From contig WGLQ01000007.1 of assembly GCA_016125495.1 (NCBI GenBank), positions 62,001 to 126,000 of the forward strand: a stretch of DNA of 64,000 nt. The letters run 5' to 3'. Both the position numbers and the translations under genes were made by a program. The stretch is from Hyphomicrobiales bacterium (GTDB lineage: Bacteria; Pseudomonadota; Alphaproteobacteria; Rhizobiales; RI-29). Below are positions 1-64,000 of the stretch, one piece after another. Position 1 is the stretch's first letter, and every line of letters starts with the position of its first letter. Under the pieces are notes generated by a model. It ran no database searches. It worked only from the letters and a program-made list of their open reading frames with translations, and had not been told where the DNA came from.

Positions 1-133
1 AACGCCACACCGCCCCCCGGGACCGCCACCCGAGCAAAAATCGGTGGGGGCCATGCGATTCCAAGGCGTTGGGATTTCGTATAGTTGAGCTAGGCAATCG
101 GGATTTGACGACGTGAAGAAACATGAGGGGGTC

Positions 134-2143
134 ATGGCTCAGAACCAGGGCACGACGGTGCAAGCCGTTTTCATGCCGTCCGGACGGCGCGGGGAATTCG
201 CGAGCGGCACGACGGTGCTGCAGGCCGCCCGCAAGCTGGGGGTCGATCTCGATTCTGTCTGTGGCGGGCGCGCCGTCTGCGGGCGCTGCCAAGTGTCCGT
301 CAGCGACGGCGAGTTCGCCAAGTTGCGCATTTCCTCGCGCCAGGACAGCCTGACCCCGCCGAGCCCGACCGAGGAGCGCTACGCCCGCATCAAGGGCCTC
401 GACGACAAGCGCCGCCTCGGCTGCCAAGCATGCCTCGTGGCCGATGTCGTCATCGACGTTCCCGAGGACAGTCAGATGCACCGCCAGATGGTGCGCAAAT
501 CGGCGAGCGAAATCCGCGATCTCGTGATCGACCCCGTCGTTCGCCTCTACTATCTCGAACTCGACCGCCCGAGCCTGGCCGACCAGGCGAGCGACCTCGA
601 CCGTCTGCTGCGCCAGCTCGAGACCAGCTGGGGCCTGCGGGACCTCACCATCGACCACGCGTTCCTGCAGGGCCTCTCCAGCTCGGCGCGCTCGGGCGAG
701 ACCTACGGCGGCGACTGGAAGGTAACGGTCGCAGTGCGCGGCGGGCGCGAACTCATCGCCATCTGGCCCGGTTACAAGGAGCGTGCCTACGGCTTTGCGA
801 TCGACGTCGGCACGACCACGGTGGCTGGCCACCTGTGCGCCCTCGACACCGGCGAGGTGCTGGCGAGCGCCGGCATCATGAACCCGCAGATCCGCTTCGG
901 CGAGGATCTGATGAGCCGCATCTCGTACCTCCAGCAGAACGAGAACGCGGCCCCCGAGCTCACATCCGCCATCCAGCAGGCCCTCGCCCAGCTCGTGCGC
1001 CACGTCGCCACCGAGGCCGGTATCGCGACCGACAAGATCGTCGAGGCCACCATCGTCGGCAACCCGACCATGCACCACCTCGTCATCGGTCTCGACCCCA
1101 CGCAGCTCGGCATGGAGCCGTTCCCCCTCATCACCGACCGGGGCATGTCGGTCAAAAGTCGGGACATCGGCCTTGGCATCAACCCGGGTGCCTATGCCTA
1201 CATGCTGCCCTGCGTCGCGGGGCACGTCGGCGCGGATACCGCCGGCGTCATTCTCGCCCAGGCGCCCCACCGCAGCGAAGAGACGATGCTGGTGATAGAT
1301 GTCGGCACCAATGCCGAGATCGTGCTCGGTAACAGCAAGCGCCTCCTGGCCTGCTCCAGTCCGACGGGCCCGGCCTTCGAGGGGGCGCAGATCTCCAGCG
1401 GTCAACGCGCGTCGCCCGGCGCCATCGAGCGCGTGCGCATCGATCCCGAGACGCTCGAGCCGCGCATCAGGGTGATCGGCTGCGAACTCTGGTCGAACGA
1501 GGAAGGCTTTGCCGAGGGCGTCAAGGACACCGGCGTCACCGGCATCTGCGGCTCCGGCATCATCGAGGCCATCGCCGAGTTGTATCTGGCCGGCATCATC
1601 GACGAGAGCGGACGCATGCAGGCGCGCGGCCGCGACGTGAGCGCACACCCCAATTTCGTGCCCAAGGGGCGCAACTACGAGTATGTGCTCTTCGAGAACG
1701 AGGATCGCGTCATCAAGGTCCAGCCGGGCGACGTGCGGGCCATCCAGCTGGCCAAGGCGGCCTGCTATTCGGGCGTCAAGTTGCTGATGGAGCACATGGG
1801 CCTCGAGCATGTCGACCGCATCTACCTGGCCGGCGCCTTCGGCTCCTACATCGACGTGAAATACGCTATGGTGCTCGGCATGCTGCCGGATTGCGACCTC
1901 GCACGGGTTGCATCGGCCGGCAACGCGGCCGGCACGGGCGCCCGCATCGCGCTGCTCTCGAAGAGCGCGCGCGAGGAACTCGAGGGTGTGGTCCGCAAGG
2001 TCGAGAAGATCGAGACGGCCATCGAGCCGCGCTTCCAGGAGTTTTTCGTGGCGGCCATGAAGATCCCGCACGAGAGCGACCCCTTCGAGAACCTCTCGAA
2101 GGTGGTGAGCCTGCCGAGACCAGGGGCTGGCAATGGCCGCTGA
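134..2143 (+). CDS. RACo-like corrinoid protein reactivator (2Fe-2S ferredoxin + ASKHA/DUF4445)
   Basis: Predicted ATP-dependent reductive activator that returns an oxidised Co(II) corrinoid protein to Co(I). An N-terminal ferredoxin-like domain (about residues 8-105) carries Cys43, Cys49, Cys52 and Cys97 in the plant-type 2Fe-2S pattern. The rest is an ASKHA ATPase fold with two phosphate motifs, DVGTTT near residue 224 and DVGTNAE near 388, and GNPTMHH between them. Length (669 aa) suits the RACo/DUF4445 family. I chose ATG 134 because GAGGGGG lies just upstream; an in-frame GTG at 113 lacks this. The next gene overlaps its 3' end, and a MetH-type activation domain gene follows, so a corrinoid methyltransferase partner probably lies left of the window. 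The exact partner is not visible. Confidence 0.88.
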
Positions 2144-2495
2144 CGAGCCTCGAGGAACCGGCACCGAAGCCACCGGGGCCGCCACGCCGGAGCCCGAACG
2201 TCGGCCGGGTGCCGTGGCACGGGCGCCGGATGGCCGGCGCCTGCCGGTGTCGCCCCAGGTCGGGCCCTATGTCGTCCGCGTCGAGGAGGGCAAAACCTAT
2301 CTCTGGTGCTCGTGCGGCCTCTCGCGGACCCAGCCCTATTGCGACGGCTCGCACGCCGGCACTGGCTTCGAACCGGTGCCTTTCGAAGCCTTCATGGACG
2401 CCGAGTTCCACCTCTGTGGCTGCAAGCGCTCCGACAACAAGCCATACTGCTTCGGCAATTGCCGTGGCCACCACCGCAGACTGAGCGAGCGATGA
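2133..2495 (+). CDS. CDGSH iron-sulfur protein with two CDGSH-like repeats
   Basis: Small protein (120 aa) with a proline- and glycine-rich N-terminus followed by two iron-sulfur motifs. The first, around residues 52-72, has CSCG then PYCDGSH, the canonical three-Cys-one-His 2Fe-2S ligand set. The second, around residues 92-112, has CGCK then PYCFGNC, where the usual His is replaced. Such small CDGSH proteins are thought to handle electrons or clusters; no exact role is known. It overlaps the end of the RACo-like gene by 11 bases and its own stop overlaps the next start (ATGA), so the three are translated together. An electron-transfer role toward the RACo ferredoxin domain is my inference. 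Confidence 0.85.
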
Positions 2496-2839
2496 GCGAC
2501 CATCCCCATTGCGTCTATCACGTGATCATACGCCACAACCTGGTCGTGGCGATCGAAGCGGTGCCGATCGCTCCCGGGGCGCGGCGCGAGGACGATCCCC
2601 TCGCCGTGACCAGCCGGCTCGCCGCCAATCATCAGGCCAACGGCTGCCTCGATGGCACTTACGAGTTGGCCGACGTCGAGGCGGCCCGCCACTTCGCGCG
2701 CCTCAGCCTCGATTTCGCGGCCCGCATGATCGAAAAGACCGGCGAGCGGTTGGACGCGGCGCGCATCACCGGTGTCGGCTGGACCAACCCGTTCCTCGGC
2801 GAATGCGCCCAGGGGCGCACGGGCGGTCCGGCGTCCTGA
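2492..2839 (+). CDS. Unknown 115-residue protein, coupled to CDGSH and RACo genes
   Basis: Not recognised. The protein is 115 aa with no signal peptide or membrane segment: a beta-rich N-terminus ([19 protein letters not shown]), then a helical stretch (about residues 60-85) and a Gly-rich tail. Its ATG overlaps the stop of the CDGSH gene in an ATGA junction, which strongly supports translation and a shared role with the two genes before it. Codon use matches its neighbours. The gene faces the next one tail to tail, with about 80 bases between. Cysteines at the N-terminus and near residue 106 are the only obvious candidate ligands. Confidence 0.65.
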
Positions 2840-2918
2840 TCGGACCGATGCAAAAGGTGACTGCGACTGGCATCTGAACGAGGAAGCGCATCGCGGGAGT
2901 TCCCGCACGGCGTCGTCG

Positions 2919-3635
2919 TCAGCCATCCACCTCGGACGCCTGTCGTCCGGGCACCGCGGCATCATCGTCGCTGTCGCACCAGACCCCGTAGAAACCGGAG
3001 CGCGAAAGCTTCGGCTTCATTGCGCAGCTCTCCATGAGCGTCACCGGGATCGACATGCCCTCGAACGCCTTGAACAGCTCCCGCTGCTGCTCGAGTGGCC
3101 AGGAGATCGTGCGCGCGCCGATCTTGTAGCTGTAGCCCGGCCCCATCCGCATGCCGATCCGACAACCCTCGGCAGCCAATTCGGTGCGCAGGTGCTTACT
3201 GAACAGGCGCGTGACCGCCTCGACCGCGAGCCAGCCGTACGATTCCAGAAAGAGCGCCTCGATCAACTCGAAATTGTCGATGTGCCCGCGAACCATTTCA
3301 TCGAGCCGATCGCCGGTCGTCAGCACGAAGGCGAGCCCCTCGTCGCAGCCCGCGCAATAGCGCCGGAAGGCTTCGCTCGCGAACGTGATGCCGCCCTCGA
3401 GCCTCAGACCGTCCCCGTCGAGCTCTTCGACCGCGAGGCGGCGATAATGGATCTCGGCATCCAGCAGGCCGCGGGCGCGAGCCACCTGCTGGCGGGCGGC
3501 ATCGACGACATCGGGGCGCACCTTCTCGAGATCCCGGTAGCCGTGCACGCGCAGCACCTGCTCGGGCCGGATCGTTATCGCGGGCGGCACGAACGTGCCC
3601 ATGCGCGGGGCGCCAAGCTTGGATGGTTTGGTCAT
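2919..3635 (-). CDS. Free-standing B12-dependent methionine synthase activation-domain protein
   Basis: A 238-residue protein that resembles the C-terminal reactivation domain of cobalamin-dependent methionine synthase (MetH), which binds S-adenosylmethionine and remethylates the cofactor. Matching stretches are MGPGYSYKIGARTISWPLEQ (about residues 166-185), comparable to the RYSPGYGDWP region of MetH, and MKPKLSRSGFYG near residue 208, comparable to its MxPxxSVSG motif. The homocysteine, folate and cobalamin-binding domains are absent, so it must act on a separate corrinoid protein. Free-standing versions are known beside corrinoid methyltransferase genes, and the RACo-like gene opposite supports that. 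Strand and start (ATG, MTKPSKLG) are clear. Confidence 0.75.
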   Translation of the reverse strand: MTKPSKLGAPRMGTFVPPAITIRPEQVLRVHGYRDLEKVRPDVVDAARQQVARARGLLDAEIHYRRLAVEELDGDGLRLEGGITFASEAFRRYCAGCDEGLAFVLTTGDRLDEMVRGHIDNFELIEALFLESYGWLAVEAVTRLFSKHLRTELAAEGCRIGMRMGPGYSYKIGARTISWPLEQQRELFKAFEGMSIPVTLMESCAMKPKLSRSGFYGVWCDSDDDAAVPGRQASEVDG

Positions 3636-3871
3636 CTGCGAAAGCGTCCTCGGGCAATCGGGAACGGCTGGCCCGGCGTAGTCGTCGCAACGCCAGCCCG
3701 TCGGCCGAGTAAACTAGCCCCGTCGCCGGCAACGACCAATGGCCTTGCATCGAAGGGGGGGCATTGGCAATTGCAGGCCCTTCGGAAAGACCACCACCGC
3801 GATCGCCCGCCCACATCGGCCGTGATATCGCCAGGCAACCGTCCTCGCACCCCCCGCATCGGAGTTCACGA

Positions 3872-4276
3872 ATGGTCACCGTCACCGCCATCTATGCCAG
3901 CCTGCTGGCCATTCTCGGCATCTGGCTTGCCCGCAACGTCATCGCCCAGCGCCGCATCCTCCACGTCGCCATCGGCGATGGTGGCGACGACAAATTGCGC
4001 CGCCTCATGCGCGTGCAGGCGAATTTCTCGGAATACGCACCGCTCGGGCTGATCCTCATCGGTTTTGCCGAGATGGGCGGCGCTCCACTGGTCCTGGTCC
4101 ATCTCCTGGGGGCCATGCTCCTGGTCGGCCGCATCCTGCACGCGAACGGTGTCTCGCGCACGAAGGAGCCGCTCTCGTTGCGCGTGGCCGGCATGATCCT
4201 GACGTTCCTGTCCATCGGCGGGGCGGCCGCGACCAACCTCACGCTTTCGGGTATGCGACTGGCGGGCTATCTCTGA
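3872..4276 (+). CDS. MAPEG family membrane protein
   Basis: A 134-residue inner-membrane protein of the MAPEG superfamily (eicosanoid and glutathione metabolism in animals; mostly uncharacterised in bacteria). Four hydrophobic segments are visible: residues 3-20, about 55-70, 75-92 and 108-130. The family's conserved stretch appears as RVQANFSEYAPLGLIL near residues 46-61. The start at ATG 3872 (MVTVTAIYA) puts the first membrane helix at the N-terminus; an upstream in-frame start would add a charged, Pro-rich leader unlike the family. The 3' end overlaps the end of the opposite acyl-CoA dehydrogenase gene by 10 bases. Confidence 0.88.
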   Translation: MVTVTAIYASLLAILGIWLARNVIAQRRILHVAIGDGGDDKLRRLMRVQANFSEYAPLGLILIGFAEMGGAPLVLVHLLGAMLLVGRILHANGVSRTKEPLSLRVAGMILTFLSIGGAAATNLTLSGMRLAGYL

Positions 4277-5946
4277 GCCGCATCCACATTCGGCATGGCC
4301 CGGTCGATGAGAGCCTTCTCGGCGCCGGCCGGCAGATCGCTCGAATAGGTGCGCCGGAAAGCCGCGGCGAGGCGGCTCGCCGCGAACGCCTCCGCCACGA
4401 AGCCCGGCGCACCGGCCGCCAGGATGGTCCCCGCCGCCAGAACCGCGAGGCTTTCGACGAACGCCCGCGCCGCGCTCTCGATCTCGCGCGGGCGGTGCAC
4501 GTAGTGCTCGACGCGTTCGAGCCCCTTGGCCAGGAGCGGTTCGGCGCGGGCCGCCTCCGAGAGCAGTTCGATGACGATTTGCGCCGCCTCCGGCTCCTTC
4601 TGGAGCACGCGCAGCACGTCGAGGCACATGATGTTGCCCGAGCCCTCCCAGATCGAATTGACCGGCGCCTCGCGATAGAGCCGCGCGAGTTCGTCGTCCT
4701 CGACGTAGCCGTTGCCACCGAGACACTCCATCGCCTCCGCGACGAGGCCTGGCGCCACCTTGCACACCCAATACTTCGTCACCGGCGTCATGAGCCTGCG
4801 CCAAGCCTGCTCGGCTGGATCGTCCGGCCGGTCGAAGGCGTGCGCGAGCCGGAAGGTGAGGGCGGTCGCCGCCTCGACGTCCAGTGCCATGTCGGCGAGC
4901 ACGCGCGCCATGAGCGGCTGCTCGACCAGTCGTCGGCCGAACGCTGCGCGGTGACCGGCATGCAACAGCGCCCGTGACAGCGCCGCCCGCATCAAACCTG
5001 TCGAGCCCGAAATGCAATCGAGTCGGGTCAGCGTCACCATTTCCATGATGGTCGCGATGCCCCGCCCCGGCTCACCGACGCCATAGCCCTCGGCCTCCTC
5101 ATAGATCACCTCGGCGGTCGCGTTGGAGCGGTTGCCGAGCTTGTCCTTGAGACGTTGGAATCGGAACCCGTTGAGCCGCCCGTCCTCGCGCCGGCGCGGC
5201 ACCAGGAACGTGCCGAGTCCCGTCTCCGTCTGGGCGAGCACGACGTGGGCGTCGGCCATCGGCGCGGAAACGAACCACTTCTCGCCGCTGATCGCATAGC
5301 GCCGCTTTCCACCCCCGGTCCCGAGTGCGACGGCGCGCGCCCGGTTTCGCCTGACGTCACTGCCGCCCTGGCGCTCCGTCAACGCCATGCCGAGGGTGAT
5401 CGAAGCCTTGGCCCCGACCGGCTTGTCGGCCCGGTCGTAGGTGCGCCGCATGAGTTGCGGCGCCAGTTCGCCCATGAGGTTCGGCTCTTGGCGCAAGGTC
5501 GCGATGCCAGCATTCGTCATCGTGATCGGGCAGTAGTGGCCGGCCTCCACCTGGCAGACCAGGACCGCCCCCGCCGCGCGCGCCACGTTGGCCCCATTGC
5601 GCCCGGGAACGACGGGTTCGGCCCCGGCACCACCAGCGACCCAGGAGCCGCAGTGCAACCCCGCAGCAAAGCTCTGCGCCATGAACCCATGGTAGCTCGG
5701 ATGGAATTCGACCCGGTCGACGCGTTCGCCCTTGGCATCGTGGGTCACGAGTTCGGGCGGATGGCGGTTGGCGAGCCGCCCCGCCTCCAGGGTCTCGCGC
5801 GCCCCGAGGCTGGCGCCGAGCCCGGTGAGTTCACCGAGACGATGCTCCGCGCCCTCCCGCGCCACCGCCTCCTTCAGCGCCCGATCGCTTTCGAAGAGGT
5901 TGATGCCCGCGTAGATCGGGCTCTGGTTGTGCTCGTTCTCGCCCAT
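4267..5946 (-). CDS. AidB-like acyl-CoA dehydrogenase family protein
   Basis: A 559-residue flavoprotein of the acyl-CoA dehydrogenase superfamily. The N-terminus ([14 protein letters not shown], then [20 protein letters not shown]) follows E. coli AidB, the alkylation-response protein that binds DNA and FAD; ordinary acyl-CoA dehydrogenases are about 380-400 aa and lack this extension. Middle features are [13 protein letters not shown] and the beta-domain [14 protein letters not shown]; the C-terminal helical domain has [20 protein letters not shown]. Whether it protects DNA or has a metabolic substrate cannot be told from sequence. GAGGAG lies upstream of the ATG. No ada or alkB gene is nearby, so an alkylation-induced operon is not supported here. 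Confidence 0.85.
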
Positions 5947-6036
5947 GGCGATCGGATCTCCTCAACAGGGGGAGCAGTTCGCCAGCCGCCTGACCGCTTG
6001 CCGCGCGCCCACGATCGGCCTAAGAGACCGACTTTG

Positions 6037-6993
6037 ATGAGCACCGCGAACACCGCCACCGAAATCGGCTACCCCCATCGTCACCTGCTGACGACCGAGG
6101 GTCTTACCCGTGATGATATCACGATGCTCCTGGAATTGGCCGACGCGGCGGCGCGCCAGGGCCGACTGATCGACAAGAAGACCAACGAGCTTCGCGGCCG
6201 CACGCAGATCAACCTCTTCTTCGAGAGTTCGACGCGCACCCAGAGTTCCTTCGAACTCGCGGGCAAGCGGCTCGGCGCCGATGTGATGAATATGTCGATC
6301 GGCTCCTCTTCCATCAACAAGGGCGAGACGCTTCTCGACACTGCCGCAACGCTCAACGCCATGCGCCCCGACATCCTGGTCGTGCGCCACCATGCCGCCG
6401 GCGCCGTCGAGTTGCTCGCCCAGAAGGTCGGCTGCTCCGTCATCAACGCTGGCGACGGTGCCCACCAGCACCCCACCCAGGCCTTGCTGGACGCCCACAC
6501 CATCCGCCGCAACAAGGACCGTTTGGAGGGGCTCAGGGTGGCGATCTGCGGCGACATCCGTCACTCCCGCGTCGCCCGCTCGAACATCGCCCTGCTCCTC
6601 ACCATGGGCGCGCAGGTTCACCTTGTCGCCCCCTCCACCCTCTTGCCCGACGGGCTCGAGCGCCCCGGCCTCCGAGTGTTCACGAGCATGCGCGAAGGGC
6701 TCGCGGGCGCCGACGTCGTCATGATGCTGCGCCTCCAGCGCGAGCGCATGGCCGGCGCCTTCGTGCCCAGCACGCGTGAATACTTCCACTTCTTCGGCCT
6801 CGACCGCGAAAAGCTCTCCTGGGCCAAGCCGGACGCGCTCATCATGCACCCTGGTCCGATGAACCGTGGCGTCGAGATCGCATCGACCGTCGCCGATCAC
6901 CCGCGCAGCGTCATCCAGGAACAGGTCGAGATGGGCGTCGCCGTACGCATGGCCGTGCTGCGGGCGTTGGCCCGTCACCTGCCGAACGATTGA
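6037..6993 (+). CDS. pyrB: Aspartate carbamoyltransferase catalytic subunit
   Basis: Condenses carbamoyl phosphate with L-aspartate, the first committed step of pyrimidine synthesis, in the cytosol. The 318 residues carry the carbamoyl-phosphate loop [12 protein letters not shown] (about residues 64-75), [11 protein letters not shown] near 145 and the C-terminal [15 protein letters not shown] 6037 ([14 protein letters not shown]) gives normal family length; the open frame extends upstream but without family similarity. The pseudo-dihydroorotase gene follows after 14 bases, in the arrangement where the inactive dihydroorotase helps assemble the enzyme. No pyrI regulatory-chain gene is present. 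No attenuator is obvious upstream. Confidence 0.97.
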
Positions 6994-7007
6994 TTGGACT
7001 GGCGACC

Positions 7008-8348
7008 ATGAACGAGACGCCCGAAGTTGGCACCGCGACGGAGGGCCCGAAGGTCCTCATCAACGCCCGCCTGATCGATCCCGCCAGTGGCCGCGACGAA
7101 CCCGGCGGGTTGCTGATCCGCGATGGCCGGATCGCCGACCTCGGCGCGCACCTGCGCCGCAACGCCCCGGCTGGCGCCGAGGTCGTCGACTGCAACGACA
7201 ACATCGTGATGCCGGGCCTCGTCGATATGCTGGTCTATACGGGCGAGCCCGGCGAGGAGCATCGCGAGACGCTCAACACCGTCAGTCTCGCCGCGAGCGC
7301 CGGCGGCGTTACCACGATCGCCTGCCTGCCGAACACCGACCGCCACCTCGACGATGTCGCCCTCGTCGATTTCATTCTCCGCCGCGCCCGCGACACGGCC
7401 CGCGTCAACGTGCTGCCGATCGCCGCCCTCACCAAGGGCATGATGGGCGAGGAGATGGCCGAAATCGGCCTGTTGCGCGCGGCCGGCGCGGTGGCCTTTT
7501 CCGACGGACCGCGCAGCCTCGGCAACGCCCGCCTGATGGCCCGTCTGCTCGCCTACACCCGCGACTTCGACGGCCTCGTGGTGCATCACGTCGAGGACCC
7601 GGACCTTGCCGCGGACGGCGTCATGCACGAGGGTCAGGTGGCCACACTGCTCGGCTTGCCCGGCATTCCGACGGTTGCCGAACTCGTGCTGCTCGAGCGC
7701 GACCTGCGCCTCGTCGAGAGCGTCGGCGGGCGCTATCATGCCGCGCAAATCTCCTCGGCCCAGTCGCTCGAGGCGATCCGCACCGCCCGCCAGCGCGGCG
7801 TCAGGCTCACATGCGGCGTTTCGATCAATCACCTTCTGCTCGACGATCGCGACATCGGCTCCTACCGGACGTATTTCAAGCTTTCACCGCCCCTGCGCGG
7901 TGCAGCCGACCGCGATGCCCTCGTTGCTGGCGTCGCGAGCGGCGACATCGACGTCATCGTCTCGGCCCACCTGCCGCAGGACGTCGACGGCAAACGCCGG
8001 CCGTTCGCTGAGGCCGCGACCGGCGCGATCGGCGTCGAGACCCTTTTGCCAGCGGCTTTGCGCCTTGCCGATGAACGCAAGATCGACCGCCTCGCGGTAC
8101 TGCGTGCCCTCACCTGCAACCCCGCCGACCTGCTCGGCATCGAGGCGGGGCGGCTCGCCGTCGGCGCGCCTGCCGACGTCGTCGTCGTCGACCCCGAAGT
8201 CGCCTGGGTGGTCGAACTCGAGCGCCTGCACTCGCGCTCGAAAAACTCGCCCTTCGAGGCCGCCCCTCTCAAGGGTCGGGTGATGCGGACTTTTGTTGCG
8301 GGCCGGCAAGTCCACCCCTACCCTGCTCAGGATCGTCCCTCCCAGTAA
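7008..8348 (+). CDS. Dihydroorotase-like protein, probably catalytically inactive (pyrC')
   Basis: Amidohydrolase-fold protein of 446 aa, just downstream of pyrB. The overall fold is that of dihydroorotase (MPGLVDM near residue 66, CLPNTD near 107, a C-terminal LTCNPADLLGIEAGRLAVG), but zinc ligands are missing: the expected DxHxHxREPG is DMLVYTGEPG, so both His are lost, and the late SDHAPH motif is SAHLPQD. By analogy with the pseudomonad PyrC' and other inactive partners, it probably serves as a structural subunit of aspartate carbamoyltransferase. An active dihydroorotase must then be encoded elsewhere. ATG 7008 is preferred over TTG 6990, which would overlap pyrB. Confidence 0.88.
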   Translation: MNETPEVGTATEGPKVLINARLIDPASGRDEPGGLLIRDGRIADLGAHLRRNAPAGAEVVDCNDNIVMPGLVDMLVYTGEPGEEHRETLNTVSLAASAGGVTTIACLPNTDRHLDDVALVDFILRRARDTARVNVLPIAALTKGMMGEEMAEIGLLRAAGAVAFSDGPRSLGNARLMARLLAYTRDFDGLVVHHVEDPDLAADGVMHEGQVATLLGLPGIPTVAELVLLERDLRLVESVGGRYHAAQISSAQSLEAIRTARQRGVRLTCGVSINHLLLDDRDIGSYRTYFKLSPPLRGAADRDALVAGVASGDIDVIVSAHLPQDVDGKRRPFAEAATGAIGVETLLPAALRLADERKIDRLAVLRALTCNPADLLGIEAGRLAVGAPADVVVVDPEVAWVVELERLHSRSKNSPFEAAPLKGRVMRTFVAGRQVHPYPAQDRPSQ

Positions 8349-8366
8349 CGGCGGCTTTGCGACACA

Positions 8367-9029
8367 ATGGAGCTTTCCGTCCAGCTCGGCCTCGTTGCGA
8401 TTCTGGCCTATCTCGCCGGCTCCATCCCCTTTGGCCTGGTTCTGACGCGCCTTGCCGGCCTCGGCGACATCCGGGCGATCGGCTCCGGGAACATCGGGGC
8501 AACGAACGTCCTGCGCACGGGGCGCAAGGGCTTGGCCGCCGCCACGCTCCTGCTCGATGCCGCCAAGGGAACGCTGGCCGTGCTCCTCGCTCCGGTCCTC
8601 GCCCTTGGCGCCCTTGCACTCGTCGACGGAGCCCAAAGCCCCATGCCCGCCGCGGCTGATCACATGGCCGGAGCCGCCGGGGCGGTCGCCGGTGTCATGG
8701 CGTTCCTTGGGCACTGCTTTCCGGTCTGGCTCGGGTTTCGCGGCGGCAAGGGCGTTGCGACATTCATCGGTGTGCTGCTCGGTTGGACGTGGCCCGCTGC
8801 CGTCGGCTTTTGCGCACTTTGGCTCGCTGTCGCGGCCGCGACGCGTTATTCATCCCTCGCTGCCCTGGTTTCGGCCGCGCTTGCCCCCGTGCTCGTCCAT
8901 GTGCTCGCCGGCCAACCACTGTTGACGGTGGCGAGCACCCTCCTCTCGCTGCTCCTCGTCATCCGCCATCGCGCCAACATCGAGCGCCTCCTTGCCGGCA
9001 CCGAAAGCCGCATCGGCGGGCGGTCGTGA
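8367..9029 (+). CDS. plsY: Glycerol-3-phosphate acyltransferase PlsY
   Basis: Inner-membrane enzyme that transfers an acyl group from acyl phosphate to glycerol 3-phosphate, giving lysophosphatidic acid, the first step of phospholipid synthesis. The 220-residue protein is mostly hydrophobic, with five to seven membrane spans. The three PlsY motifs are present: [17 protein letters not shown] (about residues 38-54), [13 protein letters not shown] (near 121) and [14 protein letters not shown] (near 199). It follows the pyrC' gene after 18 bases, and its stop codon overlaps the GTG start of dprA (GTGA). Co-transcription with the pyr genes is likely. Confidence 0.97.
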
Positions 9030-10276
9030 AGCGCGCTCGCCCGAGCGCCCCGTCGCCTCGGCCAGCCCCGGCTGGCACCCATGCCGCTGCCATGCCGATC
9101 CGCCAACGGCTCGGCGATGAGCAGAAGATCGCCTGGCTTCGGCTGATCCGCACGGAGGGCATCGGCCCGGTCACCTTTCGGGAATTGCTCAACCGGTTCG
9201 GTGGCGCCGCGGCCGCGCTCGAGGCATTGCCCGGCCTCGGCGCCCGCACCGGCCGGCGCCTTTCACCGCCAACGCGCGACGCGGTCCTCGAGGAACTGGA
9301 GCGCGCGGCCGCCATCGGTTCGCGACCGCTCTTTCTCGGTGATCCCGATTATCCCCCTGGCCTTGCCGCGCTCGAGGTTCCCCCGCCCATGGTCTACGGG
9401 CTCGGCGATGCGCAGCTCGCGTCCCGCCCCACCATTGCCGTGGTCGGCTCCCGCAACGCCTCGGCGGCTGGACGCAGCATGGCCCGCGCACTTTCGCACG
9501 ACCTCGGTGCCGCGGGCTTCGTCGTGGTCTCCGGTCTCGCCCGTGGGGTCGACGGCGCCGCCCACGAGGCCAGCCTCCCGACCGGCACCATCGCGGTCGT
9601 CGCTGGAGGGCTCGATCACATCTATCCGCCCGAACATGCCGACCTCCACGCGCGGCTGGCACGCGAGGGCTTCATCGTCAGCGAGCGGGCACCTGGAGCG
9701 GTTCCACGCAGCGAGGACTTTCCCCGTCGCAATCGCATCATCTCCGGACTCTCGGCCGGAGTCGTCGTGGTCGAAGCGGCGGCCCGATCGGGTTCGCTCA
9801 TCACCGCGCGCTTTGCCGCCGAGCAGGGCCGCGAGGTCTTCGCGGTGCCCGGCCATCCGCTCGACCCGCGCGCCAAGGGGGCACTCGCGTTGTTGCGTGA
9901 GGGGGCCACGATCTGCACCTGCGCCGACGACGTTGCCGAGGCGCTGCGCCCGATCCTCGCGGGGCGCGCCGGCCAGCCCGACCTGCGGGGCTTTGCGACC
10001 GCCGGAGAGGATTGGATGCTCGGTCTCGAGCAACCACCGTCGAGCGAGCCCTCTGGCGCGGACGCACCGCCGGACCAACAGGCGACCGGAGAGGTGGGCG
10101 ACCGTGCAATCGCTGAAGTGGTCGAGGCGGCGCTCTCCATGGCGCCGATCGAGGTCGATGTTGTAGCGCGCGAGACCGGCCTCACGATCCGCGAGGTCCG
10201 CGCCGCACTCCTCGAACTCGACCTTGCGGGGCGCATCGAGCGGCATGGCCTGCAGACGGTGTCATTGCGCAACTGA
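9026..10276 (+). CDS. dprA: DNA-processing protein DprA
   Basis: DprA binds incoming single-stranded DNA and loads RecA during natural transformation; it is widely kept in bacteria not known to be competent. The Rossmann-like SLOG core has [36 protein letters not shown] and [12 protein letters not shown]. An N-terminal helix-hairpin region ([18 protein letters not shown]) and a C-terminal winged helix (about the last 75 residues) flank it. The GTG at 9026 overlaps the plsY stop (GTGA), a junction used twice more in this window; an ATG at 9092 (MPIRQRLG) would remove a 22-residue basic, Pro-rich leader and is also possible. Confidence 0.95.
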
Positions 10277-10293
10277 ACCGGACCGGGAGGTGG

Positions 10294-10527
10294 TCATCCC
10301 TCCAAGCGTTCCTCAGAGCGGATCCGCTCGGACAGGAGGTAGGCCTCGCGGAGCTGGGCTGCGACCTCGCTCTCGCCATGCCGCTTGGCAAGGTGATGGA
10401 GCTCACGGATCATGTCCGCCAGATAGGCGAGCGCATCCGCTCGCGATGGAATTGGCATTGCCTCCGCCTCGACTTCGCACGCATCCTGGCGCGCTCGCAT
10501 GTCTGCGGCCTCTGCTCCACCCGTCAT
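10294..10527 (-). CDS. Small conserved-type protein of unknown function
   Basis: A 77-residue acidic, helical protein without signal or membrane segments. The core DALAYLADMIRELHHLAKRH resembles small uncharacterised alphaproteobacterial proteins that I recall only by pattern, so no function is assigned. ATG 10527 (MTGGAEAADMR) is preceded by a GGGGGC stretch suitable for ribosome binding; a longer version starting at 10590 would run into AT-rich sequence that looks regulatory. The gene lies tail to tail with dprA, 17 bases apart, and divergently from topA. Confidence 0.6.
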   Translation of the reverse strand: MTGGAEAADMRARQDACEVEAEAMPIPSRADALAYLADMIRELHHLAKRHGESEVAAQLREAYLLSERIRSEERLEG

Positions 10528-10852
10528 TGGCGCCCCCGTTCGCCGTTGCCCATAGATTATGCTCGCATAAATTGAGCTCTTGTAGATCATTTGTACGCAT
10601 AAGTTGCACTCAACTCAACCCGCTTTCGCCCGATCACACACAGGCCCATCAGCGACAGAGTTTGACAGCGCCGGGTCGCTTGCCCATGTTCCCTCGCGCC
10701 ACACGCAGGGTTCGGGGGTTGGCGCGCGGTCGGCTGTCGGCAAGGCAGGCCGGACGCGGGGCGAGGCGAGGCGCGCGGCGCCACTTCATCCCAGTTCGAA
10801 CGGATCGGGCCATCCGCGTGTTTCACGCGACAGCACTCCAGAGCAGGCACGC
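10528..10852. promoter_or_regulatory. Divergent intergenic region upstream of topA, with an AT-rich inverted repeat
   Basis: This 325-base region separates the small minus-strand gene from topA and is AT-rich near 10550-10620, unlike its surroundings. TTATGC (10557-10562) and GCATAA (10565-10570) form an inverted repeat with a two-base spacer, and a third GCATAA lies at 10597-10602, suggesting an operator. A TTGACA box at 10662-10667 could be the -35 element of the topA promoter, although the matching -10 (CATGTT, 17 bases on) is poor. No coding region is convincing here. Confidence 0.4.
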
Positions 10853-13663
10853 ATGCAGGTTGTGATTGTGGAATCCGCCGCCAAGGCGAAGTCGATCAAC
10901 AAATACCTCGGACCCGGCTACAAGGTGCTGGCCTCCTTCGGGCATGTCCGCGACCTGCCGGCCAAGGACGGCTCGGTGCTGCCCGACAACGACTTCTCGA
11001 TGGAGTGGGAAGCCGATCCCAAGGCGACCAAGATCCTCGCCGAAATCGTCAAGGCCGTGCGCGACGCCGACAAGCTGATCCTCGCCACCGACCCCGACCG
11101 CGAGGGCGAGGCGATCTCCTGGCACATCCTCGAGGTTCTCGAGAAGCGCCGCGCGCTCAAGGGCATCCCTGTCGAGCGTGTCGCCTTCAACGCCGTCACC
11201 AAGCAGGCGGTGACGGAAGCCATGAAGCACCCGCGCGAGATCGACACGCCCCTCGTTTCGGCCTATCTGGCGCGGCGCGCGCTCGACTACCTCGTCGGCT
11301 TCACCTTGAGCCCCGTGCTCTGGCGCAAGCTGCCGGGCTCGCGCTCGGCCGGCCGTGTGCAGTCGGTGGCGCTGCGCCTCGTGTGCGACCGCGAAGCCGA
11401 GATCGAGGCATTCCGAACCGACGAATACTGGACCATCGAGGCGCTGCTGCGCACGGCCAAGGGTGAGGAGGTCAAGGCCCGCCTCACCGCCATCGCCGGC
11501 ACCACTCTGAAGAAGCTGGACATCAAGGACGAGGCGAGCGCCCTCGCGATCAAGGCGGCCATCGAGCGCGGCAACTTCACGGTCACCAGCGTCGAACGCA
11601 AGGCGACCAAGCGCAACCCCTATCCACCCTTCACCACATCGACCCTGCAAATGGACGCGAGCCGCAAGCTCGGCTTTTCCGCCAAGCAGACCATGGGTGT
11701 CGCCCAGCGCCTCTATGAAGGTGTCGACGTCGGCGGCGATGCCCCGGTCGGCCTCATCACCTACATGCGAACCGACGGCGTGCAGATCGTGCCGGAAGCG
11801 GTCGGCCAGATTCGCGACGTCATCTCCGCCGAATACGGCCGCAATTATACTCCCTTTTCTCGTGAGTACAAATCCAAGGCAAAGAACGCCCAGGAGGCGC
11901 ACGAGGCGATCCGCCCGACCGACCCCTCCCGCAGGCCCCAGGACGTCGCGCGCTACCTCGAAAAGGACCAGGCCGCCCTCTACGAACTGATCTGGAAGCG
12001 CACCATCGCCAGCCAGATGGCCCCCGCCGACATCGAGCAGACCACGGTCGGAATCGACGTCACCGGACGTGACGGCAAGCTCTACGGACTGCGCGCGACC
12101 GGCTCGGTCATCGTGTTCGACGGTTTCCTCAGGGTCTATGAGGAAGGCCGCGACGACCGCCAGCGCCAGATCGAAAAGGGCAAGGCGGACGAGGAAGCGG
12201 ACGGCGACGAAGGAGCTGCCCGGCGCCTGCCGGCGCTCGCCAAGGGCGAGACGCTGAAGGACGACGTCATCTCGGCCGACCAGCATTTCACCCAGCCGCC
12301 ACCGCGCTACACCGAGGCGACCCTGGTCAAGCGGATGGAGGAACTCGGCATCGGCCGGCCATCGACCTATGCCTCGACCATGGCGACCCTCGTCGATCGC
12401 GACTACGTGCGCATCGACAGGAAGCGCCTCGTGCCGGAGGACAAGGGGCGCCTGGTGACGGCGTTCCTCAAGAGCTTCTTTACGCGCTATGTCGAGTACG
12501 ACTTCACGGCCGGCCTCGAGGAAAAGCTCGACCTCATCTCCGACGACAAGCTGGCCTGGAAGGACGTGCTGCGCGAGTTCTGGAGCGAATTCACGGCAAC
12601 CGTCGAGGGCACCCGCGAACTGCGCGTCACCGACGTCCTCGAGGCGCTCAACGAGATCCTCGGGCCGCACGTCTTTCCCGAAAAGAGCGACGGCGGTGAT
12701 CCGCGTAAGTGCCCGACCTGTGACGACGGCCGCCTCAGCCTGAAGATCGGGCGCTTCGGTGCGTTCATCGGCTGCTCGAACTATCCCGATTGCCGATTCA
12801 CCCGCCAGTTCAGCCAGAGCGACGAGGAGGCGACCCAGGCCCAGGCGGGCGCCAACCGCCTGCTCGGCCAGGACCCCGAGACGGGCCTCGACGTGACCGT
12901 GCGGAGCGGACGGTTCGGCCACTACATCCAGCTCGGCGAGCCCGAAACCGGCGAGCGACCCAAGCGTGCCTCCATACCGAAGGGCACCGATGCGGGTGAA
13001 CTCACGCTCGAGCGCGCCCTCGCCCTCCTCTCGCTGCCGCGCCTCGTCGGCCCGCACCCGGAAACCGCTCAGCCGATCGTCGCCGGCTACGGCCGCTACG
13101 GCCCCTTCGTCGAGTGCGCGGGCAAATACGCCAATCTCGACAGCCCCGAGGAGGTCTTCACCGTCGGCCTCAACCGTGCCGTGACACTGCTGGCCGAAAA
13201 GGCGGCGTCCGGCGGCAGGCGCGGAAGCTCGGCCGCGGCGCTGCGCGATCTCGGCGAGCATCCGGCCGACGGCGGCAAGGTCGAGATCATGAACGGTCGC
13301 TACGGCCCCTATGTGCGGCATGGCAAGGTCAATGCGACCATCCCGCGCGGCAAGGACCCGGCCGCACTCACGATGGAGGAAGCCGTCGTCCTCATCGCCG
13401 AGCGCGCCGCCAAGACCGCCAGTGGTTCGAGCGGCGCCAAGAAGCCCGCCAAGGCGGCGAAGGCGGGTGGCAAGGCGGCCAAGAGCGACACCAAGGGTGC
13501 CGATGCCACCGGGACAACCGGCGATGGCGGGAATGCGAACGCCGCCACCAAACCGAAGCGCGGCGGCAAGGCGACCGCCGGCAAGGCCCCGGCCGGAAAA
13601 TCGACCGCCGGCGGCAAATCCGCGACCAAACGCGCCGCCAAAAATCCGGCGGACCCCGCCTAG
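10853..13663 (+). CDS. topA: DNA topoisomerase I (type IA)
   Basis: Relaxes negatively supercoiled DNA. The 936-residue protein begins with the TOPRIM domain (VVIVESAAKAKSINKYLG; DPDREGEAISWHI), then the strand-passage domains with active-site Tyr in ITYMRTDG near residue 304. E. coli has Ser after YMRTD; here it is Gly. One zinc-ribbon-like unit (CPTC then CSNYPDC, about residues 620-645) is followed by three Toprim_C-type repeats (GRFGHYIQLG, GRYGPFVEC, GRYGPYVRHG) and a Lys/Ala-rich tail of about 75 residues, typical of GC-rich alphaproteobacteria. ATG 10853 places VVIVES at the normal N-terminal position. Confidence 0.97.
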   Translation: MQVVIVESAAKAKSINKYLGPGYKVLASFGHVRDLPAKDGSVLPDNDFSMEWEADPKATKILAEIVKAVRDADKLILATDPDREGEAISWHILEVLEKRRALKGIPVERVAFNAVTKQAVTEAMKHPREIDTPLVSAYLARRALDYLVGFTLSPVLWRKLPGSRSAGRVQSVALRLVCDREAEIEAFRTDEYWTIEALLRTAKGEEVKARLTAIAGTTLKKLDIKDEASALAIKAAIERGNFTVTSVERKATKRNPYPPFTTSTLQMDASRKLGFSAKQTMGVAQRLYEGVDVGGDAPVGLITYMRTDGVQIVPEAVGQIRDVISAEYGRNYTPFSREYKSKAKNAQEAHEAIRPTDPSRRPQDVARYLEKDQAALYELIWKRTIASQMAPADIEQTTVGIDVTGRDGKLYGLRATGSVIVFDGFLRVYEEGRDDRQRQIEKGKADEEADGDEGAARRLPALAKGETLKDDVISADQHFTQPPPRYTEATLVKRMEELGIGRPSTYASTMATLVDRDYVRIDRKRLVPEDKGRLVTAFLKSFFTRYVEYDFTAGLEEKLDLISDDKLAWKDVLREFWSEFTATVEGTRELRVTDVLEALNEILGPHVFPEKSDGGDPRKCPTCDDGRLSLKIGRFGAFIGCSNYPDCRFTRQFSQSDEEATQAQAGANRLLGQDPETGLDVTVRSGRFGHYIQLGEPETGERPKRASIPKGTDAGELTLERALALLSLPRLVGPHPETAQPIVAGYGRYGPFVECAGKYANLDSPEEVFTVGLNRAVTLLAEKAASGGRRGSSAAALRDLGEHPADGGKVEIMNGRYGPYVRHGKVNATIPRGKDPAALTMEEAVVLIAERAAKTASGSSGAKKPAKAAKAGGKAAKSDTKGADATGTTGDGGNANAATKPKRGGKATAGKAPAGKSTAGGKSATKRAAKNPADPA

Positions 13664-13730
13664 GCTGTCGTCGAGTGGGTCGCGGTCCCGGCCACGATCC
13701 CCCTCGACGGTCCGAGCGCGGGCACGACAC

Positions 13731-16262
13731 ATGTCCCGAGATGGAGCACCGGCCGGCGCTCCATCCAACGAGCACGGAGCCCCATTGGCCAAGCGTCCGA
13801 CAGTCAAGGGTGGTGGCAAGCCAGCGCGGGCCGGCGAATTGCCGAGCCGCGATGCGATCCTCGAATACATCCGGGGCGCTCCCGGCAAGGTCGGCAAGCG
13901 TGAGATCGCGCGCGCCTTCGGCCTCACGGGCGACAAGCGAACCGCCTTGAAGGAATTGCTGCGCGAGATGGCGCGCGACGGCCTCATCGCCGGCAACCGG
14001 CGGCGCCTTCGCCGACCGGGCAGGCTGGCGCCGGTCGGCGTAATCGAGGTGATCGGCCGCGACCGCGATGGCGAACTGATCGCCGTGCCGGCGGAATGGC
14101 CCCCAGAGGATGGCCCTGCCCCCCGCATCCTGGTCGAGGCCGATTCGGGGCGCGGCGGCAGGAGCACGCGGGGTGCGGCGCCCGAGGTGATAGGTGTCGG
14201 CGACCGGGTCCTGGCGCGCCTCGAGCCGATCGCACGGGCCGGCAGCGAGACCGACGGCGACGGTCCGGGCGATAGCGACGACGAGGATGTGGACGACGGG
14301 GATGATGACGCCGATCTCGGGCCGGACGAGGCGGCCGCCGGCCCCGACGAAGCCGGAGCGACCGACGGGCCCGAGCCCCCGTCCTATGTCGCGCACCCGA
14401 TCAAGCGTCTCCAGCGCCTCGACCGGCGCCTCCTCGGCATCTTTCGCGCCAACGCGCGCGGTGGCGAGATCATGCCCGTCGACCGCAAGCAGCTCCGCAC
14501 GTGGCCGGTTGAACGTGGCGATACCGCAGGGGCCAGCGACGGCGACCTCGTGCGCTTCACGATCGGCGCCCGCACACGCGGCGGCTACGAACGTGCCCGG
14601 ATCGCCGAGACCCTCGGCAACCCCGAGGCGCAGCAGCAGGTCAGCCTCATCGCCATCCACGCCCACGGCATTCCGGAGGATTTTCCCGCCCCCGCGTTCG
14701 CCGAACTCGAGCGCCTGCCGAAGATCACGCCCAAGGGCCGCGAGGATCTGACCGCACTGCCGCTGATCACCATCGATCCGCCGGACGCGCGCGATCATGA
14801 CGACGCCGTCTGGGCAGGGCCGGACCCCGACCCCGCCAACCCCGACGGGCACATCGTCGTCGTTGCCATCGCCGACGTCGCCTTTTACGTCCGTCCCGGC
14901 TCGCGGCTCGACCGCGCCGCACTGCTGCGCGGCAACTCGGTCTATTTCCCGGACCGGGTCGTGCCCATGCTCCCCGAACTCATATCCAACGACCTCTGCT
15001 CGCTGCGCGAGGGCGAATTGCGCCCGTGCCTTGCCGTACGCATGGTGTTCGATGCGCGCGGGCGCAAGCGTAGCCACCACTTCACGCGCGCCCTCATGCG
15101 CTCGGCCGCCAAGCTCGCCTACGCCGAGGCCCAGGCCGCGATCGACGGCGGTCCTGCCGCGCGCCACGCCGGTCCGATGCTCGAAACCGTGCTGCGCCCG
15201 CTCTGGGCCGCCTACCGCACCATCGCCCGGGCACGCGACCAACGTGCGCCGCTCGACCTCTCGCTTCCCGAACGGCGCATCGTGATCGGACCGGACGGCC
15301 GCGTCGCCGCCGTCGTCACACCGGAGCGGCTCGAGGCGCACCGCCTCATCGAGGAGTTCATGATCCAGGCGAACGTCGCCGCCGCCGAGGCACTCGAGGC
15401 CCGCCGTCTGCCGCTCGTCTACCGGGCCCACGATGCGCCTTCCAAGGAAAAGCTCCTCGCACTGCAGGATTTCCTCGCAACGCTCGACATCTCGCTACCG
15501 AAAGGTGCCGAGTTGCGCCCCTCGGACTTCAACCGCGTTCTCGCCACCGTCGCCGGCCGCGAGGTCGAGCAACTGGTCAACGAGGTCGTGCTGCGGGCCC
15601 AGAGCCAGGCTGAATATTCCGCTCGCAACTACGGTCACTTCGGCCTCAACCTCGCCCGCTACGCGCACTTCACCTCGCCGATCCGCCGCTATGCGGACCT
15701 CATCGTGCACCGTGGCCTCATCCGCGCACTCGGCCTCGTGGCAGACGGCGACGGCTTGACGGACGAGGAGATCGAGCAGCTCGACGAAATTGCCGCCACG
15801 ACTTCGCAGACCGAGCGCCGTGCCATGGCCGCCGAGCGCGAAACGGCGGACCGGCTGATCGCCGCATTTCTCGCCGATCGGGTCGGCGCCACATTCCAGG
15901 CGCGCATTTCGGGTCTCTCGCGCAGCGGCCTCTTCGTGCGCCTGACGGAAACCGGCGCCGACGGCTTCGTGCCCGGCTCGAGCCTCATGGGCGACTTCTA
16001 CCGTCACGACGAGGAGCATCAGGCGCTTGTCGGCGACCGCTCGAATCTGGCCTATCGGCTCGGTGATACGGTCGAGGTCAAGCTCGTCGAGGCGATCGCC
16101 AGTGCCGGTGCCCTGCGCTTCGAGATCCTGAGCGAACCGAAGCCCTTCTCGGGGCGCGGCTTGACCGGCAAGCGGCGCGGCGCCGGCCATGCGGGTCGTC
16201 AGCGCCCGGGCCGCACGCGGTCACGCCCACCCGCCGGACGCTCCAGCCGTCGCGCAAGATAG
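13731..16262 (+). CDS. rnr: Ribonuclease R
   Basis: Processive 3'-5' exoribonuclease that degrades structured RNA. The 843-residue protein has an N-terminal winged helix (about residues 40-90), cold-shock-like segments, the RNB catalytic domain with IDPPDARDHDDAVW near residue 348 (the metal-binding Asp cluster), and a C-terminal S1 domain near 710-800, ending in an Arg-rich tail. A highly acidic, low-complexity insert occupies about residues 170-220, between the N-terminal domains and the core. Start is uncertain: ATG 13731 is used, but TTG 13785, with GGAG upstream and reading MAKRPTVKG, also fits. It lies 67 bases after topA, on the same strand. Confidence 0.95.
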   Translation: MSRDGAPAGAPSNEHGAPLAKRPTVKGGGKPARAGELPSRDAILEYIRGAPGKVGKREIARAFGLTGDKRTALKELLREMARDGLIAGNRRRLRRPGRLAPVGVIEVIGRDRDGELIAVPAEWPPEDGPAPRILVEADSGRGGRSTRGAAPEVIGVGDRVLARLEPIARAGSETDGDGPGDSDDEDVDDGDDDADLGPDEAAAGPDEAGATDGPEPPSYVAHPIKRLQRLDRRLLGIFRANARGGEIMPVDRKQLRTWPVERGDTAGASDGDLVRFTIGARTRGGYERARIAETLGNPEAQQQVSLIAIHAHGIPEDFPAPAFAELERLPKITPKGREDLTALPLITIDPPDARDHDDAVWAGPDPDPANPDGHIVVVAIADVAFYVRPGSRLDRAALLRGNSVYFPDRVVPMLPELISNDLCSLREGELRPCLAVRMVFDARGRKRSHHFTRALMRSAAKLAYAEAQAAIDGGPAARHAGPMLETVLRPLWAAYRTIARARDQRAPLDLSLPERRIVIGPDGRVAAVVTPERLEAHRLIEEFMIQANVAAAEALEARRLPLVYRAHDAPSKEKLLALQDFLATLDISLPKGAELRPSDFNRVLATVAGREVEQLVNEVVLRAQSQAEYSARNYGHFGLNLARYAHFTSPIRRYADLIVHRGLIRALGLVADGDGLTDEEIEQLDEIAATTSQTERRAMAAERETADRLIAAFLADRVGATFQARISGLSRSGLFVRLTETGADGFVPGSSLMGDFYRHDEEHQALVGDRSNLAYRLGDTVEVKLVEAIASAGALRFEILSEPKPFSGRGLTGKRRGAGHAGRQRPGRTRSRPPAGRSSRRAR

Positions 16263-16397
16263 GGGGCGGCCATGCGCGCCGACCGGTTGCATCGGCTCGA
16301 TCGGCGCGGCAAGTGTTGAGCGAATGGGCGGGCCGACAGATATACCGGGCGCCAGGCACATGAAGGGCCACGCGCCGGCCCAGAGGAGAGACAGAGC

Positions 16398-16862
16398 ATG
16401 GTGGTCAGGATCGAGGGCGTCGCGAACCATCCCGTGCTGCCGGAGCGCGCGGTTCTGCCCGCCATACTCGACGGCGCCCGGGGTCGCTGTCCGGCATGCC
16501 ACGGGCCGGGAATGTTCGCCGGCTACCTGCGCATCGCCGACCACTGCACGAAATGCGGCGAGGCTCTCCACCATCACCGTGCCGACGATGCACCGCCCTA
16601 TTTCACGATCTTCATCGTCGGCCACATCATCGTCGGGCTGGTCCTGTCCGTCGAGGTCGCATTCGGCCCGCCGCTCTGGCTGCACGCGCTGATCTGGGGG
16701 CCGTTGACACTCGGGCTCGCACTCGCCGTTCTGCCACCCGTCAAGGGGGCCCTCGTCGCGCTGCAATGGGCGCTCCGCATGCATGGCTTCGGCGGCGTGG
16801 ACGCCGAACGCGATCCCCATATGGACACCGACAGGCTGACGCTGAAGGACAACCATGGCTGA
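16398..16862 (+). CDS. DUF983 membrane protein
   Basis: A 154-residue protein of the DUF983 family, function unknown. Two CxxC pairs (CPAC near residue 32, CTKC near 49) look like a small zinc ribbon before two membrane helices (about residues 70-90 and 93-115). A His-rich link (ALHHHRADDAPPY) precedes the first helix. GAGGAGAGAC lies upstream of ATG 16398. Its last eight bases overlap the start of the NUDIX gene, so the two are coupled, as part of the rnr-to-rpmG run. Confidence 0.9.
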   Translation: MVVRIEGVANHPVLPERAVLPAILDGARGRCPACHGPGMFAGYLRIADHCTKCGEALHHHRADDAPPYFTIFIVGHIIVGLVLSVEVAFGPPLWLHALIWGPLTLGLALAVLPPVKGALVALQWALRMHGFGGVDAERDPHMDTDRLTLKDNHG

Positions 16863-17598
16863 GCACCCAACCGAGGTCGAGGAGGCGGCCGGCGCGGCGC
16901 GCAGGCCACTGAAACCGGTCGACGCGGCCAGCCTGCTCATCGTCGATCGCAGCGATGGCGTCCCCCGCGTCCTGCTCGGTCGCCGCAATCCGAGGCAGGC
17001 CTTCGTTCCCAACAAATACGTTTTTCCCGGAGGGCGTGTGGAGTCCTGCGATCAGCGGATTGCCCCGGTCGACGACGTGCCGGCCACTGACGTGCCGCGC
17101 CTGCTGCACGACATGAAGGGCCGGCCGAGCGAACGGCGCGCGCGTGCCCTGGCCCTTGCCGCGGTCCGCGAGACCTTCGAGGAGACCGGCGTCGCGGTTG
17201 GCCTTGCGGCGGGCACCGTCTCGGACCGCGATGCGAGCGACGAACGCTGGCACCGATTTCTATCGGCAGGCGTCGCCCCCTCGCTCGCTGGGCTTCGCTT
17301 CGTTGCGCGCGCCATCACCCCGCCGGGCCGCACGCGGCGCTACGACACCCGCTTCTTCCTGATCGATGCCTCATGGATCGTGGCCAATTCGCAGATCACC
17401 GACGGCGAATTCACGCAAGTTGCCTGGGTGACGTTCGACGAGGCCCGTGATCTCGACCTTCACGCCATGACGCGCACGGTCCTGGCCGATGCCGCCGAGC
17501 GGCTCAATCTGCGGCCCGAAAGCGCCGGCGCGGCTCCCGTCCCCTACTATTACTCGCGCAATGGCCGCTTCCGCCGCGAACTCATCGACGCCAGCTAG
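16855..17598 (+). CDS. NUDIX hydrolase (NUDT19-like)
   Basis: Hydrolase of the NUDIX superfamily, acting on a nucleoside diphosphate linked to another group, perhaps an acyl-CoA diphosphatase. The NUDIX signature is seen as AAVRETFEETGV near residue 106. The preceding glycine part is split by an insertion of about 40 residues after FPGGRVES, the layout seen in NUDT19-type enzymes. An Ala/Glu-rich N-terminus of about 25 residues leads into the fold. Its start overlaps the DUF983 gene by eight bases. A separate promoter for rpmG begins just after its stop. Confidence 0.87.
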   Translation: MAEHPTEVEEAAGAARRPLKPVDAASLLIVDRSDGVPRVLLGRRNPRQAFVPNKYVFPGGRVESCDQRIAPVDDVPATDVPRLLHDMKGRPSERRARALALAAVRETFEETGVAVGLAAGTVSDRDASDERWHRFLSAGVAPSLAGLRFVARAITPPGRTRRYDTRFFLIDASWIVANSQITDGEFTQVAWVTFDEARDLDLHAMTRTVLADAAERLNLRPESAGAAPVPYYYSRNGRFRRELIDAS

Positions 17599-17601
17599 AT
17601 C

Positions 17602-17631
17602 TTGACAGAACACCCGCCCAGCGCGTTTATC
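17602..17631 (+). promoter_or_regulatory. Predicted sigma-70-type promoter of rpmG
   Basis: TTGACA at 17602-17607 is followed 18 bases later by TTTATC (17626-17631); GTTTAT at 17 bases is an alternative -10. The site lies four bases after the NUDIX stop codon and gives rpmG, which starts at 17708, a leader of about 70 bases. A strong separate promoter is expected for a ribosomal protein gene at the end of an operon. Based on consensus match only. Confidence 0.55.
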
Positions 17632-17707
17632 GCGCATCGACCGGCATTTGCGCGCCGCCCCCGTGGACCGGCGGAGCGGCGCGTGTCCGAACCAGGGATT
17701 TCCAACG

Positions 17708-17875
17708 ATGGCCAAGCCCACCACCCAGAAGATCCGGCTGAACAGCACGGCGGGAACCGGCTATTTCTACGTCACCAAGAAGAACGTCCGCACGATGACG
17801 GAAAAGATGACCGTGCGGAAATACGACCCGGTGGCCAAGACGCACGTCGAGTTCAAGGAAGGCAAAATCAAGTAG
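17708..17875 (+). CDS. rpmG: 50S ribosomal protein L33
   Basis: The 55-residue protein reads [20 protein letters not shown] at the start and ends in FKEGKIK, full length for bacterial L33 and closely matching alphaproteobacterial forms. It is the zinc-independent type, with no CxxC pairs. It has its own predicted promoter at 17602-17631. It faces the pleD gene across an unusually long gene-free stretch. Start and length are not in doubt. Confidence 0.98.
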
Positions 17876-18925
17876 CCAGCGGCCTCCGAGAGGCGCAGGC
17901 CGGCCCCCCCTTGCGATCTTCGATCGAGACGTCGTGCGACAGCCCGCCACCGGCCCTGTTCGAGCGATGCAATGCGATGAGCATGGTATTCGGGGGCTCG
18001 GCACGCGGCATGTGGCGCCGCGACGAATGTTGTATGCGCAATGCTGGTGCAGCACCTGGCTACCGCGAACCGAGGCCGACACGTCTTGCGAGACACGGCC
18101 CGTTCGGCAAATCTACTCCGCTGCGGCTTCAGTCCAACGGCTTGCGCTCCGATCGATCCGCAATCGGAGCGACGCACGCGCAAGAGCACCTCGCGCGAAT
18201 GCACTGTCGGCGAGCACGGCAGAGAGCCTGATGGCTCGCGGCGGCTGAATTGGGACGATAGAGCATGTTCGATAGGTTGGATACCGGTGGCCACGGAACC
18301 AGCCATCGCCCGGCTTTCCTCCGAGCGTCCGACAGGTCCCGCAGCTCCGGCAGCGGGGTGTGACCGATATAGCCACGAGACCTGTCGGCCCAAGCCGTAC
18401 CAAAGAGGGCCTTCGGTGTATCGGCTCGGATCTGCACCAGCACGGCCGTTCAAGGAGGCCTTCACGCCGTATTCGGTGCAGCTCTCGCCCCTTGTTACCC
18501 GGGAGATGCGGCGGACCCGGGATCTCGGGGCAAGCTCTCCAATTCAAATGGTGCCCGCATGCACCTTAGCCATCTTTAGTTCTGAACCTACAACTCTTGC
18601 AAGAGCGAAGTTGGCTGTCGCAGCCCGATTGGCACTCTCTCGTTGATCAACCCTAACTTCCGTCGCCTATGAGATAAGCCCTGATCAGCGGCCGTTTCAT
18701 GGTGCATCTGCGACCCGTCCAAGGTCATTTGTCGACGAATGCGCCATACAATAGGCACCGCCGCGCACCCACCCAGGGTTGCAATTCGTTGACAAAGTTT
18801 GCTTTTTGGCGTCGTTCAACCGTCGTCCGACGGACTTGCGGGAAACCGGTAGGCAAGGCGCAACGACCCGCGCAAAGCCGATACCGCCGTAAGCGTGGAG
18901 CGCGACCAACCGTTGCCGTCGGGCT
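17876..18925. other. 1-kb stretch without a convincing gene, between rpmG and pleD
   Basis: Both strands hold open frames of up to about 200 codons, but they give low-complexity or Arg/Ser/Pro-rich translations, lack ribosome binding sites and overlap one another, so I call none. Base composition is more AT-rich than its flanks around 18560-18830. Short inverted repeats are present, for example GCCTC/GAGGC at 17882-17894 just after rpmG, and TTGACA at 18789-18794 without a good -10 partner. No tRNA, SRP RNA, tmRNA or RNase P signature was seen. It may hold a small RNA, decayed genes or nothing. Confidence 0.5.
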
Positions 18926-18947
18926 TCAGGCCGCCTTGACGGCAACG
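18911..18947 (-). terminator. Inverted repeat over the pleD stop, possible terminator
   Basis: CGTTGCCGTC (18911-18920) and GACGGCAACG (18938-18947) form a perfect 10-bp stem with a 17-base loop; the pleD stop codon lies inside the loop. No U-tract follows on the minus strand, so it may instead protect the mRNA 3' end or slow ribosomes. Confidence 0.4.
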
Positions 18948-20299
18948 ATGTTTCTCCCGCGCCGCTTGGCATCGTAGAGCGCCAGATCGGCCCGTTTCAG
19001 CAAGCCATCGGCCGTATCGGTGGCGTTCTGGAGGCAGGCCACACCGACGCTCGCCGTCACCCAGATCTCATCGCCGGCATGCGATATGCGGAACGGCTCG
19101 ACCTCGATCCGATTGCGCAGCCGCTCCGCCACCTGGCTGGCCCGATCGACGTCGGTGTCCGGCATCAGCACGACGAACTCCTCGCCCCCGATCCGGGCGG
19201 CGAGATCGATGCCCCGCGTGTTGCGCCGCAGGCGTGCCGCGAACTCCTTCAGCACGGTATCGCCGACGTCGTGCCCGAACGTATCGTTGACCGACTTGAA
19301 GTAGTCTATGTCGGTGAGCATTACGGAGAACGGCTTGCCGCGCTTTACAGCGTCATTCAGCTGGCTCTTGATGTGGGTGTCCATGTAGCGCCGGTTGTGC
19401 AGACCGGTCAGCGGATCGATGACGGCCTGCTCGACGCGTTCCTCGAGGCGGCTGCGCAGGAAATCCGAAAAGCACTTGCGCCGCAGCTGCGAGCGGACGC
19501 GCGCGTTCATCTCGGCCGTATCGAGCGGGCGCAAGAGATAGTCGTTGATGCCCATGTCGAGGCCGCGCATCAACCGTGCCTCGTCGCCCTTTTCGGTGAG
19601 CACGATGATCGGCAGGTGTCGGATGACGTCGACGGAGCGCACCTGCGAACAGAGCCGAAGGCCATCGGCGTCGCGCAGGCCGAGGCTGACGATGAGGAGA
19701 TCGAACGGCTCGTTGAGCAGCCGTGCGAGAGCCGCCGCCGGATCGCACTCGCAGGCGAGGGTATGGCCCCGATCGAGCTGTGTCCGCAGCCGCTCCTCCG
19801 CGCCCTCGCGATCGTCGACGAGCAGCACGCGCCCGCTCTGCCCGGCGGCCTCCAGATCTGGCCCGGTCTCGGCGTCGAGCCCGAGCCGCTGGCGCGTCGC
19901 CGCGCGCATCATCATCTCGTCGTTGAGCATTTTGACGCGCGCGAGATTGCGCACCCGGGTGATGAGCGCGATCTCGTCCACCGGCTTGCTCAGGAAGTCG
20001 TCGGCCCCCGCCTCGAGACCGCGCACCTTGTCGCTGGTCTGATCGAGCGCCGTCACCATGACGACCGGCAGGTGGCAGGTCCTTGGCGCCGACTTCAGCC
20101 GCCGGCAAACCTCGAAGCCATCCATGCCCGGCATCATCACGTCCAGCAGGACGACGTCGATTGCCTCACGCGCGCAGATTTCGAGCGCCTCCGGCCCGCT
20201 CATGGCGGTCACGACCTCGAAGTATTCCGCCGAGAGCCGTGCCTCGAGCAGCTTGACGTTGGCCACCAGATCATCGACGACGAGAACACGAGCGGTCAT
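18926..20299 (-). CDS. pleD: PleD-type response regulator diguanylate cyclase (REC-REC-GGDEF)
   Basis: Makes cyclic di-GMP from two GTP when phosphorylated; in Caulobacter it drives the swarmer-to-stalked transition. The first receiver domain (residues 1-120) has Asp9, Asp10 and phospho-acceptor Asp53 in VVLLDVMMPGMDG. The second (about 155-275) has SLGLRDADG where the acceptor should be, and is an adaptor receiver as in PleD. The GGDEF domain (about 295-457) has an intact RIGGEEF active site and an upstream RGID, matching the RxxD inhibitory site. At 457 aa it is full length. The divK gene lies 19 bases upstream on the same strand. Confidence 0.95.
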   Translation of the reverse strand: MTARVLVVDDLVANVKLLEARLSAEYFEVVTAMSGPEALEICAREAIDVVLLDVMMPGMDGFEVCRRLKSAPRTCHLPVVMVTALDQTSDKVRGLEAGADDFLSKPVDEIALITRVRNLARVKMLNDEMMMRAATRQRLGLDAETGPDLEAAGQSGRVLLVDDREGAEERLRTQLDRGHTLACECDPAAALARLLNEPFDLLIVSLGLRDADGLRLCSQVRSVDVIRHLPIIVLTEKGDEARLMRGLDMGINDYLLRPLDTAEMNARVRSQLRRKCFSDFLRSRLEERVEQAVIDPLTGLHNRRYMDTHIKSQLNDAVKRGKPFSVMLTDIDYFKSVNDTFGHDVGDTVLKEFAARLRRNTRGIDLAARIGGEEFVVLMPDTDVDRASQVAERLRNRIEVEPFRISHAGDEIWVTASVGVACLQNATDTADGLLKRADLALYDAKRRGRNIVAVKAA

Positions 20300-20318
20300 G
20301 TTTTAAGGTCCAGCTGGC

Positions 20319-20747
20319 TTATGCGGCTCCCGCGTATTGGCGCACGGTCTCGAGGAACAATGGAACGGAGATGGGCTTCGAGATGTAGGCCTCACAGCCG
20401 CCTTGCCGGATGCGCTCCTCGTCGCCCTTCATGGCGAACGCCGTGACGGCCACCACCGGGATGCTCGCGAGATCGTCGTCATCCTTGAGCCACTTGGTGA
20501 CCTCGAGCCCCGAGACCTCGGGGAGCTGGATGTCCATCAGGATGAGATCGGGACGGTGCGCGCGCGCGATATCGAGGGCCTTGAGACCGTCGCGGGTCGT
20601 CAGCGTGACGTAACCGTGCGCTTCCAGGAGGTCATTGAAGAGCTTCATGTTGAGCTCGTTGTCCTCGACGATCATCACGACCTTCGTCGTCGTCGACGGC
20701 CCTTGCGGAGTGCCCCCCGGCTCCCGCATCCTCGTAATCAGCGTCAT
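20319..20747 (-). CDS. divK: Single-domain response regulator DivK
   Basis: A 142-residue receiver protein of the DivK type, acting with the DivJ/PleC kinases to steer cell polarity and CtrA activity. The family hallmark [20 protein letters not shown] (residues 27-46) is followed by [11 protein letters not shown] with phospho-acceptor Asp72 and by [13 protein letters not shown] and YISKPI with the conserved Lys. ATG 20747 leaves an extra 20 or so N-terminal residues compared with Caulobacter DivK; ATG 20729 is the only shorter in-frame ATG and has GAGG too close. It is followed by pleD, and a CtrA-like site lies about 90 bases upstream. Confidence 0.93.
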
Positions 20748-20832
20748 GACACCAATGCCCCCGGCTCCGTTCAACGGAGCACGTTTTCTGAACCCGCGCC
20801 CGGAGTATGCGCGCGCAAACGTAACCATCCGC

Positions 20833-20848
20833 TTAAACTCGCAATTAA
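20833..20848. promoter_or_regulatory. CtrA-like site between divK and the DUF3572 gene
   Basis: Two TTAA half-sites (20833-20836 and 20845-20848) are separated by eight bases; read on the minus strand this is TTAA-N7-TTTA, one mismatch from the CtrA consensus TTAA-N7-TTAA. GTAACCAT at 20821-20828 resembles the TTAACCAT half-site. In Caulobacter divK is a CtrA target, which makes the match plausible, but the spacing is imperfect. Confidence 0.4.
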
Positions 20849-20873
20849 AACGAGATGTTAGCAGGAGATATCG

Positions 20874-21188
20874 ATGCCGAAGGCAGCCGTGACGCGAATG
20901 AACCGTGACGATGCCGAACTCCTCGCGCTCGCGGCCATCGCCTTCCTGGCGGGCGACGATCGCCACCTAGCGGGCTTCCTCTCGGCAACCGGCCTCGCGC
21001 CGGGCGAATTGCGCCAGGCCGCAAGCGAGCCGGGCTTCAAGGCGGGCGTACTCGAGTACCTGCTCACCGACGAGAGCCTGCTGCTCGCCTTCGCCGGATC
21101 CCACCAGTTCGCACCCGAGCGTGTTGCGATCGCCTGGCGCCTCCTGACCGACGATCCGGCGCGTGCCGCGGAAAGCTTCGGGCAATGA
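20874..21188 (+). CDS. DUF3572 family protein
   Basis: A 104-residue protein of the alphaproteobacterial DUF3572 family, unknown function. It is almost entirely helical ([39 protein letters not shown]), acidic, with no signal or membrane segment. It is divergent from divK, a placement common in this group, and shares the regulatory region between them. AGGAGAT lies a few bases upstream of ATG 20874; an internal ATG at 20898 (MNRDDAELL) is a shorter alternative. Its stop overlaps the ROK kinase start (ATGA). Confidence 0.88.
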
Positions 21189-22108
21189 GGCGCGACGTGC
21201 GCTACGGCATCGATCTTGGCGGCACGAAGATCGCGGGCGTTGCCCTCGCCCCGGACGACACCGAGATCGCCCGCCATCGGGTTCCGACGCCACGCGACGA
21301 TTACGAAGCGACCCTCGCGGCCATCGCCGCAATGCTCGCCCACCTCGAAGCGGGTGCCGACGGTGCCCTTGGAAGCGTCGGCCTCGGTATTCCGGGCTCC
21401 CTCGCCCCAACCGACGGGCGCGTCCAGAACGCCAACTCGACCTGGCTCAACGGTCGTCATCTCCAGCGCGACCTCGAAGAACGCCTCTCGCGCCCCGTCG
21501 CCATCGCCAACGACGCCGACTGCTTCGCCCTTTCCGAGGCCCACGACGGCGCCGCCAAGGGCGCCGGCTCGGCGTTCGGCGTCATCATCGGCACCGGTTG
21601 CGGGGGCGGCATCGTGATTGGCGGTCGACTGCTGTCCGGACCGCGCGGCTCGGCTGGTGAATGGGGCCACACGCCCTTGCCGTGGGTCCTCGAGGATGAA
21701 TTTCCGGGCCCCGCCTGCTGGTGCGGGCAGCGCGGCTGCATGGAAACCTGGGTGTCCGGGCCGGGACTTGCCGCCGACCATTACCGGGCGACGGGCGAAC
21801 ATTGCGAGGCCCGCGCCATCGCGCAGGCCGCCCGGGGCGGCAACCGGCTGGCGATTGCCGCCCTCGACCGTCACACCTTTCGGCTCGCGCGCGGTCTGGC
21901 GATGATCGTCAACATCCTCGACCCGGAGGTCATCGTGCTTGGCGGCGGCCTGTCCGAAATGGCGCACCTCTATGAGGAACTGCCGCGTCGGATGGCGCCT
22001 TTCGTCTTCGCGCGCGAGACGCGGGTTCGAGTCGTGCCGGCCCGCTGGGGCGCCGCGAGCGGCGTGCGCGGCGCGGCGCGGCTGCCGCCGCTGGGCGGGA
22101 GCCGCTGA
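21185..22108 (+). CDS. ROK family sugar kinase
   Basis: Probable ATP-dependent kinase of fructose, glucose or N-acetylglucosamine. The 307-residue protein has the phosphate-binding DLGGTKIAGVAL near residue 11, catalytic NDADCFALSE near 111, GEWGHTPLPW near 158, and the ROK zinc motif CWCGQRGCMETW (about residues 179-190). There is no N-terminal helix-turn-helix, so this is an enzyme, not a ROK repressor. It is translationally coupled to the DUF3572 gene (ATGA). Substrate cannot be fixed from sequence; fructokinase (Mak) and NagK types are both close. Confidence 0.9.
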   Translation: MRRDVRYGIDLGGTKIAGVALAPDDTEIARHRVPTPRDDYEATLAAIAAMLAHLEAGADGALGSVGLGIPGSLAPTDGRVQNANSTWLNGRHLQRDLEERLSRPVAIANDADCFALSEAHDGAAKGAGSAFGVIIGTGCGGGIVIGGRLLSGPRGSAGEWGHTPLPWVLEDEFPGPACWCGQRGCMETWVSGPGLAADHYRATGEHCEARAIAQAARGGNRLAIAALDRHTFRLARGLAMIVNILDPEVIVLGGGLSEMAHLYEELPRRMAPFVFARETRVRVVPARWGAASGVRGAARLPPLGGSR

Positions 22109-22111
22109 CCC

Positions 22112-22151
22112 GCACGAACACGAGCCATCCGACTCGGGACGTCGTTCGTGC
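22112..22151 (+). terminator. Hairpin after the ROK kinase gene, possible terminator
   Basis: GCACGAAC (22112-22119) pairs with GTTCGTGC (22144-22151), and inside it CGAG (22121-22124) pairs with CTCG (22133-22136). It begins four bases after the stop codon. There is no clear T-run after it, so termination is likely but not certain. Confidence 0.4.
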
Positions 22152-22275
22152 CCCTTGCCCGGTGCTGGCGGCACGCCTGCGACGCCAGACCAACGTCCGA
22201 AACACGGCGCAAAACTCTCGGACCAATCGATACGACCAATGCGCATTATGCGGGTGCCGCCGCCCCCCTAGTTTC

Positions 22276-22318
22276 CTCCTTGGCCGAGGTGAACCGCCCT
22301 ACGGGGCAGACCAAGGAG
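22276..22318 (+). promoter_or_regulatory. Leader hairpin that hides the ribosome binding site of the Arg-Gly repeat gene
   Basis: CTCCTTGG (22276-22283) is perfectly complementary to CCAAGGAG (22311-22318), which contains the full Shine-Dalgarno AAGGAG of the gene starting at 22326. A small inner GC hairpin sits in the 27-base loop. The fold would block ribosome entry until melted or bound, as in RNA thermometers or cis-regulated leaders. I do not recognise a known riboswitch class. Confidence 0.5.
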
Positions 22319-22325
22319 AAATGCA

Positions 22326-22874
22326 ATGGCAGACGGCGACAACTCCAAACTCGAGGGCGATGGCTCGCCGAACGTGGCTTCGAGGCGTCGGTTCCTGCGG
22401 CTCTTGGGACTCGCGACCATCGCGGTCGCGGCGGCACCGGCGGCGCTCGTGATCGGCGAGGCCGACGCCAAGGGCGGCGGCGGCGGCGGGGGCGGCTCCG
22501 GCGACAGCGGGGGCGATGATTCCGGTGGGCGCGGCAATGGCAGCGACGATGGTCCGGGCGACGATTCCGGTGGCCGGGGACGTGGCCGCGGCAGCGACGA
22601 TGGGCCAGGAGACGACTCGGGCAGCGGTCGCGGTGGTGGTCGTGGCAGAGGACGCGGCAATGGCAGCGGGCGCGGTCGTGGTCGCGGCCAAGCCAGCCTC
22701 AGTGGTGACGATGACGGGCATGGACGCGGCCGAGGCCGGGGACGTGGCCGCGGGCGCGGCAGGGGTCGCGGTCGTGGACGCGGTCGAGGCAGGGGCCGGC
22801 GCTCGAATTTCGCGCTGAACGATTGCACGCGTCGTCGTCCGTCCAACCCGTTCTGCACGGGCCATCAGTACTGA
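22326..22874 (+). CDS. Tat-exported Gly/Asp/Arg repeat protein, unknown function
   Basis: A 182-residue protein with a twin-arginine signal: SRRRFLRLLG (about residues 19-28), hydrophobic ATIAVAAAPAALVIG, then ADA before the mature part. The mature protein starts with poly-Gly, then imperfect acidic repeats (GDDSGGRG...GSDDGP, three copies, about residues 63-100), then a run of alternating Gly-Arg (about 132-158), and ends with two cysteines (NDC and PFC) and GHQY. A perfect AAGGAG lies eight bases upstream of the ATG, and an intrinsic terminator follows, so it is a single-gene unit. A secreted RG-rich, DNA-, RNA- or polyanion-binding protein is inference; the family is not recognised. Confidence 0.7.
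   Translation: MADGDNSKLEGDGSPNVASRRRFLRLLGLATIAVAAAPAALVIGEADAKGGGGGGGGSGDSGGDDSGGRGNGSDDGPGDDSGGRGRGRGSDDGPGDDSGSGRGGGRGRGRGNGSGRGRGRGQASLSGDDDGHGRGRGRGRGRGRGRGRGRGRGRGRGRRSNFALNDCTRRRPSNPFCTGHQY
22719..22800 (+). repeat. Six-base tandem repeat coding for Gly-Arg
   Basis: Imperfect GGNCGN hexamers repeated about thirteen times within the repeat protein gene. Third positions vary, so the repeat is kept at the protein level rather than being a recent slippage product. The length of the run could still vary between strains. Confidence 0.6.
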
Positions 22875-22947
22875 CACCGGAACCGTTCCGGTTGCACGCA
22901 ACTCCCGCAACGTGATCGGGGATGGACTTGGTCACATGGGGGGACTT

Positions 22948-22983
22948 GGATGGTGATCCTCGCGATCACCATCCTCTTTTTTC
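22948..22983 (+). terminator. Intrinsic terminator of the Arg-Gly repeat gene
   Basis: GGATGGTGATC (22948-22958) and GATCACCATCC (22964-22974) form an 11-bp perfect stem with the loop CTCGC, followed by TCTTTTTT. This is the clearest plus-strand rho-independent terminator in the window. It stands 74 bases after the stop codon. Confidence 0.85.
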
Positions 22984-23036
22984 GTCGCCGGCTCCAACCG
23001 GGTCCGGCTCCATGCCCGGCTCATCGGCACATCCCA

Positions 23037-23432
23037 TCAGCCGGGCATCCGCAGCTCGATCCGATCCTCGTCACGGCAGGTGTGGCTGCGGCTGTTCGCC
23101 GAGCGGTTGGACCACTGGGCGTTGCCCGCGTCCCAGAGTTGATAGATCACCGTGAATTGGCCGGTCGCACCGGAGTCCAACCGGTTGAGCCGGCGTGGCG
23201 CCGTCAGGACCGCGGCACCCGAATTGATCACCCGGTTGCCGACGTCCTCGATCCAGGTCCCGTCGTTGCCCACGATGTGCACGCTGCGCACACGCACGCG
23301 AGTTGCATGATCATTGACGAACTGGAAGCGCACCTGGACGCAATCGCCTGCGTGCGCCGTCCCGCCCGCCGTCGTCCCCGCCGCCAGCCACGTCACGGCG
23401 ATCAGCAGCCCCGCTCGCACCACCTTCGCCAT
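23037..23432 (-). CDS. Small secreted protein of unknown function
   Basis: A 131-residue protein with a Sec signal peptide (KVVRAGLLIAVTWLAAG, cleavage probably at AHA-GDC). The mature part of about 100 residues is beta-rich (VQVRFQFVNDHATRVRVRSV) with one Cys at its N-terminus and one near residue 121 (SHTC), likely to form a disulfide in the periplasm. No family recognised. ATG 23432 has GGGAG eight bases upstream; two ATGs at 23438 and 23447 are possible but less well placed. An inverted repeat ATGCCCGGCT/AGCCGGGCAT at 23012-23048 covers its stop. Confidence 0.6.
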   Translation of the reverse strand: MAKVVRAGLLIAVTWLAAGTTAGGTAHAGDCVQVRFQFVNDHATRVRVRSVHIVGNDGTWIEDVGNRVINSGAAVLTAPRRLNRLDSGATGQFTVIYQLWDAGNAQWSNRSANSRSHTCRDEDRIELRMPG

Positions 23433-23528
23433 ACCCATGACTCCCATCCGATGTGTCCATCAGACTGGCGCAGTCTCCGTTTCCGGGCAAGGCGCACCGA
23501 GGGGAAAGGTGAGTGCCAGCGGGCACGA

Positions 23529-24428
23529 TCACTCGCAGGCCGTCAGTTCGAGATACTCGAGCTTGCTCAATTCGCCGTCGAGCGCGAAATCCCCATAGTC
23601 GATCCTGAGGTCGCGAACCACGCCGTTCTCGAACATGCGAAATCCCATCTCGTAGGCCGGCACGACCTCGCCGGGCAGACTGAGCGGCTCGAAATAGCTG
23701 ACCAGCATCGGCCAGGACGGGAGCTTTTCCAGCCCCGCGATGCGCGACCGGTCATCGTCGCCATCGCCGCTGCCAGGTGCCGGAGACCGATCCCTGGCAC
23801 CGCTGTCGTGCCCGATCACGGTTGTCGCCTGATAGACTTTGGCGCCGTTGTCGGAGCCGTCGTAGAGCCGCACGTCGAGCAGTTCGTCTCCCCGGCGCGC
23901 GGCGGCCAGCATGGCCAGCGAATGCTGGATCGGAAAGAGGATACGCCCCTCGAACCGCTCCCGGCGGGCCGCCGGTTCGCTGAGTTCGACCACGATGGCC
24001 TCCTCGCCCTCGCGATGGGCTTCGCCAGCCGTCGTCTCGGCGAGGGAATCGTCGCGGAACGTGTCGCTCTGGAAGCGGTAGGTCTGGCCGCCGGCATCCT
24101 CGGAGCTTGATGTTCGCAGGTCCGAGACGAGGTTGTTGCCCTCCCTGTCCGTCATCTGCGTCACGAGCCGCATGGCCTGCTCGTAGCCCGCGCACGCGCT
24201 TCCTTGCAGCGAAAAGACGAGCCGACCGCGCAACGCCGTCACACCTGAGCCGCTCGCCGATTCGGCCAGCCGAAGCTCGTAGATCGCGCGATGCGGGCGA
24301 AGGATTTCACCCGCTGCGGTACCAGGCATCGCGGCGCGGGCTCCCCCGCCGGCCAGCAGGCCGAGGACGAGCCCGGCGACGACTGTCTCCCTCGTTCGCC
24401 CTCGCATGCGTTGCAAGCCCCATGACAT
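23529..24428 (-). CDS. eipB: EipB-like cell envelope integrity protein (DUF1849)
   Basis: Periplasmic beta-spiral protein of the DUF1849 family; Brucella EipB is needed for envelope integrity. The 299-residue protein has a signal peptide (ETVVAGLVLGLLAGGGARA) and the family start LRPHRAIYELRL. One Cys occurs in GSACAGYEQAMRL, and a second at the C-terminal end (LELTACE), consistent with the conserved disulfide of EipB. The central beta-rich part includes TYRFQSDTFRDDS and GRILFPIQHSLAML. A Gly/Asp/Ser-rich loop of about 20 residues near 210 looks like a local insertion. ATG 24428 has GAGG upstream; ATG 24407 (MRGRTRE) is an alternative. Confidence 0.85.
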   Translation of the reverse strand: MSWGLQRMRGRTRETVVAGLVLGLLAGGGARAAMPGTAAGEILRPHRAIYELRLAESASGSGVTALRGRLVFSLQGSACAGYEQAMRLVTQMTDREGNNLVSDLRTSSSEDAGGQTYRFQSDTFRDDSLAETTAGEAHREGEEAIVVELSEPAARRERFEGRILFPIQHSLAMLAAARRGDELLDVRLYDGSDNGAKVYQATTVIGHDSGARDRSPAPGSGDGDDDRSRIAGLEKLPSWPMLVSYFEPLSLPGEVVPAYEMGFRMFENGVVRDLRIDYGDFALDGELSKLEYLELTACE

Positions 24429-24626
24429 ATAGGCGTCATCCTCAGCTATCCGATCCATAGGATCGCGCGCGGGCCTGAATGAGGCGAACACCTCGACGCC
24501 GCGCGCAGAGCCTTGCGATCCGGTGACACGTCCGCTGGCGATGTGCAACAAGTGCGCAAAGACCATCCCGACCCCTGCATCGGCGCAAACGACGCCATCA
24601 GCCCCTGGAGCAACGAGGAACCGAGC

Positions 24627-25097
24627 ATGACCGACACCATCGCCCAACGGCTCGCGGCCAAAGGCATCGAGCTTCCAGTGGGCCCCCGCCCCGTCGCCAA
24701 CTACGTTCCGGCGATCCTCTCCGGCAACCTCCTCTTCGTTTCCGGTCAGGTGCCTTTCGTCGATGGCAAGATCGCCGTTGCCGGACAGCTCGGCGCCGGC
24801 GTCACGGTCGCCGAAGGCCAGCGCGCCGCCGAGATCTGCGCCATCAACATCCTCGCCCAGGCCAAGGCCGCTCTCGGCGATCTCGAGCGTATCGAGCAGG
24901 CGCTGCGCCTGACGGGCTTCGTTGCTTCGGTGCCGGACTTCACCGATCAGCCGGCCGTCGTCAACGGCGCCTCGAACCTGCTCGCCGAAATCCTCGGCGA
25001 GCGCGGCCGCCACACCCGCTCGGCCGTCGGCGTCGTTTCCCTGCCGCTCGGCGCCGCCGTCGAGATCGATGCCATCTTCGCGGTGAAAGCGTCGTGA
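24627..25097 (+). CDS. RidA (YjgF) family protein
   Basis: A 156-residue cytosolic protein of the RidA/YjgF family, whose archetype hydrolyses reactive enamine and imine intermediates. Typical features are GNLLFVSGQVPFVDGKI (about residues 32-48), a central AAEICAINILAQAKAAL helix and the C-terminal LPLGAAVEIDAIFAVKA. It belongs to the longer, about 155-aa, branch; residues of the archetypal RidA catalytic site are not clearly conserved, so activity is uncertain. GAGGAACCGAGC lies upstream of the ATG. Its stop overlaps the GTG start of the phosphodiesterase gene. Confidence 0.9.
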   Translation: MTDTIAQRLAAKGIELPVGPRPVANYVPAILSGNLLFVSGQVPFVDGKIAVAGQLGAGVTVAEGQRAAEICAINILAQAKAALGDLERIEQALRLTGFVASVPDFTDQPAVVNGASNLLAEILGERGRHTRSAVGVVSLPLGAAVEIDAIFAVKAS

Positions 25098-25918
25098 AAC
25101 ACGGCCCTGGCCGACCAGCCAAGTCCCTGCGCGCGGGCTCGCCAGCACTCGCCGGCCGGGCGCGCATCGACTGGGACCTCGGACCCGTCGCGCACCGGGG
25201 CCTCCACGATTGCGCGGCCGGTTGCATCGAGAACACGGCCGGTGCCGTGTCCGCGGCCATCGCCGCGGGTCTCGCCGTCGAAGTCGATCTCCAGGTCTCC
25301 GCCGATGGCGTCGCGATGGTTTTTCACGATGACACCCTCGACCGGCTGACGGGAGAGCGCGGCCCCGTGCGTGCGCGCTCGGCCGGAGAACTCGCACGGA
25401 TCCGCCATACGGTCGGCGGCGAGCCGATAATCTCGTTCACCGACCTCCTCGACCTCGTCGACGGCCGCGTTGCGCTGTTCGTCGAGACCAAGAGCCATTT
25501 CGACGGCGACCGCGCCCTCGAGAAGGCACTCGTCGGCCCGCTCGAGGCCTATGACGGGCCGTTGGCCCTCATGTCCTTCGATCCGGACGCCATGGCCTGG
25601 TGCCGCGAGCACATTCCTCACGTCCCGCGCGGCCTCGTTTCTGGCAGCTACCCGAACCGGGCCTGGCTTCCGGAGGCGGGCGGGCTGGCCGATCGCATCC
25701 GTCTGCGCCGGCTCGATGATCTGGAGCGCATTGCTGCCGCGTTCGTGAACTACGAGATCGCCGCGTTGGCGAGCGCGCCGCCGCAGCGTGCGCGACGCGA
25801 AATGGGCCTGCCGCTGCTCACCTGGACCGTGCGTACGCCGGCAGAGCGCTCACGCGCCGCCCGCCTCGCCGACGCCATGGTCTTCGAGGGCTTCATGCCC
25901 GATCCGCGCGGCCTTTGA
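25094..25918 (+). CDS. Glycerophosphodiester phosphodiesterase
   Basis: Hydrolyses glycerophosphodiesters to glycerol 3-phosphate and an alcohol. The 274-residue TIM-barrel protein has VAHRGLHD (His and Arg of the active site, near residue 34), ENTAGA, EVDLQVSADG and FHDDTLDRLTG, covering the metal and catalytic residues of the GDPD family; ALFVETKSHFDGD provides the next acidic ligand. A basic N-terminus of about 25 residues precedes the barrel; no signal peptide, so probably cytosolic. The GTG start shares bases with the RidA stop (GTGA). Confidence 0.92.
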   Translation: MKHGPGRPAKSLRAGSPALAGRARIDWDLGPVAHRGLHDCAAGCIENTAGAVSAAIAAGLAVEVDLQVSADGVAMVFHDDTLDRLTGERGPVRARSAGELARIRHTVGGEPIISFTDLLDLVDGRVALFVETKSHFDGDRALEKALVGPLEAYDGPLALMSFDPDAMAWCREHIPHVPRGLVSGSYPNRAWLPEAGGLADRIRLRRLDDLERIAAAFVNYEIAALASAPPQRARREMGLPLLTWTVRTPAERSRAARLADAMVFEGFMPDPRGL

Positions 25919-25956
25919 GCGGGGCGCCCGACCGGCAGAACTGGAGTAGAACCGAG

Positions 25957-27165
25957 GTGATCGAACGAGGCCAGCCCGTCGCTCGCATCCTGCCGGCGAT
26001 CTCCGCCATCGCGGCCGGGGCCTGGGACGCCTGCGCCAATCCGGCCGGCCGGCCGCTCGACCCGTTCCTCTCGCACGCCTTCCTCCTCGCCCTCGAGGAA
26101 AGCCGTTCGGTCGCCCCGCGCACGGGCTGGCAGCCTCGCCACATCGTCATCGAGGATGCCTCGGGCAGCCTCCGCGCCGCGATGCCCTGCTACCTCAAGA
26201 GCCACAGCCGGGGGGAGTACATCTTCGACCACGGCTGGGCGGAGGCCTACGAGCGGGCCGGCGGGCGCTACTATCCCAAGCTGCTCTCGGGCGTCCCCTT
26301 CACCCCCGTCACCGGCCGCCGGTTTCTTTCCCCCTCGGCGACCGACGATCCGGGCGCCCGCACCATGCTGCTCTCGGCCGCCATCCAGCTCTGCGAACAG
26401 CACGGGATTTCCTCCTTCCACGCCAATTTCCTGACGCGGCAGGAGTGGGAGGGTTGCGGCGCGCTCGGCCTCCTCCAGCGAACCGACCAGCAGTTCCACT
26501 GGCACAACGCCGGTTATTCTTCCTTCGACGACTTTCTCGCCACGCTTGCCTCCCGCAAGCGCAAGGCGCTGAGGAAGGAGCGCGAAGCGGTGCGCGCGGC
26601 CGGCCTCACCATCACCTGGCACACTGGCGGAGGTATCACCGAAGACCACTGGGACGCCTTCTTCACCTTCTATCAGGACACCGGTTCGCGCAAGTGGGGC
26701 TCGCCCTATCTCAACCGGGAGTTCTTTTCCCTCATCGGCACCTCCATGGCCGACCGCCTCCTCCTCGTGCTGGCGCGCCGTGCAGGGCGCCCGATCGCCG
26801 GCGCCCTCAACCTCATTGGCGGCGACACGCTCTACGGCCGCTACTGGGGCTGCACCGAGCACCACCCCTTCCTGCACTTCGAACTCTGCTACTATCAGGC
26901 CATCGACTTCGCCATCGCCCACCGGCTCGCCGTCGTCGAGGCCGGCGCCCAGGGCGAGCACAAGCTCGCGCGCGGCTATCTGCCGACCACGACATACAGC
27001 GCGCACTGGATCGCCGATCCCGGTTTTCGCCGCGCCGTTGCCGACTATCTCGAGCGCGAGCGGGCCTATGTCGCCGAGATGGGCGAGGCGCTCGCCAGCC
27101 AGGCGCCTTACCGGCGTGGCCCCGCCGAAGGCGAGAGCGGCGACCAGGACGATCCGGACGCTTGA
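25957..27165 (+). CDS. GNAT-fold acyltransferase of the COG3146 (DUF482) family
   Basis: A roughly 400-residue protein of the COG3146 family, which has tandem GNAT-like folds related to peptidoglycan-type FemABX transferases. Recognisable stretches are PFLSHAFLLALEESRSV, YIFDHGWAEAYERAGGRYYP, FHANFLTRQEWEG, SRKRKALRKEREAV and AGAQGEHKLARGYLP. Substrate unknown. Start is unclear: GTG 25957 gives the usual family N-terminus, whereas TTG 25915 would overlap the phosphodiesterase stop (TTGA). It is followed by a HIT hydrolase gene, and the four genes from ridA onward form a likely operon. Confidence 0.88.
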   Translation: MIERGQPVARILPAISAIAAGAWDACANPAGRPLDPFLSHAFLLALEESRSVAPRTGWQPRHIVIEDASGSLRAAMPCYLKSHSRGEYIFDHGWAEAYERAGGRYYPKLLSGVPFTPVTGRRFLSPSATDDPGARTMLLSAAIQLCEQHGISSFHANFLTRQEWEGCGALGLLQRTDQQFHWHNAGYSSFDDFLATLASRKRKALRKEREAVRAAGLTITWHTGGGITEDHWDAFFTFYQDTGSRKWGSPYLNREFFSLIGTSMADRLLLVLARRAGRPIAGALNLIGGDTLYGRYWGCTEHHPFLHFELCYYQAIDFAIAHRLAVVEAGAQGEHKLARGYLPTTTYSAHWIADPGFRRAVADYLERERAYVAEMGEALASQAPYRRGPAEGESGDQDDPDA

Positions 27166-27213
27166 CCGACCTCTCTCGAGCCGGGTTTAGTCGGGCGAGC
27201 ACGGGAGGACATC

Positions 27214-27642
27214 ATGACCGCCTACGACGACGCCAACATCTTCGCGCGCATCCTCAGGGGTGAGCTGCCTTGCCACAAGGTGTTCGAGGACGCCGACACG
27301 CTCGCCTTCATGGACATCATGCCGCGCGCCGACGGCCACACCCTCGTCATTCCCAAGACTCCGGCCCGCAACGTGCTGGACGCCAGCCCCGCCCAGCTCG
27401 CCGCCGTCATGCGCTCGGTTCAGACCGTCGGGCGGGCCGCCATGCGCGCTTTTGCGGCAGAAGGCCTCACCATCCAGCAGTTCAACGAGGAGGCGGGTGG
27501 CCAGATCGTCTTTCACCTCCACGTTCACATCCTGCCGCGCCACACAGGTGTCTCGCTCCGCCCGCCGGGAACGATGGCCGACCAGGACGTGCTGAAGGCG
27601 CACGCGGAAAAGCTCCGCGCCGCCCTCGCGAGCATGGCGTGA
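27214..27642 (+). CDS. HIT family nucleotide-binding hydrolase
   Basis: A 142-residue histidine-triad protein, probably acting on purine nucleotide phosphoramidates or dinucleoside polyphosphates. The catalytic triad motif HLHVHILPR lies near residues 99-107, and the N-terminal FARILRGELPCHKVFEDAD and ADGHTLVIPK are typical of the HinT branch. GGGAGGACATC precedes the ATG. It is the last gene of the run that begins with ridA; a weak GAACGC/GCGTTC hairpin at 27641-27663 lies over its stop and could end transcription in both directions. Confidence 0.93.
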   Translation: MTAYDDANIFARILRGELPCHKVFEDADTLAFMDIMPRADGHTLVIPKTPARNVLDASPAQLAAVMRSVQTVGRAAMRAFAAEGLTIQQFNEEAGGQIVFHLHVHILPRHTGVSLRPPGTMADQDVLKAHAEKLRAALASMA

Positions 27643-27672
27643 ACGCGCGCCGATCGGGCGTTCGAGAGGAAG

Positions 27673-28143
27673 CTAACGCTGGCAGCGAAAGCAGACCTCG
27701 TAGCGGATCGTGCAGCGCATGGAGCCTTGAATTCCGGAGAGATATTGCGTCGACACGTGGCTCGTCGAGACTTTGCTCTGGCGCCTCCAACCCGCCCCCA
27801 GCGAGCCGCATGCCGTACGACCGAGGGTCGTGTGCGGGTTCTGCCGCAGCACCGCCATGCCTGCCTGCCGGCATTCGTCGACCCACGCACCCGGCGACTG
27901 AACCGTCTGGATCGTCGATTTCTGGCGACAGACATCGCGCGTGAGCTTCACCGGATTGCCGCCGATCTGTGCCCGCGCATCCGGGGCGAGAACGCCGAAG
28001 GAGAGGCAGGCGACGCTCGAGGCGAAGGCGATCCGTGCCACGACTCGCAGGGGCCGATTGGCGGCGTTCCGCAGTTCACCTGCTCCGCGGACCATCGAGA
28101 GAGCTTGTGCAACCGTCTCGCGCTTGCGCCGTTCCAATGGCAT
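27673..28143 (-). CDS. Small secreted cysteine-rich protein of unknown function
   Basis: A 156-residue protein with a long charged N-terminus, then a hydrophobic stretch (RIAFASSVACLSFGVL) ending in APDARA-QIGG, a good signal-peptidase site near residue 58. The mature part of about 100 residues has six cysteines, including a C-terminal CTIRYEVCFRCQR, suggesting disulfides. No family recognised. ATG 28143 is chosen because a perfect GGAGG sits six bases upstream; longer starts at 28173 and 28287 lack one. An inner ATG at 28095 would give a more ordinary signal peptide. Confidence 0.55.
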   Translation of the reverse strand: MPLERRKRETVAQALSMVRGAGELRNAANRPLRVVARIAFASSVACLSFGVLAPDARAQIGGNPVKLTRDVCRQKSTIQTVQSPGAWVDECRQAGMAVLRQNPHTTLGRTACGSLGAGWRRQSKVSTSHVSTQYLSGIQGSMRCTIRYEVCFRCQR

Positions 28144-28361
28144 TCCATCCTCCGTGGCGATTTCAGCATTCATGTCGGACAACCCGAGCCCCCAGGTCTT
28201 CGACGACAAGGGAACGTCATCGTCGCACGTCGAATGGTGGAGCCCTCGGAACCACGCGGTTCGCGCTCCCGATACGACGTTCATCAAAAGCTACACATTT
28301 GACCGAGTATGGCAACATCGACGGCCGTCCGGCCCTCCCGCGGGCCGAGGGACATGCGCGT

Positions 28362-28733
28362 TCAGGCGCCGAGCACGATGGCGAGTGCGAGGCACGCGAG
28401 GCCAGCGAGGACGCTGACGATGATGCGTACACCGTAGGCGAGCCGGCCTGCCAGCCCGAGAAAAACCCCGACGCTGACGAGGAATGCCCCGACCCGGCTC
28501 GCGAGCGCGACCTCGGCCAGCGCACCGGAAGGAAACACCACCATGCGTGCCACGAGTCCCGCAACGAGCGCCGTCGAAACCGCCTTCACCCAGCGGAAGA
28601 TCTCGCTGTCGACGTCGATATCGCGCGCGAGCAGCGCCCCGGCCCAGCGCCAGGGCTCGGTCATCAGAACACCGGCAATGAGGATGACTGCATAGCCTGC
28701 GGCCCCCGCCGGAAGAATCGCCTCGCCGCTCAC
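28362..28733 (-). CDS. azlD: AzlD family branched-chain amino acid transport protein
   Basis: Small subunit of an AzlCD-type exporter of branched-chain or other amino acids. The 123-residue protein has four hydrophobic segments (GAAGYAVILIAGVLM near the start, WVKAVSTALVAGLVARMVV, a central AEVALASRVGAFLVSVGVF and the C-terminal VSVLAGLACLALAIV). The GTG start at 28733 shares bases with the stop of azlC (GTGA), so both subunits are made together. Confidence in the pair comes from the order azlC-azlD and their sizes. Confidence 0.85.
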   Translation of the reverse strand: MSGEAILPAGAAGYAVILIAGVLMTEPWRWAGALLARDIDVDSEIFRWVKAVSTALVAGLVARMVVFPSGALAEVALASRVGAFLVSVGVFLGLAGRLAYGVRIIVSVLAGLACLALAIVLGA

Positions 28734-29578
28734 GCGCCTGGCTCCGTGACATGCCTGCGCCGCCGCGCCGCCCGGCCGATGAGATAGGCCCCTGTCCCAC
28801 CGATGAGGCCAGTCAGCATGAGATCGAAGCCAGGCGCCAGGAGGTAGAACAACGGCCCGAGCAGGAGTCCGATGACGAGCGGCGCCGCGTCGCCGAGGTC
28901 CCTGGCCGTCGCGAGGAGCGAAACGATGAAATAGACCGGAGTGAGGAACAGCATGGCCGCCGTCACCACCGGCGGCACGACACCCGCCATCTGATGGCCG
29001 ACCAGCGTGGCCAGCATCGTCGAGAGACAGAGGGTGCCGCCGAAGCCAAGGAAGTAGGGCAGTCGCAGCCGCACGGGCAGTTCCGGCAGACGGCGCAGCG
29101 ACTCGATCCAGGCGGTGATGGCGACGAAATGCACGCCCAGGACCTCCACGATCCGCGGCAGGCCGGAGCCGCGCAAGTACGGCATCAACACCACCGTCAT
29201 CGGCAGCATCCGCACCGCCGTCAGCATCACGGCGAACGCGGCCGCCCCGAGTGCGGCATCGTGGGCGAGCTGGTCGACGAGCGCCACCTGACCGGGCAAC
29301 TGGAAAATCGCCGCTGTCATGAACAGCGCTTGCCCTGCGCTGATGCCGAGGTCGTGGGTCAGCGCTCCAAAGCCGAGCATGGCGAAAAAGAGGATGATGA
29401 GCCCTGGCGTCGAAAGCGCCTCGAATGCGCCACGGGCGAAGGCCCGCCGGCGTGACGCCGCGAGCGTCCATGCGGGCAGCCCCCGTTCTGCCCCCTTGTC
29501 GCCGTCCACGATCCGCCGTGCTCCATCGACCTGGCGGTCTCGCCCATCACCCGTGAACCGCCACCGTACACCCGACAT
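28730..29578 (-). CDS. azlC: AzlC family branched-chain amino acid exporter subunit
   Basis: Large subunit of an AzlCD exporter in the inner membrane. Family stretches include the N-terminal PGLIILFFAMLGFGALTHD, FMTAAIFQLPGQVALVDQL, AVRMLPMTVVLMPYLRG and the C-terminal FDLMLTGLIGGTGAYLIGR. Several membrane spans are evident. Start is uncertain: ATG 29578 (MSGVRWRFT) is used; a GTG at 29509 would remove a charged leader of 23 residues and fits the usual length of 230-250 aa better. No regulator gene is adjacent. Confidence 0.85.
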   Translation of the reverse strand: MSGVRWRFTGDGRDRQVDGARRIVDGDKGAERGLPAWTLAASRRRAFARGAFEALSTPGLIILFFAMLGFGALTHDLGISAGQALFMTAAIFQLPGQVALVDQLAHDAALGAAAFAVMLTAVRMLPMTVVLMPYLRGSGLPRIVEVLGVHFVAITAWIESLRRLPELPVRLRLPYFLGFGGTLCLSTMLATLVGHQMAGVVPPVVTAAMLFLTPVYFIVSLLATARDLGDAAPLVIGLLLGPLFYLLAPGFDLMLTGLIGGTGAYLIGRAARRRRHVTEPGA

Positions 29579-29777
29579 GCTGCAACAGGGCGCTACCGGC
29601 AAGCCCCGATCGAGCAACCGACGCGTTTCGAGCGATCCACTTGCCGTCTTCCACCTCGGCTCCCCGATGATGCGAGGGATCCGAAGTCACATGTCGGCGG
29701 CCGTGACAGCGGCGACACGCCATCCGCACCTGTCCGAGCGATCGCCATCCGGCGCCGCCCGGTCCCCGCGCCCAGAG

Positions 29778-32300
<2,523 letters not shown>

Positions 32301-32309
32301 GGCCCTATC

Positions 32310-32636
32310 TCACTCCTTTTCCATCGTGCACTGCAGAGGATGCTGGTTCTGCCGTGCGAAGTCCATCACTTGCGCGACCTTGGTTTCCGCCACCTCGAAT
32401 GTGTAGACCCCGCAGATGCCGACGCCCTTCTGGTGGACATGCATCATGATGCGGTAAGCCTCGTCGTGAGCTTTGTGGAAGAAGCGTTCGAGCACGTAGA
32501 CCACGAACTCCATGGGTGTGTAGTCGTCGTTGAGCAGCAGCACCTTGTAGCGGCTCGGCCGCTGCGTCTTCGGCCGCGTCTTGGTGACGATCCCGGTCTG
32601 GCCGTCGCGATCGCCGTCACGGTTTCCGGTCATCAT
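32310..32636 (-). CDS. clpS: ClpS adaptor protein
   Basis: Adaptor that binds N-terminal destabilising residues and delivers substrates to ClpA. The 108-residue protein has a charged, flexible N-terminus of about 25 residues, then the core [20 protein letters not shown], the substrate-binding [18 protein letters not shown] and [15 protein letters not shown] 32636 (MMTGNRDGD) is preferred; a GTG at 32651 would add five residues. Located directly upstream of clpA. The 235 bases before it hold no gene; a TTGCAC box around 32840 could be part of the promoter. Confidence 0.96.
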
Positions 32637-32871
32637 CCACACGTCTGGCACCTTCTACTGGCCCACACCCTGCCACGCTTGGCCACTGCGCGGCCGGCCG
32701 ACCTGGTCGTCCATCGAGCCACGTCCGGCTCTGCCCCCGCCCCAGCACCCTCCGCGCCCGCCACCGACGCGCGAAAGGGCGACCCCGTGCAACGGATCGC
32801 CCTAAACATTGGCAGTCGCATGTCCGAGTGCAACCGTCTCACGGTCCCGACCGACCCGAACGCGCAATTTT

Positions 32872-33207
32872 TCACGACACCCCGTGCAACCCATGCACCA
32901 ACCGTTCATAGGGGCGCAGGCTGTCCCGCGTCATTTCAGCATAGATGTTGCCGATGCGCGAGGCCTCACCCATGTAGTCCTCGTAGAGGAACCGGGCGTG
33001 CTCCGACTGGATCTCGAGGGCCTGCACGACCGACCCGGCCGTGACCATGCGCTCCAGCATCTGTGTGTTTTGCGCGATCGTCCGGCGTACGAAATCCACC
33101 ATGACCAGCCCGATGGCATTCATTCCCTTGTTCAGTTCGGCATAGCCCCGCATCGTCGCTTCGACGTTCTGCTGGCTGAGCTGCCTGAACCCTTCGATCG
33201 TGTTCAT
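32872..33207 (-). CDS. Phasin family protein
   Basis: A 111-residue helical protein of the phasin_2 type that coats polyhydroxyalkanoate granules or serves as a related chaperone-like protein. It is helical throughout, with Met/Gln-rich amphipathic stretches (GFRQLSQQNVEATMRGYAEL; QALEIQSEHARFLYEDYM). A strong promoter (33268-33296) lies about 60 bases upstream of ATG 33207, suggesting high expression, as usual for granule proteins. No phaC or phaR gene is in the window, so granule binding is inferred from family likeness. Confidence 0.8.
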   Translation of the reverse strand: MNTIEGFRQLSQQNVEATMRGYAELNKGMNAIGLVMVDFVRRTIAQNTQMLERMVTAGSVVQALEIQSEHARFLYEDYMGEASRIGNIYAEMTRDSLRPYERLVHGLHGVS

Positions 33208-33267
33208 CGAATTCTCCGTGCTCGCCCGTCGACGACCCCCGTCGACCATTTGATGCTGCATCGCAAA

Positions 33268-33296
33268 ATTTTAGGTGCGGCGCAGCGAGCCGTCAA
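33268..33296 (-). promoter_or_regulatory. Predicted strong sigma-70 promoter of the phasin gene
   Basis: On the minus strand TTGACG (33296-33291) is followed by a 17-base spacer and TAAAAT (33273-33268). This is the best -35/-10 pair I found in the window. The start of transcription would be near 33261, giving a 5' leader of about 54 bases before ATG 33207. Confidence 0.7.
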
Positions 33297-33491
33297 CCGA
33301 CCGCTCCTCTCGAATGCGGTCCGTCCCCCACCCGATTAACCGGATGCTTACCAAAGGAATCATATAGTGGAAGGTAAACATCGCCGCTGCTCGGCTCCCT
33401 CAAATCGCCCAATTGGGATGATGCTTGGAGCCACGAAGGCGGCAAGAAGAATGCGGTCGCCACCGAATGGGCGATCGTACGGGAGTGCGGC

Positions 33492-34991
33492 GTGTACGAG
33501 CACGAAACATTGCGCGAGCGCGGCCACGCGCAGCGGTTGGCACCCGGCGTCAGGGCATGGCTGGGCACGTCGGCATTGCGGTTCGCCGCCTTGTGTGTGC
33601 TCACGCTGGTTACACTGATTGCCTTGTCCCCATCCGTTCGCGCCGAATCGAAATACGCGGCAGTGATCGTCGACGCCAATTCCGGCGATGTCCTCTACGA
33701 CGCCAACGGTGACGCGACACGCTTTCCCGCCTCCCTCACCAAGATCATGACGATCTACATCGTCTTCGAGATGATCGAGGCGGGCCGCCTCTCGCTCGAC
33801 GCAGATCTTCTCATCACCGAGACCGCCGCCCGCCAGCAACCCACGAAGCTCGGGCTGCCGGCCGGCGCACGCATCAAGGTCCGGGATGCCATTTCCGCCC
33901 TCGTCACGCGCTCGGCGAACGACATCGCCGTCGCGCTGGCCGAGAACATCGCCGGCACGGAGGAGAAGTTCGCGCGCTACATGACGTGGAAGGCCCAGCA
34001 GATCGGCATGACGGGCACAGTATTCCGTAACGCCTCCGGACTGCCGGACAGCCGCCAAGTCACCACCGCCCGCGACATGGCGACGCTCGGCCTCGCGGTG
34101 ATGGACGATTATCCGCAGCACTACCACTTCTTCAGCCAGCGCACATTCACCTACAAAGGACGCTCGCACCGCAACCACAACGGCCTGCTGCACAGCTATT
34201 CCGGCACCGATGGCATCAAGACCGGCTACATCCGGGCCTCGGGCTTCAATCTCGTCGCCTCGGTCCGGCGTGGGCCGAAGCGGCTCGTTGGTGTCGTCAT
34301 GGGCGGCGCGAGCGCCGGGCGACGCAACCAGACGATGCGCACGCTCATGAACAAGGCTTTCGAGCGCGCCTCGACGAGGCCGACCCGGCTGCGCCAGCGG
34401 GTTCCGACGCCCTATCTGGTGCATTCCCCGCCGCAGGCCGGCTCATCGCGCCTCGCCTCGGAGTCCGGCGAGCGGCCTTCTCCTGCACCCATGACGATCG
34501 CCTCGCTGGCACTGGCCGCGACCCGGTCGCCGGCCCCCTCTCCCGCGACGCCCGTCGCGCTCACGAGCCGCGTCGCAGCCCCACCAATTCCCTCACCCGC
34601 CGCGAACGTCCTACCTGTCGTTGCGAGTCTGCGGGCACCCTCTCCCCGTGCCGCCGCGCCGGCGCAACCCGCGCCTTCGCCTTCCGAGGCTCGCGCTGGC
34701 ACCGCTCCGGCTGCGCCCGCGAACACCGGCCCCACGGTGAGCGGCGGCGGCTTTCACGTCCAGGTCGGCGCCTACACGACCGAGGCCGAGGCCCTGCGCC
34801 GGCTGGCAAATGTTCGCGGCACCGCCAGCTCGCTGCTCGATCGTCGTGACGACCTGACGATGCGGTTCGAGAAGGGGGGGCGCGCCTACTATCGTGCCCG
34901 CTTTGCTGGATTCTCCCAACCTGAGGCACAGTCGACCTGCGCCGCGCTCAAGGCGCGCTCCGTCGAGTGTGTCGTCATGACGGGGCAGTGA
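33492..34991 (+). CDS. D-alanyl-D-alanine carboxypeptidase (PBP5/6 type) with SPOR domain
   Basis: Trims the terminal D-Ala from peptidoglycan stem peptides in the periplasm. The 499-residue protein has a membrane or signal segment (residues 28-50), then the penicillin-binding core with Ser81-x-x-Lys84 (FPASLTKIM), SAND near residue 141 and KTG near 244. The usual PBP5 C-terminal beta domain and amphipathic anchor are replaced by a Pro/Ala/Ser-rich linker (about 310-415) and a SPOR domain (about 418-499), which binds denuded glycan at the septum. GTG 33492 is preceded by GGGAG. CtrA-like half-site TTAACC lies upstream at 33336. Confidence 0.93.
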   Translation: MYEHETLRERGHAQRLAPGVRAWLGTSALRFAALCVLTLVTLIALSPSVRAESKYAAVIVDANSGDVLYDANGDATRFPASLTKIMTIYIVFEMIEAGRLSLDADLLITETAARQQPTKLGLPAGARIKVRDAISALVTRSANDIAVALAENIAGTEEKFARYMTWKAQQIGMTGTVFRNASGLPDSRQVTTARDMATLGLAVMDDYPQHYHFFSQRTFTYKGRSHRNHNGLLHSYSGTDGIKTGYIRASGFNLVASVRRGPKRLVGVVMGGASAGRRNQTMRTLMNKAFERASTRPTRLRQRVPTPYLVHSPPQAGSSRLASESGERPSPAPMTIASLALAATRSPAPSPATPVALTSRVAAPPIPSPAANVLPVVASLRAPSPRAAAPAQPAPSPSEARAGTAPAAPANTGPTVSGGGFHVQVGAYTTEAEALRRLANVRGTASSLLDRRDDLTMRFEKGGRAYYRARFAGFSQPEAQSTCAALKARSVECVVMTGQ

Positions 34992-35013
34992 GCGACGACC
35001 GCGACGTTCTGCC

Positions 35014-35742
35014 TCAGCCCCCGGCCCGCGCCACGAGCATGTCCTTGGCAGCGTTGATCCGGCTCGCCAGGTAGTTCGATCCGCCGTGGTCGGGGTGCAC
35101 CGCCTTCATCAACTTGCGATGGGCCGACCGGATCTCATCGATGGAGGCTCCCGGCTGGAGACCGAGGATCATCCAGGCCTCTGCCTCCGTCATTCCGGTT
35201 GCAGGTCTCGGCGCCGCGCCTCCAGCCGAACCCTTGCCCGAACCCGAGGCACCATCCCCCGCCTCGCCCTGGCCGCCCGTGCGCCATCCCGGCCGCATCC
35301 GATCGAGAAAGACCTCGACGAGCTGCAGCGACTCGCCATCCCCGTCCAGCTCGGCAATCAACTCGGCCATCTCGACCTCATCGAGCGTGCCGAGCCAACG
35401 CCCGGCGTGCTGACCCTGCAGGATTGCGCCATCGAGTTCCCCGCTCTCGTGATCGAGTTCCATGGCGAGCCAAGCGGTGCGAACCTGTGAACGGCCCCCG
35501 GGGCTCGGCGTTGCCCGCGCCCGCGCGCGGTTCTGCGCCAGGATCATCAGCGCCACGCCGGCCAGCGGCAGTGACAGCATGAAGCGGCCGGTGAGTGCGA
35601 ACGCGGCCGCCAGCGCGAGCAGCGTATAGGCCGCGAGCGAGCGCAGCCCGCGCGCCAGACTGGCCGGATTTGCCGCGGCAAAGGCCCTCGCCCCGAGAAC
35701 GAGGAGAACGAGCAGCACGACGCCAGCGAGGAAGTATCCCAT
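35014..35742 (-). CDS. Membrane-anchored J-domain protein
   Basis: A 242-residue protein with an N-terminal membrane region (two helices, about residues 4-22 and 36-70) and a C-terminal J domain (about 185-242) with the DnaK-activating motif HPDHGG near residue 219. The middle (about 90-150) is acidic and has LAMELDHESGELDGAI, as in other alphaproteobacterial membrane J proteins related to Pam18/Tim14; a Gly/Ser-rich linker precedes the J domain. It should stimulate DnaK at the inner membrane. The VWA-like gene ends eight bases upstream on the same strand, so they form a two-gene operon. Confidence 0.88.
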   Translation of the reverse strand: MGYFLAGVVLLVLLVLGARAFAAANPASLARGLRSLAAYTLLALAAAFALTGRFMLSLPLAGVALMILAQNRARARATPSPGGRSQVRTAWLAMELDHESGELDGAILQGQHAGRWLGTLDEVEMAELIAELDGDGESLQLVEVFLDRMRPGWRTGGQGEAGDGASGSGKGSAGGAAPRPATGMTEAEAWMILGLQPGASIDEIRSAHRKLMKAVHPDHGGSNYLASRINAAKDMLVARAGG

Positions 35743-35750
35743 CGATCCGC

Positions 35751-36500
35751 CTATTCGAGCTGCTCGAGCAGCAACCGAGCCCCACCACCGGAGGTGCCAC
35801 GCGCGTATTCGATGAGCGCGCTCCGCCCGCCGGCCGCATAGACCGCGACAGCCGTCAGGAGCTTCCTCAGTTGCTCGCCGGAGCCCTGGTCGAAACGACA
35901 GTGGGCCCCCTTGGTCAGGCGCGCGATCTCGGCAAACGCGGTCGAGGCCGCCGGGTCCATGCCCTCCTGAAAGAGGAACACCGGAAGCCCGCGCACGCCG
36001 AGCTGGCCGGCGAGATCGGCGAGTTCGTCGACCGGCTCTTCCATGCAGTCGCCGACGTAGACGAGGGCGTGCACGCGGCGGCCGTCCGTCTCGCGCCTGG
36101 CATGCACCAGAACCTTACCGATTTGCGTCATCCCGCCCCGGCAACCGACCGTCGTCATCAGACGGGCCAACTCCTCCGGCCGGCCGACCCACCGCGATGC
36201 CCGACACTCGCCGAACCCTCGAAAGTAGACCAGCTGGACGTCGAGCCCGCCGATGGCCTCCACGGTGCGGAACATCTCGGCTTGCATCGCGAGCGCGATA
36301 TCCCACGTCGGCTGCCGGCTCATGGTCGCGTCCATGGCGAAGATGAGACGCCCGCGCTCGCCGGTGTGCCCGACCTTCGCCTCTCCGAGCGCCTTCACCT
36401 TCTCGATGAAGCTTGCGACTTCGCCATCTCGCGCGGCGCCGGCCGCCGGTGCTCGTCCGTCGGGGCGCCGTGCCGGTGTCTTGCGATCATCGCTGCTCAT
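35751..36500 (-). CDS. VWA-fold protein, function unknown
   Basis: A 249-residue protein with a von Willebrand A-like domain (about residues 48-230). The metal-site motif is FAMDATMSRQPTW, where Asp57, Thr59 and Ser61 take the place of DxSxS. Other conserved-looking parts are YFRGFGECRAS, CRGGMTQIG and LVYVGDCMEEPVDELADLA. No signal peptide, so probably cytosolic. The N-terminal 30 residues are charged and disordered. It sits eight bases before the J-domain gene; a joint chaperone-linked role is inference. ATG 36500 gives the shorter, better start; 36545 is possible. Confidence 0.75.
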   Translation of the reverse strand: MSSDDRKTPARRPDGRAPAAGAARDGEVASFIEKVKALGEAKVGHTGERGRLIFAMDATMSRQPTWDIALAMQAEMFRTVEAIGGLDVQLVYFRGFGECRASRWVGRPEELARLMTTVGCRGGMTQIGKVLVHARRETDGRRVHALVYVGDCMEEPVDELADLAGQLGVRGLPVFLFQEGMDPAASTAFAEIARLTKGAHCRFDQGSGEQLRKLLTAVAVYAAGGRSALIEYARGTSGGGARLLLEQLE

Positions 36501-36676
36501 GATGGCGTGGTCATTCCTCCTCTTGCGGCGCCCTATGCCCGTCACGTCGACCGGCCGGCCATCGCGGGCATCGGCGCGCTTGGGCTCGCGGCCACCCTTA
36601 CGAGCGCCCGGCCCACGGCGATCAAGTGGCCAATGCCCAAGCCGAACTCAAGCCCCAATCGCCCTCGCGGACAACC

Positions 36677-39600
36677 TCACCGACCGCGCGGCTCGCCGCT
36701 CGCCAGCGACAGGAGTTCCGTGTTGCCGCCCCGCGCCGTCAGATCGCTCGAGATCACCCTCTCGGTCGCGAACCGGTGGAGGTAGTGTGGCCCTCCTGCC
36801 TTGGGGCCGGTGCCGGACAGCCCCTCGCCACCGAACGGCTGGGCACCGACCACGGCACCGATCTGGTTGCGGTTGCAATAGAGGTTTCCGACTCTTACGC
36901 GCTCGGCGATGAAAGCGATCGTCGCCTCGATGCGGCTGTGCACACCGAGCGTCAGACCATAACCGGTCGCGTTGATCGCCTCGCAAACCTTGTCGAGGTG
37001 ACTGCGCTCGTAACGCACGACGTGCAGCACCGGCCCGAAGACCTCGCGGTCGAGTTCGCCGATCCCGCCGATCTCGTAGATCGAGGGAGCCACGAAGGTG
37101 CCGTGCTCGCATTCGGCCGGCAACTTGGCCTCGAAGATCGTCCGGGCCTTGCGCCGCATCGCGAGGCGGTGGGCATCGAGCATCTCCTGGGCCGCCTTGT
37201 CGATGACCGGTCCGATGTCCGTGGAATAATCGAGCGGATCGCCGATCCGCAGCTCCCGGCTCGCGCCCTCCAGCATGGTCAGCATCTTGTCGGCGACATC
37301 CGTCTGCAACATCAAGACCCGCAGCGCGCTGCAGCGTTGCCCCGCGCTGTCGAAGGCGGACGCGACGGCATCGCGCACCACCTGTTCCGGCAATGCCGAG
37401 GAATCGACGATCATGGCATTGATGCCGCCCGTCTCTGCGATGAGCGGAACGATCGGTCCACCCCTGCCGGCGAGTGCGCGGTTGATGCGCTCGGCCGTGG
37501 CGTTGGAGCCGGTGAATGCGACCCCGTCGACGCGGCGATCCTGCACGAGGCCGGCACCCACCGTTCCATCACCCGTGAGCAGTTGTATGACCCCCGACGG
37601 CACCCCCGCCTCGAGCATCAGCTTGACCGCCTCGAAGGCGATCACCGGGGTCTGCTCGGCGGGCTTGGCCACCACCGCATTGCCGGCCGCGAGCGCGCCC
37701 GCGATCTGGCCGGTGAAGATGGCGATCGGAAAGTTCCAGGGCGAGATGCAGGCAAAGACGCCGCGCCCGTGCAGCGAGAGCGTGTTCGCCTCTCCCGTCG
37801 GCCCCGGCAAGCGCACGGCATCCTCGAAGGTCGTGCGCGCCAAATGCACGTAATAGCGCAGGAAATCGATCGCCTCTCGAAGGTCGGCGAGGGCATTGCC
37901 GATCGTCTTGCCCGCTTCGCGTACGATGATCGCCATGAGCCGCGCGCGGTCTCGCTCGAAGAGGTCGGCGACCCGATCGAGGATGGCCGCCCGTTCCGCG
38001 CCGCCCCGCCGATCCCACTGGACCGCCGCCGCCCGCGCCAACGTCAACGCCTTGTCGATGCTCTCCGGCGAGGCGCTCGCGACGGTTGCGAGCATGAGCC
38101 GGCGATCGTGCGGCGCGCGCACCTCCCCAACCTCGCCCGCCAACACCGCCTCGCCCCCGACGATCGACCCGACGGCGCGCGGCTTTGCCAACTCGGCCCG
38201 CATGTCGGTGAGCAGCGGCTCACGCACCGAGCGCTCCCAGAGCGCGAGGCCCTGGCTGTTCCGCCGCACCGGTTCGAAGATCTCGGACGGCTTTGGAATG
38301 CGCGGGTTGCGCTTCGGCTCGAACCCCTCGACCTGCTCGACCGGGTCGGCGATGATTTCCGCTATCGGCAGCTCATCGTCCGCGAGGCGGTTGACGAACG
38401 AGGAATTGGCACCGTTCTCGAGCAGTCGCCGAACGAGGTAGGCAAGCAGGTCCTCGTGACCACCAACCGGCGCATAGACCCGGCACGGCCGCCCGAGCCC
38501 GTCCTTGTCCACGACCTCCTTGTAGAGCCCCTCACCCATCCCGTGCAGCCTCTGGAATTCGAACGGGGCGCCGTCCGCGATGGTCTCGACGGCGGCGATG
38601 GTGTGGGCGTTGTGTGTCGCGAACTGCGGATAGAACGCCTCGCGCTCGGCCAGCAGGTAACGGGCGGCCGCGAGGTACGAAACGTCCGTGTTGGCCTTGC
38701 GCGTGAAGACCGGATAGTCCGCCAGCCCCTGCTCCTGCGCGATTTTGATCTCGCTGTCCCAATAGGCGCCTTTGACCAGCCTCACTGGCAGCCGCGTGCC
38801 GCGCTCGCGCGCCAATTCACGCAGCCAGCGCAGCGTCGGCAGCGCCCGCTTGCCGTAGGCCTGCACCACCATGCCGAGCCCGCTCCAGCCCGCGAGGTCC
38901 TTGTGCGCCAGCGCCTCGGCATAGACGCCGAGTGTCAGCACCAGGCGATCCGCCTCCTCGGCGTCGATGTTGAGCGTCAGCCCCTGTTCGCGGGCGAGAC
39001 GGCCCAATTCGACGAGCCGAGGGGTCAGCTCGCGCGAGACGCGATCGGCCTTCGAGACCTCGAACCGCGGGTGGATCGCCGAGAGCTTCACCGACAGACC
39101 CGGCCGCGCGATCAGCGTCTCGAACCGGTCGTCGGTAAGGCGACCGGCATGGCGCCCGACCTCGGCGATCGCCGCGACGTAGCGTTGCTGATAGCGTTCG
39201 GCGTCCTCGGCCGTACGCGCCGCCTCGCCGAGCATGTCGTAGGAATAGCGAAAGCCGCGCTTTTCGGAGTCGCGGCCCCGCTTCAACGCCTCCTTGATGG
39301 TCCGCCCGAGCACGAACTGGTCGCCGAGGATGCGCATGGCGTGGCGCATCGCCTGCCGGATCACGGGCTCGCCGGTCTGCCCGATCATGCGCTTGACCGC
39401 CTTGGCGGCCGAACCGCCGTCGGAATCCTTGAGGCCGATCACCCTGCCCGTCAGCATGAGCCCCCAGGTCGAGGCGTTGACGAAGAGCGAGTCCGACTGC
39501 CCGAGATGACGCTCCCAGTTGCCGCCCGCGATCTTGTCGTCGATGAGATCGTCGGCGGTGGCCGCGTCCGGCACCCTCAACAGTGCCTCGGCAAGGCACA

Positions 39601-39853
39601 TCAGGATGATGCCCTCGTCGGTCGAAAGCCCATACTCGGCCAGGAATTTGTCGACCCCGCCGTACTGCCGCCGCCCGTCCCGCGCCGATTGCACCAGCCG
39701 GCTGGCGAGGTCCTCGACCCGCCGCCGCTCTCCGGCCCGCAGACGGGCCCGCTCGACGAGGTCCCTGACGACGGCGTCCTCGTTGGCGAACGTCGCCGCC
39801 GCGATCTCGCGCCCGAGCGCTGCGAGCACGTCCCGAGCTTCGTCGCCTTGCAT
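36677..39853 (-). CDS. putA: Bifunctional proline dehydrogenase / L-glutamate gamma-semialdehyde dehydrogenase
   Basis: Oxidises proline to glutamate in two steps with FAD and NAD. The 1058-residue protein carries a PRODH barrel (about residues 120-480; RLVKGAYWDSEIK, FATHNAHTIAAV) and an aldehyde dehydrogenase domain (about 530-1030) with ETGGINAMIVD and catalytic Cys841 in SAGQRCSALRV. There is no ribbon-helix-helix DNA-binding domain at the N-terminus, so it does not repress its own gene. The short C-terminal end shows it lacks the extra domain of longer PutA proteins. GGGGG upstream of ATG 39853 sets the start. It diverges from panC. Confidence 0.97.
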   Translation of the reverse strand: MQGDEARDVLAALGREIAAATFANEDAVVRDLVERARLRAGERRRVEDLASRLVQSARDGRRQYGGVDKFLAEYGLSTDEGIILMCLAEALLRVPDAATADDLIDDKIAGGNWERHLGQSDSLFVNASTWGLMLTGRVIGLKDSDGGSAAKAVKRMIGQTGEPVIRQAMRHAMRILGDQFVLGRTIKEALKRGRDSEKRGFRYSYDMLGEAARTAEDAERYQQRYVAAIAEVGRHAGRLTDDRFETLIARPGLSVKLSAIHPRFEVSKADRVSRELTPRLVELGRLAREQGLTLNIDAEEADRLVLTLGVYAEALAHKDLAGWSGLGMVVQAYGKRALPTLRWLRELARERGTRLPVRLVKGAYWDSEIKIAQEQGLADYPVFTRKANTDVSYLAAARYLLAEREAFYPQFATHNAHTIAAVETIADGAPFEFQRLHGMGEGLYKEVVDKDGLGRPCRVYAPVGGHEDLLAYLVRRLLENGANSSFVNRLADDELPIAEIIADPVEQVEGFEPKRNPRIPKPSEIFEPVRRNSQGLALWERSVREPLLTDMRAELAKPRAVGSIVGGEAVLAGEVGEVRAPHDRRLMLATVASASPESIDKALTLARAAAVQWDRRGGAERAAILDRVADLFERDRARLMAIIVREAGKTIGNALADLREAIDFLRYYVHLARTTFEDAVRLPGPTGEANTLSLHGRGVFACISPWNFPIAIFTGQIAGALAAGNAVVAKPAEQTPVIAFEAVKLMLEAGVPSGVIQLLTGDGTVGAGLVQDRRVDGVAFTGSNATAERINRALAGRGGPIVPLIAETGGINAMIVDSSALPEQVVRDAVASAFDSAGQRCSALRVLMLQTDVADKMLTMLEGASRELRIGDPLDYSTDIGPVIDKAAQEMLDAHRLAMRRKARTIFEAKLPAECEHGTFVAPSIYEIGGIGELDREVFGPVLHVVRYERSHLDKVCEAINATGYGLTLGVHSRIEATIAFIAERVRVGNLYCNRNQIGAVVGAQPFGGEGLSGTGPKAGGPHYLHRFATERVISSDLTARGGNTELLSLASGEPRGR

Positions 39854-40048
39854 CTGAAACCCCCTGCACTGCCCACAGGTTGCACACCACGGCGTCACCG
39901 ACGGTCTTGCCGTACGGGCCGCGAACCCGCAAATCATAGACCAAGCCGGCCCCGGGCGTCGAACCCTGCGCCGAGGTTATCGGCACCGCCGGCGCGGCCC
40001 GGGCCACCCGACTGGCCGGTTGGACCCGAGGACGAGAGGAGAGGCACC

Positions 40049-40909
40049 ATGACCGACCCGCTGCCCGAGATCGAGGTCGTCCGAAGCATTGCCGAACTGC
40101 GTCACCGCATGCGCTATTGGCGCTCGGCCGGGCTGCGGGTCGGCTTGGTTCCGACCATGGGCTCGCTGCACGACGGGCACTTGTCGCTCGTGCACGCCAT
40201 GGCCGAGGAAGCCGAGCGTGTCGTCGTCACGATCTTCGTCAACCCCACCCAGTTCGCCGCGCACGAGGATCTCGACCGCTATCCGCGCAACGAAGCCGCC
40301 GACCTCGCGCGCCTCGCGACGGTGCCATGCGACCTCGTCTATGCCCCGTCCGTCGCCGAGATGTATCCGGAGGGCTTTGCGACGCGCGTGCGCGTCACGG
40401 GTTTGACCGATGGCCTCTGCGGCGCTTCGCGCCCCCATTTCTTCGAGGGGGTGGCCACCGTCGTCGCCAAATTGTTGATCCAGGCCAATCCGGATTTCGC
40501 GATCTTCGGTGAGAAGGATTATCAGCAGTTGCTGACCATCCGGCGCATGGCCCGTGATCTCGATTTGCGCGCCACCATCCTCGGGGCACCGATCGTGCGC
40601 GAGCCGGACGGACTGGCGATGTCCTCGCGCAACGCCTACCTCGGTCCCGACGAGCGTCGCCGCGCCCCGGTACTCCACGCGACGCTCCTCGAGGTCGCAG
40701 CGAACTGGCATGCCGGCCGGCCGCCAGCCGTCGCCGTCGCCGAAGGCATCGCCCGCCTCGAACGGGAAGGCCTCAGAGTCGATTACCTCGAGATGCGCGA
40801 TGCCGTCTCCCTCGCCCCGCTCGCCGCCGATGCCGCGAGAGGCAGCGCGCGTATCCTCGCGGCCGTCAACCTCGGGGCGACGCGACTGATCGACAACGTT
40901 CCGGCCTGA
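40049..40909 (+). CDS. panC: Pantothenate synthetase
   Basis: Joins pantoate and beta-alanine with ATP, the last step of pantothenate synthesis. The 286-residue protein has PTMGSLHDGHLSLV (the HxGH nucleotidyltransferase motif, about residues 34-47), VVTIFVNPTQFAAHEDLDRY, FGEKDYQQL and the KMSKS-like SSRNAYL near 192. A perfect GAGAGGAGAGG leader precedes ATG 40049. No panB or panD is adjacent in the window. It is divergent from putA, with 195 bases between that should hold both promoters. Confidence 0.97.
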   Translation: MTDPLPEIEVVRSIAELRHRMRYWRSAGLRVGLVPTMGSLHDGHLSLVHAMAEEAERVVVTIFVNPTQFAAHEDLDRYPRNEAADLARLATVPCDLVYAPSVAEMYPEGFATRVRVTGLTDGLCGASRPHFFEGVATVVAKLLIQANPDFAIFGEKDYQQLLTIRRMARDLDLRATILGAPIVREPDGLAMSSRNAYLGPDERRRAPVLHATLLEVAANWHAGRPPAVAVAEGIARLEREGLRVDYLEMRDAVSLAPLAADAARGSARILAAVNLGATRLIDNVPA

Positions 40910-41225
40910 GCCGGTTCGGGCCACGAGCGGCCTCAGCGGTTGCGGCAGAAGAAACGAATTTGCAGGCAAGACCTGTCGATTCGTCAATGGCCGCCGCGAG
41001 GCCTGTTGCAATTCCTCCCCGGAATGTCTTCCGGAGTGTTGCTTATCCACATTGTCGCGTGAATGTCTCTTGCGCTCGAGCCCGCCTATCGGAAGAGTCG
41101 TCATGGTGATTCTTGATCGAGTCGCTCCACGCGAAGGAACTCCTCTCCTCAGGGGGAAATCGCGCGGCGGCTTTTCGGGAAATTAAAGCGGCAACTGTTT
41201 GGTAACGCGGGGGCAAGAGGGCACC
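40910..41225. promoter_or_regulatory. Gene-free region upstream of the 142-residue gene, with a DnaA-box match
   Basis: This 316-base stretch carries no convincing gene. It has a perfect DnaA-box consensus TTATCCACA at 41043-41051, several GANTC (CcrM-type) methylation sites (for example GATTC around 40978 and 41105, GAGTC near 41117), and an AT-richer segment near 41180. It probably holds the promoter of the gene at 41226. One box is not enough to call an origin. Confidence 0.4.
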
Positions 41226-41654
41226 ATGGAACGTTCTGAAGCTTTGCAGGCGCTGAAGCGGGAATACCAGCAGGACTATATCAACGAGATCCGGGCGTGC
41301 CGGGATCTCCTCGCCAGCGGCATCCGCGGCATGCGGGGACCCGAGGGCGTCCTCAATTTCGACAACCGCGATTCCTTCGTCGCCCTCGGCCAGTCGCGCA
41401 AGCGGTTCATCGAGCAGCTCGAGCGCGCGGTGAAGCCGATCCTCGATAATTATGCGCACGAACTCGAGAAGGAAATGGACACGCTCGGGCTCGGCAGCCA
41501 GGCGCGCGCCGGCGATCCGCTGATGGAAAGCCTCCACGATGCGCTTCGCCATCTCCAGGAGGCGCACACGCGCCCGGCCCGCGAACCGCAGGCGTCGGAG
41601 CGTGCGACGCTGCCGCCGCATCTCGCCGGCCTCGGCAACGCGCATCACAACTGA
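41226..41654 (+). CDS. Unknown 142-residue helical protein
   Basis: Not recognised. A mostly helical, soluble protein: charged helices in the first 30 residues (EALQALKREYQQDYINEIRA), LNFDNRDSFVALGQSRKRFI in the middle and a long amphipathic helix (residues 62-85), then a His/Pro/Ala-rich tail. There is no signal peptide. AAGAGGGCACC precedes ATG 41226 and codon use agrees with the neighbours, so it is likely a real gene. Structured RNA with a terminator follows, so the gene is transcribed alone. Confidence 0.65.
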   Translation: MERSEALQALKREYQQDYINEIRACRDLLASGIRGMRGPEGVLNFDNRDSFVALGQSRKRFIEQLERAVKPILDNYAHELEKEMDTLGLGSQARAGDPLMESLHDALRHLQEAHTRPAREPQASERATLPPHLAGLGNAHHN

Positions 41655-42082
41655 GCGCCCGTCGCTCGGGCGCCTGTTCGTCCCCCTGCGCGAATCGGCG
41701 CCGCGATAGGGACGCAAAGGATCCTCCCGACAGGGAGATCGCAAGGAGGGCCTCCGCTCGCAAGAGCGGAGGCCTTCGGTTTTCCGGGAAGGCGCTCGTG
41801 CAAGCCAGAGCCGCGCAGCGCCCCCGTCCGGTCACACAGGGCGCCGAATCGCGCGCCACGTCTCTCGCGCCGATGTGGCCTGCCGTCACTTGCCAATTGC
41901 CCTGCGGCATGGCACCTCATGCGCTCGCCGGTCGGTGCCGTCATTCGTTGCCGACCGGCGAGCATTTCGTAAGGCGGCAGGGAAGTTGCGGCAACGTCCG
42001 CAGGGACGAGTCGCCTGCCTCGCCCGCCCTGCCGAGGCATCGTGGCGGCGCGTTCGCCTGGCCATCCATTTGGGGATCGAAA
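41655..42082. other. Gene-free region with three hairpins before parE
   Basis: No convincing gene in these 428 bases. Three hairpins follow one another in the first 120 bases: 41655-41673 (GCGCCCG/CGGGCGC), 41720-41740 (CTCCC/GGGAG with flanking GAT/ATC) and the terminator at 41749. The rest up to parE is GC-rich and must contain the parE promoter. An upstream in-frame extension of parE is open to 41798 but shows no family similarity. Confidence 0.5.
41749..41784 (+). terminator. Intrinsic terminator downstream of the 142-residue gene
   Basis: GGCCTCCGCTC (41749-41759) and GAGCGGAGGCC (41764-41774) form an 11-bp perfect stem closed by the tetraloop GCAA (GNRA type), followed by TTCGGTTTT. 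It lies 95 bases past the stop codon at 41654, leaving room for the two smaller hairpins before it. Confidence 0.8.
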
Positions 42083-44101
42083 ATGGCATCGAAATCCAAC
42101 CTCTCGCTGCCCCTCGACGAGCCGGCCGAGACCCCGCGCCGGCGCGGCACGCGTGATGCCAACCCCGAGGCGAACTACACCGCCGCCGACATCGAGGTGC
42201 TCGAGGGGCTGGAGCCCGTGCGCCGCCGCCCCGGCATGTACATTGGCGGCACGGACGAGAAAGCGCTGCACCACCTCTTCGCGGAGGTGATCGACAATGC
42301 CATGGACGAGGCGGTTGCCGGTCATGCCGACCGCATTACCGTCCACCTCGAGTCAGACGGATATCTCACCGTCACGGACAACGGCCGCGGCATCCCCGTC
42401 GATCCCCATCCCAAGTTCAAGAAAAAGTCCGCCCTCGAGGTCATCATGACCACGCTCCACTCGGGCGGAAAATTCGACACCAAGGTCTACAACACCGCCG
42501 GCGGACTCCATGGCGTCGGCGTGTCCGTCGTCAACGCACTCTCCGAGCACCTAGAGGTGGAGGTCGCTCGCGGCCGTCAGCTCTATGCCCAGAGCTTCGC
42601 GCGAGGTCTCCCCCTCGGTCCCCTCCGCGCCCTCGGCCCCACACCCAACCGGCGCGGCACGTCGGTGAAATTCCGTCCCGACGAGCAGATCTTCGGAACT
42701 GGTGCCCGCCTCAAGCCAGCGCGGCTGTTCCGAATGGCCCGCTCGAAGGCCTATCTGCACGGCGGCGTCGAAATCCGCTGGAGCTGTGATCCCGCTCTTG
42801 TCGAGGGAACCGAAACGCCCGCCGAGGCGGTGTTCCATTTCCCTGGCGGTCTCAAGGATTTCCTCGCCTCCCGCCTCGAGAAGGCCGAACTCGTCGCCCG
42901 CGACGCATTTGCCGGCCACATCAAGCGCGAAGGCGGCCACGGCTCGCTCGAATGGGCGATCTCCTGGATCGCCAATCAGGACGGCTTCTTCGATTCCTAC
43001 TGCAATACCATCCCGACCCCCGACGGCGGGACCCACGAAGCCGGCGTGCGCACGGCGCTGACGCGCGGCCTGCGCGCCTATGGCGAACTCGTCGGCAACC
43101 GCAAGGCCGCCCAGATCACGGCCGACGACGTCATGGGCACCGTAGCGGGCCTGATCTCCGTTTTCATCCGCGATCCCGAGTTCCAGGGCCAGACCAAGGA
43201 CCGCCTCTCGACGGCCGAGGCCCAGCGCATCGTCGAACAGAACCTGCGCGACCCGTTCGACCACTGGCTGGCCGAGAGCCCCGCTCAGGCAACGCGCCTC
43301 CTCGACTGGGTCATCGAGCGCGCCGAGGAGCGCCTGAAACGCAAGCGCGACAAGGACGTCGATCGTCAGCGCGCGACGCGCAAGCTGCGCCTTCCCGGCA
43401 AGCTCACGGACTGCTCGCGCCAGTCCGCGAACGGTACGGAGATTTTCATCGTCGAGGGTGATTCGGCCGGCGGCTCCGCCAAGCAGGCCCGCGACCGCGA
43501 GATCCAGGCGATCCTGCCGCTGCGCGGCAAGATCCTCAACGTCGCCAACGCCACCTCCGCCAAGGTCGCCCAGAACCAGCTCATCACCGACCTGGTCCAG
43601 GCCCTCGGCTGCGGCACGGGATCGCGTTACCGCGAGGAGGACCTGCGTTACGAGCGCGTCATCATCATGACCGACGCCGACGTCGACGGCGCCCACATCG
43701 CCTCGCTCCTGATCACCTTCTTTTACAGCCAGATGCGTCCGCTCATCGAGCAGGGGCACCTCTTCCTCGCGGTCCCCCCCCTCTTCAAGTTGCGCCAGGG
43801 CACCACGACGCTCTATGCCCTCGACGTCGCCGAGCGCGATCGCCTCATCGAAGGCGGCTTTGCCGGCCGGGGCAAGATCGAGGTCTCGCGCTTCAAGGGC
43901 CTCGGGGAGATGAATGCCGAGGAACTGAAGGCGACCACCATGAACCCATCGCGCCGCCGACTGCTGCGCGTCGCGATCGTGGACGACGAAGGGGCGACGG
44001 AGCGCTCGGTGAACGATCTCATGGGCAACAAGCCGGAGACGCGTTTCCGCTTCATCCAGGAGCGCGCCGCCTTCACCTCGAGCGATGAACTCGACGTCTG
44101 A
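42083..44101 (+). CDS. parE: DNA topoisomerase IV subunit B
   Basis: ATPase subunit of topoisomerase IV, which separates linked daughter chromosomes. The 672-residue protein has the GHKL ATP site ([45 protein letters not shown]), the transducer domain and the TOPRIM domain ([28 protein letters not shown]). It lacks the roughly 170-residue insertion of Gram-negative GyrB, and the C-terminal part ends with [20 protein letters not shown], which supports ParE. ATG 42083 has GGGGATCG upstream. The parC gene is not in the window. Confidence 0.95.
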
Positions 44102-44113
44102 CCAGCGGCGATC

Positions 44114-44133
44114 GATGGCGCTTCGGTGCCATC
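44114..44133. terminator. UUCG-capped hairpin between convergent parE and lytic transglycosylase genes
   Basis: GATGGCGC (44114-44121) pairs with GTGCCATC (44126-44133) around a TTCG tetraloop, a very stable C(UUCG)G cap. It fills the 33-base gap between the two stop codons and could stop transcription from both sides. There is no long T-run. Confidence 0.5.
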
Positions 44134-44134
44134 C

Positions 44135-45226
44135 TCAGTTCTTGACCACGACGCAGAACCCGCCGGACTTGCGAAGGCGCGCGCAGAGCGCCTCGGCTCC
44201 CTCGCGCGTCGCTTCACCCAGCACCACGTTGTGGCGCTGCTTGCGCCCGAAACTGCGGTTCGTTTCGCTGACCAGGAACGGGCGGCGCGAACCGATGATC
44301 GTTGCGTGCTTCTTGCGCACCGACTCGAACATCCGCATGGCCTTGGCATGCGAAAAATCACCCGCGATCTGCACGCCCCAGGGCTGACGTGGCGCGCTGG
44401 CGGCGGCACCGGCACCCCCACCCGGCCCTTTGAGGTGACGAATTTTGCGCGCCCGGCAATCCTTCTGGAATGCCTCGCTCGTCTCGGCCGGCGGGGTCGG
44501 CTCGGCGAAATCCTCGGCCGCCCAGCGCTCAGCCTCGATCCCGGTGATCGCAACGACATAGTTGATCGTCTCGAGCGGCAGGAAGGTCTGCTTCTGGCGC
44601 CAGCGTGAGACGCGGCCCTCACCGGAATTGTAGGCAGCCGCCGCGAGGCCGAGGTTACCGAAGCGAGCCTTGAGATCGGCGAGCAGGGCGGCCGAGGCCG
44701 GGATCGCCTGCTCGGGATCGAAGGGGTCGGCGAGACCACGCAGCGCCGCCGTGCCCGGCATGAACTGCGCGATGCCCTGCGCGCCCTTGTGGCTGACGAC
44801 GTTGGGGTTGAAGCTGCTCTCGACCCAGAGCAGGCGCGCAAAGAACGACGGGGGCAACCCCTTGGCACGCGCCTCTCGCTCGATCAGGTCGCAGAGCCGC
44901 GGCAGATAATCGGGATCGCCGATGGCGAGGCGGCGGCCCGGCAACGATGCGCCCCCCGCGCCCCCGGTGGACGGACTTGCGCCACCGTCGAGGCCCGGCA
45001 AGCTGGTGGCCTTTTCATCGCTCGGCACCGCCGGCGCTGCCGCTGGGAGCGCACCAGAAGCGCGCACCGGCTCTCCTGACGGTGCCGGCCCCCCGGCGTT
45101 GGCGCCCGCAACCGGCGTCGATACCGCAACGGTCGGGCCTCCATCGCTCGCCCACGCAACCACTGCCCCCGACAGGGCGAGCATCATGATGGTCGGGCAA
45201 AGCAACGATCGCGAACGCGGTACCAT
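44135..45226 (-). CDS. Lytic transglycosylase (SLT) with C-terminal SPOR-like domain
   Basis: Cleaves peptidoglycan glycan strands in the periplasm. The 363-residue protein has a signal peptide (RSLLCPTIMMLALSGAVVAWA), an Ala/Pro/Gly-rich linker, then the SLT lysozyme fold (about residues 105-250) with catalytic Glu in LLWVESSFNPN near residue 140, KGAQGIAQFMPGTA and AAAYNSGEGRVSRW. A C-terminal stretch (about 275-363; WGVQIAGDFSHAKAMRMFES) resembles a SPOR domain. Convergent with parE. SPOR domains occur on two wall enzymes in this window, this one and the D,D-carboxypeptidase. Confidence 0.9.
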   Translation of the reverse strand: MVPRSRSLLCPTIMMLALSGAVVAWASDGGPTVAVSTPVAGANAGGPAPSGEPVRASGALPAAAPAVPSDEKATSLPGLDGGASPSTGGAGGASLPGRRLAIGDPDYLPRLCDLIEREARAKGLPPSFFARLLWVESSFNPNVVSHKGAQGIAQFMPGTAALRGLADPFDPEQAIPASAALLADLKARFGNLGLAAAAYNSGEGRVSRWRQKQTFLPLETINYVVAITGIEAERWAAEDFAEPTPPAETSEAFQKDCRARKIRHLKGPGGGAGAAASAPRQPWGVQIAGDFSHAKAMRMFESVRKKHATIIGSRRPFLVSETNRSFGRKQRHNVVLGEATREGAEALCARLRKSGGFCVVVKN

Positions 45227-45425
45227 GACGACAGCCTGGGCAGGAGTGCTTCGAGTGCCTCCATCCTAGTTCAAAACCCTGAACGATTTCCAGGCGCTAT
45301 CGAGAGATCGACGATTCGAGGTCAATTCCCGCCGAGAGCGTACGGCCAGGTCCGGCAGCCGAGCACACGGCGGCGTCCGATGAATGGCCACCGCCGGCAA
45401 GCAGCGCCTCACGTCGCGCGCACGG

Positions 45426-46076
45426 TCAGGTCGTGGATTTGGGCAGATTGTCGAGATCGTCGATATACCATTCACGGGCATCGACGATGGCCGGGTTCTC
45501 GCCGTTCTCGTAGTTCCAGGAGTCGACCGCGTAACGCGTGCCGCTGTTGTTTTCCAGCAGCACAGCCGTCCAGTGCGGCCATTGCTTGATCCCGCCGAGC
45601 AGCAGATTGCCCTTCGAGAAGGGCGTGCCGACCTTGTGGTGCCGGAGGAACCCGTTGTTCTGGAGCACGAGGAGATAGCTCGTCGTATTGGTCGCCTCGT
45701 CGACACAGTCCTGCTGCGTCGGATCACCGGAGCCAGCGTACTCCATCCCGGGCCGATCGGCGGACGTGCCGGTGATCGCGCCCGTGTGACGCTCCATCCA
45801 GCCGATCGCATAGGCCACCGCGCGCCGTTCCTCATCGGGAGTGTCGGCCTTGCGGGTCTTTTCCATGATCTGGCTGATTTCGGCGATGTGCGCCTTCGAG
45901 AAGGTCACCCGTGTCTGCACTTTGCAGCCGTAGGCGGCGCAGACCGTCACCGTATTGCCGCGCGGCTCCTGCGTCTTGAAGTCGTAGAAATGCGCCTGAG
46001 GTCCATGGTTGCGCTCGTAGGTGCACCCGGACAACCCGACCGCTGCGGCCAGTGCAATGATCACCCGTCGCATCAT
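45426..46076 (-). CDS. Lipoprotein of unknown function with possible Cys-His-Asp site
   Basis: A 216-residue lipoprotein: RRVIIALAAAVGLSGC is a lipobox with acylated Cys18, so it is anchored in an envelope membrane. The domain has QQDCVDEATN (Cys124), QWPHWTAVLL (His168) and GTRYAVDSW (Asp185). This Cys-His-Asp order and spacing resembles transglutaminase-like cysteine peptidases; that is inference, and the family is not recognised. Two further cysteines (residues 46 and 51) may form a disulfide. ATG 46076 fits the signal peptide; an upstream extension would overlap the trmFO promoter region. The trmFO gene is divergent. Confidence 0.7.
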   Translation of the reverse strand: MMRRVIIALAAAVGLSGCTYERNHGPQAHFYDFKTQEPRGNTVTVCAAYGCKVQTRVTFSKAHIAEISQIMEKTRKADTPDEERRAVAYAIGWMERHTGAITGTSADRPGMEYAGSGDPTQQDCVDEATNTTSYLLVLQNNGFLRHHKVGTPFSKGNLLLGGIKQWPHWTAVLLENNSGTRYAVDSWNYENGENPAIVDAREWYIDDLDNLPKSTT

Positions 46077-46206
46077 GCTGTTCTGTCGACCCTGGATGGT
46101 TTTGCGGCAGCCACGAGAATCCCGAACCGAGAGATAGCCGATCCCCGAGCGGTTCTCCAATTGCTGGAGATTGCCGCCGGTGCGCAATTCCCCTAGTCGT
46201 CGCTGC

Positions 46207-47649
46207 ATGGCAACACTCGAGCACGTTCACGTCATCGGCGGCGGCCTTGCGGGGTCCGAGGCGGCCTGGCAGCTCGCCACTGCGGGCGTACCGGTCGTCC
46301 TGCACGAGATGCGCCCGGCCCGTGCGACCGAGGCGCACCAGACCGACAGGCTCGCCGAACTCGTCTGCTCCAACTCGTTCCGCTCCGACGATGCCGAGAA
46401 CAATGCGGTCGGCGTTCTCCATGCAGAGATGCGGCTCGCCGGCTCGCTCGTGATGGCGAGCGCCGATGCCGCGAAGCTGCCAGCCGGTGGCGCCCTCGCC
46501 GTCGACCGCCACGGCTTTTCCGCGCTGGTCACGGCGGCACTCGAAAACCACCCGCTCGTCACCATCCGCCGTGGCGAAGGCCAAGCCCTGGTGCCGCCTG
46601 GTGCCTCGAACGTCATCGTGGCGACCGGCCCGCTGACCTCGCCCGCCCTCACCGAGGCCATTCTCCGGGAAACCGGCGAGGATCAGCTCGCCTTCTTCGA
46701 TGCCATCGCCCCGATCGTGGCGATCGACACCGTGGATACCTCCATCGCCTGGTTCCAATCGCGCTACGACAAACCGGGTCCTGGGGGCACCGGCGCCGAC
46801 TACCTCAACTGCCCGCTCGACCGCGCCCAATACGAGGCTTTCATCGACGCGCTGCTGGCCGGCGAGAAAACCGAGTTCAAGGAGTGGGAGGCGAACACGC
46901 CCTACTTCGACGGCTGCCTTCCGATCGAGGTCATGGCCGAGCGCGGCCGCGAAACTTTGCGCCACGGGCCCATGAAGCCGGTCGGACTGACCAATGCCCA
47001 CAAGCCAACGGAACGCCCCTACGCCGTCGTGCAGCTTCGCCAAGACAATGCCCTCGGCACGCTCTGGAACATGGTGGGCTTCCAGACGAAGCTGAAATAC
47101 GGCGAGCAGGCGCGCGTCTTTCGCATGATCCCGGGTCTCGAGAGCGCCGAGTTCGTTCGCCTCGGCGGCCTCCATCGCAACACCTTCATCAACAGCCCGC
47201 GCCTCCTCGACGCCCGGCTGCGACTGAAAGGACGTCCACTCGTGCGCTTTGCCGGCCAGATCACCGGCGTCGAAGGCTACGTGGAATCGGCCGCCATGGG
47301 CCTGATCGCGGGCCGCCTCGCGGCGGCCGAAAGGCGCGCCATCGCCTTGGCTCCACCACCCGCCACCACCGCCCACGGCGCCCTCCTCGCACACATCACC
47401 GGCGGTCACGTCGCGGCGAACGAGGATGGCGAGGAAACAAATGAACCGCCCCGCCCGCGCTCATTCCAACCCATGAACGTCAACTTCGGGCTCTTTCCAC
47501 CGATCGAGGATGCGCCCGAAAGCGCTGGTCGACGGATCAAGGGCAAGGAGAGGACCGCGGCGCGGCGGACGGCCACCGCCCGCCGCGCACTCGTCGACTT
47601 TGCGGCATGGACCGAGCACTGGACGGCCCTTGCCGATACCGCGAGCTGA
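46207..47649 (+). CDS. trmFO: Folate- and FAD-dependent tRNA (uracil-54) methyltransferase TrmFO
   Basis: Makes the T54 ribothymidine of tRNA, using methylenetetrahydrofolate and FAD. The 480-residue protein starts with the FAD-binding [14 protein letters not shown], has [20 protein letters not shown] with the conserved Cys54, and [46 protein letters not shown] and the C-terminal [10 protein letters not shown] typical of TrmFO, as distinct from GidA/MnmG. ATG 46207 gives family length. It is convergent with the DUF4153 gene, 26 bases apart. Confidence 0.97.
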
Positions 47650-47675
47650 TCGCTCGCCAGCCGACCTGCCCGCAG

Positions 47676-49571
47676 CTAGCGCCCCTCACTGTCGCGAAGC
47701 ACCAGCAGGAAGCTCAAATAGGTTCCCGCCAGCCGCCCGTCGTCCCGCCAGTTCCCGTTGAGCATCTGTGGCAGAATGCCTGCGCGCTGCTGTCCGCTGT
47801 CGTCCCAAACGAGCGAGACCGGCATGAACACAGGTCCTCCCGGCGCGATCGATGCCTCCTTCGCCGGCGGCTTGGCCTCGCCCGTATCGTTCCCCGGCGC
47901 CTTTCTTTCCGTGCTGCCGGGTGCAAAGCCGAGTTCGACCGCCACCCGGGTCAGATCGAAGGTGTGCTGCTCTCCGTCCGTCATGACGATCGTGAGCACG
48001 TCCCCGGCGAGCCGCACCTCGAGGGCGGCTCCATTCAGCACGTAGCTGGCCTGTCCTCCCTTGTGATCGGTACTCGCGACGTAGAGGTTGGCGAGAACCC
48101 TCAATCCACCCGGCAATGAAAAGACCGGATTGGCGTGGTTGAAACCGAGCAACGGCCTGAAGGCGAGCGCCGTCGGACCGCCGAGATAGGCGAGCACGGC
48201 TCCTGCGCGATCTCCGCTGCCAACCGTTTCCGCGAAGGGGCTCGCCGGATCGTCGGCGCGAAAGAGGGGGGCGAGCGCATCGAGGTCGTCGCGCGCAAGA
48301 TAATAGACGATGGAGGAAAAGCGCTCCCGGTCGGCCTCTGGGATCGCCTTGTCCGTGTTCTTGACGAGATGGCCACCCTCGATCAGCCCGTGTTTTTCCG
48401 CCAGATCGCTCAGCTCCTCGACCTGGCTCGCGACCGACAGGCCGCGTGCACCGAAGGGTCCGGCGCTCGAGACGAGCAGCAGCACCGCGAGCAGCCCCGG
48501 CATGAGGCGCAGGTCGCGGCGCGATGCACCGAGCGCATAGACCCCCGCGATCGCCACGAACCAGAGAGCCGCCGCCGCGACGAGATAGCGCTCGATGGTC
48601 CAGCCGTAAGCCGCGACCCGCTCGTAGATGGACACGCACATGAGCAGCGTCGGGCCGAGAACCAGCCAGAACCAATTGCGCCAGAACCAGCGCACGATGG
48701 CATTGCCCGTTTGCCGGTCCGGATAGGCGAGCAGCGCCGACAGCATGCCGACCGAGCCGAACAGCAGCACCATCCAGCCGATCCTGCCTTGTGGCAGTGC
48801 CCATTGGGCGGCGATCGTCGCGCCATAGGCATAGAGGATGGCCGTATAGGCGATGAGCAGCGGCACGAGGATGTAGGCAACGAGCACCGTCACCGCCCGC
48901 GAGGTGAACTCCCTGCGATCCTCTTCGAGTTCGACCTCGCCGGGTTTCGGCGCCAGCGTCAGCCAATTGAGCGGCGCCACGAAACAGAGCGCGAGGATCC
49001 AGATTTTCTCGTGTGCTTCATCCGGGAATTTCAGTCCGAACAGGTAGTCGAGCGTCCAGATGATCGCCGAAAGACCGGCGCCGAAGAGGATCGCTCCAAG
49101 CCCTGCCATCGCAAAGCCGACCCAGAGATTGTGATTGAAGGCCCAGAACCCGTCGTTGTCGACCGGCCGCACGAGGCTCGGCCAGACGCCGATGGCGAGC
49201 CAGAGGGCGGACAGCAGCATCAGCGGCTCCAACGCGATCCGGACATCGTTCCAGACGGCAAGACCAACCAGCAACGTCAGCGCACCAATGGCGGCCATGC
49301 GCAACGCAAGACCGCTGCGCCCCTCGGGCCCCGCCCCGAGCTCGGCCGCAAAGGCCATCGCAAAGCCGCTGACGAGGATCATCAGCGGCCGCCACTCGTG
49401 ATCGAGCGAGAGCCCGACCGCCTCGTCGAGGTCGAAGAAATAGAAAAGGGTGAGAGCCACCGCGAAGGCCATCGAAATCGGAAACCGCGCGAACGCGAGA
49501 CCGATACGCGGAATGACCAGATCCGCCAGTCGCCGCCACCACGGTCGCTCGTTGTCGCCCATTTCGCCCAT
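47676..49571 (-). CDS. DUF4153 domain membrane protein
   Basis: A large inner-membrane protein (631 aa) of the DUF4153 family, function unknown. About eleven hydrophobic segments fill residues 20-390, including the conserved-looking NHNLWVGFAMAGLGAILFGA and LCFVAPLNWLTLAPKPGE. The C-terminal part (about 400-631) is a soluble domain, probably periplasmic, with PVFSLPGGLRVLANLYVAST. Start uncertain: ATG 49571 or 49562 (MGDNERPWW). It lies downstream of the squalene synthase-like gene, 142 bases away, on the same strand. Confidence 0.82.
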   Translation of the reverse strand: MGEMGDNERPWWRRLADLVIPRIGLAFARFPISMAFAVALTLFYFFDLDEAVGLSLDHEWRPLMILVSGFAMAFAAELGAGPEGRSGLALRMAAIGALTLLVGLAVWNDVRIALEPLMLLSALWLAIGVWPSLVRPVDNDGFWAFNHNLWVGFAMAGLGAILFGAGLSAIIWTLDYLFGLKFPDEAHEKIWILALCFVAPLNWLTLAPKPGEVELEEDRREFTSRAVTVLVAYILVPLLIAYTAILYAYGATIAAQWALPQGRIGWMVLLFGSVGMLSALLAYPDRQTGNAIVRWFWRNWFWLVLGPTLLMCVSIYERVAAYGWTIERYLVAAAALWFVAIAGVYALGASRRDLRLMPGLLAVLLLVSSAGPFGARGLSVASQVEELSDLAEKHGLIEGGHLVKNTDKAIPEADRERFSSIVYYLARDDLDALAPLFRADDPASPFAETVGSGDRAGAVLAYLGGPTALAFRPLLGFNHANPVFSLPGGLRVLANLYVASTDHKGGQASYVLNGAALEVRLAGDVLTIVMTDGEQHTFDLTRVAVELGFAPGSTERKAPGNDTGEAKPPAKEASIAPGGPVFMPVSLVWDDSGQQRAGILPQMLNGNWRDDGRLAGTYLSFLLVLRDSEGR

Positions 49572-49713
49572 CCGTTGTCGCCGTTGCACACAACCCCGAG
49601 GCCGCTGGAGTTTCGGCCCGCTGGTTCGCCGGGATTAACCCGGCCCCATGGCGGACCCGTGGCGCTTGCGGAATGCGCCACCGGTCTCTGACGATGGGGT
49701 GTGCGGGCGCCAC

Positions 49714-50637
49714 TCAGCAGAGCCCGCGAAAGCGCGCATGCGCCAGCCGCCAAACCCGCCCGAGCGGATTGATCTCCACCATCTCCAAGAACGGATCGTG
49801 CCGGCCGGCCAGCGCGCTCGCGAGATAGGCCTCGACCAGCGAAAGGCGCAGGAGCGCCGGCGCCACCGTGCGCGCCGCCGCGCCGAGCCCGACGAACCCG
49901 CCGCATGCCCGCGCCCGCGCCGAGCGCGCCTCCGCAGCCAGGTGCGCCATCGCTGCCGCAAGTGCCTTGCGGTCGCACCCTGGTTCGAAACCGCCCTCGA
50001 GAATTTCCGGCGGCAGCGGATCGGCACCGAGCCGCCGGTAGCGCGCGAGCGAGGCGAGCAACCGGGCGATCCCATAGGCGATGCCGGCCGCCGCGCACAC
50101 CTCCTCGAGCGCAGTTCTCAGATCACCGGTCGACCGATCGCCGACCTCCGGAGAACCATCGAGCAGAACGCTCGCGGCCAGCTGCATCGCCGCTCCGTGC
50201 GTCTTCATCATGTGAACCCGGAGCGCGCCGATATCCTCCATGCGCCCGCCGGAAAGATCGAACGAGCGCGCATCCGCCTGCCCGATCAGCAACGCCGCGT
50301 TGAGCCGACCGGCCGCGAGACCAACCGACAGCGCATCGACGACGGGATGCCCACAAGGCTCGCCGCTTCCCGCAGCCGCAGCCGCGACCGCATCGCGCCA
50401 CCACTGCAAACGGATTTCGCCCAGCATCGCCTCGCTGACGAGATCGGGAACCCGCGACACCTCGCCCTCGTAGGCGGCGAGCGCGAGAAGCTGCGGTCGC
50501 ACGCGGCGCGGCGCGAGCAATGCGGAAAGATAGGCATCGTAGGCATGTGCCCGCGCACTGTCGACGAGCGCCCTCGCGCCCGTGCCCGTCGAGCGCTCGA
50601 CGGATTGCCGATTCTGTTCTGGCTCCTGGCTCGCCAT
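49714..50637 (-). CDS. Squalene/phytoene synthase-like protein (NDUFAF6 homologue)
   Basis: A 307-residue all-helical protein of the isoprenoid synthase fold. It keeps the stretch AMLGEIRLQWWRDA typical of the NDUFAF6 branch, but the two DxxxD metal sites of true squalene or phytoene synthases are not intact: VEINPLGRVWRLAHARF occurs at the end, and no DxxED helix is clear. Human NDUFAF6 aids assembly of respiratory complex I, so this is likely an assembly factor, not an enzyme. The neighbouring gene encodes the other complex I factor type (NDUFAF3), with 45 bases between them. Confidence 0.8.
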   Translation of the reverse strand: MASQEPEQNRQSVERSTGTGARALVDSARAHAYDAYLSALLAPRRVRPQLLALAAYEGEVSRVPDLVSEAMLGEIRLQWWRDAVAAAAAGSGEPCGHPVVDALSVGLAAGRLNAALLIGQADARSFDLSGGRMEDIGALRVHMMKTHGAAMQLAASVLLDGSPEVGDRSTGDLRTALEEVCAAAGIAYGIARLLASLARYRRLGADPLPPEILEGGFEPGCDRKALAAAMAHLAAEARSARARACGGFVGLGAAARTVAPALLRLSLVEAYLASALAGRHDPFLEMVEINPLGRVWRLAHARFRGLC

Positions 50638-50682
50638 GCTGCCTGCTCCGCCGTCGGCACCTCAACGGCTCGACGTCAGCCC

Positions 50683-51099
50683 TCAGTCGACCGCGATGAG
50701 CGCGGCGCCGACCGCGCGGTGCTCGCCCGCCAGCACGTTGTATGTCCGGCAGGCCGCCCCCGTCGCCATGGCCTCGAGGCCGATCCCCGCGGCCTCGAAG
50801 GCATCCGCGATCGACGTGGGAGGAAAAATCTGCGTGGTTCCGGTGCCAAAGAGCAGCAGCTCGAGCCGTCCGACTTCGGCAAGCACGAGGGCGAAGTCCT
50901 CGAGCCGCACCCCTTCGGCACCGGTGACCGGCCAGGCGCACATCCGATCGGAGAGAATGAGCAGCGAACCCCGGTGACCGATCTCGGCGAATCGGAAGCC
51001 GCCGTTGCCATAGGCATCGATCGGCGCGCGCCCGGAAAAATAGTGGGTCGGACCGGTCTGCCCGGCCGCGCCCCTCGCACTCCTGTCCTCGATGGCCAC
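50683..51099 (-). CDS. Mth938-like domain protein (NDUFAF3 homologue)
   Basis: A 138-residue cytosolic protein of the Mth938-like (DUF498) family. The fold signature is seen in DAYGNGGFRFAEIGHRGSLL (residues 28-47), EDFALVLAEVGRLELLLFGTG and FEAAGIGLEAMATGAACRTYN. The human homologue NDUFAF3 helps build the membrane arm of complex I. In alphaproteobacteria the gene usually follows secF, as here (47 bases after). Function in bacteria is not established; co-location with the NDUFAF6-like gene supports a shared role. Confidence 0.88.
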   Translation of the reverse strand: MAIEDRSARGAAGQTGPTHYFSGRAPIDAYGNGGFRFAEIGHRGSLLILSDRMCAWPVTGAEGVRLEDFALVLAEVGRLELLLFGTGTTQIFPPTSIADAFEAAGIGLEAMATGAACRTYNVLAGEHRAVGAALIAVD

Positions 51100-51146
51100 C
51101 GCCTCGTCCTACCTTCGCTCGCGCCGGCCGCCATCATTGGGCTACG

Positions 51147-52100
51147 TCAGCTGTTGCTCGGCTTCGGCTCCTTGACCTTGGCGCCGCCCGTTCCCGACCA
51201 CTCCCGGCTGACCCCGAGTACCAGCAGCAAGGGCGCGGCAACGAAGATCGACGAGTAGGTGCCGACCACGACGCCCCAGATCATGGCGAAGGTGAAACCC
51301 TTGATCACCTCGGTGCCGAAAACGAAGAGTGCAATGAGCGCGAGCAGCGTGGTGCCGGACGTCAGGATCGTGCGCGAGAGCGTGCCGTTGATCGATATGT
51401 CGATCAACTCGTGCAGCGACATCTTTTTGTATTTGCGTAGATTTTCACGAATGCGGTCGTAGACGACGACCGTGTCGTTGAGCGAGTAGCCGACGATGGT
51501 CAGCAGCGCCGCCACGATCGGTAGATTGAACTCCAGTTGCAGCAGGGAGAAGATCCCTATGGTGAGCACGACATCGTGCACCAGCGCGACGACCGCACCG
51601 ACGGCGAACTGCCATTCGAAGCGGAACCAGATGTAGAGCAGCACCGCGAGGATCGCCGCGACGACCGCATAGGTTCCGTCGCGTTTCAGCTCCTCCGAGA
51701 CCGTCGGCCCGACCACCTCGGTGCGCCGGTAGGTAACGCCGTCGCCGAGCGCTGCGCGCACCTTGGCAACCACTTCCTGCTGTGCCTTTTCGCCCCCTTC
51801 CTGTTCCTGCACGCGGATGAGGACGTCGTTCGGCGCGCCGAACTCCTGGATCGAGACGTCGCCGAGGCCGAGCCCGGAGAGCTTGGCCCTCAGACCGGCG
51901 ATGTCAGCCTTGGCCTCCTGGGTCTTGATCTCGATCAGGGTGCCGCCACGAAAGTCGATGCCGAAATTGAGCCCCGCCGTCAGGAAGAGGATGACCGAGC
52001 CGATCATGGCGAGGGACGAGAGCCCTAACGCGATGGTGCGCAACGCAACGAAGCCGATGCGCGTGTTGCGTGGAAGAAAATCGAAGCCACGGAAGGACAT
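51147..52100 (-). CDS. secF: Protein translocase subunit SecF
   Basis: Proton-motive-force-linked partner of SecD that pulls proteins through the Sec channel. The 317-residue protein has six membrane spans and a first periplasmic domain. Typical stretches are GLNFGIDFRGGTLIEI, IWFRFEWQFAVGAVVALVHD, NDTVVVYDRIREN and SRTILTSGTTLLALIALFVF. Start ATG 52100 (MSFRGFDF). It follows secD after 16 bases. The C-terminal tail (after residue 295) is Lys- and Gly-rich. Confidence 0.97.
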   Translation of the reverse strand: MSFRGFDFLPRNTRIGFVALRTIALGLSSLAMIGSVILFLTAGLNFGIDFRGGTLIEIKTQEAKADIAGLRAKLSGLGLGDVSIQEFGAPNDVLIRVQEQEGGEKAQQEVVAKVRAALGDGVTYRRTEVVGPTVSEELKRDGTYAVVAAILAVLLYIWFRFEWQFAVGAVVALVHDVVLTIGIFSLLQLEFNLPIVAALLTIVGYSLNDTVVVYDRIRENLRKYKKMSLHELIDISINGTLSRTILTSGTTLLALIALFVFGTEVIKGFTFAMIWGVVVGTYSSIFVAAPLLLVLGVSREWSGTGGAKVKEPKPSNS

Positions 52101-52116
52101 GTCTGGGGTTCCCTGG

Positions 52117-53733
52117 CTAGATCGGCAATTCGACCGCCCGGCGCTTCTGGCCCTTGAGCCAGACCGCGACCATGAGGCGCGTCAGAACGAATGCGGTGAA
52201 GACGGAGGTGAAGATGCCGATCGAGAGTGTCACGGCAAAGCCACGGATCGGCCCCGAGCCCAGCCAGAACAGGATGATGGCGGCAAGGAACGTCGTGATG
52301 TTGGCATCGAGAATGGTCGAAATCGCCCGCGAATAACCCGTGTCGATCGCGTTGATCGGCGATTTTCCGGCCGCCAGTTCCTCGCGTATTCGTTCATAGA
52401 TCAGCACGTTCGCATCGACCGCCATGCCGATGGTCAGCACGATGCCGGCGATGCCGGGAAGCGTCAGTGTCGCCTGCAGCGCCGAGAGGGCGCCGAGGAT
52501 GAGGATGATATTGACGAGGAGGGCGACCGTCGAGAAAATGCCGAACATGCCGTAGGTCACGATCATGAAGACGACGACCGCGCCGAGACCGATGACCCCG
52601 GCGATTTCACCGGCCGCGATCGAGTCGGCCCCGAGGCTCGGCCCGACGGTGCGTTCCTCGACGATGGTGAGCGAAGCCGGCAGCGCGCCGGAACGCAGCA
52701 GGATCGAGAGGTTCGAGGCCTCCTGGACCGAGAAGTTGCCCGAAATCTGTCCCGTACCACCGAGGATCGGCTCGCGGATGACCGGCGCCGAGATGACCTC
52801 GTTGTCGAGCACGATGGCGAACGGGCGGTCGACGTTGGCCTGCGTGTAGCGTCCGAACTTGCGCGCACCCGACGAATTGAAGCGGAACGTCACCACCGGC
52901 TGGTTGTCACGCTGGTCGAACGAGGGCTGCGCGTCCTCGAGCTCCTCGCCGGTGACGACCGGGCGCACCTTCAGAACGTATTCGAAGCCCCCGTCCGCCT
53001 CACGCCCGGCATAGACCGCATAGCCAGCCGGTGGCCGCGCGAGGCGCGCGTCGCTCGCCGTCACGCTCGGATGCACTTCGTGGAAGGCGAGCTTGGCGGT
53101 CTTGCCGATGATGTCCTTGAGGCGCTGCGGATCATCGAGGCCCGGCACTTGCACGAGGATGCGGTCGCGTCCCTGGCGCTGGATGTTCGGCTCGGTCGTG
53201 CCGAGCTGGTCGACGCGCCGGCGAATGGTCTCGATCGAGGCCGCCATCGCGTTGTTGGCCCGCTGCACGAGCGCCGGCTCGGTTGGCGTCAGGCTGATGA
53301 GATTGCCCGCGCCCGTCGCGATCGTCAGATCGTTGCCCTGGACGCCGGTGAAGACGTTGGTCTCGAGCGGCTGGGAGATTTCGGCGAGCGCGGTTCGCGC
53401 CTTCTCGAGGTCCTCGGGCTTGGTGATCCGCACTTCGACGTTGCTCGGCGTCCGCCGCAGGCCGGTGTATTGCACGCCGCCGCTGCGCAGCCGCTGGCGC
53501 ACGTCGTCCACCACGCCCTCGAGCCACTCGTCCACCAGCTCCTGCATGTTCATTTCGAGCAGGAGATGCGAGCCACCACGCAGATCGAGGCCGAGGCTGA
53601 CCCCCTTGTTTGGAAGCCAGCTCGGCCACTGCGCCGTCTGCGAACGCGGGAACACGTTCGGCAGCGCAAAGACGAGGCCTGCAAGGCAGACCGCGCAGAT
53701 GGCTATGATCTTCCAGCGTGCAAAGTGCAGCAT
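52117..53733 (-). CDS. secD: Protein translocase subunit SecD
   Basis: Large subunit of the SecDF complex. The 538-residue protein has an N-terminal membrane segment, GVSLGLDLRGGSHLLLEM (about residues 45-62), a large periplasmic P1 domain (about 70-370) and five more spans near the C-terminus with IVLTIGMAVDANVLIYERIRE and SRAISTILDANITT. No insertion or truncation is seen. It follows yajC in the standard order yajC-secD-secF, with a 111-base gap. Confidence 0.97.
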   Translation of the reverse strand: MLHFARWKIIAICAVCLAGLVFALPNVFPRSQTAQWPSWLPNKGVSLGLDLRGGSHLLLEMNMQELVDEWLEGVVDDVRQRLRSGGVQYTGLRRTPSNVEVRITKPEDLEKARTALAEISQPLETNVFTGVQGNDLTIATGAGNLISLTPTEPALVQRANNAMAASIETIRRRVDQLGTTEPNIQRQGRDRILVQVPGLDDPQRLKDIIGKTAKLAFHEVHPSVTASDARLARPPAGYAVYAGREADGGFEYVLKVRPVVTGEELEDAQPSFDQRDNQPVVTFRFNSSGARKFGRYTQANVDRPFAIVLDNEVISAPVIREPILGGTGQISGNFSVQEASNLSILLRSGALPASLTIVEERTVGPSLGADSIAAGEIAGVIGLGAVVVFMIVTYGMFGIFSTVALLVNIILILGALSALQATLTLPGIAGIVLTIGMAVDANVLIYERIREELAAGKSPINAIDTGYSRAISTILDANITTFLAAIILFWLGSGPIRGFAVTLSIGIFTSVFTAFVLTRLMVAVWLKGQKRRAVELPI

Positions 53734-53844
53734 ATCTCGAGCAGCCCGTCGTGGTTCCGGAAACGGTCGAATTCATTGCGGTGCGCGGGCGGCGCATCAT
53801 GTCCGATCCATCCGGACGACGCCGCCAGCCGGCACAACCGCGGC

Positions 53845-54177
53845 TCAGGGCTTGTCGCGCACCGGCTCGCCCTTCGTTCGCACCTGCGTGATGGTGCCTT
53901 TCACGACCTTGACGCGTACGTTCTCGGCCAAGTCGATCTCGAGTTCTTCGTCGCCGACCTTGTAGACGCGCCCGATGAGCCCGCCGGCCGTCACCACCTC
54001 GTCGCGCCGGCGGATGTTGCTGATCATCTCCTGGTGGTCCTTCATCCGCTTCTGCTGCGGCCGGATGATGAGGAAGTACATGATCACGAAGATCAGCACG
54101 AACGGGAGCAGCGAGAAAAGGAAGTCGCCTCCGCCGGCGGCTGGCGCACCCTGAGCATAGGCTGGCGTAATCAGCAT
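53845..54177 (-). CDS. yajC: Preprotein translocase subunit YajC
   Basis: Small accessory protein of the SecDF complex. The 110-residue protein has a single membrane helix (FSLLPFVLIFVIMYFLIIRP, residues 20-39) followed by the conserved QQKRMKDHQEMI, then a small cytosolic beta domain. ATG 54177 (MLITPAYAQG) is preceded by GAGAGGATCAC. A Gln/Gly-rich N-terminal part before the helix is as in other alphaproteobacteria. Confidence 0.96.
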   Translation of the reverse strand: MLITPAYAQGAPAAGGGDFLFSLLPFVLIFVIMYFLIIRPQQKRMKDHQEMISNIRRRDEVVTAGGLIGRVYKVGDEELEIDLAENVRVKVVKGTITQVRTKGEPVRDKP

Positions 54178-54483
54178 GTGATCCTCTCGTGAGACATCCG
54201 CTGCGCTGCCTCGTCGTCGAGCGCCGCGCCCTTGCAGTTCGAGTTCGGTCGATTGCTCCCTGAGCCGCCGGCTCCGGAAAATGTGGCGACTATAGTGGGG
54301 CCCCGATGCAATGCAACCGACTAGCACGCAAGTCCCGCCGGCGCCACGGCCGCGCAGGCGCCACCGCTCTTGTCGGACCGCTCACCTTCACGATCGGCAG
54401 CGCGCGCTTGCCAGCGACCCGACCCGGCGATATGCGGGCGCACTGACGGGTGGCCGCTGGCGAGCCCGGGAACGGAGCACGAC

Positions 54484-55374
54484 ATGGCGCGGAAACCCTC
54501 GGCAGGCGCGGTGACGACCGGCGGCGAAGGCGCCGTGCTGGAGCGTATTGCAGCAGCCCTGGAGCGCCTCGCCCCGCCACCACCACCACCACCCGACTTC
54601 ACGCTCGCCGAGGCATTCGTCTGGTCCGCTCCCGATGAGCGCTTCGAACCCGTCGCGCGCATCAACCGCATGCCGATCGCCCTGCTGCGCGCCATCGACC
54701 GCCAGGCCGCCGCCCTGCTCGACAACACGTTGCGCTTCGCCCGGGGCCTGCCCGCCAACAACGCCCTCCTCTGGGGTGCGCGCGGCATGGGCAAGAGTTC
54801 ACTGGTCAAGGCCGTCCATGCCGAAGTCCGACGGTTGGAGCCGGCCGCGCGCCTCTGCCTCGTCGAAATCCACCGCGAGGACATCACCAGTCTGCCGACC
54901 TGCCTGCGGCATCTACGTGCCGCGACCGAGCGCTTCGTGGTCTTTTGCGACGACCTTTCCTTCGACCACGACGACACCTCCTACAAGTCCCTCAAGGCGG
55001 TACTCGAGGGCGGCATCGAGGGCCGGCCGCGCAACGTCCTCTTTTATGCGACCTCGAACCGCCGCCACCTGCTGCCGCGCGATATGATGGAGAACGAACG
55101 CTCGACCGCCATCAACCCGCACGAGGCGATCGAGGAAAAGGTCTCACTGTCCGATCGCTTCGGTCTCTGGCTCGGCTTTCACAACTGCTCGCAGGACGAT
55201 TTCCTCGCCATGGTGCGCGCCTATGCGTCGCACTTCGGGCTGGTCGTCGACGACGAGCGCCTCGCCGCCGAGGCCAAGGAGTGGTCGATCACGCGAGGCA
55301 GCCGCTCGGGCCGCGTCGCCTGGCAGTTCATCCAGGACCTCGCCGGTCGGCTTGGTGTGCCGATCGACGCCTGA
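54484..55374 (+). CDS. DUF815 family P-loop ATPase
   Basis: A 296-residue AAA-like ATPase of the DUF815 family, common in alphaproteobacteria, role unknown. Walker A is GARGMGKSSLVKA (about residues 100-112), Walker B FVVFCDDLSFDHDD near 160; NVLFYATSNRRHLLPRDM is the sensor-like part. A Pro-rich run (PPPPPPPDF) links an N-terminal helix to the ATPase. Divergent from yajC and convergent with the M23 lipoprotein gene, an arrangement often seen in rhizobia. Confidence 0.9.
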   Translation: MARKPSAGAVTTGGEGAVLERIAAALERLAPPPPPPPDFTLAEAFVWSAPDERFEPVARINRMPIALLRAIDRQAAALLDNTLRFARGLPANNALLWGARGMGKSSLVKAVHAEVRRLEPAARLCLVEIHREDITSLPTCLRHLRAATERFVVFCDDLSFDHDDTSYKSLKAVLEGGIEGRPRNVLFYATSNRRHLLPRDMMENERSTAINPHEAIEEKVSLSDRFGLWLGFHNCSQDDFLAMVRAYASHFGLVVDDERLAAEAKEWSITRGSRSGRVAWQFIQDLAGRLGVPIDA

Positions 55375-55388
55375 TCCCCGGGGGAGCG

Positions 55389-55419
55389 AAAAAACCCCGC
55401 TGCCAAGCCGGCAGCGGGG
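55389..55419 (-). terminator. Intrinsic terminator of the M23 lipoprotein gene
   Basis: On the minus strand CCCCGCTGCC (55419-55410), the loop GGCTT and GGCAGCGGGG (55404-55395) are followed by TTTTTT. The 10-bp stem is perfect. It stands about 50 bases past the stop codon at 55467. On the plus strand it lies 15 bases after the DUF815 stop and may also stop that transcript. Confidence 0.85.
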
Positions 55420-55466
55420 CGCTTCCATCAGTCGGAACCTGTTGAGCTTGCGACCTCGAGCCTTGC

Positions 55467-56963
55467 TCAGTTGCTGGCGCTGGCGCTCGCCAGGTGCTCC
55501 ATCGGATCGACCGGTTTGGAGCCCTTGCGCAACTCGAAATGCACCTGCGGTTGATCGACCGAACCGGTGAGTCCGGCCTTTGCGATCACCTGACCGCGCC
55601 GCACCTTGTCGCCGCGCGCGACCAGCAGGCTCTCATTGTGGGCGTAAGCCGAGACCCAGTTGTCGTCGTGGCGGATGAGCACGAGGTTTCCGTACCCCTT
55701 GAGCTCGCTGCCGGCATAGGCGACGACGCCGTCGGCGGCGGCCCGGACCGAGGTGCCGGCCGGCACCGCGATGTTGATGCCGTCGTTGTGCGAGCCGTCG
55801 CTGCGCCGCCCGAAGCCCATCACGATGCGTCCTTTGACCGGCCAGCGAAACTGTCCGCCGGTATCGAGGCTCGCATCGCCGCCACCCGTCGCCTCGGCCG
55901 CGGAGGGCAGGTTGCGACCGCCGCTCTCGTCGATCGAGGCGGTGCGCTCACGCGGCGCGTCGACTGGCTCGTCGACCTGCGGGCTCTCCACCTCGAAGGC
56001 CGGCAGCTTTGGCATGTCGCCCGTCCTGCGCGCCTCCGCAAAGGCCGGGCCGCCGGAAGTATAGGACCTCGAGCCACCCGGGATGGTCAGAACCTGACCG
56101 ATCTTGAGCCGCGTCGGGTCCGATATGTCGTTGGCATCCTGCAGATCACGAACGCTGACACCGTGGTTGCTGGCGATCTGATAGAGGCTGTCACCCGGTG
56201 CCACGCGATACTCGCCCGAGCCTGCGGTCACGCGCGGCGTCTCGCGCACGACGTCACGCGTCTCGACCTGTCGCGTCGGCAGCGATCGAGCCGCCGTGGA
56301 GCCCGGCAGCGCCAGCTTCTGGCCGACGCGGATGCTCGAGTTGGTGAGGCCGTTGGCCGACATCAGCGCCGAAACGCTGACGCCATGCCGGCGCGCGATG
56401 CCATAGAGCGTATCGCCGGTGGCGACCGTCACCGTTTCGTCCGCTCCGCTGGTCGTGGAATTCAGCGTCGCGCTGCCCTCGCTTTCGTAGGCACCGCTCC
56501 GCGTCCCGGCACTCGGAGACGTCGAATAGCTGCGGCGCCGCTCGAGCGAACGCGGCTCGGCGACGGGCGCCTGATAGCTCGGCGTCGAGCGCGCGGCGCC
56601 ACCATAGGTATATCCGCCGTCCGATGGGCTGGCCGGATACGGCTCGGGCGCCCGCGCGCCATAGTCGGGGCTGAGTTCCCGCGAGCGCGCCGTACCGCTG
56701 TCGAACGTGCCGCCCCAGTTGGGATCACGTTGCTCGTTCTGATAGGGGCGCGCCTGTTCGTTGGGTGCATAGCGCGGCACCGATTCCGGCGGCACCGGCA
56801 GGGAGTTGGTCGATGAATCCTCGGTGAGGCCGAGCACTGGGAAATCGAAGCGCGTCACATCCGCGCTGCAGCTGGCCAGGAGGATGCAACTGGCGGCCGC
56901 GGCGAGCACAGGAGTTCTCGGCAGACCGACCAGTGATTGAGCTTTACGCACGACACGCCCCAT
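55467..56963 (-). CDS. M23 peptidase-family lipoprotein with two LysM domains (NlpD/DipM-like)
   Basis: Envelope protein that cuts peptidoglycan cross-bridges or activates amidases at division. Starting at ATG 56963 it has 498 aa: a lipobox signal (AAASCILLASC), a long Ser/Pro/Tyr-rich spacer, two LysM domains (VATGDTLYGIARRHGVSVSA near residue 190; VAPGDSLYQIASNHGVSVRD near 270) and a C-terminal M23 domain (about 375-490). HNDGINIAVPAGTSV has the first metal-binding His, but PQVHFELRKG is the only other motif; the catalytic HxH is incomplete (VHFEL), as in activator-type LytM proteins. A longer start at ATG 57026 has a GAGGAG site but would include the CtrA site in the coding part. Confidence 0.9.
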   Translation of the reverse strand: MGRVVRKAQSLVGLPRTPVLAAAASCILLASCSADVTRFDFPVLGLTEDSSTNSLPVPPESVPRYAPNEQARPYQNEQRDPNWGGTFDSGTARSRELSPDYGARAPEPYPASPSDGGYTYGGAARSTPSYQAPVAEPRSLERRRSYSTSPSAGTRSGAYESEGSATLNSTTSGADETVTVATGDTLYGIARRHGVSVSALMSANGLTNSSIRVGQKLALPGSTAARSLPTRQVETRDVVRETPRVTAGSGEYRVAPGDSLYQIASNHGVSVRDLQDANDISDPTRLKIGQVLTIPGGSRSYTSGGPAFAEARRTGDMPKLPAFEVESPQVDEPVDAPRERTASIDESGGRNLPSAAEATGGGDASLDTGGQFRWPVKGRIVMGFGRRSDGSHNDGINIAVPAGTSVRAAADGVVAYAGSELKGYGNLVLIRHDDNWVSAYAHNESLLVARGDKVRRGQVIAKAGLTGSVDQPQVHFELRKGSKPVDPMEHLASASASN

Positions 56964-56988
56964 TACCCGATACGAAGGACAGGGGTCA

Positions 56989-57009
56989 GTTAACCGAGAC
57001 TGGGTTAAC
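56989..57009. repeat. Palindrome GTTAACC-N7-GGTTAAC upstream of the M23 lipoprotein gene
   Basis: A perfect inverted repeat with 7-bp arms and a 7-bp spacer, 26-46 bases upstream of ATG 56963. It overlaps the CtrA-type site at 57005-57019 and has TTAACC half-sites like those bound by CtrA. Operator function is inferred from form and place. Confidence 0.6.
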
Positions 57010-57019
57010 GTGGGCTTAA
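57005..57019 (-). promoter_or_regulatory. Perfect CtrA consensus site (TTAA-N7-TTAA)
   Basis: TTAA at 57005-57008 and at 57016-57019 with exactly seven bases between them. CtrA is the alphaproteobacterial cell-cycle master regulator, and it often binds over the -35 region. Here it would control the M23 wall-processing gene, whose start at 56963 lies about 42 bases downstream. No other perfect match was found in the window. Confidence 0.6.
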
Positions 57020-57409
57020 TGCGCATCCGTTTTCTCCTCAGCCGGCCCTCTCGGATGCCGGCACGTCCCGCGCCCGACCGAGGCTGCCCCATGGAGAGCG
57101 ACCGACGCTCCTTCGTCGCGACCCCGCGTCGTCGACGATCGTCGCACCACCTGGGCACGACCCGGGCAACCGAGCTGCCGGACTGATCCCGCCCAAGCCG
57201 TAGGAGCCTGCAACGGAATGCGCGTGACGTATTGCAAGTGGCTGCCACGGGCGAAGCGCCCGGGCGCGGCGCACTTGGTCCGCTTCCAAGCGAATAGCGC
57301 GGAAAAGTGAGGCAAACTCGGCGGCACTGTGACGATATCGCGGAGACGCCCGGCGCGCGCCGCAACGCTGTTGCGCCGTCCCGACCGAACGCAGGTGGGC
57401 CGCCCGCGT

Positions 57410-58180
57410 TCAGATGATCGGCCCGGCAATGCCAGCGAGGGCCCTCCGCGTCACCTCGTGCGTGAGGTCGAGATGCAGCGGCGTCACCGAGATCATGCCC
57501 TCCTGGGTGGCCCAGAGATCGGTGCCGCTTTCGGGCGGCGACTTCGAGCGCTCGAAGCCGAACCAGTAGTAGGGGTGGCCGCGCGTATCCATGCGGTCGA
57601 CGATATTGAGGAGGCCCTGGTCGCGGCGGCCCTGCCGGGTGATGGCGATGCCTTCGACCTCGGCGGGCGGGCGGTCCGGGAAGTTGACGTTGACCAGCAC
57701 GTCGGACGGCCAGCCCGCCCCGAGCAGCCGGCGAACGAGCCCCGAGCCGTGCGCCATCGGCGTCTCCCAGTGGATCGAATCGGGGCTTTGAAAGCGGATG
57801 CAGAGGCTCATCGCGATCGACGGGATGCCGAGCAGCACGCCTTCCATGGCGCCCGCGATGGTGCCGGAATAGGTGACGTCGTCGGCCATGTTCTGGCCCC
57901 GGTTGACGCCCGACAGCAAGAGATCCGGCTTTTCGCCGCCCATCAGATGGCGCACCGCCATGATGACACAGTCGGTCGGCGTCCCGCGCACCGCGTAGAT
58001 GCGTTCGCCGACATTTCGGCAGCGCAACGGCTCGCGCAGCGTCAGCGAATGGCCCGCCCCGCTCTGGTCCGTCTCGGGCGCCACCACCCAGACGTCGGAC
58101 GAAAGCTCGCTCGCGATCTGCTGGAGCACGTCGAGGCCCGGCGCCTCGATCCCATCGTCGTTGGTCAGCAGAATGCGCAT
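57410..58180 (-). CDS. surE: 5'/3'-nucleotidase SurE
   Basis: Metal-dependent phosphatase that removes phosphate from nucleoside monophosphates. The 256-residue protein starts MRILLTNDDGIEAPG (Asp8 and Asp9 ligands), then VVAPETDQSGAGHSLT, RGTPTDCVIMAV, DLLLSGVNRGQNM and YSGTIAGAMEG, all SurE landmarks. It lies 53 bases downstream of serS on the same strand, in the usual tat-serS-surE order. The following pcm gene of many relatives is missing. Confidence 0.97.
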   Translation of the reverse strand: MRILLTNDDGIEAPGLDVLQQIASELSSDVWVVAPETDQSGAGHSLTLREPLRCRNVGERIYAVRGTPTDCVIMAVRHLMGGEKPDLLLSGVNRGQNMADDVTYSGTIAGAMEGVLLGIPSIAMSLCIRFQSPDSIHWETPMAHGSGLVRRLLGAGWPSDVLVNVNFPDRPPAEVEGIAITRQGRRDQGLLNIVDRMDTRGHPYYWFGFERSKSPPESGTDLWATQEGMISVTPLHLDLTHEVTRRALAGIAGPII

Positions 58181-58233
58181 GGTTCCTCTCCCGCTCCAGC
58201 CCGGAACTCGGGTCGGTGGAGCCGATTCGTGTG

Positions 58234-59586
<1,353 letters not shown>

Positions 59587-59612
59587 CTAGGCGCTTGCGG
59601 CGGCGCCGTCCA

Positions 59613-60008
59613 CTAGGCCTCTGCCGCGCTCAGTAGGGCGCGGATCCGGCGCATGCCGAGTGCTGCCGATGCGAGGCAGGAAAGCCCGGCGAGGGCGGTG
59701 GCGAGGAATTCCAGGGAAAGCAGCGGCAGCCGGCAGGCACCGATCCCCGCGACGATCGCCAACACCCCGAAAACCGCCACGAGAGCGACGGCGAGCAGGC
59801 TGCGGAACGATCCCGAGAGCTGGCGTCCAACGAGAAGTACGGCGATCCAGAGGCCGGTCGCGGCAAAGAAGTCGCCTGCCCCGCCATGCCCCTCGCCGAA
59901 AGTGGGCCCCGTCTCACGGCCGCCCGAGAATGCGACGACACTTGCCACGAGCATCAGCACGAACGCGGCCGAGAGCCGCACGACCGTTGGCCGCATTCGA
60001 AATTGCAT
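59613..60008 (-). CDS. Small membrane protein of unknown function
   Basis: A 131-residue protein with four hydrophobic stretches (residues 10-28, 47-60, 70-92 and 98-118), probably four membrane spans. The loop after the first span (GRETGPTFGEGHGGAGDFF) is Gly-rich. No family recognised. Located between serS and the EamA gene; reading on the opposite strand gives only Arg/Pro-rich noise. Codon use is moderately typical. Confidence 0.5.
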   Translation of the reverse strand: MQFRMRPTVVRLSAAFVLMLVASVVAFSGGRETGPTFGEGHGGAGDFFAATGLWIAVLLVGRQLSGSFRSLLAVALVAVFGVLAIVAGIGACRLPLLSLEFLATALAGLSCLASAALGMRRIRALLSAAEA

Positions 60009-60329
60009 GGAGGGTGCTCGCCTGCCCGGTCTGCCGGGTTCGGCCCCAACGGGACACCTCGGCCTTTGCCATCACGCCCGGTCACCCGATGAGCCCCAAC
60101 CGCGCTCGCGCCGCCAATTGGCAAAGCGCCGCGATCTCGAGCGGTCGATCGAGACCTGTTTCAACGATCCCGGACGAACCGAGCATCGCCCAACCTGCTT
60201 ACCGGCAGGTTACCGACTGGATCGATCGGCGGCGATGCCGCAAATTCCGCGACGCGCCGCCCCCGATGTGAGCATATTGGGGGCACGCCTCGCCCACCTC
60301 GTTGCCAGCCCCTCATGATCGGAGCCGCC

Positions 60330-61214
60330 ATGCGCCTCACCCTCGCCGATTACGCCATGGGCGTTGCCGTCGCCCTGGTCTGGGGCATGGGCTTCGTCTT
60401 CGCCAAGGCGGCGGTGGCGCATTTCCCACCCATCCTGCTCATGGCGCTGCGGTTCGGCGTGACCGCGCTCGCGCTCGTCTGGTTCGTGCGCCCGCCGCTC
60501 GCGCACATGGGGGCACTGCTGGTGATCTCGCTGATCGGCTCGGCCCTGCAATATTCGATGACCTTCACGGGGTTGAAGGGGTTGGACGCCTCCGCCACCG
60601 TGCTGGTCCTCCAACTCGAGGTGCCGTTCCTGACGCTCCTTGGCGCCATCTTCCTTGGTGAGCGGGTCGCGATCCGCAAGTGGATCGGCATCGCGCTCGC
60701 CTTTGCGGGGGTCTACCTGATCGCCGGCGAGCCACGCGTTGCCGGCGCCCTCCATGCGCTGCTGCTCGTCATGGCTGGGGCGTTCACTTGGGCGATCGGC
60801 CAGGCCCTGATCCGCCGGCTCGAAGGTGTCGATGGCCTTACCGTCACGACCTGGGTCGCGGTTCTCGCCACCGTCGAATTGACGGTCATCTCGCTGATCT
60901 TCGAAGAGGGGCACGTCGAGGCGATCCGAACGGCCGGCCCCGTCGTCTGGATTACGGTCGCCTACATGGGGCTCGTCATGACGGCTCTCGGCTATTGGCT
61001 CTGGAACTCGCTCATCCGCCGCCACCCGATTTCCTCGATCGCCCCGTTCCTGCTCCTACTGCCGGTGTTCTCGACAGCGGGCGCCATCGTCTTCCTCGGC
61101 GAGGCACTGACGCCGGGCCTGCTCGTCGGCGGTGCGATCGTGTTGGCGGGGTTGGCGCTCATTCTCATCGAATGGCCACGCGCTCGCGAGGTGGCGCCCG
61201 GAAAGTCGGCCTAG
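60330..61214 (+). CDS. EamA family (DMT) transporter
   Basis: Ten-span exporter of the drug/metabolite transporter superfamily, substrate unknown. The 294-residue protein has two EamA repeats (about residues 5-135 and 145-285), with GMGFVFAKAAVAHFPPILL near the start, LEVPFLTLLGAIFLGERV at the end of repeat one and PVFSTAGAIVFLGEALTPG at the end of repeat two. Start ATG 60330 has GGAG six bases upstream; an ATG at 60315 is also open. It is convergent with tatC, 96 bases away, and breaks up the tat-serS order. Confidence 0.92.
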   Translation: MRLTLADYAMGVAVALVWGMGFVFAKAAVAHFPPILLMALRFGVTALALVWFVRPPLAHMGALLVISLIGSALQYSMTFTGLKGLDASATVLVLQLEVPFLTLLGAIFLGERVAIRKWIGIALAFAGVYLIAGEPRVAGALHALLLVMAGAFTWAIGQALIRRLEGVDGLTVTTWVAVLATVELTVISLIFEEGHVEAIRTAGPVVWITVAYMGLVMTALGYWLWNSLIRRHPISSIAPFLLLLPVFSTAGAIVFLGEALTPGLLVGGAIVLAGLALILIEWPRAREVAPGKSA

Positions 61215-61310
61215 CGCGAGGATCTGACCTGCGGGCGCTCCACATCCGCCGCCCGTCCGCCCGTCGCCCGATGCATTCCGGTGCGAGCGACCGGTCAGAG
61301 CGCCCCGGCA

Positions 61311-62102
61311 TCACGCCTCCTCGGCCGGGCTTTCCTGTTCGCGCCTTCTTTCGATGATCCGAACGGCCCAGATCGAACCCTCATAGAGCAGCAGGGTCGG
61401 CACCGCGAGGCCGATCTGGCTGATGAGGTCGGGCGGTGTCAGAACCGCGGCCACCACGAATACCGCGACCACCGCATACTTGCGGTTGCGGCGCAGCGTG
61501 TCGGATCCGATGAGACCGACGCGCGCCAGAAGCGTGAGGACGACGGGCAATTGAAAGCAGATCCCGAAGGCCAGGATCAGCGTCATGATGAGCCCGAGGT
61601 ACTCGGACACCTTGGCCGTCAGCTCCACCTTCACCTGTTCCTCGCCGGTCGGCTGGAGGCTGAGAAAGAAGGCCATGGCGAGCGGCATGATGAAAAAATA
61701 GACCAGCGCCGCGCCGAGCGCGAAGAGCACGGGCGTCGCAAACAGGTACGGCAGGAAGGCTCCGCGCTCGTTCTTGTAGAGCCCGGGCGCGACGAACATG
61801 TAGATTTGCGTCGCGATGACCGGAAAGGCGATGAACATCGCCCCGAAGAGCGCCAGCTTGATCTGCGTGAAAAACCATTCCTGCGGCGCCGTCTGGATCA
61901 GTTTCAACTCACCGATCGGCACGCCCGCGGCGACCGCGTAGGGGTAGACCAGCAGGTTGTAGATGTCCGTTGCGAAGTAGAAACAGACGACGAAGGCAAC
62001 GGCGATCGCCAGAATCGCCCACATGAGGCGCTGGCGAAGTTCGCCGAGGTGCTCGACGAGCGGCGCCCTAGAGGCTTCGATGTCCTGATCGCTCACGCTC
62101 AA
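61311..62102 (-). CDS. tatC: Sec-independent translocase subunit TatC
   Basis: Receptor for twin-arginine signal peptides. The 263-residue protein has six membrane spans and the N-terminal PLVEHLGELRQRLMWA (about residues 14-29), FPVIATQIYMFVAPGLYKNERGA and the P3/P4 loop TAKVSEYLGLIMTLILAFG, all TatC hallmarks. Its ATG overlaps the tatB stop (ATGA). With tatB and tatA it forms a complete system that could export the RG-repeat protein at 22.3 kb. Confidence 0.97.
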   Translation of the reverse strand: MSVSDQDIEASRAPLVEHLGELRQRLMWAILAIAVAFVVCFYFATDIYNLLVYPYAVAAGVPIGELKLIQTAPQEWFFTQIKLALFGAMFIAFPVIATQIYMFVAPGLYKNERGAFLPYLFATPVLFALGAALVYFFIMPLAMAFFLSLQPTGEEQVKVELTAKVSEYLGLIMTLILAFGICFQLPVVLTLLARVGLIGSDTLRRNRKYAVVAVFVVAAVLTPPDLISQIGLAVPTLLLYEGSIWAVRIIERRREQESPAEEA

Positions 62103-62686
62103 CCGCCCTGGTTCGCGCTATCGTCGTTGGCGGCGGCTTTCCAGGCCTGCTCGGCGCGCTCCGCGACCCTGCCGCGCTTTGCACCGTCCGCCGCCGTCCC
62201 ATCCGCGGAAGCCGCCTCCGTCTTGGCCGCGGCCACCGGCATCGGCGTGACGTTGCTTGCCGTGGTTGGCGTGTTCGCCGCTGGTGTGGCGGGGCTCGCA
62301 GCACCGGCCGAAGGCGCGGCTCCGCCCGCGGTGCCCTTTGGCGGTGCGCCCGTCGTGGCCGCCGACGGGCTCGGCTCGGCCACCGCCGCGCGGGCCTTAT
62401 CCGCGACGCTCGCCACCGGCTCGACGGCCTTCTTGACGTCCTGTGCGATGTCCTTGAGCGGGTTGGCGGTCGTCACCGTACCGATCTTCTTGCGAACGTC
62501 ATCGAGTTCGCTTTCGCGCACCGCCTCGTTGAAATGGCGCGTAAACTCGTTGGCCATGCGCCGCATCTGCCCGACGAAGCGCCCGACGTTGCGCAGCAGC
62601 ACCGGCAGGTCGCGCGGGCCGACGACGATGATCGCGACGACCGCGATCACCAGGAGCTCGCTCCAACCTAGGTCAAACATGGCCAA
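62099..62686 (-). CDS. tatB: Twin-arginine translocase subunit TatB
   Basis: The 195-residue protein has an N-terminal membrane helix (MFDLGWSELLVIAVVAIIVV), the GPRDLPVLLRNVGRFVGQMR amphipathic helix and an Ala/Pro-rich C-terminal tail of about 100 residues, long for the family but common in GC-rich alphaproteobacteria. It lies 71 bases after tatA and overlaps tatC. Confidence 0.95.
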   Translation of the reverse strand: MAMFDLGWSELLVIAVVAIIVVGPRDLPVLLRNVGRFVGQMRRMANEFTRHFNEAVRESELDDVRKKIGTVTTANPLKDIAQDVKKAVEPVASVADKARAAVAEPSPSAATTGAPPKGTAGGAAPSAGAASPATPAANTPTTASNVTPMPVAAAKTEAASADGTAADGAKRGRVAERAEQAWKAAANDDSANQGG

Positions 62687-62757
62687 TCATCCCAAGAGGG
62701 GCGGAGGGGAGCCGCACGGGCGGCCCCCGCCAACCTCGACTGCAAGGCGCGGCGGCG

Positions 62758-62976
62758 TCAGCTCGCCTGCGTCTTCTCGCGATCGCGCGCTTCCGCGCTC
62801 GTCGCATCGGCCGAAATGACCTTGGGATCCTTGGGGGCCTCGTCTTCCGAGATGCCCTTCTTGAAGCTCTTGATGCCCTTTGCGACGTCGCTCATCAGCT
62901 CGGAAATCTTACCGCGGCCGAAGAGCAACACCACGAGGACGACGATCAGAATAATCTGCCAGGGCCCGAGGCTCAT
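62758..62976 (-). CDS. tatA: Twin-arginine translocase subunit TatA
   Basis: The 72-residue protein has one short membrane helix ([20 protein letters not shown], residues 6-25) and a following amphipathic helix ([16 protein letters not shown]), the TatA/E plan. The FGRGK motif after the helix is conserved; the usual Pro after GRGKI is Ser here. GGAGATAAACC lies upstream of ATG 62976. First gene of tatABC. Confidence 0.95.
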
Positions 62977-63072
62977 GGTTTATCTCCTTGACTGACGCGG
63001 GCTTGCACTTCCGCAACACATACAGAATCGCCGGCTGACCTGCAACAACACGCTGGCCCGCCATTGCGGCGA

Positions 63073-64000
63073 TCACGGGGCCCGGCGCCCGTCTCCGGCG
63101 CCAGCCGGGCCCGGCTTGTCGGGAAACAGCAGCAGCGCGCCCTCGCTGAAGATGACGCCGACATCGGCCCCCTTGGCGGGCGCATGGCCATCGCGAACGC
63201 GCGCTTTGAGCGGCCGCTCCAGCCCCGCCACCGCCACCTCGATCACCGCCAGGTCGCCGCGGAACCGGACATTGCGCACGCGCCCCGCCCGCCCCGTTCC
63301 AGGCTCTGTGAGGTGGATGCCGCGCTGGCGGATACAGAGCACGCCGGTCTCGCCCTCCCGCATGCCCGCGATATCCACGTCACCGAGATTGGGTGTGAGG
63401 CGCCCCTGCTCGACCCGCACGGCCACCTCGTTCACCTCTGAAAAGAAGCGCGCTACGAAGAGGTCTCGTGGATGGCGATAGAGTTCCTCGGCCGTGTCGA
63501 TTTGCACGATCCGCCCTTCGCGCATCACCGCGATGCGGTCCCCGAGCATCAGTGCCTCGTCGGGATCGTGCGTGACGATGACCGACGTCGCCCGCGTCTC
63601 CTGGAGGATCGCGAGCGTCTCCTCGCGCATCAGCTCCCGCAACTGCACGTCGAGCCCGCTGAACGGCTCGTCCATCAGCAGCACCCGGGGGCGCGGTGCG
63701 ATGGCGCGCGCGAGTGCCACCCGCTGCTGTTCACCGCCCGAAAGGGTATGGGGGTGGAGATCGGCGAGGCGCGCGAGACCGACGCGCTCGAGCGCGGCGA
63801 GCGCGGCACTGCGCGCATCGGCCTTCGGCAGCGCCCGCAGGCCGAAGGCCACGTTCTCGAGGACACTGAGGTGCGGAAAGAGCGCGAAGTCCTGGAACAT
63901 GAGCCCGACATTGCGCGCCTCGGGCGGCACGAATTGGCCGTCACCCGCGACGACGCGGTCGTCCAGCAGGATCCGTCCCGCGCTCGGCCGCTCAATGCCG
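63073..64000 (-). CDS. ABC transporter ATP-binding protein (FbpC/PotA type), 5' end beyond the window
   Basis: The visible 309 codons begin inside the gene and run to its stop. VPPEARNVGLMFQDFALFPH is followed by the signature LSGGEQQRVALARAIAPRP, Walker B VLLMDEPFSGLD and the switch His in VTHDPDEA. Walker A lies outside. The C-terminal part (about 75 residues) is a TOBE-like substrate-sensing domain. The type fits iron(III) (FbpC) or polyamine (PotA) uptake; the partner permease and binding-protein genes would lie to the right of the window. Confidence 0.9.
   Translation of the reverse strand, partial: GIERPSAGRILLDDRVVAGDGQFVPPEARNVGLMFQDFALFPHLSVLENVAFGLRALPKADARSAALAALERVGLARLADLHPHTLSGGEQQRVALARAIAPRPRVLLMDEPFSGLDVQLRELMREETLAILQETRATSVIVTHDPDEALMLGDRIAVMREGRIVQIDTAEELYRHPRDLFVARFFSEVNEVAVRVEQGRLTPNLGDVDIAGMREGETGVLCIRQRGIHLTEPGTGRAGRVRNVRFRGDLAVIEVAVAGLERPLKARVRDGHAPAKGADVGVIFSEGALLLFPDKPGPAGAGDGRRAP

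Follow-up and report, generated by a model that had tools for sequence, protein, structure and literature searches.

In the window, that is, the whole 64,000-nucleotide stretch of DNA that was analysed, the alphaproteobacterial gene under study encodes P0001, a small protein in which a twin-arginine (Tat) signal is followed by a series of low-complexity blocks (Table 1). The signal comprises S19-RRR-FLRLLG, a hydrophobic core reaching to about residue 43 and then A46-D47-A48; judged from sequence, the marks of a Tat substrate are present, namely an RR motif in the n-region, a hydrophobic core and an A-x-A end. The acidic repeat GSDDGPGDDSG occurs in two exact copies (from residues 72 and 89) and one partial copy near residue 63, an additional DDD lies near residue 128, and the protein contains 24 GR dipeptides, 13 of them in one uninterrupted tract. 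An earlier note on this DNA had described a twin-arginine signal, poly-Gly, Asp-rich repeats, a run of about 13 Gly-Arg dipeptides and a two-Cys tail, and each of these features was confirmed.

Table 1. Features of the P0001 locus; positions are those of the window.
Feature	Position	Strand	Remarks
Leader hairpin of P0001	22276-22318	+	Arms CTCCTTGG and CCAAGGAG; second arm holds the Shine-Dalgarno AAGGAG (22313-22318)
P0001 open reading frame	22326-22874	+	182 aa from ATG to stop; rich in Gly, Asp and Arg, with a Tat signal
Twin-arginine signal peptide, residues 1-48	22326-22469	+	A-D-A end; from profile scores; cleavage site predicted from sequence
Gly8, residues 50-57	22473-22496	+	From sequence
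Acidic block, residues 59-98	22500-22619	+	Net charge -7; carries the GSDDGPGDDSG repeats
13 Gly-Arg units, residues 133-158	22722-22799	+	Net charge +13; codons scrambled synonymously
Two-Cys tail, Cys167 and Cys177	22824-22856	+	C-x9-C
Intrinsic terminator	22948-22984	+	11-pair stem, then T run
Downstream neighbour	23037-23447	-	136-aa secreted-looking protein, convergent with P0001

The predicted mature protein has 134 residues, of which 40% are Gly, 21% Arg and 15 in number Asp, while I, L, V, M, F, W, Y and C together account for only 7. Its charge-hydropathy value (H 0.307 against a boundary of 0.451) lies far on the disordered side, and its tail is of the disordered, Gly-rich kind (with Ser, Arg, Lys, Pro or Asp) that characterizes the set of small Tat proteins discussed below. 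No Pfam family was matched at E<=0.01, including any known RNA- or DNA-binding domain, and both NCBIfam matches fell under their cut-offs. The formate dehydrogenase region TAT target family TIGR02811 likewise comprises short Tat proteins, but P0001 scores 15 bits against its cut-off of 48.45 and in the signal region only.

The codons of the Gly-Arg tract carry a record of constraint. Its 13 units use 10 distinct hexamers, and in none of the 12 pairs of neighbours do both units have the same one. Measured against the consensus hexamer the tract has 17 differences, every one of them synonymous (P about 1e-8, on the assumption that 34% of random single changes in Gly-Arg hexamers are synonymous). 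Because every change is silent, selection has kept the repeat at the protein level, and the codon pattern argues against both fresh DNA slippage and a spurious frame. Codon scrambling as a special adaptation was rejected, since usage relative to background differs slightly for Arg (p 0.033) and not for Gly (p 0.45).

The leader and the surroundings point to a self-contained gene. The pattern formed by the two hairpin arms has one match in the whole window, at the leader, and none in 100 shuffles. The modelled unpaired probability of the Shine-Dalgarno is 0.001, a value that none of 500 shuffled leaders reached and that was equalled by one of nine comparison ORFs (the nine with a Shine-Dalgarno-like motif among 35, from rough gene calling); the fold energy of the 126-base leader as a whole is ordinary (z -1.14, with 27 of 200 shuffles folding as well). 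Burial of the ribosome-binding site could plausibly control P0001. Burial as a trait of the small-Tat family was dropped, with only two (L015 and L101) of the 36 other small Tat genes being about as buried. Downstream of P0001 the scan placed a strong terminator with a T run at 22948-22974. Upstream, a ROK-family protein gene ends 217 bases before the P0001 start, and the remaining two terminator-like sites of the scan fall within that upstream gene. Neither Pfam nor NCBIfam assigned a family to the downstream neighbour, and Rfam at gathering scores had no match in the window. The P0001 gene thus looks like a unit of its own. The earlier claim that it stands alone with its own regulated leader and terminator holds as regards the lone gene, the leader and the terminator; as the scan found no sigma-70-like promoter for it, regulation is something that we infer.

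Relatives by architecture

No paralogue of P0001 was found in its own genome, where the weak matches were read as a His-rich binding protein and a solute-binding Tat protein. In the genome set, the genus of the host consists of its own genome alone, and the host's family and that of genome G016 of one genome each. Among 397 genomes of the order, 33, its own included, had a match to P0001 at E<=0.001, and most of the ORFs that were read (part of these matches) proved to be low-complexity chance matches or unrelated Gly-rich proteins. A contig scan gave two loci, from Geodermatophilus and a Rhodobacteraceae metagenome-assembled genome, which are Asp/Gly repeat look-alikes. A tblastn search of plasmids gave nothing at E<=1e-3, and searches of the order, the class and plasmids yielded no full-length homologue. 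As to the homologues with signal plus repeats on which the earlier note had made its proposal depend, they exist at the level of architecture, Tat signals with Gly/Arg repeats being present in the order, in the class and on a named plasmid; no match over the full length of P0001 was found among them.

A P0001-like architecture was seen in few of the order ORFs read, the best being three proteins of G016. One consists of a Tat signal, AKGGGGGG, an Asp-rich stretch and (RG)n and lies beside a gene for a kinase-PqqD protein; the two others combine Tat, Gly and RG with two-Cys tails (C-x9-C and C-x11-C). In the order search, the architecture read from this genome was Tat, Gly/Ser, RG and an NDC...C tail. 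The order further contains Tat-Gly/Ser-RG (G335), Tat-Gly-Ser/Asp (G282 and G266) and Tat-Gly-acidic-two-Cys proteins (G067). A fourth G016 candidate (C352) was rejected on account of its resemblance to a DsbA-type protein. An RG protein of G016 (L041, 2685-3464, minus strand) has a C-terminal end that reads as PepSY-like and lies near genes resembling a two-component pair.

A profile (A2) built from the Tat N-termini of the order look-alikes plus P0001 retrieved short Tat proteins in 28 of the 384 class genomes other than P0001's own (G000) at E<=1e-6, and all of these were read. Their N-termini share approximately the pattern RRxALxRLGLAxxxAYxAPxLLxLxxAxA, and their tails vary widely, being SR, RPS, RGS, GR, Lys-rich, Pro-Cys or Asp-rich. 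Cysteines occur in 27 of 42 tabulated tails and are even in number in 26 of these 27, as expected for disulfides formed after export; the rows of this table are related to one another, and it omits second tandem copies and the weaker matches L057, L063, L065 and L066. Tails rich in Gly and Asp that finish near CAAGT[ND]C are carried by Tat proteins of G134 (L052), where two stand in tandem, and of G067 (L006 and L110); both genomes are absent from the kinase list.

Membership of P0001 in this set by descent is a separate matter. Against a 19-row profile of the relatives without the Gly junction P0001 scored 19.4 bits, no better than the unrelated Tat-type proteins L063 (19.8) and L068 (19.4), and common descent is therefore not established. 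A profile of 10 relatives with the Gly junction, P0001 not included, gave 40.2 bits for P0001 and 32.7 for the G067 protein, against 27.0 for the best protein not counted as a relative (L066, which is likewise short, Arg-rich and of Tat type) and 24.5 for the best large Tat-type protein (L061); its rows were picked for having the junction, and a Gly run can be convergent. Convergence in low-complexity sequence, rather than common descent, may thus account for the likeness.

Association of small Tat genes with an HprK-like kinase

In G335, G282, G266 and G016 (contig C388), the gene adjoining the small Tat gene encodes a protein with an N-terminal HprK-related part, which matches HprK-related kinase models weakly, and a C-terminal PqqD domain. 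A kinase profile (A3) built from 15 such kinase-PqqD proteins retrieved HPr-kinase and lasso-peptide B1/PqqD chains from the PDB (8 distinct sequences at E<=0.01). A kinase lies close to the small Tat gene, within 1.5 kb flanks, in 16 of 29 class loci. Among the 384 class genomes, the P0001 genome excluded, an HprK-like kinase with PqqD fused or adjoining was detected at E<=1e-20 in 26 of 28 genomes with a small Tat gene and in 10 of 356 others (Fisher 5.6e-30), and removal of the nine genomes that had supplied A3 rows left 17 of 19 against 10 of 356 (Fisher 1.2e-20), values that treat related genomes as independent and are hence not clean probabilities. The two small-Tat genomes with no kinase at this threshold are G509 and G768. 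In five genomes (G770, G693, G604, G424 and G691), the kinase does not adjoin the small Tat gene and lies about 37-43 kb away. Three small Tat genes lacking an adjoining kinase (L118, L121 and L125) stand beside an mmcB-like gene, recognized by Pfam in L118 and as look-alikes in L121 and L125, with the kinase about 40 kb off on the same contig.

In the order sample, A3 matched 38 of 397 genomes at E<=1e-8, with eight below 1e-60 and the next at 1.5e-25; the cut of E<1e-60 was chosen after inspection of the match list. A small Tat gene stands beside the kinase in seven of these eight genomes (G282, G266, G016, G335, G037, G334 and G206), of which all except G206 contributed rows to A3. Of the seven order genomes first counted with both genes, six gave A3 rows, and six of the nine Tat genomes gave A2 rows. 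The G206 small Tat-like gene (L133, 1078-1479) lies directly upstream of the kinase and encodes a strikingly Ser/Arg-rich tail with Trp. No small Tat gene was seen in the 1.5 kb kinase flanks of the eighth genome, G002, and the A2 match that was read there is a subtilase (L051, 628-2274). This subtilase lacks the twin arginine and carries a long run of Asp close to its N-terminus; the kinase of that genome is on a different contig. A Tat protein of this look with no kinase was found in the P0001 genome and in G067.

With respect to tail composition, Ser stands next to Arg in 16 of 22 kinase-adjacent tails; P0001 has one such pair alongside its Asp residues. Where the kinase is lacking, acidic residues make up 11-30% of five tails (that of P0001 and four from G067 and G134) and 0-4% of the two from G509 and G768; acidic tails also occur beside a kinase (G266, 25%; G622, 13%). 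Some relatives are situated near envelope-sugar genes. A gene combining PfkB and CTP_transf_like domains, which we take to be hldE-like, is nearby in L118, L124 and L126 according to Pfam and as a sequence look-alike in L121, and polysaccharide export genes are near the relative in Leisingera. NTP_transf_5 was found in the chromosomal clusters L117, L119 and L124.

Named examples are available from four (Shinella, Paracoccus marcusii, Leisingera and Tistrella) of the nine plasmid records that matched. On the Shinella sp. WSC3-e plasmid NZ_OZ000533.1, a possible anti-sigma factor (zf-HC2 at 21.5 bits, slightly short of the 22.2 required), a sigma factor, a subtilase, an 86-residue Tat RG-rich protein and a kinase-PqqD protein follow one another, the last two being annotated as 'hypothetical protein' and 'PqqD family protein', respectively. 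Paracoccus marcusii repeats the succession of sigma factor, subtilase and kinase-PqqD genes; among them lies an RG-repeat stretch that carries no annotation and whose signal and repeat are in different frames in that record. The Leisingera record holds a small Tat-like Lys/Arg-rich protein followed by a kinase-like gene and an NTP_transf_5 gene. The subtilases of the first two records (L188, NZ_OZ000533.1:143809-152810; L189, NZ_CP065894.1:39136-48068) have at their start a Tat-type signal as well as a stretch rich in RG, Ser and Arg, and they may represent a second substrate or a maturation protease.

Two known systems resemble this arrangement. The HPr-rel-A system (NCBIfam TIGR04352 kinase and TIGR04353 PqqD) also pairs an HprK-like kinase with a PqqD-type domain, but 11 of the relatives' kinases reach 22-53 bits where the cut-off is 200, and the window genome has nothing over the cut-off. 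PMC8498205 describes phosphorylated lasso peptides in which an HPr-kinase homologue phosphorylates the C-terminal Ser of the precursor; in pseudomycoidin, sugars are attached to the phosphorylated peptide by a nucleotidyltransferase. Some relatives' clusters share the kinase, PqqD and NTP_transf_5 components with these systems (paeninodin and pseudomycoidin, with kinase, nucleotidyltransferase and PqqD-like B1). In contrast to lasso precursors, the relatives are Tat proteins, and no asparagine-synthase cyclase was seen in the relatives' gene lists that were read, which were in part family-searched; the Tistrella plasmid kinase match, however, does resemble a lasso cluster in adjoining an asparagine synthase gene, and the 48-residue protein that follows it has no Tat signal. 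None of the kinase, PqqD, NTP_transf_5 or cyclase genes was seen beside P0001. A combination of HprK-like kinase, PqqD and Tat precursor was not found described in the openly licensed PMC literature, and small exported Tat proteins with an HprK-like kinase gene form a widespread and seemingly undescribed group.

P0001 itself is like the members of this group, such as the Shinella protein, in its Tat signal, Gly/Ser junction, RG/Ser-rich disordered tail and small, single-protein form. It differs in its Asp blocks, in having the most GR dipeptides of the tabulated tails and in its buried Shine-Dalgarno, which is rare among them. Its genome, in an assembly that is 99.35% complete, contains nothing at E<=10 for A3 and no TIGR04352 match over the cut-off, two weak matches having been read as a MeaB-like GTPase and a true HprK; three matches to PqqD (PF05402) at E 0.5-0.65 were all short of the cut-off. 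Since no such kinase and no PqqD over cut-off were found in this genome, P0001 is regarded as an orphan with the architecture of the set and is not filed in the kinase system.

Interpretation of P0001

Our preferred reading, put forward tentatively and with somewhat less than an even chance of being correct, is that P0001 leaves the cytoplasm as a disordered protein with blocks of charge and binds polyanions of the envelope. Briefly, a real and selected single-gene unit would give rise to a precursor that Tat carries out of the cytoplasm, as its signal suggests, with cleavage probably after residue 48, and the mature chain would remain disordered, in keeping with its composition. The acidic block near the signal and the basic Gly-Arg block near the end would make it a polyampholyte, and Cys167 and Cys177 may form a disulfide in the oxidising periplasm, a proposal supported by the even Cys counts of the relatives' tails. 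The basic block could then bind acidic envelope or extracellular polymers such as LPS, capsule or exopolysaccharide, and possibly DNA, while the acidic block would keep the chain soluble and tune polymer binding. Comparable small Tat proteins mostly come with an HprK-like kinase and a PqqD domain, which may phosphorylate their Ser-rich tails prior to export; P0001, in whose genome this kinase was not found, has Asp blocks and rarely Ser next to Arg, and is taken as an orphan.

Tat quality control is thought to limit the export of unstructured chains, and P0001, if this reading is true, would be a native test case for such export. The earlier note had considered Tat export of an RG-rich chain unexpected. 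It is less so in the light of a review (PMC6708511) which reports that Tat carried out unstructured, hydrophilic stretches 100-120 residues long, though not an scFv with an unstructured tail; the mature part of P0001 exceeds the length reported there as tolerated.

A broader and more speculative proposal, which we consider unlikely, concerns the kinase-linked relatives. In it, the Tat route of alphaproteobacteria would serve a class of disordered Arg/Ser-rich proteins whose Ser residues had been phosphorylated beforehand by an HprK-like kinase, guided by a PqqD domain that would read the Tat-type leader. This would be a bacterial counterpart of SR-protein phosphorylation and would set how charge is patterned on envelope proteins. 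P0001 would represent a kinase-free form with Asp blocks in place of phosphoserine, and this substitution is a guess.

RG repeats are common in RNA-binding proteins, and the 24 GR dipeptides of P0001 are a trait of RGG/GAR nucleic-acid-binding proteins, so that the protein might instead act inside the cell or anchored to the membrane, its 'signal' being unused for export. This we consider improbable, as the N-terminus shows the elements of a Tat signal in their proper sequence, with an A-D-A end followed by a Gly junction like that of the relatives, and no Pfam nucleic-acid-binding family was matched. The earlier note took RG-rich proteins usually to bind RNA or DNA inside cells; the relatives' tails, ranging from GR to SR, RPS, Lys-rich and Asp-rich, mean that RG repeats need not denote nucleic acid, and disorder and charge, rather than an RNA-binding code, look like the common property of these tails.

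There is a slim chance that P0001 is a working member of the small-Tat, HprK-like kinase and PqqD set, phosphorylated before export by a distant or diverged kinase. Its resemblance to the kinase-adjacent G016 protein, the near-constant presence of the kinase in small-Tat class genomes and the five genomes with a kinase tens of kilobases away would fit such a role, but the three profile searches of the nearly complete genome gave no candidate, and Tat genes also occur with no kinase in G509 and G768. We give little credence to a secreted mineral- or metal-binding matrix protein, whose acidic repeats would hold cations and whose basic block would hold silicate, phosphate or polysaccharide: the Asp-rich repeats and Gly-rich disorder would suit it, but none of the seven neighbouring proteins scanned has a mineral or metal function and P0001 has no family over cut-off. 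A low-complexity product of repeat expansion with no selected function, to which the failure to find a full-length homologue and the low-complexity sequence might point, is highly improbable given the wholly synonymous repeat changes, the non-identical adjacent units and the gene's own leader hairpin and terminator.

What the earlier note observed is sound, and its interpretation is partly supported. Taken alone, P0001 is a moderately interesting orphan; the kinase-linked set, which joins a Tat precursor to a gene resembling a kinase and to a recognition domain of the RiPP type, is the larger surprise and the more valuable lead. The two-Cys end has a further parallel in three proteins (L012, L022 and L034) with Sec-like signals and Gly-rich repeats (GGGS, GH and RG), which have a C-terminal two-Cys stretch recalling that of P0001 and possibly corresponding to a common exported end-module.
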